Shown here: piece after piece, positions 1 through 51,464 of the stretch | Position numbering within the stretch: the stretch's first letter is position 1 | How the letters are laid out: the number at the start of each line of letters is the position of its first letter | Origin: Gallionella sp. | GTDB taxonomy: Bacteria > Pseudomonadota > Gammaproteobacteria > Burkholderiales > Gallionellaceae | Reading direction: 5' to 3' | Assembly (NCBI GenBank): GCA_027311105.1 | Contig: DAICZN010000113.1 | Coordinates: 1-51,464, forward strand | DNA length: 51,464 nt | Made by a program: the position numbers and the translations under genes | Notes under the pieces: model-generated | Seen by the model: only the letters and a program-made list of their open reading frames with translations | Database searches by the model: none | What the model was told of the DNA's origin: nothing

Positions 1-242
1 GGGGTGATCTTGTTCAGCACGTCGGCGGCCGCATAGCCCAGCATGCGCTCGGCGCCGACGTTGAAGATCTGGATCACGCCCTTCGCGTCGGTGGCGATGC
101 TCGAAAAGTTGGCGCTGTTGAAGATCGCGTTCTGCAAAGCACCGGTTTTAAGCAGGGCTTCCTTGCGCAGATTCTCGGTGAATCCGGCCGCAGTGCCGTC
201 GTCATCGCGGAGTCTGGATGAGTCGTAGTATTTTCCAATCAT
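1..242 (-). CDS. PAS-domain sensory/signalling protein (N-terminal part, truncated by window edge)
   Basis: Reverse-strand translation from the ATG at 242: MIGKYYDSSRLRDDDGTAAGFTENLRKEALLKTGALQNAIFNSANFSSIATDAKGVIQIFNVGAERMLGYAAADVLNKITP. PAS-like 'SIATDAKGVIQIFNVGAERMLGY' segment. Confidence 0.75.
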   Translation of the reverse strand, partial: MIGKYYDSSRLRDDDGTAAGFTENLRKEALLKTGALQNAIFNSANFSSIATDAKGVIQIFNVGAERMLGYAAADVLNKIT

Positions 243-514
243 GGCCGAGTCCAATGTAATGCGTGAAGAAGCGTAAAACGATCTTGTTGCCGGGGGGCGC
301 AAGAGCGCAAAAAATCCAGCCGGTATGTTTCCCGGCATGGCGATATTCCGATATGGAGTGCCGCTCTTTGCCGGCTGATACCGTTGCCTGGCTTGCCTGT
401 CACTCCGGGTCTTCCGCGCATCATATTCCTTCCGCAAACACGCACATCCCCGACTCGGGGCTATCATGCCATTCATCAGTTGGGGCCATCTGTGCTCCGG
501 AACACATAAGTCTG

Positions 515-1297
515 TCAAAAACCTTTGTCATGTTGTAAATCACTCAGTAAACGATGAAACTCTTTCCTGACCACGATGTAGCACTCACAGGTGCGCGCCT
601 CCAATCCCGAGCGATCAAGCACTGTGATGTGGCCGCGGCGGTAGCGAATTATTCCCGCTTGCTGCAAATGCCCTGCTGCCTCGGTGATGCCTTCACGGCG
701 AACTCCCAGCATGCCGGCGATCAGTTCCTGGGTCATGGTCAATTCGTTCGAGGTCAGCCGGTCGAGGGTTAACAACAGCCAGCGGCACAATTGCTGCTCC
801 ACAGAATGATGCCGGTTGCAGGCCGCAGTCTGGGACATCTGTGTCATTAATGCCTGGGTGTAACGCAGCATCAAGCGCATCAGCGGTCCGGCGCGGTTGA
901 ATTCTTCCATCATCAAGCGCACTTTCAGGCGGTAACCCCAGCCTCCGGTCTGCACCGTGGTGCGACTGGGTGTGGTGTTGCCTCCCGTGAAAAGCGAAAC
1001 TCCGAGCACGCCCTCATTACCCACTCCCGCGATCTCCGCCGTCGCGCCATTCTCCATGACATAGTGCATCGACAGAATGGCAGTCGTCGGAAAATAGGCA
1101 TACTGCAATTGGCCGCCGGATTCACAGATGACTTCGCCGAGCGGCATGGCGACCAGCTCCAGATTTGGTGTGAGACGTTCCAATATTTCCGCAGGCAGTG
1201 ACGCGAGAAGGTGATTCTGATTCGGAGTATGGCCCGCGATTTTAACTATGCTCATTGACATGCCCCCAGAGCGTACGACCGATAACACCAAAATCAC
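515..1297 (-). CDS. Crp/Fnr family transcriptional regulator
   Basis: 260-aa ORF with cyclic-nucleotide-binding-like N-terminus and C-terminal HTH (QELIAGMLGVRREGITEAAGHLQQAGIIRYRRGHITVLDR). Actual start may be the internal MSMSIVK. Confidence 0.85.
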   Translation of the reverse strand: MILVLSVVRSGGMSMSIVKIAGHTPNQNHLLASLPAEILERLTPNLELVAMPLGEVICESGGQLQYAYFPTTAILSMHYVMENGATAEIAGVGNEGVLGVSLFTGGNTTPSRTTVQTGGWGYRLKVRLMMEEFNRAGPLMRLMLRYTQALMTQMSQTAACNRHHSVEQQLCRWLLLTLDRLTSNELTMTQELIAGMLGVRREGITEAAGHLQQAGIIRYRRGHITVLDRSGLEARTCECYIVVRKEFHRLLSDLQHDKGF

Positions 1298-1438
1298 AAT
1301 TAACGACAGCCCCGCGACAGCTTGCCCGCAAAGGCCCGCCTCGCCAAACGCAATGCCACTGACCGCTTGTTGATTATACTTCTACCGGTACATTGAATAA
1401 GTATTTCGGGGAGTATAGAAGGGGCAGCAAATCGCATA

Positions 1439-1454
1439 TGTACGCTAGCGTACA
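1439..1454. promoter_or_regulatory. Perfect 16-bp palindrome TGTACGCTAGCGTACA, putative Crp/Fnr-type operator
   Basis: Exact inverted repeat in the sequence, upstream of the minus-strand Crp/Fnr gene. Confidence 0.5.
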
Positions 1455-1540
1455 CAAGGAGGCGGGATAATGGCTCCGGGTAGTTTTTTTCTGCTGCGCA
1501 AGCGCAGGGTAATTTGACGCAAGTTTCATATGCGGGCTTA

Positions 1541-1556
1541 TGTACGGTATCGCACA
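1541..1556. promoter_or_regulatory. Second related site TGTACGGTATCGCACA
   Basis: Matches TGTACGnTAnCGnACA; centre 102 bp from the perfect palindrome. Confidence 0.45.
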
Positions 1557-1771
1557 GAACTTGCCGTTGAAAGGCGGGATGATGGGCCAGATGTTTAATC
1601 TCCCTCCTGATGAACATCTGACGTTGTTGGGCCCGGTTACGGCAATCCCGTTCCGGGCCATTTTTTTATGCATGAAGACAGAAATCACAGCGGGCGGCTT
1701 TGGAATACGGTAAGGAGAAATGAAAAAACCGGCGCGTCGTTCTGGCGAATTCAGCGAACCGTGAATGCCTC

Positions 1772-1897
1772 GTCATTGCAGCAAGGCTTGAGCCGCGAGC
1801 AAAACGCGGCAGAGGCGAAGCCGTCGCGGCAATCCGGATGGTTTAAGCAAAATGCATCTTTAGTCCTGCCGGATTGCTTCACTTCGTTCGCAATGAC
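1772..1897. repeat. REP/MITE-like inverted-repeat element
   Basis: GTCATTGC (1772-1779) pairs with GCAATGAC (1890-1897); GCAATCCGG (1829-1837) pairs with CCGGATTGC (1869-1877). Resembles dispersed 'CGTCATTGCGAGCGAAGCAATCC' repeats. Confidence 0.6.
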
Positions 1898-2148
1898 GGC
1901 AAGGGTGTCATGGATTATTAAAGTATCAATAGTCAGGCGGCCAGTCGTTTCACCGGTAGATTCATGTCGTCATGCCTATACCCATGGCCTGCCAAATCTG
2001 TTCACAGCTAATCCCGGCAATGCGGAGCCAATGCGCGCGCGAAAAATTCTCCTTCATATGTGTGCTCGCGAACAGAGCCGGCTTATGAGAAGTGGATAAT
2101 CCCGATCACTGGCCGGATGGCCGAATCAATGCACCGCGGAGGATCAAA

Positions 2149-2592
2149 ATGAAAACAACCAGCAGTCAACAGGGACATACCCTGATCGAAAAAATTACTG
2201 CTGTCGTGGCTGGCGGATTTGCCGCCGCGCTGCAGCTCCCGGAAAACCTGATCCGCTCCGATCAGGAACAGTTGGCCGCGGTCAAGCTGGATATCGAAAA
2301 ACTGATGCAGGCGCTTAACCTGTACCGTCAGGACAATCAGCGCTATCCGGTTACGGAACAGGGATTGCAGGCCCTGGTCAGCCAGCCGGCCATCACACCG
2401 CTTCCGGCCAACTGGAAATCAGGCGGATATATGGAACACCTGCCCTGCGACCCATGGGGCCACCCCTACCAATACCTGAATCCCGGTGTGCGGGGTGACA
2501 TGGAAATTTACAGCCTGGGTGCCGATGATGTGCTCAACAGTGATGATATCGACACCGACATCAGGCTCCTTGTAACTCCGGGTTCCTGGTAA
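2149..2592 (+). CDS. GspG-like type II secretion pseudopilin with degenerate N-terminal prepilin segment
   Basis: C-terminal GspG signature (LDIEKLMQALNLYRQDNQRYPVTEQGLQALV...PCDPWGHPYQYLNPGVRGDMEIYSLGADD). Start at 2149 preferred because of GGAGG upstream; ORF extends to 2092. Confidence 0.8.
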   Translation: MKTTSSQQGHTLIEKITAVVAGGFAAALQLPENLIRSDQEQLAAVKLDIEKLMQALNLYRQDNQRYPVTEQGLQALVSQPAITPLPANWKSGGYMEHLPCDPWGHPYQYLNPGVRGDMEIYSLGADDVLNSDDIDTDIRLLVTPGSW

Positions 2593-2665
2593 TTCAAAAC
2601 TATCCTCGCGGATATCTCCCACAGAAATTCCGCCCGCAGGACGCACGCGATCACGAGCATACAAG

Positions 2666-2695
2666 ACCCGGAATGTCACATCCTCCGGGTTTTTT
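2666..2695 (+). terminator. Rho-independent terminator after gspG-like gene
   Basis: ACCCGGA-N11-TCCGGGT followed by TTTTT. Confidence 0.65.
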
Positions 2696-3101
2696 CTGCG
2701 CAAACCATCATGGATCATCGTAACGGCTGGGCCAGCTGCAAGCCGAAGGAACCGGGACGGGTTTTTCAGCTGAAGATAATGGTTCGCCTCAATGAATGGC
2801 TGAATTGCCGTTCAATTTTAAACTTCCCCGAATTCCTGTGCCTGCCGATGAAAATATATTCATCTTATGTTTGTCAGCGCACGGTAAGCGCTCTGCACAA
2901 CGCCTATAACGATATTGTCGATGGCGGTCTCAAGCCAGTCCAAATCCTAAGCTGGTCTGAAAAAACCGGTACGAGAATTTGCCTTCGCCATGAAGTAAGG
3001 AAAACCAACGTTGAGGTCAGGGGTCATTCACTCAAGATTGAGAATACGCAGGGATTTTTTACTCATTATGTTTCGGCAACAACCTTTTAAGGAGACTCAA
3101 A

Positions 3102-4025
3102 ATGAATCATCTTCAAAAACATTTTTCCGCAAGCCTGATTGCACTGGCCGCGCTGCTGGCGGCACCGCTTCAGGGAGCCTGGGCTGTAACCGCACCGGTA
3201 CTCGGTACGGCGGCAAGCTTCGGTGCCCTTGGTGGCACCGGGGTAACCTGCACCAGCCCCATCCCGGCGCTCCCGGCCATCACTGTCGGCGGCAATGTGG
3301 GTACGCCAGGCACCGCACCTACCCTGGTGACCGGTTTTCCGCCTGACTCTCCTCCCCTGTGCTCGTTGTCAGGCACGGTTCAGCTGGGCGCCACTGCGGC
3401 TTACGCCGACTTCATGACGGCCTACACGGCGATTGGCACGAATGATCCCTGCCCGGCTGACGCGGCGCACAACCTTAGCGGCGATCTCATCGGGAAGACT
3501 CTTTCGCCCGGTCTCTACTGCATCAGCGGGGTTGGACTGCTGTCGGGCCAGTTGACTCTCGATGGCGGCGGCAACAAAAACGCGGTATGGGTATTCAAGG
3601 CCGATACCAGCATCACGCCAATTGGCGGCTCGGTAGTCATGGCCAACGGCGGCAATGCGTGTAACGTGTACTGGCGTACCGGCACTGCAGTGTCACTCGA
3701 CTCGACGCAGTTTGTCGGGAATATTCTCGCCGGATCAGCCATCACCTTTACCGGCAGCGGCTCAAGCCTGACGGGTAGCGCGTTGGCGCAAACAGACGTA
3801 ACCTTGACGGGTGCCAGCATCACGGCCTGCAATGCATCTGCCGGTGGCAATGGCGGTGGCAATGGCAACGGCGGTGACAATGGTGGTGACAATGGTGGTG
3901 ACAATGGCAACGGCCATGATGGCGGTAAAAATCACCATAGCAAGGACCATGAAGGTTCCTCGAACAACCCTTTTGAATCTGGCGATAATCACAACGGCAA
4001 CAAGGATCACGGCAGCGACAACTAA
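3102..4025 (+). CDS. Ice-binding-like (DUF3494) secreted protein with Gly/Asn/Asp/His-rich C-terminal tail
   Basis: Signal peptide, then LGTAASFGALGGTGVTC...GDLIGKTLSPGLYCISGVGLLSGQLTLDGGGNKNAVWVFKADTSI..VYWRTGTAVSLDSTQFVGNILAGSAIT, typical of DUF3494 proteins. Confidence 0.85.
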   Translation: MNHLQKHFSASLIALAALLAAPLQGAWAVTAPVLGTAASFGALGGTGVTCTSPIPALPAITVGGNVGTPGTAPTLVTGFPPDSPPLCSLSGTVQLGATAAYADFMTAYTAIGTNDPCPADAAHNLSGDLIGKTLSPGLYCISGVGLLSGQLTLDGGGNKNAVWVFKADTSITPIGGSVVMANGGNACNVYWRTGTAVSLDSTQFVGNILAGSAITFTGSGSSLTGSALAQTDVTLTGASITACNASAGGNGGGNGNGGDNGGDNGGDNGNGHDGGKNHHSKDHEGSSNNPFESGDNHNGNKDHGSDN

Positions 4026-4058
4026 TCCTGCCATCATGTAGTCATCAAGAAACAGGAA

Positions 4059-4084
4059 AAAAGGACCCTCGCGGTCCTTTTTTT
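4059..4084 (+). terminator. Rho-independent terminator
   Basis: AAAAGGACC-CTCGC-GGTCCTTTT followed by further T residues. Confidence 0.8.
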
Positions 4085-4091
4085 CGTCTTG

Positions 4092-4107
4092 TGTACGCTA
4101 ACGCACA
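4092..4107. promoter_or_regulatory. Third copy of the TGTACGnTAnCGnACA-type site (TGTACGCTAACGCACA)
   Basis: 14/16 identity to the palindrome at 1439-1454; lies just after the terminator and upstream of gspL. Confidence 0.45.
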
Positions 4108-4363
4108 TATCCCCTGCGCGGCCATCCCTATACTTCCCGGGACAATTGATCAACCTGACAAGTGAACAAGTTCTTGCGGGCAATGCGTTTCGTACGGTGC
4201 CGGCGACGATGCCGGCGATCGCGCTGCATCAGGGGCGCGGGATTACCCGACTGATCCGTACAAACCTGATCCAACCCGCAGGGCATGTTAAAATATCATT
4301 ATTGGCATGACAAAAGTGTATTTTTCCATGCTACTTCTTAGTTAGTAAAGCCGGCGAGACCCC

Positions 4364-5704
4364 TTGAGCACACTCTATATCCGCTTACCTTCCAAAGCCG
4401 CCGCCGACAGCGCATCCCAATGGCCTGCCCTGCCCTGCATGTTCGCCCTTGCATCAGATGGTAACTTGTCGCATGGCAGTGCAATCGAGCGCCAGGGCAC
4501 AGCGCCTTTGTCAGACCTTGCTGGCACGATAGCAAAGGCGCAACGCGTGGTGGTACTGCTGGCAGGCAGCGATGTCACCGTATTGCGCATGCAGATCCCG
4601 CCGTTATCGCCGGCCAAATTGAAGGCGGCATTGCCCAATCTGGTCGAAGACCAGTTGATCGCTGACCCTGACGACTGCGTGGTGGTCGCCGGAGGCACAG
4701 CCGGCGGTTTGCGCACCATCGCTGTAGCGCAACGCTCCCGGATCGAGATTCTGACCAAGGCCTTGCGTGCATTCGGTGCGCGCCATATCACGGTATTGCC
4801 CGCGCAACTGTGCCTGCCCTGTCAGGCTGACCAGCCGGGCAGCGTAATCGCCGCCGTCAACGACCGCAATGACGATGACCAGAATGCCGGTATCGACATG
4901 ACGCTGCGCCTGTCGGAACAGGAGGGTATCGGCCTGGCGATCACGCATGAAAAGGATGACTCTGCAGCAGCCGTGGCAATACGCACCCTGTGCGCGGTGG
5001 TGCCCGAAAATCCTGTCATCCTGTATGTGCCGCAATCGATGGTGCGCGCCTACCAGGAGGTGGTCAATGATGCCGCCCCGTTGAATAAACGCATCAGCGT
5101 ATTCGCCGACAACTGGTCGCGCTGGATTGCCGGCGCCAATCTCATGAAACTCGATCTGACGGCGGGCCTAATCGAGGGAGCAGGCCCCGTTATGGACTGG
5201 CGCCCGTGGCGCTGGCCGCTGGCGCTGGCTGGCTCGATCCTGGTCATCAATCTTTCCGCGTTAAATATCGACTGGTGGCACATGAAAAATGAATCCGGCT
5301 CGCTGCGCGCGGCGATGCTCCAGATTTACAAATCGGCTTATCCCAAGGAATCTGTCATCATCGACCCCGCCGCGCAAATGCGCCAGAAGATCGCTGCCGC
5401 CAAACATGATGCCGGGATCGCCGCACCGGATGACTTTACCGCCATGACTGCTGCCCTGGGCGAGGCGTGGGCGGGTGTTGCACAGGCGACAGCGGACAAG
5501 CCGGCAATTGCGATAGCCGCGCTCGAATACCACGATCACAGCCTGTTAGTTCGCCTGAAGCCTGTCCTGAGCCGGGTCGAAGGGCCCGCCGGCGATATGC
5601 CGACACAACAGATGAAAACCGCACTGGCCAAGTTTGAACTTACGCTTGATCTTGCTCCCGCAGAGTCCGGGGCGGTCGTCTGGAAAATCAGGAGCGCCAA
5701 ATGA
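4364..5704 (+). CDS. gspL: Type II secretion system protein GspL
   Basis: GspL-like cytoplasmic domain (VVVLLAGSDVTVLRMQIPPLSPAKLKAALPNLVEDQLIADPDDCVVV), TM segment, position before gspM. Confidence 0.85.
   Translation: MSTLYIRLPSKAAADSASQWPALPCMFALASDGNLSHGSAIERQGTAPLSDLAGTIAKAQRVVVLLAGSDVTVLRMQIPPLSPAKLKAALPNLVEDQLIADPDDCVVVAGGTAGGLRTIAVAQRSRIEILTKALRAFGARHITVLPAQLCLPCQADQPGSVIAAVNDRNDDDQNAGIDMTLRLSEQEGIGLAITHEKDDSAAAVAIRTLCAVVPENPVILYVPQSMVRAYQEVVNDAAPLNKRISVFADNWSRWIAGANLMKLDLTAGLIEGAGPVMDWRPWRWPLALAGSILVINLSALNIDWWHMKNESGSLRAAMLQIYKSAYPKESVIIDPAAQMRQKIAAAKHDAGIAAPDDFTAMTAALGEAWAGVAQATADKPAIAIAALEYHDHSLLVRLKPVLSRVEGPAGDMPTQQMKTALAKFELTLDLAPAESGAVVWKIRSAK
5559..5590. repeat. Short dispersed-repeat-like sequence embedded in gspL (CCTGTCCTGAGCCGGGTCGAAGGG)
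   Basis: Gives peptide KPVLSRVEG, and FDPAQDRL on the opposite strand. Both are recognisable translations of the common CCTGTCCTGAGC..GTCGAAGGG repeat. Confidence 0.6.
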
Positions 5705-6213
5705 AATTGGCCGCGCTGATGCGTCAATCCAGGCAAACCTTCCTGGAATTCTGGGCGGCGCGCGATGAGCGCGAGCGGTCCATGCTTGCCGTGGCGGCGC
5801 TGGTCGTGGCACTTGGCCTGGTTTATATCCTGTTGATCAATCCAGCCCTGGCCGGTCGCGATAGCCTGAACAAAAACCTTCCCTTGCTGCGCCTGCAAGT
5901 CGCACAGATGCAGGCATTGGCAAAACAGGCCGCGGTGCTTTCCGTCAAATCAGCCGTTCCGCCGGCAGCCATGTCCAAGGAAAACATCGAGGCAGCGCTG
6001 GCACGCAGTGGCTTGAAGCCGCAGAGCGTGCTGCTGACCGGCGACTACGCCAAGGTGCAGCTCGCCTCGGTTTCGTTTTCCGCCACGATGGATTGGCTGG
6101 ACGACATGCAGCAAACCGCCCTGCTTTCCGTGGTTGATGCCAATATTGTCGCACTGCCCAAGCCCGACATGGTCAACGCGACGTTTACCCTGCGGCAACC
6201 CTCGCATGAATGA
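5701..6213 (+). CDS. gspM: Type II secretion system protein GspM
   Basis: Short bitopic protein (ARDERERSMLAVAALVVALGLVYILLINPALAGRDSL), overlaps gspL stop. Confidence 0.8.
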   Translation: MKLAALMRQSRQTFLEFWAARDERERSMLAVAALVVALGLVYILLINPALAGRDSLNKNLPLLRLQVAQMQALAKQAAVLSVKSAVPPAAMSKENIEAALARSGLKPQSVLLTGDYAKVQLASVSFSATMDWLDDMQQTALLSVVDANIVALPKPDMVNATFTLRQPSHE

Positions 6214-6261
6214 TTCGAAATTCAAAATGCCGGCCCGGAAACGGCATAAAAAGGGAATACA

Positions 6262-7035
6262 TTGCGCCGCCTGTTAATATGGTCGCTGGCAGGGATTGCC
6301 AGTATCGCGCTCACCGTGCTGATGTTTCTCCCGGCAACATGGATGGCGTCGATTGTAGACAAGCAGACTGCGGGCCGATTGACGCTCGGGGACGCGCGTG
6401 GCACATTGTGGCGCGGTTCGGCCTTCATTGGCGGCGCGGCCGGGGATAACGATCCGGTAACGCCGCTTTTGCCGGGACGATTTTCGTGGCGCTTGTCCCC
6501 GATGCTGCTGCTGGGAAGTGTCAATGCAGAGCTGGAAAACGCCGCGGCATTGTCACAGGCCATCAGCGTGACAGGCAACTGGCATCAATGGCAAGTGAGT
6601 CCGGGGGCGGTTGTTTTACCGGCACAACGGCTGGCCGCACTGGGCGCACCGCTGAATACAGTGCAACCGTCGGGCCAGATGCTGTTGTCATGGCAACCTC
6701 TGCTGGTGACACTGCAGAATGGAAGGATAGGAATGTCCGGGACCATGAAACTGGAAATGACCGATATAGGTTCGCGGCTTTCATCGGTCAAACCGTTGGG
6801 CAGCTATGAACTGGTACTGGCCTGGCGCGGGGAGCAGGCATCCGTGATGCTCAATACGGTTAAGGGACCAATGTTGTTGAACGGTTCAGGGACGCTTGAC
6901 AATGGGCGCCTGCAATTTTCCGGCACGGCGCAAGCAGATGCGGGACAGGAAGACAGGCTGGCGAATTTCCTGAATTTGCTTGGGCAAAGCCGCAGAGTTG
7001 GCGATAAAAATATTGTCGCCCTAGAATTCAAATGA
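6262..7035 (+). CDS. gspN: Type II secretion system protein GspN (TTG start)
   Basis: FLPATWMASIVDKQTAGRLTLGDARGTLWRGSAFIGG...LLPGRFSWRLSP is GspN-like; sits between gspM and gspD. Confidence 0.8.
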   Translation: MRRLLIWSLAGIASIALTVLMFLPATWMASIVDKQTAGRLTLGDARGTLWRGSAFIGGAAGDNDPVTPLLPGRFSWRLSPMLLLGSVNAELENAAALSQAISVTGNWHQWQVSPGAVVLPAQRLAALGAPLNTVQPSGQMLLSWQPLLVTLQNGRIGMSGTMKLEMTDIGSRLSSVKPLGSYELVLAWRGEQASVMLNTVKGPMLLNGSGTLDNGRLQFSGTAQADAGQEDRLANFLNLLGQSRRVGDKNIVALEFK

Positions 7036-9479
7036 TAAAAATTAAAATGACCATGAAAAAAATCCAAGAAAGAAAACAAGAAACCCCGGTGCGGCTGCGT
7101 TGCGGCGCATTGATGGTATTGCTGTGCGCAGTGCAGGCAGTAGCAGCAGTAGAGCCGGCGCAACCACTACAGGCACAGGGTCTGAACACGGCCGGAGCCT
7201 CGGGCGTAAACGAGGTCGTCGAGCCCGGTAAAAAACCGTTTTCGCAGGATGCCGCGACCACGAAAAAAACCAAGTCTGAAAACAAGGATACGGCCTCGAA
7301 TACGGGCACACTTAATTTTGTCGATGCCGATATCGAATCGGTGATTGCCGCAGTCGGCGATTACACCAACACGACATTCATCATCGATCCCAGAGTGAAA
7401 GGCACCCTCACGCTGGTATCCGAAAAGCCCCTCACCAAAACCCAGGCGTTTCAGCTGTTGTCTTCAGTGTTGCGATTGCGCGGCTACACGGTGGTGACAG
7501 GCAACGGCTATTCCAAGGTCGTGCCGGAAGCCGATGCCAAGTTGCAGGCCACCCCGATCCAGTCCGGGGCCATACATGGCGACCAGATCGCGACACATGT
7601 ATTTCATTTGCACTATGAAACCGCAGCCAACCTGCTGGCGGTGTTGCGCCCGTTGATCTCGCCCAATAACACCATCACCGCCGATCCGGGCAACAACACG
7701 CTGGTCATCACCGATTACGCGGACAACCTGCTGCGGCTGGAAAAAATAATCTCGACGATGGACCGGCCTGTGGGCAACGATATGGACATGGTGCCGATAC
7801 GTTATGCGGTCGCCAGCGATATCGCGGCGATGGTCAACCGGCTGCTGGCACCGGGCGGGACGGCAACGGGCGGGACGGCACTCGGTGCTGCCGCGCCGAG
7901 CAGCACGACTGCTGCTGTTGCGCCCGGCGATCCCGGCAGCGTCACGGTGCTGGCCTATCCCCGCACCAATTCGGTCCTGATACGCGCGGCTTCAGAAGCG
8001 CGCGCCAATCTGGCCAGGGTGCTGATCCAGAAACTGGACCAGCCGACTGCTGTGCCGGGAAATGTACATGTGGTCTATCTGAGAAATGCCGAGGCGATCG
8101 AGCTTGCGCAAACCCTGCGTGCGGTGGTGACTTCCGACAGCACCGCGTTACTCCCGATCCCGTCACCCCGATTCTCAACACCAAACTCTTCGTCATTCGG
8201 CAGCACATCTGCCCCGCCAACCGCCATGCCAACCGCCATGCCGACCGCCATGCCCACGGCCGGCCAATCTCCATTGACCGCCGGAACATCCGGCGCAAAC
8301 CCGTTGCTTTCGCAAGGCGGTGGCGGCGGACCCGGCGCACCCAGCGGCGGATTCATCCAGGCTGACCCAAGCACCAACACGCTGATCATCACCGCCAGCG
8401 AGTCTGTCTATCGCGACCTGCGCATCGTCATCGACCAGCTTGATGCGCGCCGTGCCCAGGTCTATATCGAGGCGATGATCGTTGAAGTGGATGCAAACAA
8501 TTCAGCCGAACTGGGCGCGCAGTGGGCCGGCCTGGCGAAAAGTTCCAACGGTGCCGAGGTCGGCGCCGTGACCGCATTCACCCCGCAGGGAGGGGGCAAC
8601 AACCTGCTCACCCAGGCCGGCGCAAAAGCTGCAAACACGCTGGTCCCGCCGGGCAACGGCTTGACTCTGGGCATTCTTAACCAGTCGGGCCTGGGCACAC
8701 TGGTGCATTTGCTGGCAACCGATACCAAAGCGAATATCCTGTCCATGCCCAACATACTCACGCTGGATAATGAAGAAGCAAAGATCATCGTCGGCGAAAA
8801 CGTGCCTTTCATTACCGGCCAATACACAACACCCGGCACGGTGGGGATAAGCCCGTTCCAGACTGTCGATCGCCAGGATATCGGCTTGACGCTGCGGGTG
8901 AAGCCGCAGATTTCCCAGGGTGGCACGGTCAAACTGGCGATTTATCAGGAAACTTCCGCAATAATCGATGCGACCAACCCGGCCGGACTCATCACCAGCA
9001 AGCGTTCGCTGGATACCAACGTGCTGGTCGACGACGGGCAGGTCATCGTGCTGGGCGGCTTGATCGACGACAACGTGCAGGACAGCGTGGAAAAAGTGCC
9101 GGTGCTCGGCGATATTCCCTTCATCGGCAATTTGTTCAAGTACAAGACCCGCAGCCGCGTCAAAACCAACCTGATGGTGTTTTTGCGCCCAACCATAATT
9201 CGCAACGACGATCAAAGCATGGATCTGGCCGGGGACCGTTATGACTTTATCCGCAGTGAGGAAGCCAAGGGACTGCCCGAGCAATCCAATTTCCTGCCCA
9301 ACCTGAACAAGCCGCAACTGCCCCCGTTGGAGAACGGCAGTATAAACGCGGATAAATTGTTCGACAGGAGCAATAGCGGCTCCTTGTTCAAGCGTATCGT
9401 TCCGCCTGAGAAACTGCCGGCCATGCCCCAGTCTAGCCCCGTTGCGCAACCGCCGGCTGCGGTCACTCCCCAGCAGTAA
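7032..9479 (+). CDS. gspD: Type II secretion system secretin GspD
   Basis: N-domains (NFVDADIESVIAAVGDYTNTTFIIDPRVKGTLTL) and secretin domain (VPVLGDIPFIGNLFKYKTRSRVKTNLMVFLRPTII). Start may be downstream of 7032. Confidence 0.95.
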   Translation: MIKIKMTMKKIQERKQETPVRLRCGALMVLLCAVQAVAAVEPAQPLQAQGLNTAGASGVNEVVEPGKKPFSQDAATTKKTKSENKDTASNTGTLNFVDADIESVIAAVGDYTNTTFIIDPRVKGTLTLVSEKPLTKTQAFQLLSSVLRLRGYTVVTGNGYSKVVPEADAKLQATPIQSGAIHGDQIATHVFHLHYETAANLLAVLRPLISPNNTITADPGNNTLVITDYADNLLRLEKIISTMDRPVGNDMDMVPIRYAVASDIAAMVNRLLAPGGTATGGTALGAAAPSSTTAAVAPGDPGSVTVLAYPRTNSVLIRAASEARANLARVLIQKLDQPTAVPGNVHVVYLRNAEAIELAQTLRAVVTSDSTALLPIPSPRFSTPNSSSFGSTSAPPTAMPTAMPTAMPTAGQSPLTAGTSGANPLLSQGGGGGPGAPSGGFIQADPSTNTLIITASESVYRDLRIVIDQLDARRAQVYIEAMIVEVDANNSAELGAQWAGLAKSSNGAEVGAVTAFTPQGGGNNLLTQAGAKAANTLVPPGNGLTLGILNQSGLGTLVHLLATDTKANILSMPNILTLDNEEAKIIVGENVPFITGQYTTPGTVGISPFQTVDRQDIGLTLRVKPQISQGGTVKLAIYQETSAIIDATNPAGLITSKRSLDTNVLVDDGQVIVLGGLIDDNVQDSVEKVPVLGDIPFIGNLFKYKTRSRVKTNLMVFLRPTIIRNDDQSMDLAGDRYDFIRSEEAKGLPEQSNFLPNLNKPQLPPLENGSINADKLFDRSNSGSLFKRIVPPEKLPAMPQSSPVAQPPAAVTPQQ
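8217..8252. repeat. 12-bp tandem repeat (three copies) in gspD encoding PTAM repeats
   Basis: CCAACCGCCATG x2 followed by CCGACCGCCATG. Confidence 0.85.
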
Positions 9480-9496
9480 GCAGCGATGGGAACTTT

Positions 9497-10930
9497 GTGA
9501 TGGATACCCGCCTTCTGCCCTATGCGTTCGCCCGTGATTTCGCGCTGCTGGCACACCGCGACGGCGCTGCGGACGGCCCGGTCGAGGTCTGGATATCCGA
9601 TGCGACCAGGCCCAACGCAATCGCCGAGGTGAGCCGCTGTTTCGGCCGCATCAGGCTGAAATCGCTGCCGCGTGACGAGCTCGAAGCCGCCATCGCCAAA
9701 GCCTATGCAAGTTCGGGGGGCAATGCGGCGCAGGTCATCGATGAATATGAATCCGATCTCGATCTGACCAAGCTGATGCTGGACATGCCGGCGATCGAGG
9801 ATTTGCTGGAATCCGCCGATGACGCGCCGGTGATCCGCATGATCAACGCGCTGCTGACCCAGGCTTTGCGCGAGGGCGCATCGGATATCCACATCGAACC
9901 GTTCGAGCAGGTTTCGGTGGTGCGCTTTCGCGTCGACGGCAGCCTGCGCGATGTGGTGCGGCCGAAGAAGGCGATCCATGCTTCGCTGATTTCGCGCATC
10001 AAAATCATGGCACAGCTCGACATCGCCGAGAAACGCCTGCCGCAGGATGGCCGCATCACGCTGCGCGTCGGCGGCAGGCCGGTCGATGTGCGGGTTTCCA
10101 CGCTGCCCACCGCGCACGGGGAACGCGCGGTGTTGCGCCTGCTCGACAAGGAATCCGGCAAACTGGATTTGCACAGCCTGGGCATGAGCCCGGACGTGCT
10201 GGAAAAATTCGACAAGCTGATCACGCAGCCGCATGGCATCGTGCTGGTCACCGGCCCGACCGGCTCCGGAAAAACCACCACGCTGTATGCCGCGCTAACC
10301 CGGCTTAATACCACCAGCACCAACATCCTGACGGTCGAGGACCCGGTGGAATATGAGTTGAACGGCGTCGGCCAGACCCAGGTCAATGCGCGTATCGACA
10401 TGACATTTGCCAAGGCGTTGCGCGCGATCCTGCGCCAGGACCCCTACATCATCATGATAGGCGAAATTCGCGACCTGGAAACCGCGCAAATCGCGGTGCA
10501 GGCATCCCTGACCGGCCACCTGGTACTGGCAACCCTGCACACCAATGATTCTGCGGCCGCGATCACGCGCCTGCTCGACATGGGCATAGAACCATTCCTG
10601 CTGTCGTCGTCGCTGATCGGCGTGGTCGCCCAGCGGCTGGTGCGAAAACTGTGCGAGCACTGCAAACGGCAGGACGGCCAATTCTGGTATGAGACCGGCT
10701 GCGACAAATGCAGCCACACCGGTTACCAGGGCCGGCTCGGCGTTTATGAGTTATTGCAGACCACCGAACAGATACGCGCGCAAATCCATAACCGCGCATC
10801 TGAAGCCGACATCCGTGCAACCTCGCAGCGCGACGGGATGCGCACGATGCGCGAGGATGGCGAGCGACGGCTGATCGATGGCACGACCTCGCAGGCTGAA
10901 TTGCTGCGCGTCACCAAGACTCAGGAATAG
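9497..10930 (+). CDS. gspE: Type II secretion system ATPase GspE
   Basis: Walker A GPTGSGKTTTLYAAL, Asp box, tetracysteine CEHC...CDKC. Confidence 0.95.
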   Translation: MMDTRLLPYAFARDFALLAHRDGAADGPVEVWISDATRPNAIAEVSRCFGRIRLKSLPRDELEAAIAKAYASSGGNAAQVIDEYESDLDLTKLMLDMPAIEDLLESADDAPVIRMINALLTQALREGASDIHIEPFEQVSVVRFRVDGSLRDVVRPKKAIHASLISRIKIMAQLDIAEKRLPQDGRITLRVGGRPVDVRVSTLPTAHGERAVLRLLDKESGKLDLHSLGMSPDVLEKFDKLITQPHGIVLVTGPTGSGKTTTLYAALTRLNTTSTNILTVEDPVEYELNGVGQTQVNARIDMTFAKALRAILRQDPYIIMIGEIRDLETAQIAVQASLTGHLVLATLHTNDSAAAITRLLDMGIEPFLLSSSLIGVVAQRLVRKLCEHCKRQDGQFWYETGCDKCSHTGYQGRLGVYELLQTTEQIRAQIHNRASEADIRATSQRDGMRTMREDGERRLIDGTTSQAELLRVTKTQE

Positions 10931-10939
10931 GGACACGCC

Positions 10940-12160
10940 ATGCCAGCATTTCGTTATGAGGCCGTCGATGCGACAGGAGCCAGCCAGAAAGGCGTGGTCA
11001 ATGCCGACAGCGCCCGCACCGCCCGCTCCTAACTGCGCGCGCAGGGTCTGGTGACTATCAGCGTGGCTGCGATTGCGACCCAGCTCGACGGGAGCGGACT
11101 GGCCAAACGCAGTGCATTCGGCGACCGCCTTTCGACGATTGAGCTCGCCCTGTTCACGCGGCAATTGGCAAGCCTGCTGGAAGCCAGCCTGCCGCTGGAG
11201 CAGGCATTTACCGCGTTGCTCGAGCAAGCCGAGCGAACCTATGTGCGTGATCTGATCGCGTCGATCCGCTCGGAAGTGATGGGCGGCTCATCGCTTTCCG
11301 ATGCGCTGTCGCGGCATCCGCGCGACTTTGCCGACATCTATCGCGCACTGGTCGCATCCGGCGAACATATCGGCCAATTGGCGCGGGTGCTGTCGCAGCT
11401 GGCCGACTATATCGAACGGCGCAATACGCTGGTGCAAAAAATCAAGCTCGCATTTACCTACCCTGCGATCGTCACCGTGGTGGCATTTTTGATCGTGATT
11501 TTCCTGTTGACCTATGTGGTGCCGCAGATCGTGTCGGTTTTCGAAAACACCAAACAAAAGCTGCCGTTCCTGACCACGGTGATGCTGGCCGTTTCGGACT
11601 TCGTGCGCCATGATGGCTGGATCGTTTTGCTGGTCGTCATCGCGCTGGCTTACGCCTGGCGCCGCGCGCTGAAAGTCCCCGCAACCAAGCTGCGCTGGCA
11701 TACCTGGTTGCTGTCGGCGCCGCTGTACGGCAGGTTCGAGCGCAGCCTGAACACCGCGCGCTTCGCCAGCACCCTGGCGATCACGACCGGGTCCGGCGTG
11801 CCGATATTGCGCGCCCTGCAAACCAGCCGCGACACGCTGACCAATGTCGCGATGCGCGCGCAGGTTGAAGAAGCGACGAACAGCGTGCGCGAGGGTGTGG
11901 GTCTGGCGCGGGCGTTATCGGTGCACAAGCATTTCCCGCCTATGCTGATCCACATGATCCGCGCCGGCGAAGTCACCGGAGAATTGCCGGCGATGCTGGA
12001 AAGAGCTTCCAGCGCACTGGAACAGGATCTGGAAAGGCGTGCGATGACCATGGCCGGCCTGCTTGAGCCGGCGCTGATACTGGCGATGGGCGTGGTGGTA
12101 CTGCTGATCGTGCTGGCCGTGTTGATGCCTATCATAGAGATCAACCAGCTGGTTCACTGA
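10940..12160 (+). pseudogene. gspF: Type II secretion system inner-membrane protein GspF, interrupted by in-frame TAA at codon 31
   Basis: ATG at 10940 gives MPAFRYEAVDATGASQKGVVNADSARTARS*LRAQGLVTISVAAI... TAA at 11030-11032 is in frame with the rest of GspF to 12160. The ORF track starts only at the GTG at 11051. Confidence 0.85.
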
Positions 12161-12181
12161 CGTTAACGCAGAACGCTGATT

Positions 12182-12598
12182 ATGAGGAATTCAATGAACC
12201 GCTGGCCACTGATTGCAAGTTTCGTGTTATTCATCGCCCTGTGCGTTTCAACCGCCTATTGGGCGATGCAATTGTTCACGCCCCCTGCACGGCGCGTCGC
12301 GGCACCGCCCGAAACAGCCCGGCCTGTCCCGCAAGCCGGCGCAGCGGCAAGTTTGTTTGGCGGTCATTCGGGTGCCCGCGACAGCAATTTCCAGTTGAAA
12401 GGCGTGGTGATGGCGAGCAATCCGGACGAAAGTGTCGCAATCATTGCCGCCAACGGAAAACCCCCGCGAGCGATCAGGGCCAATGGGGAAGTATCGCCCG
12501 GCGTCACGGTCAAGGAAGTGCAAAAACGCTACATTCTGCTTATCGAAAGCGGCGTGGTCAAAAAAATTGAACTGCCCGAAATTGCCAAGCGCAAGTAA
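12182..12598 (+). CDS. GspC-like type II secretion protein
   Basis: N-terminal TM, then FQLKGVVMASNPDESVAIIAANGKPPRAIRANGEVSPGVTVKEVQKRYILLIESGVVKKIEL, typical of the GspC homology region. Confidence 0.8.
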   Translation: MRNSMNRWPLIASFVLFIALCVSTAYWAMQLFTPPARRVAAPPETARPVPQAGAAASLFGGHSGARDSNFQLKGVVMASNPDESVAIIAANGKPPRAIRANGEVSPGVTVKEVQKRYILLIESGVVKKIELPEIAKRK

Positions 12599-12658
12599 AT
12601 CCAGCCAGGGTCACATCAAGTTGCAGTGACCCTGTCATCAATCTTACCCGCGTTATGG

Positions 12659-12687
12659 AATATCTCTTCGTTGCGCGAAGAGATATT
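12659..12687. terminator. Strong 12-bp hairpin in the convergent gspC/mrp intergenic region
   Basis: AATATCTCTTCG-TTGCG-CGAAGAGATATT, perfect stem. Confidence 0.6.
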
Positions 12688-12695
12688 TGAACAGA

Positions 12696-13790
12696 TCAGG
12701 TATTTTGCACCACGATTTTGGGGAAAGCCGCACTGTGATCCTGGGCCATGTCCGCGACCTTGACCGCGATGCGGCGCGCGATCTGCTTGTAGGTTTTGGC
12801 GATGCTGCCGTCGGGATCGGACACCACGGTGGGGTTGCCCGAATCGGCCTGCTCGCGGATGCGGATGTCCAGCGGCAGGCCGCCGAGGAATTCCACGTTG
12901 TAATCGGCGCACATCTTCTCCCCGCCGCCCGCACCGAAAATATGTTCTTCATGGCCGCATTTTGAACAGATGTGCGTGCTCATGTTTTCCACGATGCCGA
13001 CGATCTTGATGCCGACCTTCTCGAACATCTTGAGTCCCTTGCGCGCATCAAGGAGCGCGATATCCTGCGGCGTGGTGACGATCACCGCGCCGGTGACCGG
13101 CACTTTTTGCGCGAGGGTAAGCTGGATGTCGCCGGTGCCCGGCGGCAGGTCCACCACCAGGTAATCCAGATTGTCCCAGCGCGTCTGGTGCAGCAGTTGA
13201 TCGAGCGCCTGGGTCACCATGGGACCGCGCCAGACCATGGGCGTATCTTCGCCGTCTATCATGAAGCCGATGGACATGGCCTGCAGGCCGTGGTTGATCA
13301 TCGGCTCCATAGACTTGCCGTCAACCGAAGTGGGCTGCCCGGATATGCCCAGCATCGTGGGTTGCGAAGGACCGTATATATCGGCATCCAGCACCCCGAC
13401 CCGCGCGCCCTCGGCAGCCAGGGCGAGGGCCAGATTGACTGCCGTGGTGGATTTCCCCACGCCACCCTTGCCGCTGGCGACGGCGATGATATTTTTCACA
13501 CCTTCCACCAGCTTCACGCCGCGCTGCACCGCGTGCGGCACGACCTTGCTGGACACCGTGACGCTGACCTTGCCTGCACCGGGCAATGCGGCCTTCAGAT
13601 GCGTTTCGACCATAGCCCGGATCTCGCCCCACACGCTCTTGGCCGGATATCCCAGCATGATTTCCAGAGCCACATCGTTGCCGCTGATCTTGATGTTCTT
13701 CACCGATTTGCCGCTGACAAAGTCCTTTTTGGTGTTGGGATCGATCAAATTCTTTAACGCGTTTTGCACATCAGTTTCGATAAAACTCAT
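12696..13790 (-). CDS. apbC: Mrp/ApbC (NBP35) family Fe-S cluster carrier ATPase
   Basis: DUF59-like N-terminus, VASGKGGVGKSTTAVNLALALA P-loop, CSKCGHEEHIFGAGGG. Confidence 0.93.
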   Translation of the reverse strand: MSFIETDVQNALKNLIDPNTKKDFVSGKSVKNIKISGNDVALEIMLGYPAKSVWGEIRAMVETHLKAALPGAGKVSVTVSSKVVPHAVQRGVKLVEGVKNIIAVASGKGGVGKSTTAVNLALALAAEGARVGVLDADIYGPSQPTMLGISGQPTSVDGKSMEPMINHGLQAMSIGFMIDGEDTPMVWRGPMVTQALDQLLHQTRWDNLDYLVVDLPPGTGDIQLTLAQKVPVTGAVIVTTPQDIALLDARKGLKMFEKVGIKIVGIVENMSTHICSKCGHEEHIFGAGGGEKMCADYNVEFLGGLPLDIRIREQADSGNPTVVSDPDGSIAKTYKQIARRIAVKVADMAQDHSAAFPKIVVQNT

Positions 13791-13870
13791 TATTCACTCC
13801 TGGATCAGATTAAAGGCTTGGATTTGGATTTTAAACTATGTTGACTGATTTTATCAGGTATTCTTCCCGG

Positions 13871-14245
13871 CTATTTTTTTGCCCCGGCACGCGGTTCGCG
13901 GCTTGCTCCGGCAGCTGCCAGCCTATCCAGGTAATCCTGCCACAAGGCAGCGTGATTTTTGCCCAGTTTGTACAGGTATTCCCAGGTGTAAAGACCGGTG
14001 TCGTGCCCGTCATCAAAATTTATCTGCACGGCATAGCTCCCGACCGGGACCAGTGAGCTTATCCCGACATCCTTTTTGCCTGTCTGCAATACCTCCTGGC
14101 CGGGGCCGTGTCCGCTGACGTCGGCCGACGGAGAATACACCCGCAGATACTCGTGGGACAGCCGGTAAGACTCGCCGTCACCAAAGGTGATCTCAAGCGT
14201 GCGGGATTGCTGGTGCAATTTTATTTCGGTCGGCTGCTCGGACAT
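13871..14245 (-). CDS. DUF971 domain protein
   Basis: MSEQPTEIKLHQQSRTLEITFGDGESYRLSHEYLRVYSPSADV...VPVGSYAVQINFDDGHDTGLYTWEYLYKLG, typical of DUF971. Start trimmed from the longer ORF. Confidence 0.85.
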   Translation of the reverse strand: MSEQPTEIKLHQQSRTLEITFGDGESYRLSHEYLRVYSPSADVSGHGPGQEVLQTGKKDVGISSLVPVGSYAVQINFDDGHDTGLYTWEYLYKLGKNHAALWQDYLDRLAAAGASREPRAGAKK

Positions 14246-14300
14246 GATACGGCGTTGCTCCTGTAATGCGCCGCGCAAGGGGGTCGCGGACATGAAAATA

Positions 14301-14729
14301 CTAACGTGGTTTGTAAAGCGTCTTGGCCAGCCTGACCATCTGGGAATACGGAAAATCGGCCAGGCTGCCAAATTTTTGCCGCGACAATTCAAGCAAACCT
14401 GCCACGTCATCCACCTGTTCGCGTGCATCCAGCGAAAACTGCAGGGCTCTCAGGCCGCCGCATTGCATGCGCATTTCCTGTGCATGCGGCAAGGGCTTGT
14501 CAATGTGCAATTCCCCCAGGGTAAAATTGAAATTGCGCCGCAACAAATCGCGCAATTCGGTACAACGCACTAGCGCTTCCGCATTATTGCAGTAAACGAT
14601 CTCACGCTCGGCTATATTGCGCTTTTCTGCCCTGGAGCAAGACGCACAATTGGCCAGTATGGTTTTTTCAAACGGGCAGGCGTCCGCAACCGTTGCGGAC
14701 AATGCCTGCCGATAAGCAGTTTCATCCAT
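14301..14729 (-). CDS. Hypothetical protein, 142 aa, Cys-containing
   Basis: Coherent ORF co-directional with neighbours: MDETAYRQALSATVADACPFEKTILANCASCSRAEKRNIAEREIVYC... Confidence 0.65.
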   Translation of the reverse strand: MDETAYRQALSATVADACPFEKTILANCASCSRAEKRNIAEREIVYCNNAEALVRCTELRDLLRRNFNFTLGELHIDKPLPHAQEMRMQCGGLRALQFSLDAREQVDDVAGLLELSRQKFGSLADFPYSQMVRLAKTLYKPR

Positions 14730-14740
14730 GAAATGCCGGC

Positions 14741-14968
14741 TTAATCGTCCTGTGGATTGGGTATGGGTGCGCGCACCTGGTTGAGCAAATCCTCGGCGTG
14801 CAATTCCGTTTCGGCAAAAATCACCTTGATCGAGTATGCGACATCTCCGGCCAGTTCGCCGCGCAACAGCTTGGCGCGGTTTGATGCTTCACGAAAAGCA
14901 TCGTGCTGCTCCAGCTTTTCCAGGTGCCGTATCGGTTTTTCAAATATCTTGTAAACAAAGTAAGGCAT
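14741..14968 (-). CDS. Hypothetical protein, 75 aa
   Basis: MPYFVYKIFEKPIRHLEKLEQHDAFREASNRAKLLRGELAGDVAYSIKVIFAETELHAEDLLNQVRAP; compact charged protein, co-directional. Confidence 0.6.
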   Translation of the reverse strand: MPYFVYKIFEKPIRHLEKLEQHDAFREASNRAKLLRGELAGDVAYSIKVIFAETELHAEDLLNQVRAPIPNPQDD

Positions 14969-15018
14969 ATTTCTCTTTCAGCGGTTGGCACATCCGTGCT
15001 CTGCCGCGGGTATTTGGA

Positions 15019-15594
15019 TCAGGATTTGGCTGCAGGCTTCAGGAAGGTTACCACCCGCGACCCGGGTTCGTTTTTGCTGGAGCAACTTCCCTCGCCCACC
15101 CCCGCTTCCCGCTCCGCTTCGTGCAACACATTGATCACATCCACGTAATGCTTTTGTTTCACCATCATCAGCGCAGTAAGGCCGCCATCGTTCCGCGCCA
15201 TGACATCGGCTCCCGCACGCAACAGCGTCTCCACGACGGCCGTTTCGCCATAACCCGCAGCCAGCATCAGGGGGCGTATCCCGTAGCCGATAGGCGCTTC
15301 AACATTCGCCCCGTCATCGATCAGGGTCTGAACGACATCCGCAAACCCCCGATCCTGCTCGGCGTTATAAGCGGCCTTCATCAATGCTGTCCAGCCGCGC
15401 TCGTCGCTTGCATTGATTTCGGCGCCCGCCTCGATCAATACCCGAACCATGGGCAGGTTGCCGGTATGGGACGCCACCATCAAGAGAGTCGCTCCTTCGC
15501 TGTCACGCGTACCCGTATCGGCCCCGGCAGCCAGCATCTGCCGCACAGACTCGACATCACCCGTCTTTATTGCCCCGAATAATTTATCAGACAT
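15019..15594 (-). CDS. Ankyrin-repeat protein
   Basis: Repeats such as DSEGATLLMVASHTGNLPMVRVLIEAGAEINASDERGWTALMKAAYNA. Confidence 0.9.
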   Translation of the reverse strand: MSDKLFGAIKTGDVESVRQMLAAGADTGTRDSEGATLLMVASHTGNLPMVRVLIEAGAEINASDERGWTALMKAAYNAEQDRGFADVVQTLIDDGANVEAPIGYGIRPLMLAAGYGETAVVETLLRAGADVMARNDGGLTALMMVKQKHYVDVINVLHEAEREAGVGEGSCSSKNEPGSRVVTFLKPAAKS

Positions 15595-15830
15595 ACAAAC
15601 TCCTTGTTGACTTCATTCCCGACATTGCGGTCGAACGGACGTCCTGCCTCGCTTCCTACTTCAAGATTCGCCTCATCCATGGCCATGCCCGCTCGCCGTT
15701 AGGGCTCCCGTGCAAAACGGCATTCTGACAAGACGGCGGGGCGCGCCTGCTCCGGCTGAATCATGCCGGTTGCGTGCCAAACAAGAGCTCTGCTGATCAT
15801 GCAAGGCAAAGGCGCACCCGCAGTCCCCGG

Positions 15831-16478
15831 TCAATGCTTTTTCAAACCGGACCAGATTCTGTTCTTCACGGCATAAAGCAACGCCGTCAGAATGAGCAGA
15901 TACCCAATTACATAGTAGCCCAGCCTGTGCCTCTCCGCACTGTGCGGGTCGGACGCCCACGCCAGAAATGAAACGATATCATGCGCGGTTTTCTTCAATT
16001 CTTCCCGCTTGGCAGGATCGGTTGCAGTACTGACCCCAAGCGGATCCGGCATCTTGGTTGCAGGGAAGATACGGTTGTGGGTCACCCCGTCCGGCGTGTT
16101 GTAATATCCCAGCAAATAGGAATACACATAGCTCGGCCCGCCCTCGCGCGCCTTGGTCATCAAACTTAGATCCGGCGGCACCAATCCAAACATTTGCATG
16201 GCTGCTTCGTCCGATAACAGTCCTGCAAGCGGAGCGGCAAGCGGCTGATCGCCGCGCATCAAATCCACTTTTTTCTTGTCAATGCCCAACTTGAGCAGGT
16301 CAAGATACGAGATGTACTTCAGCGTGTGGCAGGTGTGGCAGTTATTCATCAGGTCGTCCATCCCGCGCTCGATTGCGGGCAGATCAGTATCAACCTTGAT
16401 ATTCTGAAGCGTTGCCTCTTCAGGCCATACTTGTAAAGAAGAACAACACAATATCAATAAAACGATGATTTTTTTCAT
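15831..16478 (-). CDS. petC: Cytochrome c1 of the bc1 complex
   Basis: [14 protein letters not shown] signal, CHTCH haem motif, C-terminal TM ([28 protein letters not shown]). Start trimmed to ATG at 16478. Confidence 0.9.
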
Positions 16479-17731
16479 TTGGCATCTCCACTGCGACGGC
16501 GCGCCTGCGATTGGGTTTTTTCCCTGGCCTCTCTTTCCATCAACTCCTTCAATTCGGGTGAAAGACCGCGCTTGATCAACCATCTCTCCTCGGCCTTGGA
16601 TATGAACGGTATCAGGAAGAACGAGCCGAAATAGAAAATTGTCGCAATATGCCCGATCAGGAGGGTACGTTCGGACACCGGGTGAGCACCGACATAACCC
16701 AGCACCAGCATATTTAGAATAAACAGGTAAAACCCCAGCTTGACCATGGGTCGGTTGCTTGCACCGCCGGGTATGCGGGAACGATCCAGGAACGGCATGA
16801 ACGCGAACATCATCACCGACAACCCCATCGCCACCACACCACCCACCATGTTTGGCACCGAGCGCAAAATCGCATAGAAAGGCAGGAAATACCATTCAGG
16901 AACAATTTCGGCCGGTGTTTGCATGGGATTGGCCGGAATGAAGTTGGCCGGATCCATCAGCATGTTCGGAAAAAAGAACACGAAGATGCAATACACGATC
17001 AAAAAAAGGCCCAAGCCAAACAAATCCTTGCTGGTGAAATAGGGGTGGAACGGAATATTGTCCTTGGCTGCCAGATCGATGCCGCTCGGATTGCTGCTTT
17101 TGACGGTATGCAATGCAACCAGGTGCACCACCACGCCGCCGATGATCAGGAACGGCAACAAATAGTGCAGCGAGAAAAAGCGCGTCAGCGTTGCATCGCT
17201 TACGGAGTAGTCGCCGCGCAGCCAGGTCACGATTTGATCACCGAAGTAAGGCGTGACCTTGAACAGATTGGTGATCACGGTCGCACCCCAGTAGGACATT
17301 TGCCCCCACGGCAACAAGTAGCCCATGAATGCGGTTGCCATCAACATCAGCAAAAGCCCCTGCCCGGTCCACCACATCAACTCGCGCGGCGCGCGGTAGG
17401 AACCGTAATAGAGCGTGCGCGCCATATGGATATAGATCACCATGAAGAAAGCCGACGCACCGGTGGCATGCATGAAGCGCAACAGCCAGCCGTAATTAAC
17501 GTCGCGCATGATGTGCTGCACCGAGTCAAACGACAGCGCAGCATCCGCCCTGTAGTGCATGGCCAAAAAGATGCCCGTAGCCACCTGCAGCACCAAAACG
17601 AAACCCGCCAGAAAACCGAAATTCCACCAGTAGCTGAGATTGCGCGGGGTGGGATATTCGGTCAGGTCGTGCTTGACGAAGCTGCTGAGTGGAAACCGCT
17701 GGTCTATCCAGCCGATAACTCTGTTTTTCAT
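16475..17731 (-). CDS. petB: Cytochrome b of the bc1 complex
   Basis: [27 protein letters not shown]...[17 protein letters not shown]...[14 protein letters not shown]. Confidence 0.97.
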
Positions 17732-17740
17732 GGTCTTCTC

Positions 17741-18259
17741 CTAGGCTACGCCGATAACGATCTTGTCAGCAGCAACAAATTTGTAGGGCGGCACTTCCAG
17801 GTTTTTCGGAGCGGGGCCGCGCACAACCCTGCCGCTGTCGTCATATTCGCTGCCATGACAAGGACACAGCCAGCCGGTATCACTCTTGTTTGGCACACAA
17901 CCCATATGCGTGCAGACCCCCACCACAACCAGCCATTCCGGCTGCTTGACCCTTTGCTGGTCGGACTCCGGATCCAGGACGCCATTGCCGGCCTCCATCG
18001 CCTTGATCTCGGCCTGGGTACGGTGATAGACAAATACCGGTTTCCCCTGCCAGGCAACTATATGCACTCCGCTTTCCGGGATTCCCGACAGATCCACTTC
18101 CGTTGTGGCCTTGGCCAGCACGTCAGCGCTCGGGTTCATGCTGTCAATAAAAGGCAGACACGCGGCGGCGGCACCCGCCACACCGACGACCGATGTTACA
18201 TTGATCAGGAATTTGCGGCGCTTAGCGTCGCTTAATGTGTCTTTGTCAGCCATTACCAT
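17741..18259 (-). CDS. petA: Rieske iron-sulfur subunit of the bc1 complex
   Basis: CTHMGCVP...[28 protein letters not shown]. Confidence 0.96.
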
Positions 18260-18291
18260 CTCCAGTTTGCATGTTATAAATTCTATCGCGG

Positions 18292-19200
18292 CTATTTCCG
18301 CACTGTCTTTTGCAGCGCATCACGAATCGCATCGGGCGTCTTCATGATGTTCATGAAACTGTTCTTCCCCATCATGCTCAAATCGGGAAAGTCGATTGCA
18401 ATGCGAAAGCGCGCATACATCGCATAAACCTTGTTGCCATCAACCAATACTTCGTAGGGCAGGTGCGCGGTTGACTTGATATCATGGAAATCGATCTCGC
18501 TCATGATGAACCTGTCGTCCATGTATTTTTCCGATTCTGTCGGGGCTTTCATCGCAACCCCGAACACGCTTTCCTGCTTGCCCGGGATATCGACGCGGTA
18601 AACCTTGGCAAGGCCGTTTTTATTGGCTGTCAATTTGGCATCAACTGCCTGCACCGCGTCTTCGTAGCTGGGATACTCAGCCAGCACATCCAGATCGGTG
18701 AAATATTCCATGCCGAACATGTAATGGTATTTGCGCACCTGCTTGGCTGACATTCCATCCCTGGAACCGAACTCTTCCACTTTGCCCAGGGCTGCGCCCA
18801 ATTGCGCCGCCACATTGCTCAAGTCACCCTGCATGCGGTATGCATTCGCCATGTACACAGGATTGGTATAACTGACTTGCACAGCGTCCTTTGCCTTGGT
18901 GATGGCCACTCTTTGCACCGCACCGAAACCTCCATGTTCGGAAGCCGCCGCATTTTTTTTCAATTCATCGTTGGTCACGATCAAAATCTCGGCGTCAGGG
19001 TACGGGGAATAGTCACCGACCACGGTAAAGCCGCCCGCGCTCAGCGCCGCCTTAGCCTGTGCGGTTTTTTCGGCAACCGTTCCCGCACCGCTGGAAGCGA
19101 GCACGAACGGCTTCAAGAGCGCTTCATCCGCGTGCGCGTTGACCACGCCGAACGATAATACCATCGCCAAGAATATGCTTTTGAATAACATTCCGTTCAT
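18292..19200 (-). CDS. Conserved-looking exported protein of unknown function
   Basis: Signal peptide ([23 protein letters not shown]), 302 aa, no recognised family. Confidence 0.7.
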
Positions 19201-19256
19201 GGTACTCCTCCTTTAAGTTCGTTTAAGTAGGTGTATTTAATTTTACAAATATCCGG

Positions 19257-20630
19257 TTACCCCGGGTTGAACCAGGCCAGTTTTTCCCGGAGCGTGACGA
19301 CGCCTCCAACGATGATCAGGGTCGGTGCATGCAGTTTTTCAGCCAGGGCAATTTCCGGCAGAGTTTCAAGCGTTCCGGTGACGACGCGCTGATTTTGCGT
19401 GGTGCCTTGTTGCACGATCGCGGCCGGAGTATTGCCCGGCAAACCGTGCGCAACGAGTTCGCTGCACAGAGTCGCCAAACCGTGCAAGCCCATATAGACC
19501 ACAACAGTCTGCCTGGGCCGGGCCAGTGCATCCCAATCAAGTTTCATGCTGCCGTCTTTCAGGTGGCCGGTCACGAATATGCAGGACTGCGCATGGTCGC
19601 GGTGGGTCAGCGGAATGCCCGCGTAGGCGGAAACGCCGGAAGCCGCGGTGATGCCGGGCACGACCTGGAACAGGATGCCATGTTCGGCGAGCGTCTCTAT
19701 CTCCTCGCCGCCGCGACCGAATATGAATGGGTCCCCACCTTTCAGGCGCAACACGCGTTTGCCCTCTTTGGCCAGGCGCACCAGCAGTTCATTGATTTTT
19801 TCCTGCGGCAAGGTATGGTCGTCGCGTTTTTTGCCCACATAGATGCGCGTCGCATCGCGCCGCGTCATTTCGAGTATCGGCTTTGACACCAGATTGTCAT
19901 AGACCACCACGTCGGCTTTCTGCATCAGGCGCAAAGCGCGGAATGTCAGCAAATCCGGATCGCCCGGCCCGGCACCTACCAGATACACCTCGCCGTGCTG
20001 AATATTGTCCTCGTCGGCCAGCATCTGTTCCAGCATGGCCTCCGCACTGTTTTCATCGCCGGCCAGCACCGTCTCGGCGATCACGCCTTCCAGTGCGTTC
20101 TCCCAGAAAATCCGGCGCTTGGCCGGATTGGTGACGCGCTGCTTGACCAGCTCGCGAAACCGTTCGGCAAATGCGGCGAGGCGACTGTAGTTTTGCGGGA
20201 TCATAGTCTCCAGCTTGCCGCGCATCATGCGCGTCAGAACCGGAGATGCCCCCCCGCTGGAAAACGCCACCATCAAAGGCGAACGGTCAAGGATGGCCGG
20301 CATGATGAAGCTGCACAATTCCGGATCGTCCACCACGTTTACCGGGATGTTGCGCGAGCGCGCCAGTTCCGAGACTTGCCGGTTGACGCTGCGGTCATTG
20401 GTCGCCGCAATGACCAGCGTAACTCCTTCGAGGTGATGTGCCTCGAAACGCGCGTTGATGGCTTGGACGCCCTCCATCTCGGAAAGTCCGGGCTCTATCT
20501 GAGGAGCGACCAGACGCACTTTCGCTCCTGCCTCCAACAACACGCCAGCCTTGCGTTTTCCGACTTCACCCCCGCCGACCACGAGGCAAAGTTTGCCGCG
20601 GATATCGGCAAAGATAGGTAGATAGTCCAT
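19257..20630 (-). CDS. cysG: Siroheme synthase (CysG-type multifunctional)
   Basis: N-terminal precorrin-2 dehydrogenase ([36 protein letters not shown]), C-terminal SUMT ([25 protein letters not shown]). Confidence 0.96.
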
Positions 20631-21232
20631 TATTTCTGTATTGCTTTCAGGATCAACGATTGCAGCGCTTCCGGTAATTTTATTTTTCCTGCAAGTGCGA
20701 ATTCATGTGCCACAGACGACATCTTCTGCCAGGTCTTGCGTATGATCTGTATCCATTTTTCCTCGGTGTATTCGGGGTGCTGGGCAGCGAAGCCGGCGAT
20801 GTAATTTTCAAGAAACACCAGATCAACCACGTCTTCCATCATCTGCGTCTCGGAGTTGACCTTCAAACCCTTCTTGCTGACGATTGCCTTGACGCGCGCT
20901 ACCATGTCGTCATCATAACCTGTTTCCTGCATGAGGCGTCCGGCAGTCTCGGCATGAAATTTGTACAGCCCGGTACGCCATTGCAGATAGCCGCTCCTGT
21001 CCATGGGATAGTTGCTGCGCGGGATCTTCCAGCGCTGAATGTGCTGGGCGCGTACCGCAAGTTTCACTGCCTCATGAGCCCCGGGTGCGTAACGTTGCAA
21101 CATTTCGCTCAGTCTGTGCGCGTAGAGCAACTCCTTGGGATACTCCTGGCCATCGGCCGTTTCCTTGTTCGGGTCTTCGGCGTTGGCCCGGTCAAAGGCG
21201 GCGATAGCCGCCTGATAAAGTTTCTGTGTCAT
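20630..21232 (-). CDS. DUF4202-like protein
   Basis: [101 protein letters not shown] resembles DUF4202. Start trimmed. Confidence 0.75.
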
Positions 21233-22643
21233 GTTGTTCGTTGGTTGGATGTGTTGATTCGAAATTCCTGCGCAGTTCCAATTTTCGCCGGATGAAAGCG
21301 ACAAAGCGGGTCGCCCAATAGCAACTGCCGATGGTGCGCAAGTGGGTGTAGGAAGCCAGCAGGTTGTGCAGAACGAGCCCGTCCCGCTCACCGTCTATTC
21401 CGTAGCCGCGTTCGACATGGTAGGCAAAGCGGGTGTCCGGCGGCAGATTTATCAGGCTGGAATAATGGAATTCATGCGCCTTGATCTGCTTCGCGGGTGC
21501 GTTGGGGCGCGGCCACGGGTGCTCTCCGTCCTCTTTCAGGTGCACGTAACCACGACCCACGGGCTTGTCGTGCATTTTCACATCTCCCGGGATGGCGCCC
21601 ACCATCCGGTAGCTGCGACCCTGATATTCGATGCTGCGCGACAGATACATCAGTCCGCCGCATTCGGCGTAGGCCGGCATGCCATTTTCGATTGCCTGCT
21701 TGATCTCGCCACGCAATGAACTGTTTGCCTCAAGTTCTGCCGCGCAAGTCTCGGGAAAACCGCCGCCGATATAAAGCGCGTCAATATCCGGCAGGCGTGC
21801 ATCACTTAAAGTATCGAATGGCACCAGCTTTGCCCCTGCCGCTTCCAGCGCATCAAGGTCATCGGCATAATAAAAACCGAAGGCCCGGTCGCGCGCTATG
21901 CCTACGCGCACCCTGTCGCCGCATTGCAGCGGACTGACCCTGGCAAGGTGCGGAGCGTTCAACGGCTCGTTTTGCGACAGCGCAAGCAGTTTGTCCAGAT
22001 CGACCTGTTCAGCGATGGCGTCGCCGATCTGTTTGATTTTTTCCGTGGCGGCGCAGGACTCGTTGCTGGGCATCAGGCCAAGATGCCGTTCGACGATGCC
22101 GAGCCGCTCGTCGTGATGGATCGCGCCGACTACCGGTACATCCGTATAGTGCTCGATGACCGCGCGCAATTTGGCCTCGTGGCGGCCGCCGCCCAGATTA
22201 TTGAGGATCACACCGGCGATATTGATGTCGCGGTCGAACGCCTGATAACCGAGTATCAGCGGCGCGATGCCGCGCGTCATGCCGCGCGCATCGATCACCA
22301 GGAACACAGGCAAACCGAGCAGCTTCGCCAGGGCGGCGTTGCTGTTGCTGCCGTCCAGCGCAAGACCGTCATACAAGCCCTTGTTGCCTTCCACCAGGTT
22401 CACTTCCGCACTATGACGCGCGAAAGTCGCGGTGATGTCATCGTGTTCCATCAAATACAAATCGAGGTTGCGGCAGGCCCGTCCGGATGCCTGGCTGAGC
22501 CACATCGGATCGATGTAATCGGGACCTTTCTTGAAAGGTTGGACCGCGTGCCCGCGTTTGCTTAGCGCGGCACACAAGCCTATGCTGACCATCGTTTTTC
22601 CGGAAGACTTGTGCGCCGCAGAAATCAGTAATCGGCTGCTCAT
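21192..22643 (-). CDS. dsrN: DsrN, cobyrinic acid a,c-diamide synthase-like amidotransferase
   Basis: CobB-like P-loop AAHKSSGKTMVSIGL, GATase YIGGGFPETCAAEL and AYAECGGLMYL; located after dsrP. Confidence 0.9.
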   Translation of the reverse strand: MSSRLLISAAHKSSGKTMVSIGLCAALSKRGHAVQPFKKGPDYIDPMWLSQASGRACRNLDLYLMEHDDITATFARHSAEVNLVEGNKGLYDGLALDGSNSNAALAKLLGLPVFLVIDARGMTRGIAPLILGYQAFDRDINIAGVILNNLGGGRHEAKLRAVIEHYTDVPVVGAIHHDERLGIVERHLGLMPSNESCAATEKIKQIGDAIAEQVDLDKLLALSQNEPLNAPHLARVSPLQCGDRVRVGIARDRAFGFYYADDLDALEAAGAKLVPFDTLSDARLPDIDALYIGGGFPETCAAELEANSSLRGEIKQAIENGMPAYAECGGLMYLSRSIEYQGRSYRMVGAIPGDVKMHDKPVGRGYVHLKEDGEHPWPRPNAPAKQIKAHEFHYSSLINLPPDTRFAYHVERGYGIDGERDGLVLHNLLASYTHLRTIGSCYWATRFVAFIRRKLELRRNFESTHPTNEQHDTETLSGGYRRL

Positions 22644-22651
22644 TTCAGGTT

Positions 22652-23830
22652 TCAGGCTGATTTCGGCAACTCGTGTGGTACGAAATCCAGCACGCGAACT
22701 CCGATGGTTGTAATCAGGAAAGCGATTCCTACACCGCCCATTCCCAGCATTATTTCAGGCAATGACGGCTGGTACAGGCCTATGGCACCATCACCAAAAC
22801 TGCTGGTAACCTGGTAGCCGGGAAAAATGGACAGCGGGAATGCCTGTCCGCCGATGATGAACACATACAGGAAGCAAAAACCGCCCAGGATGATCAGCAA
22901 TGAGGCGAACAGTATGGACTTCGATTTACCCAGCGCAGGATGATAAATCAGCAGTAGCGGAAGCAGATTCCCCAACAGAAAGTAACCTATCCAGAATACC
23001 AACGGGTAAACCCCGCCATCGAGCAGTATGAACCGCTCGAATCCGGTTTGCCTTGCGAAATACAGGTTGGTCAGATGATAGGCTGCCACAAAATACAATG
23101 CGGCAATCACCAGGACCCCCATCAGGTTCTTCATGCGTTTCTGGACATAGGGATCCAGCAGTTTTTCGTTCCATTCATAGATTGAGGATTGCGCCACATG
23201 GAACACCGCCATACCCCAGGCAAAAGACATCACGATAAACATCGGCGGCAAAATCGCCGTACCGTATGCTTGCCTTGCAACCAGAAAGGAAAAGATCACG
23301 CCCGTGCCGGTCGTCAGCACAAAACGCCAGACAAACACCAATAGCCCCGCAGGTTTGGACCACGGGTTCATGCGTTTTTCCATCATGGTCCACAGGTACA
23401 GGGCGACTGCCGAGAACATGCCCGAATAGAGAAAGATGTTCCAGGCAAAGACAGAAGTGGGATTGAAGCGGGTCATCGCCACGATGATGCGGTCGGGGCG
23501 TCCCAGGTCGAGCATCAATACTGTCAAACCGCCCGCGAGCATTGCGATGGAAAGAAGGCCCGCCAAAGGCGCCCTGGCCTTGTAGGCCGGCTTGTTAAAT
23601 ACCGAACCGATGGACGAAACGTTGAGGACGCCGGACGCCGAGACAATCAGAAAAATGGCAAACACATGGGGCATCCCCCAGACAATCTGGTTGTTCATGC
23701 CGGTGATGATGTGGCCGTGCCCCTCCATCATATGCGCCGCATACAAACCCATCAGCACGACCAGACCACCGGCGGCAACCAGTGTATAGAAGACTCTGTT
23801 CTTGAACCGCAATGGAGAGTGGTTTGCCAT
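22652..23830 (-). CDS. dsrP: DsrP, NrfD/PsrC-type integral membrane protein
   Basis: Multi-TM protein following dsrO; NrfD-like. Confidence 0.92.
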   Translation of the reverse strand: MANHSPLRFKNRVFYTLVAAGGLVVLMGLYAAHMMEGHGHIITGMNNQIVWGMPHVFAIFLIVSASGVLNVSSIGSVFNKPAYKARAPLAGLLSIAMLAGGLTVLMLDLGRPDRIIVAMTRFNPTSVFAWNIFLYSGMFSAVALYLWTMMEKRMNPWSKPAGLLVFVWRFVLTTGTGVIFSFLVARQAYGTAILPPMFIVMSFAWGMAVFHVAQSSIYEWNEKLLDPYVQKRMKNLMGVLVIAALYFVAAYHLTNLYFARQTGFERFILLDGGVYPLVFWIGYFLLGNLLPLLLIYHPALGKSKSILFASLLIILGGFCFLYVFIIGGQAFPLSIFPGYQVTSSFGDGAIGLYQPSLPEIMLGMGGVGIAFLITTIGVRVLDFVPHELPKSA

Positions 23831-24562
23831 TTATATGCCCTGATAACGGAGACCGGTGTCCAGTCCCAGATCAGCGCGCACCTGGGTGGAAGCTTGCGTG
23901 CGCATCTTGTTTGAGATTTCGCTGTCCGGATCGTTGAGATTGCCAAACAGGATGGACTTGTTGGGGCAGGCCTCGGCACATGCGGGTTGCAGGCCCTTAT
24001 CGATGCGTTGCACACACATCGTGCAGCTCTCCACCACACCCTTGCCGCGCGGGACATCGGGCTTCTGGTCGTGCAGCGGTTCGTGCACGAATGAGCGTGC
24101 CTTGTAGGGGCAGGCCATCATGCAGTAACGGCAGCCTATGCAGATATGCTTGTCCACCAGCACGATGCCATCAGCCCGCTTGAATGAAGCACCAGTCGGA
24201 CAGACATCGACACACGGGGGTTCCGCGCAATGCTGGCACATCATCGGCAGCGCAAGCGATCGTCCGGTGCGCATGTCCTTGAGTTCTACCTTGCGTACCC
24301 ATTGCGAGTCGGTCGGACTCAACCCGCCGGACAAACCATTCTCCTTGTTGCAGGCTTTCACGCATTTGTCGCAGTCTTCACAGTTCGCGGTGTTGATCAG
24401 CATGCCCCAGCGCACTTTGCCCGAAACAGCCTCGGACTTTCCATGCGCCATGTCGAACATCAGCATTCCCGGGGCAATGGCCACTGCCGCCGCACCGACC
24501 GAGGTTTTCAGGAACTGCCTGCGCTGCTCGCTCGTGTTGCTGATCTCATTCGTATCGCTCAT
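23831..24562 (-). CDS. dsrO: DsrO, Tat-exported 4Fe-4S ferredoxin subunit
   Basis: RRQFLKTSVGAAAVAIAPG Tat-like signal; CxxC clusters CEDCDKCVKAC, CQHCAEPPCVDVCP, CIGCRYCMMACP. Start trimmed. Confidence 0.93.
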   Translation of the reverse strand: MSDTNEISNTSEQRRQFLKTSVGAAAVAIAPGMLMFDMAHGKSEAVSGKVRWGMLINTANCEDCDKCVKACNKENGLSGGLSPTDSQWVRKVELKDMRTGRSLALPMMCQHCAEPPCVDVCPTGASFKRADGIVLVDKHICIGCRYCMMACPYKARSFVHEPLHDQKPDVPRGKGVVESCTMCVQRIDKGLQPACAEACPNKSILFGNLNDPDSEISNKMRTQASTQVRADLGLDTGLRYQGI

Positions 24563-24942
24563 TTGGACTCCCCCTGCACCAAAGATGAGCTGCGCTTGCT
24601 GGAGTGACATTCGAAACAATCGATCTTGACCGCTTCGAAACTGTGACAGCCTTCGCAGAAACTGTCGGCACGCCCGATCACGCTGTTATCGCGCAGGCTG
24701 GCGTGACATTCGATGCAGTTTTTCAGGCTGAATTTCCCGTCGCGCATGCCCTGGTGTACCGTTTCATCGCGCTGCTGAAAAAGCACGCGCATATGGTTCT
24801 TGCGCATCCATTGCGGATCGGCCACGCACTGGCCGCCTTTGCCTATATCCAGCTTGGGCATGCCGTAAATTTCCGTGGCAGTTGCAGAAGCACACATGCA
24901 GAGTATTGCCAGCAGAGCGAACAATTTTGACATTTCTATCAC
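24559..24942 (-). CDS. dsrJ: DsrJ, periplasmic triheme cytochrome c
   Basis: Signal peptide plus CIECH, CEGCH, CFECH motifs. Confidence 0.93.
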   Translation of the reverse strand: MIEMSKLFALLAILCMCASATATEIYGMPKLDIGKGGQCVADPQWMRKNHMRVLFQQRDETVHQGMRDGKFSLKNCIECHASLRDNSVIGRADSFCEGCHSFEAVKIDCFECHSSKRSSSLVQGESK

Positions 24943-24954
24943 TCGCCCATTTGA

Positions 24955-26922
24955 TTAATCGCCCAGCCCCATCTGGATGTATCCGGTCGGGCACACATCC
25001 GCGCAAATATGGCAGCCGATACACTTGTTGTAATCGGTGTCGACATAGCGGCCCAGCGTGGATTTGGCTTTGGGCACGCGGAATACGGCAGTTTGCGGAC
25101 AGTACACCACACAATTGTCGCATTCGAAACACATGCCGCAACTCATGCAGCGTTTGGCTTCGGCTACCGCCTGATCCTGGGGCAGCACGCCGAGGCGGTC
25201 CTGGAAGTTACCCAGTGCGGACTCCTTGCTCAGGGTAATCACGTTGCGTTTGTTGCGCGCGACGATGGAAAAATGGCCCAGGAACAATTTATCGTGCGGA
25301 ATCACATAGCGATCCGAGCGATTGTCAAAATTGTGCACCGCGACATTGGTTTCGCATGTGCCGCGCAAGGGTTCATGCACCTCCTTGACCTCGAGTCCTT
25401 TTTCCATCATCTTGCGCATCAGGTCGAATTGATGGGCATCGATCTTGGGGCGTTTCTCCAGGTCCTTGCCGAGCAGATAATTGTGTATGCCATCCGCCGC
25501 GATCGAGCCGTGGCCGATTGCCGTCGTCAGCAGATGCGGTCTTATGATGTCCCCGCCGGCGAACACGCCTTTCTGTCCGGCGACCAGGTAATTGCGATCC
25601 GTCGATACTGCACCCTTGCCGTTGTTGAATTCTTCCAGCCCGGTAAAGTCTACCGCCTGCCCGATTGCCGACACAATAAGATCGGCGGGAATATCTTCCT
25701 CGGTCCCTGCTATGTTCTTGACCTCAAGCTTGCCGCCGACCAGCTTTGCCTCGCATTGACTGACGCGCAGTGCTGTGGCGCGTCCATCCGCGCAGCGCAC
25801 GATACCGATGGGCACCAGACCGCCACGGATCGCGATGCCTTCCGCGAGCGCCTGCTCTATTTCGTGCTTGTTGGCCTGCATCTTGTCGATGGCGAAGATC
25901 GATGTCAGCGTCACTTCCGCTCCCTGCTTGGCCGAAATTTCCGCCACGTCATGAGCGACCTGGCCCGCGATGGCCTGCTCGAAATCCGTCGGCTGGGATT
26001 GTTCAAGATGACCGAGGCGCCGGGCGACTGTCGCCACGTCGATGGAGGTGTCACCGCCGCCGACCACCACTACGCGTTTGCCGACGTGCTGGAGACGACC
26101 GTCATTGAATGCCTTGAGGAAAGCGGTAGCAGTCACCACGTTGGGTGCGGCGCTGTCTTCAAGGGGCAAGGCCCGGCCGGCCTGGGCACCCATGCCGAGG
26201 AAAACGGCATCGAAGTCCTTGCGGATTTGCTCCAGGGTAATGTCCCTGCCCACACGGCATTTCATCCTCGTCTTCACGCCCAGATCAGTGATGCGCTTGA
26301 TTTCCGCATCCAGCACTTCGCGAGGCGTACGAAAACCCGGTATGCCGTAGCGCATCATGCCGCCGAGATGTTCGTGCTCGTCGAACACGGTGACTTCATG
26401 ACCTTTCAGGGTTAGCTGGTAGGCGCAGGACAAACTGGCAGGGCCGCCGCCGATGACCGCCACTTTTTTACCGGTGGGTTTCGCATCGGTATGGTATGCC
26501 AGGTTGTTGGCAATCCCGTATTCGCCGAGAAAGTGTTCCACCGAGTTGATCCCGACATGGTCTTCAAGCGCGTTACGATTGCACCCGGTCTCGCAGGGTG
26601 CCGGACAAACCCGGCCCGTCACCGACGGAAAGGGATTGGCTTCGGTCAAACGCCGGAACGCATATTCCTGCCAGGCCATGGCCGGTTTGCCGTCGGCCCC
26701 GACCGGCGGCTTTTCGGTGCCGCGCACGATGGCCAGATAGCCGCGTATATCCTCGCCCGCCGGGCAACTGCCCTGGCAAGGCGGCGTGGACTGGATGTAG
26801 GTCGGGCATTTGTGCGTAAAGCTTGCCTGCATGATTTTTTCGCTCAGGCGGCCGACTTTATTATCGCCATCTTTATAGCGGCGGAAGGTGATTTTTTGAG
26901 TTGTTTCAGTTGTTGATGACAT
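24955..26922 (-). CDS. dsrL: DsrL, FAD/NAD(P)-binding Fe-S oxidoreductase
   Basis: GltD-like fold (VAVIGGGPASLSCAYQLTLKGHEVTVFDE), C-terminal ferredoxin clusters; canonical position. Confidence 0.94.
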   Translation of the reverse strand: MSSTTETTQKITFRRYKDGDNKVGRLSEKIMQASFTHKCPTYIQSTPPCQGSCPAGEDIRGYLAIVRGTEKPPVGADGKPAMAWQEYAFRRLTEANPFPSVTGRVCPAPCETGCNRNALEDHVGINSVEHFLGEYGIANNLAYHTDAKPTGKKVAVIGGGPASLSCAYQLTLKGHEVTVFDEHEHLGGMMRYGIPGFRTPREVLDAEIKRITDLGVKTRMKCRVGRDITLEQIRKDFDAVFLGMGAQAGRALPLEDSAAPNVVTATAFLKAFNDGRLQHVGKRVVVVGGGDTSIDVATVARRLGHLEQSQPTDFEQAIAGQVAHDVAEISAKQGAEVTLTSIFAIDKMQANKHEIEQALAEGIAIRGGLVPIGIVRCADGRATALRVSQCEAKLVGGKLEVKNIAGTEEDIPADLIVSAIGQAVDFTGLEEFNNGKGAVSTDRNYLVAGQKGVFAGGDIIRPHLLTTAIGHGSIAADGIHNYLLGKDLEKRPKIDAHQFDLMRKMMEKGLEVKEVHEPLRGTCETNVAVHNFDNRSDRYVIPHDKLFLGHFSIVARNKRNVITLSKESALGNFQDRLGVLPQDQAVAEAKRCMSCGMCFECDNCVVYCPQTAVFRVPKAKSTLGRYVDTDYNKCIGCHICADVCPTGYIQMGLGD

Positions 26923-26942
26923 TGCCTGCCTCCAATTGATTG

Positions 26943-28472
26943 TTATTTCTCACCCAGCCTGATTGCGTTGCTGACCAGCTGGTGAACACCGCCGACCATT
27001 CTTCTGTCAAATCCGTATATAGGCATCACCTTGCTGAACTGGGTCTTGCATATTGCGCAGATGACTGCCATGAAATTAACCCCGTGTTCATCCGAGACCT
27101 GTTTCAACACTTCCATGCGCGGCAAGGCACCCTTCACGCGCAGGTCCATCAAATCGTCGGTCAGCAGCCCGCCGCCGCCGCCGCAGCAGAATGTTTTTTC
27201 GTGAGTGGTGCTCGGATCCATCTCATGGAAATGATTGGCCACCGCCTTGATGATATTGCGCGGAATATCGAACTGGCCACCGGGATATCCGCCCATGCTG
27301 GAACCGCGCGCGACGTTGCAGGAATCATGGAAAGTGATGATGTGCTTGTCGTTGGCTTCCTTGTCGAGGGACAGTGCGCCACGTTCGATCATGTCCCAGG
27401 TGAATTCGCAAATATGGGTCGGCTGCCTGTAACGGTGATCAAGTTGCTTCTGCAGCATCTGGGCGAACTTGTCATCCGGGTCGGCGCCCTCGCCCACGCC
27501 GCTCAGGGTATTCCAGAAACTGTATGCCACGCGCCATGCATGGCCGCATTCGCCGACCACGATGCGCTTTACGCCCAACTCGAGTGCGGCCTGGCGGATA
27601 CGCAACGCCACTTTGCGCAACTGCTCATAATTTCCGATGAACATTCCAAAATTTGCCGCCTCGGATGACATGGACGACAGCGTCCAGCTGGTACCTGTCG
27701 CGTGGAATACCTTGGCATAACCGATCAGGCTGTCGATATGCGGTTCTGCAAAGAAATCCGCCGACGGCGTGATCAACAAAACTTCCGCACCCTTGACATC
27801 GATCGGGAAGCGCACATCAACACCGGTGGCCTCCTTGACATCCTCTTCCAGCCCCTCCATCGTATCGATCAGGGCCGGGCCGGGCAAACCGAGGTTATTG
27901 CCGATCTTGTGCACCTTGCCGATGATTTCGATGTCGTACTTTTGACCATAGCCCACGGAATCCAGAATATCGCGCGCCGCCATCGTGACTTCGGCGGTAT
28001 CGATTCCATACGGGCAAAATACCGAACAGCGCCTGCATTCTGAACATTGATGGTAATAGTTGTGCCACTCGTCCAGCACTTCGCGGGTCAGGTCGCGCGC
28101 GCCTACAAGCTTGGGAAACAGTTTCCCCGGCAAAGTGAAATACCGCCGGTACACACTGCGCATCAGGTCCTGCCGCGCGACCGGCATATTCTTGGGATCC
28201 TGCGTGCCGATGAAATAATGGCATTTATCCGAACAGGCTCCGCAATGCACGCAGCTGTCCATGTACACCTTGAGCGAACGGTACTTGCCAAGCAGGTCGC
28301 CCATTTTGGCAATGGCTTTGTCATGCCAGTCATCCACCAGCTTGCCCGGAAAGCCCAGGGCCTCATTCATTTTTTCACCGGAAACATAAGGGCCGCTTCC
28401 CTCCATCGCACCCGGCTTCAATGCGGGAATGATGGGAATAACGCGGTAAGCCGGTGCGGTAATTTCCGCCAT
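26943..28472 (-). CDS. dsrK: DsrK, HdrD-like Fe-S protein
   Basis: CVHCGACSDKCHYF, CSECRRCSVFCPYGID, CCGGGGG motif. Confidence 0.95.
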   Translation of the reverse strand: MAEITAPAYRVIPIIPALKPGAMEGSGPYVSGEKMNEALGFPGKLVDDWHDKAIAKMGDLLGKYRSLKVYMDSCVHCGACSDKCHYFIGTQDPKNMPVARQDLMRSVYRRYFTLPGKLFPKLVGARDLTREVLDEWHNYYHQCSECRRCSVFCPYGIDTAEVTMAARDILDSVGYGQKYDIEIIGKVHKIGNNLGLPGPALIDTMEGLEEDVKEATGVDVRFPIDVKGAEVLLITPSADFFAEPHIDSLIGYAKVFHATGTSWTLSSMSSEAANFGMFIGNYEQLRKVALRIRQAALELGVKRIVVGECGHAWRVAYSFWNTLSGVGEGADPDDKFAQMLQKQLDHRYRQPTHICEFTWDMIERGALSLDKEANDKHIITFHDSCNVARGSSMGGYPGGQFDIPRNIIKAVANHFHEMDPSTTHEKTFCCGGGGGLLTDDLMDLRVKGALPRMEVLKQVSDEHGVNFMAVICAICKTQFSKVMPIYGFDRRMVGGVHQLVSNAIRLGEK

Positions 28473-28473
28473 G

Positions 28474-29199
28474 CTAGTTCTCCGATTCCATTCGTTTCGC
28501 CCAGGCTGCGATATGGCGTTTCTCGCGGGGATTGTCTACCTGGTTGCGGCCGGGCGAGAAAAACAACCCGGGTGCATGCAACAACTTGCTGATCGGGAAA
28601 ATCATCATCAATAGCGCGACCAGGGATAGATGCACATAAAGACCGATGCTGGAAGGCAGGGCCTGCAAGTCGAAATGCATCAAACCGAGCATGAACCCCT
28701 TAACGGCTATCACATCGGTATGCACAAAAAAACTCATCGTCAAACCGGAGATCGCGATCGCCATGAAAAGCGCGAGCATCAGGTGGTCGGAGGGAGTCGA
28801 GATATAGCGGATGCGCTCGACAAAAATTCGCCGCGCCCATAATCCCGCAACACCGGCCAGCATGGTGATGCCGGCATACGTGCCAAACGGCTGGATGAAC
28901 GCAACCCAGGACCAGACCGGGTCGGTGAAGTAACGCAGGTGACGCAACAGAACCAGTGCCAGGCTGGCATGAAACAACCACCCCAGGCCCCAGGTCCACA
29001 GATTCGCCTTGAACAGGCTTTCAAACAGGAATACTTCCCGCATCATGCGCAACACTACGCCGCCGGTGTTCATTGGTGCCGGGGTGGTAGGTATTTTAAG
29101 CGGTGCCGGAGTGCGTGTATAAATACCGATACGGTAAAACGTACCCACGACAAACACCAAAGTGGCAAAGTAAAACAGGATTGCAAATAAGGTGCTCAT
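28474..29199 (-). CDS. dsrM: DsrM, cytochrome b membrane subunit
   Basis: NarI-like multi-TM protein following dsrC, before dsrK. Confidence 0.92.
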   Translation of the reverse strand: MSTLFAILFYFATLVFVVGTFYRIGIYTRTPAPLKIPTTPAPMNTGGVVLRMMREVFLFESLFKANLWTWGLGWLFHASLALVLLRHLRYFTDPVWSWVAFIQPFGTYAGITMLAGVAGLWARRIFVERIRYISTPSDHLMLALFMAIAISGLTMSFFVHTDVIAVKGFMLGLMHFDLQALPSSIGLYVHLSLVALLMMIFPISKLLHAPGLFFSPGRNQVDNPREKRHIAAWAKRMESEN

Positions 29200-29237
29200 C
29201 TAGGGTCGGCTGCTGTATATAAACTCAAATATCAGGA

Positions 29238-29573
29238 TCAGACGCAACCGGTCGGCTTGGGCAATCCGGCGATCTTGCAAGCCTGCTTGCCCGGACCATA
29301 CGGGAACAATCCATACAGATACTCGCTGTTGCCCTTGTCGGCTCCCAGCTTTTTCCCTATCGCCTTGGTCAGCACGCGAACGGCCGGAGCGATTTGGTAT
29401 TCTTCAAAATACTCGCGCAGGAAATTGATAACTTCCCAATGCTGCTCTGTCATGTCGACATTTTCAGTCTTGGCGATGTATTCGGCGATATCCTTATTCC
29501 AGTCAGCCAGATTGACAAGATAGCCTTCTTCGTCGGTTTCATAAGACTTTCCTTCGACTTCGATGTTGGCCAT
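29238..29573 (-). CDS. dsrC: DsrC with both redox cysteines
   Basis: C-terminus QACKIAGLPKPTGCV. Confidence 0.97.
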   Translation of the reverse strand: MANIEVEGKSYETDEEGYLVNLADWNKDIAEYIAKTENVDMTEQHWEVINFLREYFEEYQIAPAVRVLTKAIGKKLGADKGNSEYLYGLFPYGPGKQACKIAGLPKPTGCV

Positions 29574-29600
29574 GGTAATTCTCCTTAATTATGATAAAAG

Positions 29601-29897
29601 TTAAAGCCAGGATTGGCAGTTTTTGTTGGTCGTGGTGAGATCGACGAAGCCGCCGTAATCGACCGGTGAAACACCATCGATGATGCGATCGGAAAATCCG
29701 CGCGCATCAAGGTCCGGCTGCAAAACATAAACTTTGCAGCGCCCCATCGCCTCGTGGATTTTATCCTCAAACACATTGCCGGATGTGGCAGCGTAGACCG
29801 CGTCTTCAATAAGCAAAATGTCACCCGATTGAACCACGCGCAAACAGCTGTCGAGCGCGCAGTTCGTCAAAGGTGACTTGTTGATGATATGCAACAT
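29601..29897 (-). CDS. dsrH: DsrH
   Basis: MLHIINKSPLTNCALDSCLRVVQSGDILLIEDAVYAA; DsrH/TusB family. Confidence 0.93.
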   Translation of the reverse strand: MLHIINKSPLTNCALDSCLRVVQSGDILLIEDAVYAATSGNVFEDKIHEAMGRCKVYVLQPDLDARGFSDRIIDGVSPVDYGGFVDLTTTNKNCQSWL

Positions 29898-29911
29898 TTA
29901 ACGGCTCTCCC

Positions 29912-30277
29912 CTAGAAGCTCAAGACCACGTCTTGCTGATTCATCAACTCGCCCATTTCTGCGCGCCCCAACACGGTCACATCCACCAGCAAATCTTCCT
30001 CGCTGAGGCCGCGTGCCTGCATCGATTCTTTTTCGACATACAATTTCTCGATGTCGTAACCTTCCAGCGCGAGATAGGCCGGCGAAAAGTTCTTGGTCGC
30101 AATACCCTTGGTTTGTTGCCCCTTTTTAAGCTGGTATACGCCGTCATCCAGAAATACCAGGGAAACATCCTGATCGAATGCAGCGGTGATCAGTACCACC
30201 TCAAGCGACTCCAGCGCGTATATCGTGCCATGCGGAGCCTTGCGGTTAACGAACATGAATTTCTTGATTTCACTCAT
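29912..30277 (-). CDS. dsrF: DsrF
   Basis: APHGTIYALESLEVVLITAAFDQDVSLVFLDDGVYQLKKGQ; DsrF/TusC family. Confidence 0.93.
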   Translation of the reverse strand: MSEIKKFMFVNRKAPHGTIYALESLEVVLITAAFDQDVSLVFLDDGVYQLKKGQQTKGIATKNFSPAYLALEGYDIEKLYVEKESMQARGLSEEDLLVDVTVLGRAEMGELMNQQDVVLSF

Positions 30278-30286
30278 CCCGCCCCC

Positions 30287-30646
30287 TTAATCGCCGAACA
30301 CGATCAAACGATCTGTCTTGACGCCCGCTTCCACCATCTGCCCCAGACCGGAAATCCTGAAACCTTTCGCCAGGTTTTCCTCCTTGATGCCGCGTCGCAA
30401 AGCCGCCGCCACACAAACAACAAGATCGACGCCATGCTCTTCGTTAAGCTTGCCCCAGCGGTTCACGATATGCCGGTCATCCTGCGGGGGCTCTGTCAGC
30501 TTCGATGCGTTGTTCACACCATCGTGATAAAAAAACACGCGCCATATTTCATGGCCTTTTTCCATCGCGGCCTTGCAGAACAGGTAGGCCGTATCACTGG
30601 CCTGGTGCTGGTAGGGCCCTTCGTTAACAACAATCCCGAATTTCAT
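30287..30646 (-). CDS. dsrE: DsrE
   Basis: MKFGIVVNEGPYQHQASDTAYLFCKAAMEKGHEIWRVFFYHDGV...VCVAAALRRGI; DsrE/TusD. Start trimmed. Confidence 0.95.
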   Translation of the reverse strand: MKFGIVVNEGPYQHQASDTAYLFCKAAMEKGHEIWRVFFYHDGVNNASKLTEPPQDDRHIVNRWGKLNEEHGVDLVVCVAAALRRGIKEENLAKGFRISGLGQMVEAGVKTDRLIVFGD

Positions 30647-30660
30647 GCGGCCACTCCAGG

Positions 30661-31755
30661 TTAAAAGCGTATATGCGTGGAAGCATTGAACGTGGAACGA
30701 GAACCGCGCCAATCGTCGATCAGATATTTGGTGAACGGCAATTCGGTCTTCTCGAAGAAACGCGGCCAGCCGATGCGGTCTATCCAGTCAGCCATGCGCT
30801 CCCATGGGCGCGCATCATCCTTGTAAACTGTCAATATCCGCTTGACCACAACGCTGACTTCGGGCCATCTTGGGGGATTATTGGGCAGGCCAGACGCGAC
30901 CATCTTCATGAAAGTCGGCTTGCCGCGGGCGTTCGAATTTTTGCCGCCCACCCAGATCGCCAGCTTGGAATACTCCGGATCATTGATTTGCATCGGCGGA
31001 CAGGGAGGATAGCAGGCCCCGCAGCACATGCATTTGGTCTCGTCGATTTCCAGGGACGGCTTGCCGTTCACCATGGCCGGGCGTATCGCCGCGACCGGGC
31101 AACGTGCCACCACTGTCGGACGCTCGCATACATTGGCGACCAGGTCGTGATTGATCACGGGCGGCTTGGTATGTTGCACGATGATCGCAAGATCAGCCTG
31201 TCCGCCGCAATTGATCTCGCAGCATGAGGTCGAAAGATGAACGCGATTGGGCATTTCCTCGCGCTTGAACTCAACGATCAGATCATCCATCAGGGCTTTG
31301 ACCACGCCGGATGCGTCGGTGCCCGGAATATCGCAGTGCAGCCAGCCCTGGGTATGGGCGATCATCGAAATCGAGTTGCCGGTCCCGCCCACCGGGAAGC
31401 CATGCTTTTCCAGTTCAGCGATCAACGGGGCGACCTTCTCCGCCTTGGACACCATGTACTCGATGTTGGAGCGGATCGTGAAGCGCACATGCCCTTCCGC
31501 GTATTTGTCGGCGATATCGCACAACAAACGAATGGTTCCCACGTCCATTTGACGCTGTGTGCCGGCACGCACCGTCCAGATCTGGTCGCCGCTGTGCGCC
31601 ACGTGATGCAACACTCCCGGGCGTGGGCGGTCATGATATTTCCAGTTGCCGTAGTTCTTCGCCATCAACGGATGCAGATACTTCTTGTTGTCGGGCACCC
31701 CGGTTTCCTTGGGCTTGCGCTTTGCGGCGGGTTTTTCTTGAACTGCTTGGTTCAT
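30661..31755 (-). CDS. dsrB: Dissimilatory sulfite reductase beta subunit
   Basis: CCEINCGGQADLAIIVQHTKPP; ferredoxin CMCCGACYPPCPPM. Confidence 0.97.
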   Translation of the reverse strand: MNQAVQEKPAAKRKPKETGVPDNKKYLHPLMAKNYGNWKYHDRPRPGVLHHVAHSGDQIWTVRAGTQRQMDVGTIRLLCDIADKYAEGHVRFTIRSNIEYMVSKAEKVAPLIAELEKHGFPVGGTGNSISMIAHTQGWLHCDIPGTDASGVVKALMDDLIVEFKREEMPNRVHLSTSCCEINCGGQADLAIIVQHTKPPVINHDLVANVCERPTVVARCPVAAIRPAMVNGKPSLEIDETKCMCCGACYPPCPPMQINDPEYSKLAIWVGGKNSNARGKPTFMKMVASGLPNNPPRWPEVSVVVKRILTVYKDDARPWERMADWIDRIGWPRFFEKTELPFTKYLIDDWRGSRSTFNASTHIRF

Positions 31756-31766
31756 TTTATGTCTCC

Positions 31767-33074
31767 TCAGGCGGCTTGCTGCTTTTTGATTTTCTGGGCG
31801 TTGATCTTGGCAACTTCCTCATCCCAGCCATCGGTGCGGACATATGGATTGGTGCGGGGGGTGGAAACCATGTTCGGATCGACTTCGACTTCCACGCCTT
31901 CCAGGAAATTGATCAGGCCGATACGCTCGATCATCTCGCCGGTACGCTCGTGCTCGAGCGCGTTTTCCGCAAAAAAGTCTATGGTGCGCTGTCCCAGGTC
32001 AACCAGCTTCTGCACATCCTCATCCGTTTCAAGTTTCATGAAAGGAATAATGACCGTGCCCATCAGGCCGCCGATCTTCAGTGTGCTCTTGCCGCCGACC
32101 AGCACGCTCGCACCCTTGTCCTTGCCGGGAGCCAAAGCACCGGTCATCACATTGATACAGTGCATGCAACGCACGCAATCATGGTTGTCGATCTCTATTG
32201 CGTGAGTGTCACTGATCGCAACGCTGGAGATACTCGGGCCGGTTTTGACATTCTTGATCTGCTTGAGCTGGAAAGTCTTGGTCGGGCAACGGGCCACAAC
32301 GTCGTTCACCAGCTCGTCCATGCCATGCTTGGCAAACCACTGCTTGGCCATCGCCTCATCGGTGCGAATGTTGTCGCGCCAGGTTCCGATCACCGCCATG
32401 TCGGCACGCTGCACCGAATTCATGCAGTCGTTCGGACAGCCGGAAAACTTGAACTTGAACTTGTAGGGCAGGGAGGGACGGTGTATGTCATCCAGAAAAG
32501 TGTTCAGGACGCTGCGCTGCGCCTTGGCTTCGTCGTAACAGGACTGTTCGCATCGCGCCGCACCCACGCAGGACATCGAGGTGCGCACTGCCGGTCCCGC
32601 GCCGCCGAGGTCAAAACCCATCTCGTTGATCTCGTCAAAAGCCTTCTGCACGTTGTCGGTGGTCGCGCCCTGAAACATGATGTCACCGGACTGGCCATGG
32701 AACGCAATCAGGCCGGAGCCATGCTTCTCCCAGATGTCGCAAAACTGGCGCAGCGTATCGGTATCGTAGTGCATACCTGCGGGAGGCATCACGCGCAGGG
32801 TATGAAATTCAGTGCAATCCTCGTAAACCGGCTTGCCGGCTTCATCCTTCAGTTCGGTGAAGCGCGGGATAATCCCGCCGCCGTAACCAAACACTCCGAC
32901 CGTACCGCCCTTCCAGTAGCCCTTCTTGGTCCGGTATGAAGTCTCAAGCTGACCGAGCAGGTCGACAACATAATCTTTATCCTTGGCCAGCTCTTTCAAT
33001 CCAGTCACAAAACTGGGCCACGGTCCATCCTCGAGTTGATCCAGGTTTGGGGTATCATGCATCTTCTTAGCCAT
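31767..33074 (-). CDS. dsrA: Dissimilatory sulfite reductase alpha subunit
   Basis: Sirohaem/Fe-S motifs CVGAARCEQSCYD and KFKFSGCPNDCMNS; ferredoxin CVRCMHCINVM. Confidence 0.98.
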   Translation of the reverse strand: MAKKMHDTPNLDQLEDGPWPSFVTGLKELAKDKDYVVDLLGQLETSYRTKKGYWKGGTVGVFGYGGGIIPRFTELKDEAGKPVYEDCTEFHTLRVMPPAGMHYDTDTLRQFCDIWEKHGSGLIAFHGQSGDIMFQGATTDNVQKAFDEINEMGFDLGGAGPAVRTSMSCVGAARCEQSCYDEAKAQRSVLNTFLDDIHRPSLPYKFKFKFSGCPNDCMNSVQRADMAVIGTWRDNIRTDEAMAKQWFAKHGMDELVNDVVARCPTKTFQLKQIKNVKTGPSISSVAISDTHAIEIDNHDCVRCMHCINVMTGALAPGKDKGASVLVGGKSTLKIGGLMGTVIIPFMKLETDEDVQKLVDLGQRTIDFFAENALEHERTGEMIERIGLINFLEGVEVEVDPNMVSTPRTNPYVRTDGWDEEVAKINAQKIKKQQAA

Positions 33075-33249
33075 AATAATCTTCCTTTCAGTCGCGTTGC
33101 CCGTAGCTTGCTGCTGGCAAACGATTTAATGACCCGGCAGAGACGGGGGAATTGGTGATCCGGCTGAACTCATCCGCTGTGATACTGCGGTATGTCCATC
33201 TTCGTTGATCTATTAGCATCCTACGATATATTGCCTCGTGCATTCCATC

Positions 33250-33284
33250 ACCCTTAGCGGGTATCTTCAATAACCCTTAAGGGT
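33250..33284. promoter_or_regulatory. Doubled palindrome ACCC-N5-GGGT / 10 nt / ACCC-N4-GGGT in the dsrA divergent promoter region
   Basis: ACCCTTAGCGGGT (33250-33262), ATCTTCAATA, ACCCTTAAGGGT (33273-33284). Same geometry recurs at 38939-38973. Confidence 0.6.
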
Positions 33285-33412
33285 AGTAGTGTGCCTTCCC
33301 CCAGTAGTATTCCAATCTGAAGCAGATTGAAGATACACTTGGATGAATAAAATGACTCGTTCAGAGCGATCTGCAAGGGTACCGTCATTTAACCTGATCA
33401 AGGGCAACTGTA

Positions 33413-33637
33413 ATGACACAAATCAGCGAATTGGCCAGATTCAAGGTTCCTTTGGGAAGCCAGGAAATCGAATTGCAGCAGATAGATCATGTCGAGGGCG
33501 GTATGAGCCTGATGCGCATACGCATTCGGGAAGGCAAACGTTTCACCATTTTCGACATCGATCCTGATACGGCTCAATATTGGGCGGCGGCTATGCAACG
33601 CTGGGCTGATACACAGAAACTGGCAGCGAATGACTGA
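33413..33637 (+). CDS. Small protein of unknown function, 74 aa
   Basis: MTQISELARFKVPLGSQEIELQQIDHVEGGMSLMRIRIREGKRFTIFDIDPDTAQYWAAAMQRWADTQKLAAND; overlaps next gene by 8 nt (translational coupling). Confidence 0.75.
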   Translation: MTQISELARFKVPLGSQEIELQQIDHVEGGMSLMRIRIREGKRFTIFDIDPDTAQYWAAAMQRWADTQKLAAND

Positions 33638-34244
33638 CAACAATCTTCCCGACATGGTCGATATGGTATTCGATCTGGACGGCGGCATGTTACCCGCCGA
33701 CTATCGCTTTGCGCTCTGGACCGCATTGTTGCGCCTGGTCCCACGGTTCGCCGAAGAAAAGCGGGTCGGGGTGCTGCCGTTACGCTCGACAGTCAACAGT
33801 CAGGGTATGTTGCTTGCCAAACGCGCCAAGCTGGCAATACGCATGCCGACCACATTTGCCGGGTCTGCCGCATCCGGCTTGGCCGGGCAGCAACTCGATA
33901 TAGCGGGGAGTGCCATGCGCCTCGGGGCTGCCAAGACGCGCACTATCCAGCCCTACCCGACTATTCACGCCCAACTGGTAACCGGCTCCAGTGATGAAGT
34001 GCTGTTCGTGGAAGACATCGGCAAACAGATGGGGGAGCTGGGCGTTACGGGAAAACTGATCTGCGGCAAGCGCCTGTCCGTCTGCAGCGGCCAAAGAGAC
34101 ATCCATGGCTACAGCCTGGTTCTGCATGACCTGAAACCGGAAGCATCATTACAATTGCAGTATGCCGGCCTGGGTGATGACCGCCAATTTGGTTGCGGCA
34201 TTTTCGTACCCTACAAAGTCATTACCGGCTTGAGTGAAGATTGA
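33630..34244 (+). CDS. Cas6/Cmx6-like (type I-MYXAN Cas6-like) protein, no CRISPR context
   Basis: VDMVFDLDGGMLPADYRFALWTALLRLVPRFAEEKRVGVLPLR...LLAKRAKLAIRMPTTFA...GQQLDIAGSAMRLGAAKTRTIQPYPTIHAQLVTG with C-terminal Gly-rich GLGDDRQFGCGIFVPYK. Pattern recalls the Cas6/Cmx6 family. Confidence 0.65.
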   Translation: MTDNNLPDMVDMVFDLDGGMLPADYRFALWTALLRLVPRFAEEKRVGVLPLRSTVNSQGMLLAKRAKLAIRMPTTFAGSAASGLAGQQLDIAGSAMRLGAAKTRTIQPYPTIHAQLVTGSSDEVLFVEDIGKQMGELGVTGKLICGKRLSVCSGQRDIHGYSLVLHDLKPEASLQLQYAGLGDDRQFGCGIFVPYKVITGLSED

Positions 34245-34275
34245 GTTTTTTCCTTTTTTTTGATGGAGGTCAGAG

Positions 34276-34605
34276 ATGGGCTATACCGTAGCAGGCAGAG
34301 AAGTTGAAACCGATGATGATGGCTACTTGCTGGAGCCGGATTATGGCGACGAAATTGTAAACGTCATCGCCGCGGCAGAAGGCATTGAGCTGACACCCAG
34401 GCATTGGGAAGTCGTAAAATTCATGCGCGACCAGTACCGCGAACACGGGCACACGCCGAATTTCCGCAATATGCTGAAAGGCGTCAATGAATTCTGGCCC
34501 GAAGCGGACAGCAAAGCGCTGTATGATTTATTTCCGACCGGCCCGGCCAAACAGGGTGCAAAAGTCGCCGGCCTGCCCCAGCCCTATGGCAAGGGCGGCT
34601 ATTGA
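34276..34605 (+). CDS. DsrC/TusE superfamily protein lacking both C-terminal cysteines (RspA-like)
   Basis: DsrC-like (VETDDDGYLLEPDYGDEIVNVIAAAEGIELTPRHWEVVKFMRDQYREHG) ending AKVAGLPQPYGKGGY; no Cys in the entire protein. Confidence 0.88.
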   Translation: MGYTVAGREVETDDDGYLLEPDYGDEIVNVIAAAEGIELTPRHWEVVKFMRDQYREHGHTPNFRNMLKGVNEFWPEADSKALYDLFPTGPAKQGAKVAGLPQPYGKGGY

Positions 34606-34673
34606 GGCCCATCGGCCCCAAAAGCTGATGCTTCAGGAATTAAGATGTTTCAAAAAATGACAGGACATCCAAC

Positions 34674-35159
34674 ATGAGTACTAAAGACTTGCATGCCAAT
34701 GTAAAGCTGGATATGCGCGGCCAGACCTGCCCCGCACCGCTGCTCGGTGCCAAGCGCGTGGTCGACGACCTGAAAAAGGAACAGGTTCTGCTGCTGATCT
34801 CGGACTGCCCGGGCACCAGGGACGATCTTTTTTCATGGGCGGAGCAGACCCACAACAAGGTGCTGAAAACGGAAACCATGCCGGATGGCGGCACAGGCTA
34901 CTACGTCATGAAAGGCAAGGGAGAATCGCACCAGGCAAATGTCATACTCGACATTCGCGGCGTGCATTGCCCGGGACCCATCGTGGAAGCCAGGAAGCTG
35001 CTGAACGGAATGAAAGTCGGCGAGACCCTCAAGCTCATCAGCAACTGCCCCGGTATCCGCTCCGACATCGTCGGCTGGGCAGACACGACCAGTGTAAAGA
35101 TTGTCAGCACGGTCGAAACGGCCCCGGGCGAATATGAATTTTTCCTGCAAAAGGGCTGA
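34674..35159 (+). CDS. Fused tandem TusA (TusA-TusA) sulfurtransferase
   Basis: Two TusA/SirA domains with LDMRGQTCPAPLLGAKR and LDIRGVHCPGPIVEARK. Confidence 0.92.
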   Translation: MSTKDLHANVKLDMRGQTCPAPLLGAKRVVDDLKKEQVLLLISDCPGTRDDLFSWAEQTHNKVLKTETMPDGGTGYYVMKGKGESHQANVILDIRGVHCPGPIVEARKLLNGMKVGETLKLISNCPGIRSDIVGWADTTSVKIVSTVETAPGEYEFFLQKG

Positions 35160-35182
35160 CCGGATCTGCCGGCTGACCTGAC

Positions 35183-35779
35183 ATGCGCATCAAAAGCCAA
35201 TGGTTCAAAAGTGACCGCGTAAAGACTCCGCAAGAGATTGCCGGGGCGATGGCGTTCACGATTTGGCGCATCGCCGACAATGCGCTGAAGAATACCCGCA
35301 GGGCAAATTTCGAGATCGCCATCGGCCCGCAGTACTTTTCCTTTATCACCGAATTTCTGGTGTTCCTGATCCAGGTCGCGGACCGTATCGCCCATCGCCA
35401 GTTGTCCGCGGATGACAGATTTGCATTCACCAGCACTTTGGCCAATCGCGTGGCGGAAACCCTGGCGGAAAATCAAAGCCGCCTGATGAATGACAGCATC
35501 ACAAATCACAAGCAGCTTTTTATCGACAAGCTCAACCAGCGCGCCGGAGAATATGCCGAGTTCAACTATGGCGCTGACGGCCCCGAATTCGCCTTCACCC
35601 GTTACCTCGCGTTCTGCATGCGCGAAGTCATGGACGAAAAGGATGTCGAGTGGGTGATCGACCAGATGATGAGCATAGAAGCGCCGGGTGCCGTGGACAT
35701 GGTGGAGAAAACCATGAAGGACCTGTTTGCAAAGGAAGCCGCGCAGACACGCATACGCAGGGTCACCAGCGGCGATTGA
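35183..35779 (+). CDS. Hypothetical protein, 198 aa
   Basis: Collinear ORF in the operon: MRIKSQWFKSDRVKTPQEIAGAMAFTIWRIADNALKNTRRANFEIAIGPQYF... Confidence 0.7.
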   Translation: MRIKSQWFKSDRVKTPQEIAGAMAFTIWRIADNALKNTRRANFEIAIGPQYFSFITEFLVFLIQVADRIAHRQLSADDRFAFTSTLANRVAETLAENQSRLMNDSITNHKQLFIDKLNQRAGEYAEFNYGADGPEFAFTRYLAFCMREVMDEKDVEWVIDQMMSIEAPGAVDMVEKTMKDLFAKEAAQTRIRRVTSGD

Positions 35780-35806
35780 TGCGCTCCGGTTTGCCCTGAC
35801 CTTCCC

Positions 35807-36682
35807 ATGCAAAATCCGTTCGATCTCGACAACCCCTCGGCTTATCTGCGCTGGCGCGATCACAAGCTGGCCCGCGCTATCTCCGGCGCCGGCGAACTGG
35901 TCGTCGAAGTCAACAAGCCCTACGCCCTGACTGCCGCTGAACATGCCGCGCTGCTGGATCGTTGCCAGCGCGGCAACATGGCGATTTATGCAAGCCACGC
36001 CGCTGCTGACGAAGATACCGTGCGCCGGTTCGGGCTGCAGTGCGGGCTGGCCAGCTTGGACGCCAACTGGCTGGCCGGCGAACAGGGCATTACGCGCGTC
36101 ACCGTATGCGCAGGTGACGGGCAGCGCCAGGCTTATATCCCCTATACCGACCGCGCCATCAAGTGGCACACCGACGGCTATTACAATCCGCCCGAACGGC
36201 TGATACGCGGCATGGTGATGCATTGCGTGCAGAGCGCCGGGCAAGGCGGCGGTAATCGCCTGCTGGACCATGAGATCGCTTACCTGATGTTGCGCGATGA
36301 AAACAGCGACTTCATACGCGCGCTGTCCGCGGCGGATGCGATGACGATACCCGAACGCACCGACGAACAGGGTGTGGCCCGCGCCGCACAGGCCGGTCCG
36401 GTGTTCTCGGTCGACCCGGCCAGCGGGACACTGCACATGCGCTATACCGCCCGCACCCGCAGCATAAAATGGAAACAGGACGCCGCCACATTGGCGGCTG
36501 TGGCCGCTCTGGAAAAACTGCTGGCATCCGCCCTGCCCCATATCCACAGCGTGACACTCGAGCCCGGCATGGGGCTGCTGTGCAACAACGTGCTGCATGA
36601 TCGCGCAGCCTTCAGCGATGAACCGGACAGCCCGCGCCTGCTGTTCCGGGCGCGCTACCACGAGCGCATCACAGCCGGCTGA
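35807..36682 (+). CDS. TauD/TfdA-like Fe(II)/2-oxoglutarate dioxygenase
   Basis: Putative HxD metal motif KWHTDGYYNPPERLIRGMVMHCVQ and distal LLCNNVLHDRAAFSDEPDSPRLLFRARY. Confidence 0.75.
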   Translation: MQNPFDLDNPSAYLRWRDHKLARAISGAGELVVEVNKPYALTAAEHAALLDRCQRGNMAIYASHAAADEDTVRRFGLQCGLASLDANWLAGEQGITRVTVCAGDGQRQAYIPYTDRAIKWHTDGYYNPPERLIRGMVMHCVQSAGQGGGNRLLDHEIAYLMLRDENSDFIRALSAADAMTIPERTDEQGVARAAQAGPVFSVDPASGTLHMRYTARTRSIKWKQDAATLAAVAALEKLLASALPHIHSVTLEPGMGLLCNNVLHDRAAFSDEPDSPRLLFRARYHERITAG

Positions 36683-36723
36683 CCGCCGCGGCTCCGGATC
36701 GCCCCTATTCCGTGGCCGACAAA

Positions 36724-36751
36724 AAGCCCGCCATCTTTCGACGGCGGGCTT
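36724..36751. terminator. Bidirectional-type terminator between convergent genes
   Basis: AAGCCCGCC...GGCGGGCTT with flanking A run. Confidence 0.7.
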
Positions 36752-36777
36752 CAGGTTTGCGACAACCGGACTGGCGA

Positions 36778-38028
36778 TTACCAGCCGTAAGAAATGCCGA
36801 TCGAGTCCTCGTGCATGCTGATGTTTGCATTGCCGCCGCCAAACCCGGCGGGAATCGATCCGGAACCGTTGACGGTCTGCTGGAAGGCATGTACATAAGC
36901 CACCGTTATTTCAGACTTGTTGGCCAGCGTCCAGGTTGCGCCCAGCGACAAATGGTTCTGCACCACGCCCGGCGCGAGGATGTTCAACAACGACTGGTTG
37001 CTCGGTATCTGCTGGTTGTTGTGGTTGAGTCCGCCGCGCAGTGTCAGCTGGGAATCGTAGACATAACTCATTCCGAGCTTGAACGCCGTCATGTTCTGCC
37101 AGCCGAAGCCCGAACCGTTTGAAGCTCCCAGCGGGGATGCCTGCGGAAAGGTATTGCCAACCGAAGCGACGCCCGAATAATCGATCTGCTCCACATCGAA
37201 TGCCACCGTGGTTGCCTGCGTCGCCTTGACTGCAACACCCACCCCATAGTTGGCCGGGATGTCGAAGTTGCCCTGGCCGGCAAACAGGCCGCTGTAATTG
37301 CTGAAACTGCCCATCTTGGTCTTGGTCTGGTAGGTCGCTCCCAGCGTTACCATAGGCGTGATTTCCCCGGTCCAACCCACCTTCAGGCCGTAGCCGGTGG
37401 ATGTATCCGTACCGTTATCGCTCATTGAAGCAGGGGCGCTAGACATTGAACCCAATGCCGGCCCGTTTAATCCGGTAGCACTGAACATCTGGTAGGCCAG
37501 GTTCAGCGACACGCCCACCGAATTGGTCGCGTTGAGTTTCTTCGACCAGGTCGGCGCGATGAACAACTGTTCCAGGTTGATGCCGAGGTTGCCGCTGGCC
37601 CCAACGGCGCCGAACGGGTTGTTGTTGTACTGGGTATTCATGCCGCCGTTGCCGTAGACAACCACGCCCAGCGCGGTATCGTTGCTGATCATCTTGTTAT
37701 AGCCAAAATCGGGAATGAAGAAGTTGCTCCTGCCATTGCCGTCATAAGAACCATTCAGGCCAGCACCATTACCTGTGATATCGGCGTTGCGGTTAGGCCT
37801 GAACCAGGTCAGCGCGAAATCGGTGCGGTCGCCCACCATCACCATCCCGGCCGGGTTGGCGGCAGCCGCGAAAGCGTCCTGCGGCAGCGCGATGCCCGCG
37901 CCACCCATGGCCTCGGTTTTCGGGCCCACGCCGATCGGAAAGTATCCGTTGGTGGCATGCGCCAGCGGAGACACCATTACACCTGCGGTCAATAGCGAAA
38001 CAAGCAACTTGTTTTTATTCATTTTCAT
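36778..38028 (-). CDS. FadL/OmpP1/TodX-type outer-membrane transporter
   Basis: Signal peptide then THATNGYFPIGVGPKTEAMGGAGIALPQDAFAAAANPAGM-type N-terminus, typical of FadL; C-terminal beta-strand ending in W. Confidence 0.88.
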   Translation of the reverse strand: MKMNKNKLLVSLLTAGVMVSPLAHATNGYFPIGVGPKTEAMGGAGIALPQDAFAAAANPAGMVMVGDRTDFALTWFRPNRNADITGNGAGLNGSYDGNGRSNFFIPDFGYNKMISNDTALGVVVYGNGGMNTQYNNNPFGAVGASGNLGINLEQLFIAPTWSKKLNATNSVGVSLNLAYQMFSATGLNGPALGSMSSAPASMSDNGTDTSTGYGLKVGWTGEITPMVTLGATYQTKTKMGSFSNYSGLFAGQGNFDIPANYGVGVAVKATQATTVAFDVEQIDYSGVASVGNTFPQASPLGASNGSGFGWQNMTAFKLGMSYVYDSQLTLRGGLNHNNQQIPSNQSLLNILAPGVVQNHLSLGATWTLANKSEITVAYVHAFQQTVNGSGSIPAGFGGGNANISMHEDSIGISYGW

Positions 38029-38088
38029 GACGATACCCCCTCGATAATTATAGTAAAGAACCCCGTCGTTACGAACAGCCATTGCAAC

Positions 38089-38556
38089 TCAAACAAACAA
38101 ACAGATATCGGTATCCCCGGCAAAACCCATGAACATCGCCGCACCGCCGTATTCGCATTGTTCGATGAATTCGCTCTTGTCGAATTCGAACAGGTCTACC
38201 GTCATCTGGCAGGCGATGAATTTCACCTCCGCTTCCAGGCACAGGTCGCGCAGTTCCTGCAGCGATGCCACGCCGTGTTTCTTGAGCTTCTGCTTCATCA
38301 TCATCGTCGCCATGGATTCCATGCCGGGTAGCATCTGCACCATCACCGGCATCGGCACCGGCATCGGCATTGCGGGATTGGCCAGCGGGCTGATCATCAC
38401 GCTGGACAAATCCTTGCGCAGCAGCTGCAGTCCGTAGAAGGTAAAAAACACCTGCACTTCATAGCCCAGGGCAGCGGCGGTCGAAGCCAGTATGAATGGC
38501 GGATAGGCCATGTCCAGCGTGCCTTTGGTGGCGATGATCGCCATTTTTTTGCTCAT
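38089..38556 (-). CDS. DsrE2-like protein (DsrE/DsrF/DrsH-like family)
   Basis: MAIIATKGTLDMAYPPFILASTAAALGYEVQVFFTFYGLQLLRKDL...VKFIACQMTVDLFEFDKSEFI; adjacent to tusA. Confidence 0.88.
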   Translation of the reverse strand: MSKKMAIIATKGTLDMAYPPFILASTAAALGYEVQVFFTFYGLQLLRKDLSSVMISPLANPAMPMPVPMPVMVQMLPGMESMATMMMKQKLKKHGVASLQELRDLCLEAEVKFIACQMTVDLFEFDKSEFIEQCEYGGAAMFMGFAGDTDICLFV

Positions 38557-38600
38557 GTTTTCCCCTTCGAGTATGGTTTGGGTTATGAATGGAAACTGGT

Positions 38601-38828
38601 TTATTTTTTCTTCATGTAAAACGTGTAAGAGCCGCTCGCCTCTTCCATTCCCAGCAGGCTGTTGCCAGTCTGGTCGGCAAAGGCCTGCATATCCTTGACC
38701 GCGCCGCAATCGGTCGCAACCAGTTTCAGCACCTGGCCGGAAGCCATGTCAGAGAGAGCCTTTTTGGTTTTCAGGATAGGCAGGGGGCAAGACAAACCGC
38801 TCGCATCAAATTCTTTGTCAAAGTTCAT
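38601..38828 (-). CDS. tusA: TusA sulfurtransferase
   Basis: FDASGLSCPLPILKTKKALSDMASGQVLKLVATD. Confidence 0.95.
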   Translation of the reverse strand: MNFDKEFDASGLSCPLPILKTKKALSDMASGQVLKLVATDCGAVKDMQAFADQTGNSLLGMEEASGSYTFYMKKK

Positions 38829-38938
38829 TATTTCATCTCCTGCAAGTTATTTAATTACTGCGAAATTGACTTTCGTCATCATGTTGAAACAATGACTACG
38901 GTAACCATTATAAGAATAAGCAGCCAACCAGCGTCCAT

Positions 38939-38977
38939 ACCCACAATGGGTTCGTGGAATAACCCATTAGGGTTATT
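38939..38977. promoter_or_regulatory. Doubled palindrome ACCC-N5-GGGT / 10 nt / ACCC-N4-GGGT in the tusA/hyf divergent promoter region
   Basis: ACCCACAATGGGT (38939-38951), TCGTGGAATA, ACCCATTAGGGT (38962-38973); inner site extends to a perfect AATAACCC-ATTA-GGGTTATT. Confidence 0.65.
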
Positions 38978-39255
38978 TTAATTTCAGGCGCTTATTCTAG
39001 TCACTATTTGCGCTGTGCCAACAACTTGTTGCGCTTGCGCAATTTACCACGCAACTGAATGTACAACACGCTTGCATACATGCCGGAGACTCCCGGCATT
39101 TTCAGCGCCGGCATTTTCGGCAGATTGGAGTCTTGGCGATGATATACGGTTGAGCGGCCTTCACCACTATGATATTGAGGTCAATGGCGCAGAAGGAGTA
39201 GAATCGCCCGCTTGCACAGTTTGGCTAACCAGCAGGCCGGAGAAAAACAATCAGG

Positions 39256-41277
39256 ATGGACATGGTCGGGGTATTTCCGTTGGATATTGCTGACGCTATT
39301 ATCGTGTCCTTGATGGCTCTGGGATTGATGGGGCTGGCACTGCAGCACAGCCCGCACCTCATCACCAATATCATTTTTCCGCTTGGCGCGATCGCCTCGC
39401 TGGCGCTTGCCGCAACCGGTTTTTGGGCGCTCGGCGAGCCTGTCAGCCATACAGTATTGCCGCTGGGCCTGCCTGGTCTGCCGCTGCATCTCAGTCTCGA
39501 TCCGCTCTCCGCATTCTTCCTTATCCTGCTGGGTGGGGCATCATTCGGCGTGTCAATATTCAGTGCCGGTTATTTCAAATCCATGCCGGGTAATACGCTG
39601 GGCTTGCTATGCCTTGAATATCACCTGTTCCTGGCCAGCATGGCGCTGGTGTTGCTGGCCGACGATGCCTATATGTTCATGGTGGCGTGGGAAACCATGG
39701 CCTTGTCTTCCTATTTCCTGGTCACCACCGACCACCATGTTCCCGACATCCGCAAGGCCGGTTTTTTGTATCTGCTGATTGCGCACGTCGGGGCTATAGC
39801 GATCCTGCTCAGCTTTGGCGTGATGCAGGGCGGGCATGGAATCGGCGCCTATACCTTTGCGGCGATGCGCGAGGCGCATCTGTCCGCGTTCTGGGCATCG
39901 GTGGCGTTTCTGCTGGCGTTGTTCGGCTTCGGCGCAAAAGCGGGCTTATTGCCGCTGCACGTCTGGCTGCCCGAAGCGCACCCGGCTGCGCCCTCGCCGG
40001 TATCCGCACTGATGAGCGGCATCATGCTCAAAACGGCGATCTACGGCATCCTGCGCGTCACCTTCGATTTGCTCGCCAATTCGCTGAATGGGCAGCAATG
40101 GTGGTGGGGTGTACTGGCGCTGGCGCTGGGCCTGATCACCGCGATCTTCGGCGTGATGTTCGCCGCCGTGCAGGGCGACATGAAACGGCTGCTGGCTTAT
40201 TCCTCGATCGAGAATATCGGGCTGCTGCTGGTGGGGATAGGCCTGGCCATCATCTTCCACGTCTATGGCAAGGACACCCTCGCCGCCCTGTCGCTGACCG
40301 CGACGCTGTACCACAGCCTGAACCACGCGTTCTTCAAGAGCCTGCTGTTCGTCGGCACCGGATCTATCCTGCATGCAACCGGCGAACGCAACATGGGACG
40401 CATGGGCGGATTGATCCGTCAAATGCCGTGGGTCGCGGTGCTGATGCTGGTAGGCGTGCTGTCGATTTCCGGCCTGCCGCCCTTCAATGGTTTCGTTTCG
40501 GAATGGCTGTTGCTGCAGGCCTTCCTGCTGTCGCCGGGCCTGCCCAACAGTTACATCAATATGCTGATACCGGTGGCGGCGGGAGTGATCGCGCTGGCCG
40601 CCGCACTGGCGGCCTATGTAATGGTGAAATTCTACGGGGTGATTTTCCTCGGCCAGACGCGCGGCGAAGTGCGGGAACATGCACACGATGCCGGCATCCG
40701 GGAGCGCATCGGATTAAGCTGGCTGGCATTGGCTTGCGTGGTGCTTGGGCTGGCACCGGTATATGTGGTGCGGCAACTCGACCTGGTGACGCAGATATTG
40801 GTTGGCAAAGGACTGGGCAACGCCACCCCGGGCTGGCTATTCCTCGCCCCGGTTGACATGGAGCGTGCCAGCTACAGCCCGGTATTTTTCCTGCTGGCTG
40901 TGCTGGGCGTGATGCTGGTGACCGCGCTGGTGGTGCATTATTTCTATCACGGCCGGTTGCGCCGCGGCCCGGCATGGGACTGCGGCTATCCCGAACAAAC
41001 TTCGCGCATGCAGGACACTGCCGAGGGATTCGGCCAGCCGATCCGGCGCATCTTCGAACCGTTCTTCCGCATCGAAAGCGAGTTGCCGGGCGCCTTCGAT
41101 GCGCATCCGCGTTATCACGGCCGCAGCGAAGACCGTCTCTGGTACGCGCTGTATCTGCCGATCAAACGCATCACCGAAAAGCTCTCGTCCTGGGCATCGC
41201 TGCTGCAGCACGGGCGCATCCATCTGTACCTGACATATACTTTTGTGACGCTGCTGGTGTTGCTGGCGTTTGTATGA
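39256..41277 (+). CDS. HyfB-like antiporter-type membrane subunit
   Basis: 673-aa multi-TM; FGFGAKAGLLPLHVWLPEAHPAAPSPVSALMSGIMLKTAIYG, typical of HyfB/NuoL-M-N family. Confidence 0.92.
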   Translation: MDMVGVFPLDIADAIIVSLMALGLMGLALQHSPHLITNIIFPLGAIASLALAATGFWALGEPVSHTVLPLGLPGLPLHLSLDPLSAFFLILLGGASFGVSIFSAGYFKSMPGNTLGLLCLEYHLFLASMALVLLADDAYMFMVAWETMALSSYFLVTTDHHVPDIRKAGFLYLLIAHVGAIAILLSFGVMQGGHGIGAYTFAAMREAHLSAFWASVAFLLALFGFGAKAGLLPLHVWLPEAHPAAPSPVSALMSGIMLKTAIYGILRVTFDLLANSLNGQQWWWGVLALALGLITAIFGVMFAAVQGDMKRLLAYSSIENIGLLLVGIGLAIIFHVYGKDTLAALSLTATLYHSLNHAFFKSLLFVGTGSILHATGERNMGRMGGLIRQMPWVAVLMLVGVLSISGLPPFNGFVSEWLLLQAFLLSPGLPNSYINMLIPVAAGVIALAAALAAYVMVKFYGVIFLGQTRGEVREHAHDAGIRERIGLSWLALACVVLGLAPVYVVRQLDLVTQILVGKGLGNATPGWLFLAPVDMERASYSPVFFLLAVLGVMLVTALVVHYFYHGRLRRGPAWDCGYPEQTSRMQDTAEGFGQPIRRIFEPFFRIESELPGAFDAHPRYHGRSEDRLWYALYLPIKRITEKLSSWASLLQHGRIHLYLTYTFVTLLVLLAFV

Positions 41278-42248
41278 TGAGCACGAATCAGGCCCTCGGC
41301 ATCCTGTTGCAAATCTACCAGTCACTGCTGGTCGTGGCGCTGGCGCCTTTGCTGACCGGCTGGGTGAACCAGTGCCGCGCCTGGTTGCAAAACCGCTCCG
41401 GCCCGGGCGTGATGCAACCCTACCGCACACTGCGCAAGCTGTTCCACAAGGATGCGGTGATGGCCTATAACGCCTCCCTGCTGTTTCGCGCCACGCCCTA
41501 TATCCTGTTCGGCTGCATGTGGCTGGCGGCCGCCATCATTCCCATCATCGCGGTGGATCTGCCGTTCTCGCCCGCCGCCGACGTGATCGCGCTGGTCGGC
41601 GTGTTTGCGCTGGCACGGGTATTCATCGCGCTCGCGGCAATGGATATCGGCACCGCATTCGGCACGCTCGGCGCGCGGCGCGAGATGCTGGTGTCTTTCC
41701 TTGCCGAACCGGCACTGCTGATGGTGTTCTTCACCGCCTCGATGATCAGCCACTCGACGCAGCTGCCGCGCATCGTGGAAGCGCTGGCGCGGCACCAGTT
41801 TGTGCTGTACCCCAGTCTTGCGTTTGCGGGACTGGCATTCGTGATCGTGCTGCTGGCCGAAAATGCGCGCATCCCGGTGGACAATCCCGCCACGCATCTG
41901 GAATTGACCATGATCCACGAGGCGATGATCCTTGAATACTCCGCGCGCCACCTGGCGCTGGTGGAATGGGCAAGCAGCCTCAAGCTGTTCGCCTATATTG
42001 CCATCGGCATCGCGCTGTTCCTGCCCTACGGCATTGCCGAGGTGGGCGCGATGACGGAAAACTGGGAGAGCGCGCTGCCGCTGGCCATCATTGCGCTGCT
42101 GGTGAAGCTGATACTGGCCGGCGCCGCACTGGCTTTGCTGGAAGCACTGCTCGCCAAGATGCGCATCTTCCGCGCGCCGGAGTTTTTGGGCACGGCATTT
42201 TTGCTGGCAGTGCTGGGTTTGCTGATTCATTTTTTGCTGGGTGCATAA
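41274..42248 (+). CDS. HyfC-like (NuoH family) membrane subunit
   Basis: NRSGPGVMQPYRTLRKLFHKDAV...ENARIPVDNPATHLELTMIHEAMILEYSARHLAL. Confidence 0.92.
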   Translation: MMSTNQALGILLQIYQSLLVVALAPLLTGWVNQCRAWLQNRSGPGVMQPYRTLRKLFHKDAVMAYNASLLFRATPYILFGCMWLAAAIIPIIAVDLPFSPAADVIALVGVFALARVFIALAAMDIGTAFGTLGARREMLVSFLAEPALLMVFFTASMISHSTQLPRIVEALARHQFVLYPSLAFAGLAFVIVLLAENARIPVDNPATHLELTMIHEAMILEYSARHLALVEWASSLKLFAYIAIGIALFLPYGIAEVGAMTENWESALPLAIIALLVKLILAGAALALLEALLAKMRIFRAPEFLGTAFLLAVLGLLIHFLLGA

Positions 42249-42250
42249 CG

Positions 42251-42907
42251 ATGCCTTACAACATACAAATCATCAACCTGCTGGCTTCCCTGCTGTTGCT
42301 GATCGCGTTCGCGATGTTGTCGCAACGGCGCATCCTGTCCCTGATCAATCTGTTTGCCTGGCAGGGGCTGGTGTTGTCGCTCAGCACTTTTGTGGTGGCC
42401 TATTCGACAGGCCAGCACCATCTGTATTACTCCGCCGGACTGACCTTGTTGCTCAAGGTGCTGCTGTTGCCGTGGCTGCTGCATCGCCTGATGCGCAAGC
42501 TGAACGTGAGATGGGACGTGGAGACGCTGATCAACATTCCCGCCACGATGCTGGTCGGTATAGGTCTGGTGATCTTTTCTTTCAACCTGGCTGCACCGAT
42601 TTCGCAACTCTCGGAAAGCATCACGCGCGGCCTGATCGGCATCGCGCTGGCCAGCGTGCTGCTGTCCATGCTGATGATGCTGACGCGGCGCAAGGCCATC
42701 CCGCAGGTGGTCGGGTTTCTGGCGATGGAAAACGGCCTGTTCTTCGCCGCAACCAGCGCCACGCACGGAATGCCCATGGTGGTGGAACTGGGCATCGCGC
42801 TGGACGTGCTGGTGGCCACTTTCATTTTCGGCATCTTTTTCTTCCAGATCCGCGAGACCTTCGACAGTCTGGACATTTCCAACATGGAGAAGCTCAAGGA
42901 TGATTGA
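42251..42907 (+). CDS. HyfE-like membrane subunit
   Basis: 219-codon hydrophobic protein in HyfE position: VVGFLAMENGLFFAATSATHGMPMVVELGIALDVLVATFIFGIFFFQIRETFDSLD. Confidence 0.88.
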   Translation: MPYNIQIINLLASLLLLIAFAMLSQRRILSLINLFAWQGLVLSLSTFVVAYSTGQHHLYYSAGLTLLLKVLLLPWLLHRLMRKLNVRWDVETLINIPATMLVGIGLVIFSFNLAAPISQLSESITRGLIGIALASVLLSMLMMLTRRKAIPQVVGFLAMENGLFFAATSATHGMPMVVELGIALDVLVATFIFGIFFFQIRETFDSLDISNMEKLKDD

Positions 42908-44372
42908 TTTGGAACTCATGGCACTGCTGCTGGCCCCGCTGACGGGCGGCCTGCTGCTGGCCGCATTCGGTTCGCGCAGCTGGGCGGCGGAACTGAATTC
43001 GGCGATGAGTTTCTGCACCCTTATCGCGGCCGTGGTACTGACGATACGCGTGATAGACGCAGGGCCCCAAGTCGCATTCAGCGAGGAATTTTTCATCGAC
43101 CAGTTCAACGTGTTCCTGGTCGCGCTGACCGCATTCGTCGCGTTTACCACCTCGCTGTTTTCGCGCCCGTACATGCGCATCGAGCAGCATCACGGCAAGC
43201 TGACCACACCGATGCTGCATTTGTACTACAGCATGTACCAGCTGTTCACGCTGGCCATGCTGGTGGCGCTGACCTCCAACAACATGGGCATCATCTGGGT
43301 GGCGATGGAGGCAGCCACGCTGACCACCGTGCTGCTGGTCAGCCTGTACCGCACTCCGTCCAGCATCGAGGCGGCGTGGAAATATTTCATCCTGTGCGGC
43401 GTGGGCATCGCGCTCGCGCTGTTCGGCACCATCCTGTTGTATTTCGCCGCCGAGCGCGTGCTCGGCGAAGGCGGTACGGCACTGCTGTGGACACATTTGA
43501 ACCAGGTCAAGGCCGGACTCGAACCCACGGTGCTCAAGCTGGCCTTCGTGTTCCTGCTTGTCGGCTACGGCACCAAGATCGGACTGGTGCCATTGCACAG
43601 CTGGCTGCCCGATGCCCATGCGGAAGGGCCGACGCCAGTCTCCGCGGTGCTCTCCGGTCTGCTGCTGAATGTCGCGCTGTGCGCGGTGATGCGCAGCAAG
43701 GTGTTGGTGGACGGGGCTCTGGGCAGCACGGCCAGCAGGCACTTCGCCGGCAACCTGATGATGGGATTCGGCCTGCTGTCGGTGGTGGTCGCCGCATTGT
43801 TCCTGTCGCGGCAAAAAGACATCAAGCGCATGTTCGCCTATTCCTCGATCGAACACATGGGACTGGTCACCTTCGCTTTCGGCATGGGCGGGCCGGTGGC
43901 CACTTTTGCGGCGATGCTGCACATGACCGTGCACTCGCTGACCAAATCGGCAATCTTTTTCGCGGTCGGCCATGCGGTGCAAAAAGCCGGCACGCAGCAG
44001 ATGGAAAACATACGCGGCATGATGCAAATCAGCCCCACGGTGGGCTGGGGGCTGATGCTGGGCACGCTGGCAATCCTGGGCATGCCGCCGTTCGGCGTGT
44101 TCGCCAGCGAATTTCTGATCATCACCACGGCCATGCACGACTATCCGTGGGCCACGCCAATCCTGCTGATCGCGCTGGGCATAGCTTTTGCCGCCATCTT
44201 CGGCAAGATTCAGCCTATCGTGTTCGGCGAAACCACCGCGCGCCGCCTGCCGCTTCAGCCGGCCCTGATCCCGGTATTCGCGCACCTGTTGCTGGTGCTG
44301 ATCCTCGGGCTGTATATGCCGCGCTATCTGGCCGACTGGTATAGGCAGGCGGCGGCTTTGCTGGGAGGATAA
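42900..44372 (+). CDS. HyfF-like antiporter-type membrane subunit
   Basis: GYGTKIGLVPLHSWLPDAHAEGPTPVSAVLSGLLLNVALCAVMR. Confidence 0.92.
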   Translation: MIDLELMALLLAPLTGGLLLAAFGSRSWAAELNSAMSFCTLIAAVVLTIRVIDAGPQVAFSEEFFIDQFNVFLVALTAFVAFTTSLFSRPYMRIEQHHGKLTTPMLHLYYSMYQLFTLAMLVALTSNNMGIIWVAMEAATLTTVLLVSLYRTPSSIEAAWKYFILCGVGIALALFGTILLYFAAERVLGEGGTALLWTHLNQVKAGLEPTVLKLAFVFLLVGYGTKIGLVPLHSWLPDAHAEGPTPVSAVLSGLLLNVALCAVMRSKVLVDGALGSTASRHFAGNLMMGFGLLSVVVAALFLSRQKDIKRMFAYSSIEHMGLVTFAFGMGGPVATFAAMLHMTVHSLTKSAIFFAVGHAVQKAGTQQMENIRGMMQISPTVGWGLMLGTLAILGMPPFGVFASEFLIITTAMHDYPWATPILLIALGIAFAAIFGKIQPIVFGETTARRLPLQPALIPVFAHLLLVLILGLYMPRYLADWYRQAAALLGG

Positions 44373-44375
44373 ACG

Positions 44376-45926
44376 ATGCCCATCAACCATCCCAATCTTC
44401 ACCTCACCCAACTCGCCGGCGCAATTCCCGCGTGGTCGGGAAATATCAAACCCGGCGACCTGCAGCCGATCTGCCGGAACGTGCATGACGGCGGCGGCAG
44501 GCTGGTGGCATTGTGGGGCAGCGATGATCGTGAACAGGGCAATGGATACTCATTGCATATCGCGCTGGTCAATGAGGCCGGCCTGGTCTGTTTGAGTCTA
44601 TCCCTGCCCGCCGGACAACCCGGCTATCCGGATGTCAGCAGTATCTTCCCGGTGGCTAACCGCATGCAGCGTGCGACATACGACCTGCTCGGCATTTATG
44701 CGCACGAGGGCCAGGATCATCGCAAATGGCTGCGCCACGGCGCATGGCATGGCGGCAGCTTTCCGTTGCGCAAGGATTTCGATCCGGCACCAAGCCGTAC
44801 CGATGATGCGGATAACTACCATTTCGTGCAAGTGGAGGGACAGGGCGTGCATGAAATCGCCGTGGGGCCTGTGCATGCGGGCATCATCGAGCCTGGCCAC
44901 TTCCGCTTTTCCGTGGTCGGTGAAAAAATGCTGCGCCTCGAGGAACGTTTCGGTTACACCCACAATGGCATCGAAAAACGCTTCGAAAGCATGAGCCTGC
45001 AACAGGGTGCAAGGCTCGCCGGACGGGTGAGCGGCGACAGCACGGTCGCCTATGCCTGGGCTTATGCGATGGCAGCGGAGAGCATCGCTGCCGTCACGCC
45101 GCCGGAACGCGCACTGTGGTTGCGCGCGCTGTTTCTGGAACGCGAACGCATTGCCAATCATCTGGGCGATCTCGGCTATCTCGGCAACGATGTCGCGCTG
45201 TCGTTCGGCTTCACGCAGTTCTGGATTTTGAAGGAGCAGGTGCTGCGCAACAATGGCGCGTTGTTCGGGCATCGCTACCTGATGGACAGTATCATTCCCG
45301 GAGGCGTTGCGGCGGACTTGACTGATCCGGGCAAGCGTACACTGTTCGAGGAATGCTCCCTGCTGGAGCGCGAGGTGCGCGTGCTGCGCGGCATCTACGA
45401 AGAGCATGCCGGGGTGCAGGATCGCTTCATCGGGGCCGGGCGCATCGAGCCCAGGCTGGCTGCCCAACTGGGCTTGTGCGGCCTGGCCGGGCGTGCCAGT
45501 TCACAGGCATGGGATACGCGCGTGCAGTTTCCCTGCGCCCCTTATGACCAGCTGGACGTGCAGATGGCGACTTATCGCAACGGAGATGTGGCGGCGCGGG
45601 TGATTGTGCGCTTCGACGAGCTGTTCGAATCGCTGCGTTTGCAGCGCGAAATTCTGGCCAGGCTGATGCCCGGCGGGGAGCTGTCGCTGCCGCTGGAAAA
45701 ACTGCCCGCGCAGGGTTTCGGCGCGGGCATGGTGGAAGGCTGGCGCGGCGAGGTGCTGGTGGCAGTACACACCGATACGGACGGCAATCTCGCGCGCGTG
45801 CATCCGCATGACCCTTCCTGGCAAAACTGGCCGGCAGTGGAACATGCCATCCTGGGCAACATCGTGCCGGATTTCCCGCTGATCAACAAATCGTTCAATT
45901 TGAGTTATTCAGGACAGGATCTGTAG
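44376..45926 (+). CDS. HyfG/NuoCD-like large subunit lacking the NiFe cysteines
   Basis: Group-4 hydrogenase large-subunit fold (FGYTHNGIEKRFESMSLQQGARLAGRVSGDSTVAYAWAYAMAAE). Expected CGxC is SGDS; the C-terminus has no DPCxxC. Confidence 0.88.
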   Translation: MPINHPNLHLTQLAGAIPAWSGNIKPGDLQPICRNVHDGGGRLVALWGSDDREQGNGYSLHIALVNEAGLVCLSLSLPAGQPGYPDVSSIFPVANRMQRATYDLLGIYAHEGQDHRKWLRHGAWHGGSFPLRKDFDPAPSRTDDADNYHFVQVEGQGVHEIAVGPVHAGIIEPGHFRFSVVGEKMLRLEERFGYTHNGIEKRFESMSLQQGARLAGRVSGDSTVAYAWAYAMAAESIAAVTPPERALWLRALFLERERIANHLGDLGYLGNDVALSFGFTQFWILKEQVLRNNGALFGHRYLMDSIIPGGVAADLTDPGKRTLFEECSLLEREVRVLRGIYEEHAGVQDRFIGAGRIEPRLAAQLGLCGLAGRASSQAWDTRVQFPCAPYDQLDVQMATYRNGDVAARVIVRFDELFESLRLQREILARLMPGGELSLPLEKLPAQGFGAGMVEGWRGEVLVAVHTDTDGNLARVHPHDPSWQNWPAVEHAILGNIVPDFPLINKSFNLSYSGQDL

Positions 45927-45936
45927 AGGCTCCCAT

Positions 45937-46482
45937 ATGTATCAACTTATTAAGCAGATAATAAAAACGGGCATCAAGACAGATGCCGCGCCGCTGCCGG
46001 ACGAGGCGCTGCGCGTAACTACGCAGCGGCTGCATGAGGAAATCCTGCATGTATTTGGCAGCGCGCTGAATATCCGCCATGTCGATGCCGGATCGTGCAA
46101 CGGATGTGAGCTGGAGATCCATTCGCTCAGCAACGCCTATTACAACATCGAGGGGCTGGGCATCAAATTCGTCGCCAGTCCTCGCCATGCGGACATGCTG
46201 CTGGTCACCGGCCCGGTGTCGCGCCACATGGTGACCGCGCTCAGGCGCACTTTTGACGCCACACCGGAACCCAAACTGGTGGTCGCGATCGGCGAGTGCG
46301 CCTGCAATGGAGGCATCTTTTGTAGTAATGACGGGTCTCCGGATGGCGGGGGCGAAAGCTATGCCAGCTGCGGGCGTGTCGCCAATGTCATTCCTGTGGA
46401 TGTGGTGGTCGGCGGCTGCCCGCCCACGCCGACAGCAATACTGCAGGGCATACTCACCGCGGTCAGCGCGCAGAAACAATAA
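45937..46482 (+). CDS. HyfI/NuoB-like small subunit with 4Fe-4S ligands
   Basis: DAGSCNGCELEI, GECACNGG and GGCPPTPTAILQG. Confidence 0.92.
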   Translation: MYQLIKQIIKTGIKTDAAPLPDEALRVTTQRLHEEILHVFGSALNIRHVDAGSCNGCELEIHSLSNAYYNIEGLGIKFVASPRHADMLLVTGPVSRHMVTALRRTFDATPEPKLVVAIGECACNGGIFCSNDGSPDGGGESYASCGRVANVIPVDVVVGGCPPTPTAILQGILTAVSAQKQ

Positions 46483-46530
46483 TTGCCCTGGTTTGAAATA
46501 TCGGCGGCGCGATACCCGTTCCGTGGCGCA

Positions 46531-47358
46531 TCACACACGCACCACCAGTACCGGCCTGTCGGAAAGCCCCACGATCTTTTGTGTTGTACCGCCAAAGGGC
46601 GTACTGACCACATTGCTTTCGCCGTGCCGGCCGACGACGATCAAATCGGTTCCCAGCGATTTTGCGGTTTCGAGTACCTGTTCAAAGGGTTTGCCGAGCA
46701 GAATAAGGCTTTTCACCCGGGCCCCGGCAGCGGCAGCCACGGCAACGGTGTGACTGATCGTTCTCTCAACTTCCGTATGCAGTGCCGGCGTGTCATGCTG
46801 GATGACGCTGATGATGGTGAGCGGCAGATTGCACTGGACCGCGATTGCTGCGGCTACTGTGGCGACATGTTCGGCGGCCATCGAGGTGTCAATTGCCGCC
46901 ATTACACCGTGCGACCACATGCCCGAAGCGCGCGGCACAAACATCACGTGACATGGCGCGTGGCCGACGACCTTGCTCACCGTCTCGCCTATCAGCAGGT
47001 TGGACAGGAAACTGCGCTTGTCGCGCCTGTGAATGACGATAAGATCCGACTTGCGCTCGGAGGCTTCATCGACGATTTCCTGGTAGGGTTCCTCGCCCCG
47101 CCGGGCAAGAATATCCAGCCGCACGCCCTGTTTTTTTGCGCTGGCGCGCAACTCGGCTATCTTCGCAGCTGCCTCGCGTTCGGCAACAACGGCCAGTTCC
47201 GGCGCGACGATTTCATATTCCGGATTGCTCACTACCGGCACGACTGCCGCCAACGGAACACCGCATATGCGCGCCATTTCAAAGGCAACGCGCTCGGCGC
47301 CGCTGTCGAACTCGGTATGTTCGGTAGCAAGCAGGATGTGATCAAAGGGATGTTTCAT
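46531..47358 (-). CDS. Tandem universal stress protein (UspA family)
   Basis: MKHPFDHILLATEHTEFDSGAERVAFEMARICG... and GTDLIVVGRHGESNVVSTPFGGTTQKIVGLSDRPVLVVRV. Confidence 0.9.
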   Translation of the reverse strand: MKHPFDHILLATEHTEFDSGAERVAFEMARICGVPLAAVVPVVSNPEYEIVAPELAVVAEREAAAKIAELRASAKKQGVRLDILARRGEEPYQEIVDEASERKSDLIVIHRRDKRSFLSNLLIGETVSKVVGHAPCHVMFVPRASGMWSHGVMAAIDTSMAAEHVATVAAAIAVQCNLPLTIISVIQHDTPALHTEVERTISHTVAVAAAAGARVKSLILLGKPFEQVLETAKSLGTDLIVVGRHGESNVVSTPFGGTTQKIVGLSDRPVLVVRV

Positions 47359-47365
47359 GGCAGTT

Positions 47366-47776
47366 TCAATGTGCAGTAAAGAAGCCGGAGGCTGAAACAA
47401 CCAGCACGGCCACCTCCAGGGTACAGATCATTAGATAGGTGAAGTTCCTGCTTTTTGCATAGTCGGGCATGACAGCCAGAATGCAGGCGATGGAGCAACC
47501 GGACAGCATGGCGATGCCGAGCTGGCTGGCGGAATCGCCCTTGCCCATCATGAACAGCCAGCTCCAGCCGGTCTGCATGCCGGTCACCCTGAGGAATTCG
47601 GAAGCTGACAGCCCCCACAGTTGCGGCAGTTGCTGGAGCGGGATGTTCGCAGGCAGCCAGCCGAACATGTAGACGACAAAAGTCGCGATCAGCACGATGA
47701 AGCCGGCCAGCGTGCTCCAGTGCAGTACCGTGGCGTAGTGCAATTGTTCTGGATGGGGTTTGTGTCTGCTTTCCAT
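47366..47776 (-). CDS. Small multi-TM membrane protein (possibly DUF1634-like)
   Basis: 136 aa, TM segments (LHWSTLAGFIVLIATFVVYMFGW, LMICTLEVAVLVVSASGFF), adjacent to TauE-type gene. Start trimmed. Confidence 0.65.
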   Translation of the reverse strand: MESRHKPHPEQLHYATVLHWSTLAGFIVLIATFVVYMFGWLPANIPLQQLPQLWGLSASEFLRVTGMQTGWSWLFMMGKGDSASQLGIAMLSGCSIACILAVMPDYAKSRNFTYLMICTLEVAVLVVSASGFFTAH

Positions 47777-47783
47777 TTTTAAT

Positions 47784-48761
47784 TCATGTCCAGATGCCGA
47801 GGCCCTTGAGCAGGGTGCGCACGCCCGCGAACAGCAGGATCGCAATAACCATGTTGCGGATCACGGAAGCCTTGAGTATCGTCAGCAAGTGCGCGCCGAT
47901 GCGTGCGCCTATCATCATGCCGATTACCGAGGGCACTGCAATGATCGGCAGTATCGCGCCATTGTCCAAATAATACCAAGTGGCGGAAGAACTGGCCATC
48001 GACAGGATCATGCTGGATGTGCCTGCCGCCACCTTGAGCGGAACACCCATCAGCAGATTCAACCCGGGCACGTTGGCCCAGCCGGCGCCGACACCGAACA
48101 GTCCGCCCAGAAAACCGATGACCAGGAACAGCACCAGGCCCGCGGGCGTGCGATGCACTTGCCAGGATATATCCTTGCCGGAGATGCCGTCGTGGAATAT
48201 GCCATGAATGCCCAGCGCCGCGGACCACGAGTCGGGTTGCGGCACGTGGGGGAATTCTGATTTCTTTGCCGAGACCATCAGGACAGTGATGCCGAGGATG
48301 GTGACACCCAGGGAGGTTTGCACGATGTTGTCCGGCAACGCCAGGCCGAGCTTGGCACCGGCAATGGAACTGATGGAAGCGGCCAGCGCAAGCGGCATCG
48401 CAAGCCTCAGGTTGGCCATGCCGTTTTTCAGCAGTGACGGGCCTGCCGCCAGCGCGCTCGCCATTGCCACCAGCAGTCCTGCGCCGCGCACGAAGTCCAG
48501 ATGAAAAGGGAAAAAGCCGCCGACGATGGGCACAAACAACACGCCGCCGCCAACCCCCGCAGGAACCGCAATGATTCCGAGAAAAAAACACACGACAAAC
48601 AGGGCGAGCGGCCAAATCCACCAGGCATCGGGATCGACGACAGGTATTGCACTGGCAGCCTCAGCCGGAGCCGCGCTGCAGAACAGGGCTAAGGACACCA
48701 GCCAGAACAGCAGCAGGACATAGCGCAGGTTTGGGTGGTGTCCGGAATTCGGTTTTGCCAT
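47784..48761 (-). CDS. TauE/SafE-family sulfite/sulfonate exporter-like permease
   Basis: FFLGIIAVPAGVGGGVLFVPIVGGFFPFHLDFVRGAGLLVAMASALAAGPSLLKNG...GFLGGLFGVGAGWANVPGLNLLMGVPLKVAAGTS. Confidence 0.9.
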   Translation of the reverse strand: MAKPNSGHHPNLRYVLLLFWLVSLALFCSAAPAEAASAIPVVDPDAWWIWPLALFVVCFFLGIIAVPAGVGGGVLFVPIVGGFFPFHLDFVRGAGLLVAMASALAAGPSLLKNGMANLRLAMPLALAASISSIAGAKLGLALPDNIVQTSLGVTILGITVLMVSAKKSEFPHVPQPDSWSAALGIHGIFHDGISGKDISWQVHRTPAGLVLFLVIGFLGGLFGVGAGWANVPGLNLLMGVPLKVAAGTSSMILSMASSSATWYYLDNGAILPIIAVPSVIGMMIGARIGAHLLTILKASVIRNMVIAILLFAGVRTLLKGLGIWT

Positions 48762-48794
48762 GTCAGCTTATGGACCTGTGTTGGTAATTTTTAA

Positions 48795-48808
48795 GTCACC
48801 CGGGTGAC
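48795..48808. promoter_or_regulatory. Perfect 14-bp palindrome GTCACCCGGGTGAC upstream of the TauE-like gene
   Basis: Exact inverted repeat 34 bp upstream of the start codon at 48761. Confidence 0.35.
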
Positions 48809-48889
48809 ATTATGGTTGATCTTCGGCAGGGTCGACAGTATGAGCAACTACCGCCCGAAACTTCCATAGCTGCAATGAGCTATCACCTT

Positions 48890-48907
48890 ATAGCCCGTAA
48901 GGGTTAT
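48890..48907. promoter_or_regulatory. ATAGCCC-GTAA-GGGTTAT site in the tauE/sat intergenic region
   Basis: Near-palindrome related to the dsrA and tusA/hyf sites; half-site GGGGTTATT at 48950-48958. Confidence 0.45.
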
Positions 48908-49125
48908 CGTGGTTTGGCGGCGAAAGTCTTAGCATTGCATCACGTTAATGGGGTTATTCCAGCAATTTAAGATGCCCCCGCAGGTTAAGTCGTGTGAAGA
49001 ATTCGGCAATTCCACATCAGCATAAATATGCAATCAAATATTTGTTTGCAAGGCTACATCTGGAATTAAATCTGAATCCTTGGAGCGGCATTTAAAGAAT
49101 AATAACTGCTGAAAGGAAGATTATC

Positions 49126-50340
49126 ATGTCACTCGTAAGACCACACGGTGGGGGCAACCTCAATCCTTTGTTGCTCGAAGGAAAGGCGCTTTCGAAAGAG
49201 CTTGAGCGGGCTCTTTCAATGCCACGAATCAAAGTCAGCTCACGTGAGAAAGGCGATCTCGTGATGATGGGGATCGGCGGCTTCACCCCGCTTGACGGCT
49301 GCATGTCCTTTCCCGACTGGCAGGGGGTGTGTGCCGGCATGAAAATGGCCAACGGATTGTTCTGGCCCATCCCGATCACCCTTTCCACCGACTTCCTCAC
49401 GGCAAACGATATCGAGACCGGCGGCGAGGTCGCCCTGGTCGATCCGGAAGACGGCAGCATTCTGGCGACGATGCGCATCACTGAAAAGTATACCATCGAC
49501 AAGGCGCACGAATGCGCAACGGTTTTCAATACAGTCGACATCGAGCATCCCGGCGTGAAAATTGTCATGGCGCAGGGCGATGTCAACCTCGCCGGCCCGG
49601 TCAAGGTGCTTTCACTGGGCGGTTTCGATAAAAAATACGGTGGGTTGTTCATGACACCGCGTGAAACGCGCGAGCTGTTCGAAAAGATGGGATGGAGCAA
49701 GATCGCGGCGTTCCAGACACGTAATCCTATGCACCGTTCGCACGAATATCTGGCCAAGATCGCCATCGAAATCTGCGATGGCGTATTGATCCACTCGCTG
49801 CTCGGCAACCTCAAGCCGGGGGACATTCCCGCCGAGGTGCGTACCGAAGCCATCGGCACGCTGGTCGAAAAATATTTCGTCAAGAACACCATTGTTCAGG
49901 CCGGCTACCCGCTCGACATGCGTTACGCCGGCCCGCGCGAAGCCTTGCTGCACGCCCTGTTCCGACAGAACTATGGCTGCTCCCATCTTATCGTGGGGCG
50001 CGACCATGCCGGTGTCGGCAATTACTACGGCCCGTTCGATGCGCATCACATTTTCGATGACATCCCCAGGGATTCGCTGGAAACGCAGCCGCTCAAGATA
50101 GACTGGACTTTCTGGTGCTACAAGTGCGGCAGCATGGCATCGGCGCGCACCTGCCCGCACGATGAAAAGGATCGCTTGCTGGTTTCCGGCACCAAGCTGC
50201 GCAAATGGTTATCCGAAGGCGCCGAAGTACCCGCCGAATTCAGCCGGCCCGAGGTACTGGAAATACTGCGTACCTATTACGCAACTATCGAAGAAAGTGA
50301 AAAAGTGGTGGTAAAACTCAGCGGTCACTCGGGACGCTAG
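49126..50340 (+). CDS. sat: Dissimilatory ATP sulfurylase
   Basis: [75 protein letters not shown]. Confidence 0.97.
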
Positions 50341-50343
50341 ATG

Positions 50344-50431
50344 ACAGCCCTCCCCTTTGCACCCGCAGGAGGTAGGCCGTGGTTGCACAGCCGCTGCAGC
50401 GGCAAAAACCTCGCACATTGCGGAGGGCTGT
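50344..50431 (+). other. Structured intergenic element between sat and aprM
   Basis: Closing inverted repeat ACAGCCCTCC (50344-50353)/GGAGGGCTGT (50422-50431) enclosing the perfect palindrome GCCGCTGCAGCGGC (50390-50403). Confidence 0.5.
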
Positions 50432-50552
50432 AAGCAGCGACTTGGCTGGCGTTTTTTTGGCGGCCCAGTCGAATGGCTGGTAGTTTTATCAGGAAGATGG
50501 TGCGTTCTTTTTTGACCCCATTTTTAACAATTTTTGTTCGGGCTGATTAAGT

Positions 50553-50590
50553 AAAGTAATGGTGGTGGGTTCAAAGTAATGGCGGTGGGT
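50553..50590. repeat. Tandem direct repeat AAAGTAATGGYGGTGGGT with 20-bp period
   Basis: TAAAGTAATGGTGGTGGGT and CAAAGTAATGGCGGTGGGT upstream of aprM. Confidence 0.7.
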
Positions 50591-50689
50591 CTGCAGGGTG
50601 AAGAATTTTTGTGCGGGGTAACTTTTACCATACTCGACGGCCAACCGATTTAAGGATAGTTTTGCGTCTAATTTTTTGAGGAGAACCTG

Positions 50690-51464
50690 ATGTTCACGAG
50701 CAACCACTTTGCCGAACTTTCGGCATCAATTCCAACCGTCGTCATGCAGGGGTACATCATTTTGATGGTCTTGCTGGTCATAGTCGGGACCATACTTGAC
50801 ATGATGCACAAGAAAAGCGCGCAGTATTTTTTCGAGAATGCGAAAAAAGCGAAGAAGAGCGCAAAACGGTCAGTGGGTGCTGGAGAAAAAGCATCGATTG
50901 CCGCTTCAGTGCTGGTGAAGGAAGTATTAACTTCTGGCGAATTCAGCAATCCAAGACGCAGGCTTTCCCATCTGTTGACCATGTGGGGAACCATTATTTT
51001 CATTGTGACTACCGCGATCATGATTTTTGGCTATCCGACGCCGGCGACACCCACACCTGCCATCCTGCCACAGCTATGGCATATCGGCGCACTGATGCTG
51101 GCCGTTGGTGGATACTGGTTCTGGTTTGCTATCCGCGTTGATGTGTCTGCGGAAGGCCTGCCATGGTTCCGGTTCGAGCGTGCGGATTTGTTTATCCTCT
51201 CGCTGCTTGCCACCTCGACTTTCGCATTGATCTGGTCATTTACCGGCGGTGGATTGACTGTATTCTTTGCCTTGTTCATCCTGTCAAGCACGGTTCTATT
51301 TGGCGGCGTATATTTTTCCAAGTTCGCCCATATGTTCTTTAAGCCTGCTGCGGCCTACCAGAAAAAAATTACCCGTGCCGATGGTTCCCGGGAGAATTTG
51401 CCTCCTGACTATGATTTGACGGATACTGCCGTACAAGCAAAATTCCCGGATATCCCTATGTATA
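50690..51464 (+). CDS. aprM: AprM-like membrane anchor of APS reductase (truncated at window end)
   Basis: My translation from the ATG at 50690 after GAGGAGAA: MFTSNHFAELSASIPTVVMQGYIILMVLLVIVGTILDMMHKKSAQYFFENAKKAKKSAKRS...; multi-TM, open to the window edge, directly after sat. Not in ORF track because no stop is reached. Confidence 0.75.
   Translation, partial: MFTSNHFAELSASIPTVVMQGYIILMVLLVIVGTILDMMHKKSAQYFFENAKKAKKSAKRSVGAGEKASIAASVLVKEVLTSGEFSNPRRRLSHLLTMWGTIIFIVTTAIMIFGYPTPATPTPAILPQLWHIGALMLAVGGYWFWFAIRVDVSAEGLPWFRFERADLFILSLLATSTFALIWSFTGGGLTVFFALFILSSTVLFGGVYFSKFAHMFFKPAAAYQKKITRADGSRENLPPDYDLTDTAVQAKFPDIPMY

Follow-up and report, generated by a model that had tools for sequence, protein, structure and literature searches.

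What controls the dsr genes of lithotrophic sulfur oxidizers, and through which DNA sites, is the question raised by a 51,464-nucleotide stretch of Gallionella sp. DNA (hereafter the window), in which a doubled palindrome lies upstream of dsrA and a twin of the same geometry lies upstream of tusA. Thiosulfate induces the dsr genes, a key marker for the lithotrophic oxidation of sulfur, in facultative iron/sulfur oxidizers, for example Sideroxydans. In Sideroxydans lithotrophicus ES-1, both dsr and sox are reported to be induced on thiosulfate compared with Fe(II), and the passages on this response name no regulator (PMC8788666). A search of the open-access literature found neither a regulator of reverse-type dsr genes nor a description of the kinase-regulator system discussed below. 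An earlier note on the window took the two elements for a two-dimer site of a sulfur-oxidation regulon that includes a Hyf-like complex, and left the regulator unnamed.

The dsrA-side element (33250-33284) reads ACCC-TTAGC-GGGT, 10 nt, ACCC-TTAA-GGGT, and the tusA-side element (38939-38973) reads ACCC-ACAAT-GGGT, 10 nt, ACCC-ATTA-GGGT. Direct reading of the sequence confirms to the base what had been described, namely doubled palindromes with spacers of 5 and then 4 and with 23 bp between the ACCC starts in each element; the inner boxes do have a sequence in common, AATAACCC. Both target genes are read from the (-) strand, and at each the promoter-proximal palindrome is the one with the N5 spacer (ACCCGCTAAGGGT at 33250..33262 for dsrA and ACCCATTGTGGGT at 38939..38951 for tusA, both (-)), while the distal palindrome has the N4 spacer (ACCCTTAAGGGT at 33273..33284 and ACCCTAATGGGT at 38962..38973, both (-)). 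The distal palindrome at tusA is the core of a 20-bp palindrome, AATAACCC-ATTA-GGGTTATT.

The window has no ACCC-N3-6-GGGT box besides these four, compared with approximately one single box per 51 kb in a Markov simulation. Genome-wide, single ACCC-N4-5-GGGT boxes are not enriched (41 versus 52 for the control) and were dropped as evidence. Because single boxes are at chance level across the genome, it is the doubled form that carries the argument; only the doubled or the AT-flanked form of the box is informative. A scan for the doubled motif, as had been proposed, returned the two window sites alone in the MAG that carries the window (1.75 Mb, 65.5% complete), with no third site at up to two mismatches, a threshold at which the reversed-pattern control gave one forward and one reverse match. 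The concern that the motif might occur at chance frequency is therefore justified for single boxes but not for the doubled form, which was absent from both strands of 20 Mb of simulated sequence with the dinucleotides of the window.

The doubled motif recurs in relatives. Its strict form is present in 22 of the 159 family genomes that were compared, versus one genome for the reversed control, and no dsrA-negative genome among the 159 has a strict double site. All matches were annotated, and all of the strict copies in the family (24/24) adjoin sulfur-oxidation genes. Most are found upstream of dsrA with a divergent orf75-cas6-like-dsrC2 operon, and a second class is found upstream of tusA-dsrE2-fadL; one further site is upstream of sat, and another precedes a cytochrome-like gene that is followed by a gene for a flavocytochrome-c sulfide dehydrogenase flavoprotein (PF21706). 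Footprinting at dsrA, tusA and sat, which the note had proposed, thus recovers sites at all three; the site suggested for sat is present in relatives and missing from this window.

Looser forms of the box extend the pattern. When A/C and G/T are allowed at the outer core positions, a related box of the ATAACCC-N4-GGGTWRT type is found upstream of dsrA at 57 of the 80 dsrA loci in public Betaproteobacteria genomes, and these 57 loci span Gallionella to Hydrogenophaga, Ideonella, Sulfuritalea and Rhodocyclaceae. In its full 14-base form, the palindrome ATAACCC-N4-GGGTTAT is found in 31/159 genomes, mostly at tusA-dsrE2; its other neighbours are sat, sulfate-permease, cysG and sulfide-quinone-reductase-like genes, and a few copies are at unrelated genes. 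In one genome (G083, L145:774-2914), the palindrome is accompanied by further ATAACCC/GGGTTAT half-sites upstream of cysG, which encodes siroheme synthase. This suggests that cofactor supply may be co-regulated.

The position of the elements relative to predicted promoters is also conserved. The dsrA gene (31767..33074, (-); PF01077/PF03460; 80 relatives) is the first gene of a reverse-type dsr operon, and its closest named relative is from 'Candidatus Gallionella acididurans'. Its predicted -10 element, TAGGAT (33218..33223, (-)), occupies a conserved TANNAT position, with a predicted transcription start near 33211. The tusA - dsrE2 - fadL-like genes (36778..38828, (-)), which are in the same order at most motif matches, have a predicted -10 element TATAAT (38907..38912, (-)) and a predicted start near 38900. 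In the window, 10 nt separate the N4 box from the N5 box, and a further 26 nt lead to TAGGAT for dsrA or TATAAT for tusA. Elsewhere, TANNAT is located 48-49 nt from the distal N4 box in 32/57 dsrA promoters and 49 nt from it in 12/22 tusA promoters, with less than one expected per position in either set. At strict dsrA sites, it is 25-26 nt from the N5 box in every case (15/15).

On the other side of the dsrA element is a divergent operon (33413..36682, (+)) of orf75, a Cas6/Cmx6-like gene, a DsrC/TusE-like gene, a TusA-TusA fusion, orf198 and a TauD-like gene, the order of which is kept beside dsrA. Here the N4 box is the proximal one, and it is followed after 20 nt by the predicted -10 element TAGTAT (33305..33310, (+)), which places the predicted start on this strand near 33317; TANNAT, usually TAGTAT, is found 19-20 nt from the N4 box on the orf75 side of 13/15 strict dsrA sites. 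With -10 boxes at set distances on both sides, the dsrA-orf75 element is placed as shared and bidirectional. In genome G011, a four-gene insertion (L255:5920-10350) parts dsrA from the cas6-like operon, and each of the two retains a double site of its own, with one mismatch.

The second gene of this operon encodes a homologue of Cas6/Cmx6-type CRISPR RNA endonucleases (33630-34244, (+); TIGR02807, 142.9 bits versus a cut-off of 98.85; PF09559), and it lies inside a sulfur-relay operon without neighbouring cas genes. The arrangement is kept across Gallionellaceae and at one Ferrovaceae locus.

No TTGACA-like sequence is found at the -35 position of the element-bearing promoters, and the proximal box stops a short way upstream of it. 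The fixed distances between site and -10 box suggest activator-dependent promoters, and the simplest reading of the poor -35 box together with the position of the proximal box is that a class-II-like activator would bind here; activation rather than repression is what we infer from this geometry. The same geometry bears on the idea that the palindromes act as RNA, in the form of tandem hairpins in a 5' untranslated region. A stem of 4 bp closed by a loop of 4-5 nt is indeed possible for each box, but the boxes lie upstream of conserved -10 boxes on both sides and so fall outside the predicted transcripts, and their arms are essentially invariant, without compensatory changes. RNA hairpins were rejected on these two grounds, and the probability left to them is close to nil.

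For the second element, the choice of target is between tusA and the genes on its other side. The N5 box is 26 bp from TATAAT in the direction of tusA, and no -10-like box was found on the hyf side at the expected distance. The gene on that side of tusA differs between genomes (SulP, DmsC-like, DnaJ-like and others), while the site at tusA is constant. The element is therefore assigned to tusA, and the Hyf-like complex was dropped as a target, given the missing -10 box at a matching distance and the different neighbour in other genomes. The Hyf/hydrogenase-4-like membrane complex itself (39256-47379, (+)) is found beside tusA only in a few relatives. Of the reading proposed in the earlier note, the sulfur-oxidation regulon is strongly supported by the 24/24 copies, the promoter geometry and the lack of sites in dsr-negative genomes, but the membership of the Hyf-like complex is not. 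The observation itself is real and understates the case: the element is conserved as an operator in a sulfur-oxidation regulon of Betaproteobacteria.

Which protein would bind this operator can be approached from its architecture. In Thermus, the CsoR-like TTHA1953 binds TACNNTACNNNNGTANNGTA, an 8-4-8 palindrome, and is a master regulator of sulfur oxidation that acts on sox genes (PMC10318464). The likeness in operator architecture and in the process controlled, and in particular the TACCC-N4-GGGTA form, suggested a persulfide-sensing repressor of the CsoR/CstR (DUF156) type. However, TTHA1953 is a DUF156 repressor of sox, and DUF156 is nearly absent from the family: PF02583 was detected in only 6/159 family genomes and not in the genome carrying the window, with control genomes giving the expected result, and it is missing from double-site genomes that are 99-100% complete (e.g., G014, G053 and G064). 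Such a repressor was rejected for this reason. Barring a DUF156 protein too diverged for the profile to detect, it is refuted for the family, and it is a very improbable owner of the sites.

The motif itself points to a different candidate. In genome G005, the palindrome is upstream of an operon in which a histidine kinase gene (weak GAF, HisKA_3, HATPase_c) is combined with one for a NarL/FixJ response regulator. In G126, a regulator gene truncated by the contig end lies before the palindrome, and a sulfide-quinone-reductase-like gene comes after it. The response regulator (P0002) consists of a receiver domain (PF00072, 1.8e-26) and a GerE, LuxR-type DNA-binding domain (PF00196, 4.1e-19). The kinase, which is encoded adjacent to the regulator in most loci, has HisKA_3 (PF07730) and HATPase_c (PF02518) domains and a GAF_2 match (2.7e-4) that is weak and below the cut-off. 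A motif-like palindrome with up to three mismatches precedes 25/54 kinase genes, compared with about 3% of shuffles; it is often degenerate, and weak or missing in several Burkholderiales. Where no regulator had been named before, this GAF-type kinase and NarL-family response regulator, a previously undescribed pair, can now be proposed as the probable regulator.

The kinase tracks dsrA. Among the 159 family genomes, 86 have both, nine the kinase only, five dsrA only and 59 neither (Fisher p=1e-27); given the relatedness of the genomes and the linkage of the genes, these counts are not independent. In the approximately 100 family genomes that are at least 90% complete, the corresponding numbers are 60, three, zero and 37. 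Co-occurrence of the pair with dsrA extends from Gallionellaceae to Burkholderiales genera, and a response regulator 56-73% identical is present in 22/22 dsrA-positive named public genomes, mostly Burkholderiales, in which the next NarL-like paralog is 34-45% identical. The kinase and regulator genes were not found in the MAG holding the window, presumably because it is incomplete (65%); two genomes with dsrA proteins essentially identical to that of the window, G014 and G050, carry the pair. The evidence for the system comes from Betaproteobacteria; a class-wide kinase query (0/292 genomes at 1e-50, 93 of them with dsrA) was run without a positive control, and for Burkholderiales kinases the identity is only about 31-38%. 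A plasmid search with a 70-aa fragment gave no match.

The pair is also linked to dsr. In the 30 genomes, of 50 compared, that have both on one contig, the kinase-regulator genes are 13-94 kb from dsrA (for example, 33 kb in the single-contig 3.0-Mb genome G123), in a neighbourhood of soe-, apr-, sat-, sqr- and moeA-like genes. In many of the 22 public genomes, the regulator is flanked on one side by the dsr cluster, at its dsrN/cysG end, and on the other by a gene for a molybdopterin oxidoreductase (SoeA-like).

An alternative is that an unlinked regulator, of the ArsR type (such as sHdrR/SoxR), Rrf2 or CRP/FNR, binds the sites, and that the two-component system does no more than accompany the dsr island. 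Binding of the response regulator to the element is itself a prediction here, and ArsR-type repressors with a cysteine pair control sulfur oxidation in Hyphomicrobium (PMC12423496). Against this, the kinase gene is itself preceded by the motif and follows dsrA in its distribution, and ORF clustering over 10 kb upstream of dsrA, inspected by eye without a domain search, revealed no regulator-like gene among the recurring clusters. No regulator adjacent to dsrA was recognised in this way. An unlinked regulator is thus unlikely.

The two-component pair proposed here resembles NarX/NarQ-NarL in that the response regulator has a receiver and a GerE domain, with NarL (PDB 1a04, 1je8) as best PDB match (E=2.8e-42), and in that the kinase is of the HisKA_3 type and related to NarQ/NarX. 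The sites might be bound by NarL/NarP, the canonical nitrate regulator, or by a further NarL-like paralog, given that the NarL DNA-binding domain is related and that NarX/NarQ-like kinases and NarL-like paralogs are present in some genomes. The E. coli NarL operator consists of 7-2-7 heptamers, TACYYMT-N2-AKRRGTA, with 6 bp between CCC and GGG. The gap here is 4 or 5 bp. The regulator scores 200.7 bits versus a curated NCBIfam cut-off of 250 for NarL, and the kinase is likewise below the curated cut-offs for NarQ (141 versus 553 bits) and NarX (125 versus 578 bits). In the tree, the regulator forms a clade separate from the NarL-like paralogs (support 0.998) and has a different recognition helix. 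Moreover, at 1e-30 the paralogs are not found in every dsr-positive genome tested, NarX-type kinase is also found in dsr-negative genomes, and the pair is linked to dsr rather than to nar genes. Binding by NarL/NarP or a paralog is accordingly improbable.

What the kinase of the proposed pair might sense is suggested by its N-terminal domain, in which Cys 101 and Cys 126 are conserved in 54/55 sequences; its AlphaFold model is of low confidence (pLDDT 65). By analogy, our guess is that the cysteine pair would fit sulfane sulfur sensing, or else a redox or iron-sulfur switch. SoxR of Hyphomicrobium denitrificans senses sulfane sulfur via two conserved cysteines (PMC12423496). SoxR and sHdrR resemble the pair in regulating lithotrophic sulfur oxidation; in contrast, they are ArsR-type repressors of sox and sHdr, and a two-component activator is proposed here for dsr. 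The receiver domain of the regulator has a near-invariant cysteine too, Cys16, close to the acidic pocket (51/55; L171-L200, L231-L250), which is possibly a second redox input.

A precedent for a kinase and NarL-family regulator that switch on sulfur oxidation genes, as proposed here, is NreBC of Bacillus licheniformis, a sulfide-responsive two-component system controlling sqr-pdo, in which phospho-NreC binds DNA better (PMC9918477). Staphylococcal NreC binds a GC-rich palindrome. NreB senses via a PAS domain and has Fe-S cluster cysteines, the kinase here has its weak GAF match and its cysteine pair, and the regulons differ (sqr-pdo versus dsr/tus/sat/soe); the comparison covers these features.

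Taken together, the two elements are likely to be tandem activator operators of the sulfur-oxidation regulon, bound by a dedicated NarL/FixJ regulator with a GAF-type kinase. One response regulator dimer would sit on each palindrome; at dsrA and tusA, the palindromes are centred near -45 and -68, counted from the predicted start. RNA polymerase would thereby be recruited to promoters in which the -10 box is present and the -35 box is poor. The element between dsrA and orf75 would serve two divergent promoters in this way. The genes for this regulator and for the GAF-type histidine kinase, in which a pair of cysteines is near-invariant, stand together in a genomic region that they share with dsr, soe, apr, sat and sqr. 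Control of the kinase would come from a reduced-sulfur signal, the best guess being sulfane sulfur or persulfide. In its most far-reaching form, a cytoplasmic system sensing sulfane sulfur via the kinase cysteine pair would switch on the reverse-Dsr route in full (sulfur transfer, Dsr, and sulfite and APS oxidation) and the Cas6-type RNA endonuclease gene throughout betaproteobacterial sulfur oxidizers; this wider version is tentative, and rather doubtful as a whole. With a defined operator, a promoter geometry and one named gene pair, the regulation is directly testable, and these features may account for the way in which Gallionellaceae change between iron and sulfur as sources of energy.

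Follow-up and report, generated by a model that had tools for sequence, protein, structure and literature searches.

Cas6 proteins carry a glycine-rich loop that is their RNA-contacting hallmark. The closest described relatives of the protein analysed here are the type I-MYXAN and type I-B Cas6 proteins, including Cmx6, those of cyanobacterial plasmids (loci L165-L169, L171 and L172) and 8fcj_B, the Cas6 of the type I-B CAST. The Cas6 proteins of Haloferax and P. furiosus are RAMP endoribonucleases. In H. volcanii the catalytic histidine is His-41 (PMC3945376), while the S. solfataricus Cas6 is reported to lack a catalytic histidine and to use lysine or arginine in catalysis (cited in PMC3945376; PMC3652601). 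Cysteine-less DsrC-like proteins and TusA sulfurtransferases are found in dsr clusters; members of these families are operon partners of the present protein, neighbours and not homologues.

The window is the whole stretch of Gallionella sp. DNA analysed, 51,464 nt in length. Its features, and those of related loci, are itemized in Table 1. The start of the cas6-like gene is overlapped by the DUF6967 ORF by 8 nt. The gene order given in the first-pass annotation, with this overlapping 74-aa frame, a divergent dsrA and DsrC-like and TusA-type genes downstream, is borne out. The DsrC-like protein terminates in GKGGY in place of GCV. This end is nearly invariant in >100 homologues, and 100 of 124 homologues contain no cysteine at all. 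The 198-aa protein stays beside dsrA and DUF6967 even in genomes that have lost Cas6.

Table 1. Features of the window and of related loci (positions within the window unless a locus is given).
Feature	Position	Strand	Basis
dsrB, followed by dsrEFHCMK on the same strand	30661..31755	-	
dsrA, divergent from the DUF6967-Cas6 operon	31767..33074	-	TIGR02064, 500.8 bits
Three spaced ACCC-N4-GGGT dyads, dsrA-DUF6967 intergenic region	33249..33311	.	
DUF6967 protein, 74 aa	33413..33637	+	PF22295, 109.3 bits (cut-off 27)
dsr-associated Cas6 homologue, 204 aa	33630..34244	+	PF09559, TIGR02807, 8fcj_B, Foldseek to Cas6
DsrC-like protein without both DsrC cysteines	34276..34605	+	PF04358, 115 bits
Tandem TusA-TusA protein, both CPxP motifs kept	34674..35159	+	PF01206, two stretches; conserved columns
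Unknown module protein, 198 aa	35183..35779	+	Syntenic homologues; no match in Pfam or NCBIfam
TauD/TfdA-type Fe(II)/2OG dioxygenase-like protein	35807..36682	+	PF02668, 62 bits; syntenic
DUF6967 at non-Burkholderiales dsr loci	L186 5563-6618; L187 9720-10121; L188 9481-9696; L189 9342-9650		
74-aa ORF between TauD and DUF6967	L188 9693-9917		
DUF6967-Cas6 fusion	L145 5022-5993; L148 5031-5996		
PF09559 Cas6 of Gloeobacter morelensis plasmid pGMOR1	L170 5971-6762		

Judged from its sequence, the Cas6 family identity of the 204-aa product is unambiguous. It matches PF09559 with 179 bits (E 1.1e-52; Pfam cut-off 26.7) and TIGR02807 (cas6_cmx6) with 142.9 bits (NCBIfam cut-off 98.85), both curated cut-offs being exceeded along the full length, and six Cas6 models of PADLOC match it as well. 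The proposal of a Cas6/Cmx6-like product is thus upheld, and the sequence motifs quoted in its support are present. The only significant relative of solved structure found by sequence is 8fcj_B, which a profile of 44 dsr-linked Cas6 proteins matches at E 1.6e-33. The AF2 model of the protein was built from five sequences and is of low confidence (pLDDT 61, pTM 0.59). Its top Foldseek matches are nevertheless the Cas6 chains 8fcu and 8fcj (6e-12), with Cas6 again from rank 3, and 5yi6 and 3qjj (Cas6) as secondary matches. The double RRM/ferredoxin-like fold expected of Cas6 was therefore found, albeit on a model of this quality. Lack of any match to Cas6 structures, which the first-pass annotation would have taken as refutation, did not occur. 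Viral carriage was considered and rejected, a single scan of viral contigs having revealed no relative of the protein.

The dsr-linked Cas6 proteins form one clade (support 100/99), apart from a comparison set of nine PF09559 proteins. This set consists of 8fcj and eight proteins encoded on cyanobacterial plasmids, seven of which belong to cas operons. The dsr-linked proteins share 27-30% identity with the type I-MYXAN and I-B proteins, together with the same C-terminal GxG...GCGxFxP loop; this glycine-rich loop and the predicted RAMP fold are also held in common with the Haloferax and P. furiosus enzymes. In the 125 dsr-linked proteins examined (85 from Gallionellaceae and 40 from other families) the loop is intact, with G180, G182 and G190 in all and G188 in 124. 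In contrast, none of the 125 has histidine at position 41, which is histidine in six of the nine comparison proteins, there within the motif LHxxK. Position 41 is assigned as the counterpart of the catalytic histidine of other Cas6 proteins by motif, from its place after the first helix. The assignment rests on motif position because an hhalign alignment with P. furiosus Cas6 (a sequence with Y31, H46 and K52 in place) covered only the region of the glycine loop and did not extend that far. By this assignment the usual catalytic position is changed in every member, and the dsr-linked proteins have no counterpart of the histidine of the Haloferax and P. furiosus enzymes, from which they differ also in being tied to sulfur metabolism. 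Four residues are new to the clade: E123 (all), C145 (119/125), H166 (116/125) and K196 (124/125). Comparison of the window protein with relatives of 65-94% identity gives dN/dS of 0.12-0.24, and the gene is therefore under purifying selection.

The neighbourhood survey proposed in the first-pass annotation reveals an association with dsrA that is conserved across the order Burkholderiales. The window belongs to the family Gallionellaceae, its closest named loci being those of Gallionella MAGs. Within 150 genomes of this family PF09559 Cas6 is found in 85, DUF6967 in 86, dsrA over the cut-off in 82 and a Cas1-family match in 66. dsrA is present in 81 of the 85 Cas6 carriers and in one of the 65 non-carriers (Fisher p 3e-36). 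The four carriers without a full match are draft assemblies in which dsrA is incomplete or missing, and in the single dsrA genome without Cas6 (G005) DUF6967 lies at a contig end. A sample of 250 genomes from the order contains 46 Cas6 carriers, all with dsrA (split or partial in two). Five dsrA genomes of this sample lack Cas6, with interference from contig ends in two; in three genomes Cas6 has gone while DUF6967 and the gene of the 198-aa protein remain beside dsrA, so that Cas6 is not indispensable. Second copies of dsrA, present in several genomes, are without the Cas6 module. Amongst 299 Pseudomonadota dsrA exceeds the cut-off in 51, and the four with Cas6 are exactly the Burkholderiales dsrA genomes. 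At all 127 loci that have the two genes on the same contig (about 120 genomes) they are divergent, with a median start-to-start distance of 532 bp and only two exceptions >1.2 kb. Cas6 is a fixed part of the dsr cluster in one large order, and not a stray gene.

DUF6967 adjoins Cas6 in the genomes of the family, and at the loci surveyed an overlap of 7-23 nt between the two frames is common. One genus has a natural fusion of the two in a single reading frame (L145 and L148; the same genes occur in L120 and L124). An apparent third fusion, in L140, was an artefact; the locally built DUF6967 profile contained a fused protein and therefore matched every Cas6 frame, and only the fusions of L145 and L148 proved real when read. 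DUF6967 is predicted to fold as b-b-b-b-a (pLDDT 84). Foldseek found nothing significant in the PDB, PUR-alpha repeats, Whirly and SRP-Alu proteins recurring at E above 0.5. These weak neighbours of a predicted model are a hint of a nucleic-acid-binding fold, not evidence for one. In a sample of 274 genomes from the phylum DUF6967 occurs in eight, four from Burkholderiales and four from outside the order. At the latter four dsr loci it adjoins dsrA and is accompanied by a TauD-like gene, but Cas6 is missing, and the DUF6967-Cas6 pair is therefore not obligate. From these loci it is inferred that DUF6967 and the TauD-like protein are the older companions of dsr, and that Cas6 is an addition made in Burkholderiales. 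At one of them (L188) a siroheme-synthase-like gene was read downstream.

The region between dsrA and DUF6967 contains an array of ACCC-N4-GGGT dyads, present as three copies spaced by about 23-25 bp in Gallionella. With at most one mismatch the array is found in 80 of 95 intergenic regions, compared with nine of 95 shuffled ones. It is probably a regulator-binding array; it resembles a DNA operator of two-turn spacing for the divergent promoters, with LuxR/NarL-like as a guess at its type. An RNA target in the leader of dsrA or DUF6967 was sought using RNAalifold on 27-28 leaders and rejected, the energies (-1.5 and 0 kcal/mol) not going beyond those of column shuffles. No conserved hairpin was found in these two leaders, and an Rfam search of the window gave no match.

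Could this be an ordinary CRISPR Cas6 that lies in the dsr locus by chance and serves arrays elsewhere in trans? NCBIfam names the protein a CRISPR Cas6, and 33 of the 85 carriers in Gallionellaceae have a Cas1-family match. However, 52 of the 85 have none, and with a match in 33 of the 65 non-carriers there is no association between Cas6 and Cas1 (p 0.18). A search for repeat arrays in the 51-kb window turned up nothing resembling CRISPR, in line with the first-pass annotation, and the rest of its genome (65% complete) yields no Cas1 match, no DevR-type Cas7 and no Cas3 core that exceeds the cut-off. Across 11 carriers, of which ten have nearly complete genomes, neither a DevR Cas7 nor a Cas3 core exceeding the cut-off was found. 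The cas genes or array expected at the locus of a CRISPR Cas6 are absent; the protein is always at dsr, and forms a separate clade with dsr synteny throughout. Co-occurrence confined to CRISPR systems would have refuted the reading of the first-pass annotation, but Cas6 tracks dsrA and not Cas1. On the Cas1, Cas7 and Cas3 searches service to arrays in trans was rejected, and it is strongly disfavoured to the point of being scarcely credible. Since two defining features of CRISPR Cas6, the position of the histidine and the context of cas genes or array, both fail, the protein is not filed as a type I-MYXAN Cas6. It differs from that class further in its four new residues and in its dsr operon with DUF6967.

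Two other explanations concern function. The Cas6 fold might have a role not involving RNA, as a protein adaptor or a persulfide- or ligand-binding factor in the Dsr sulfur relay or the maturation of DsrAB, acting through C145, H166, E123 and K196. C145 and H166 are absent from all nine comparison proteins, and a siroheme-synthase-like gene lies by DUF6967 at one locus outside the order. The neighbouring cysteine-less DsrC-like protein and double TusA suggest a sulfur relay, and a role at the protein level is therefore the main rival. Yet the glycines of the loop are strictly kept, and neither C145 nor H166 is retained by every member. Such a role is considered unlikely, if still a serious possibility. 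Alternatively the protein may have stayed an endoribonuclease whose active site has moved (H25, H49, H195 and K196) and which processes dsr mRNA or a small RNA; the S. solfataricus enzyme provides a precedent for catalysis without the histidine. Outside Gallionellaceae histidine is found at position 25 in 29 of 40 proteins (and in most of the comparison set), at position 49 in 30 of 40 and at position 195 in all 40. Within Gallionellaceae, however, position 25 is Tyr in 84 of 85, position 49 is Leu, Ile or Val in 83 of 85 and position 195 is mostly Tyr, and the dsrA and DUF6967 leaders offer no conserved hairpin as substrate. Retained cleavage is improbable.

The preferred explanation is exaptation. 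On this reading a PF09559 Cas6 of I-MYXAN/I-B-like type was recruited once, in the lineage of dsr-bearing Burkholderiales, into the operon divergent from dsrAB, and then kept by purifying selection in the absence of CRISPR. It would form a complex with DUF6967, as inferred from the overlapping frames and the natural fusion. This complex may be a non-cleaving binder of structured nucleic acid, with RNA the likeliest ligand; binding is inferred because the glycine loop is kept and the b-b-b-b-a fold is predicted for DUF6967. The lack of a conserved hairpin in the dsrA and DUF6967 leaders and of any Rfam match counts against it. Binding would tune the expression of the dsr locus or its products according to the state of the sulfur relay, with the cysteine-less DsrC-like protein and tandem TusA as companions. 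The homology to Cas6, the grouping in one clade, the almost obligate linkage with dsrA and DUF6967, the independence of Cas1, the changed histidine position, the intact glycine-rich loop and the new residues are observed, and are regarded with high confidence. Exaptation of Cas6 is well supported and the role with RNA is an inference; for the explanation taken as a whole, from single recruitment to a non-cleaving binder regulating dsr, the chances of being right or wrong appear about equal. A more specific form, in which DUF6967-Cas6 is a sulfur-responsive RNA-binding switch and persulfide delivered by TusA to C145 of the non-cleaving Cas6 changes its grip on dsr RNA, is speculative and has only a slim chance of being correct.

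No mention of Cas6 in dsr clusters was found in the literature searched (including PMC6397845, PMC10734462, PMC11406059 and PMC7596348), nor any report of a Cas6 tied to DsrC-like or TusA proteins or stably maintained within a metabolic operon. Most subscription papers and all preprints lay outside these searches, and novelty is unproven. The Gloeobacter plasmid (L170) likewise encodes a Cas6 without annotated cas genes, in a run with a cupin protein, a member of the PAPS-reductase family and proteins of unknown function. Because H25 and H41 are both retained, this Cas6 may be either a further case of use outside CRISPR or a remnant.

Annotation pipelines name these dsr-linked genes type I-MYXAN Cas6/Cmx6, and false calls can therefore enter surveys of CRISPR in Gallionella and in other Burkholderiales that bear dsr. 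The absence of CRISPR and of the usual catalytic histidine suggests that a defence protein has been recruited into energy metabolism. Conserved across an order, altered at the usual catalytic position in every member and tied to a pathway at the core of the sulfur cycle, this Cas6 lends itself to the study of how a CRISPR protein leaves immunity. It is equally a lead on the regulation of reverse Dsr, in which DUF6967 and the 198-aa protein may have a part as well; were the C145-persulfide switch true, the state of the sulfur relay would be coupled to expression of the reverse dissimilatory sulfite reductase.
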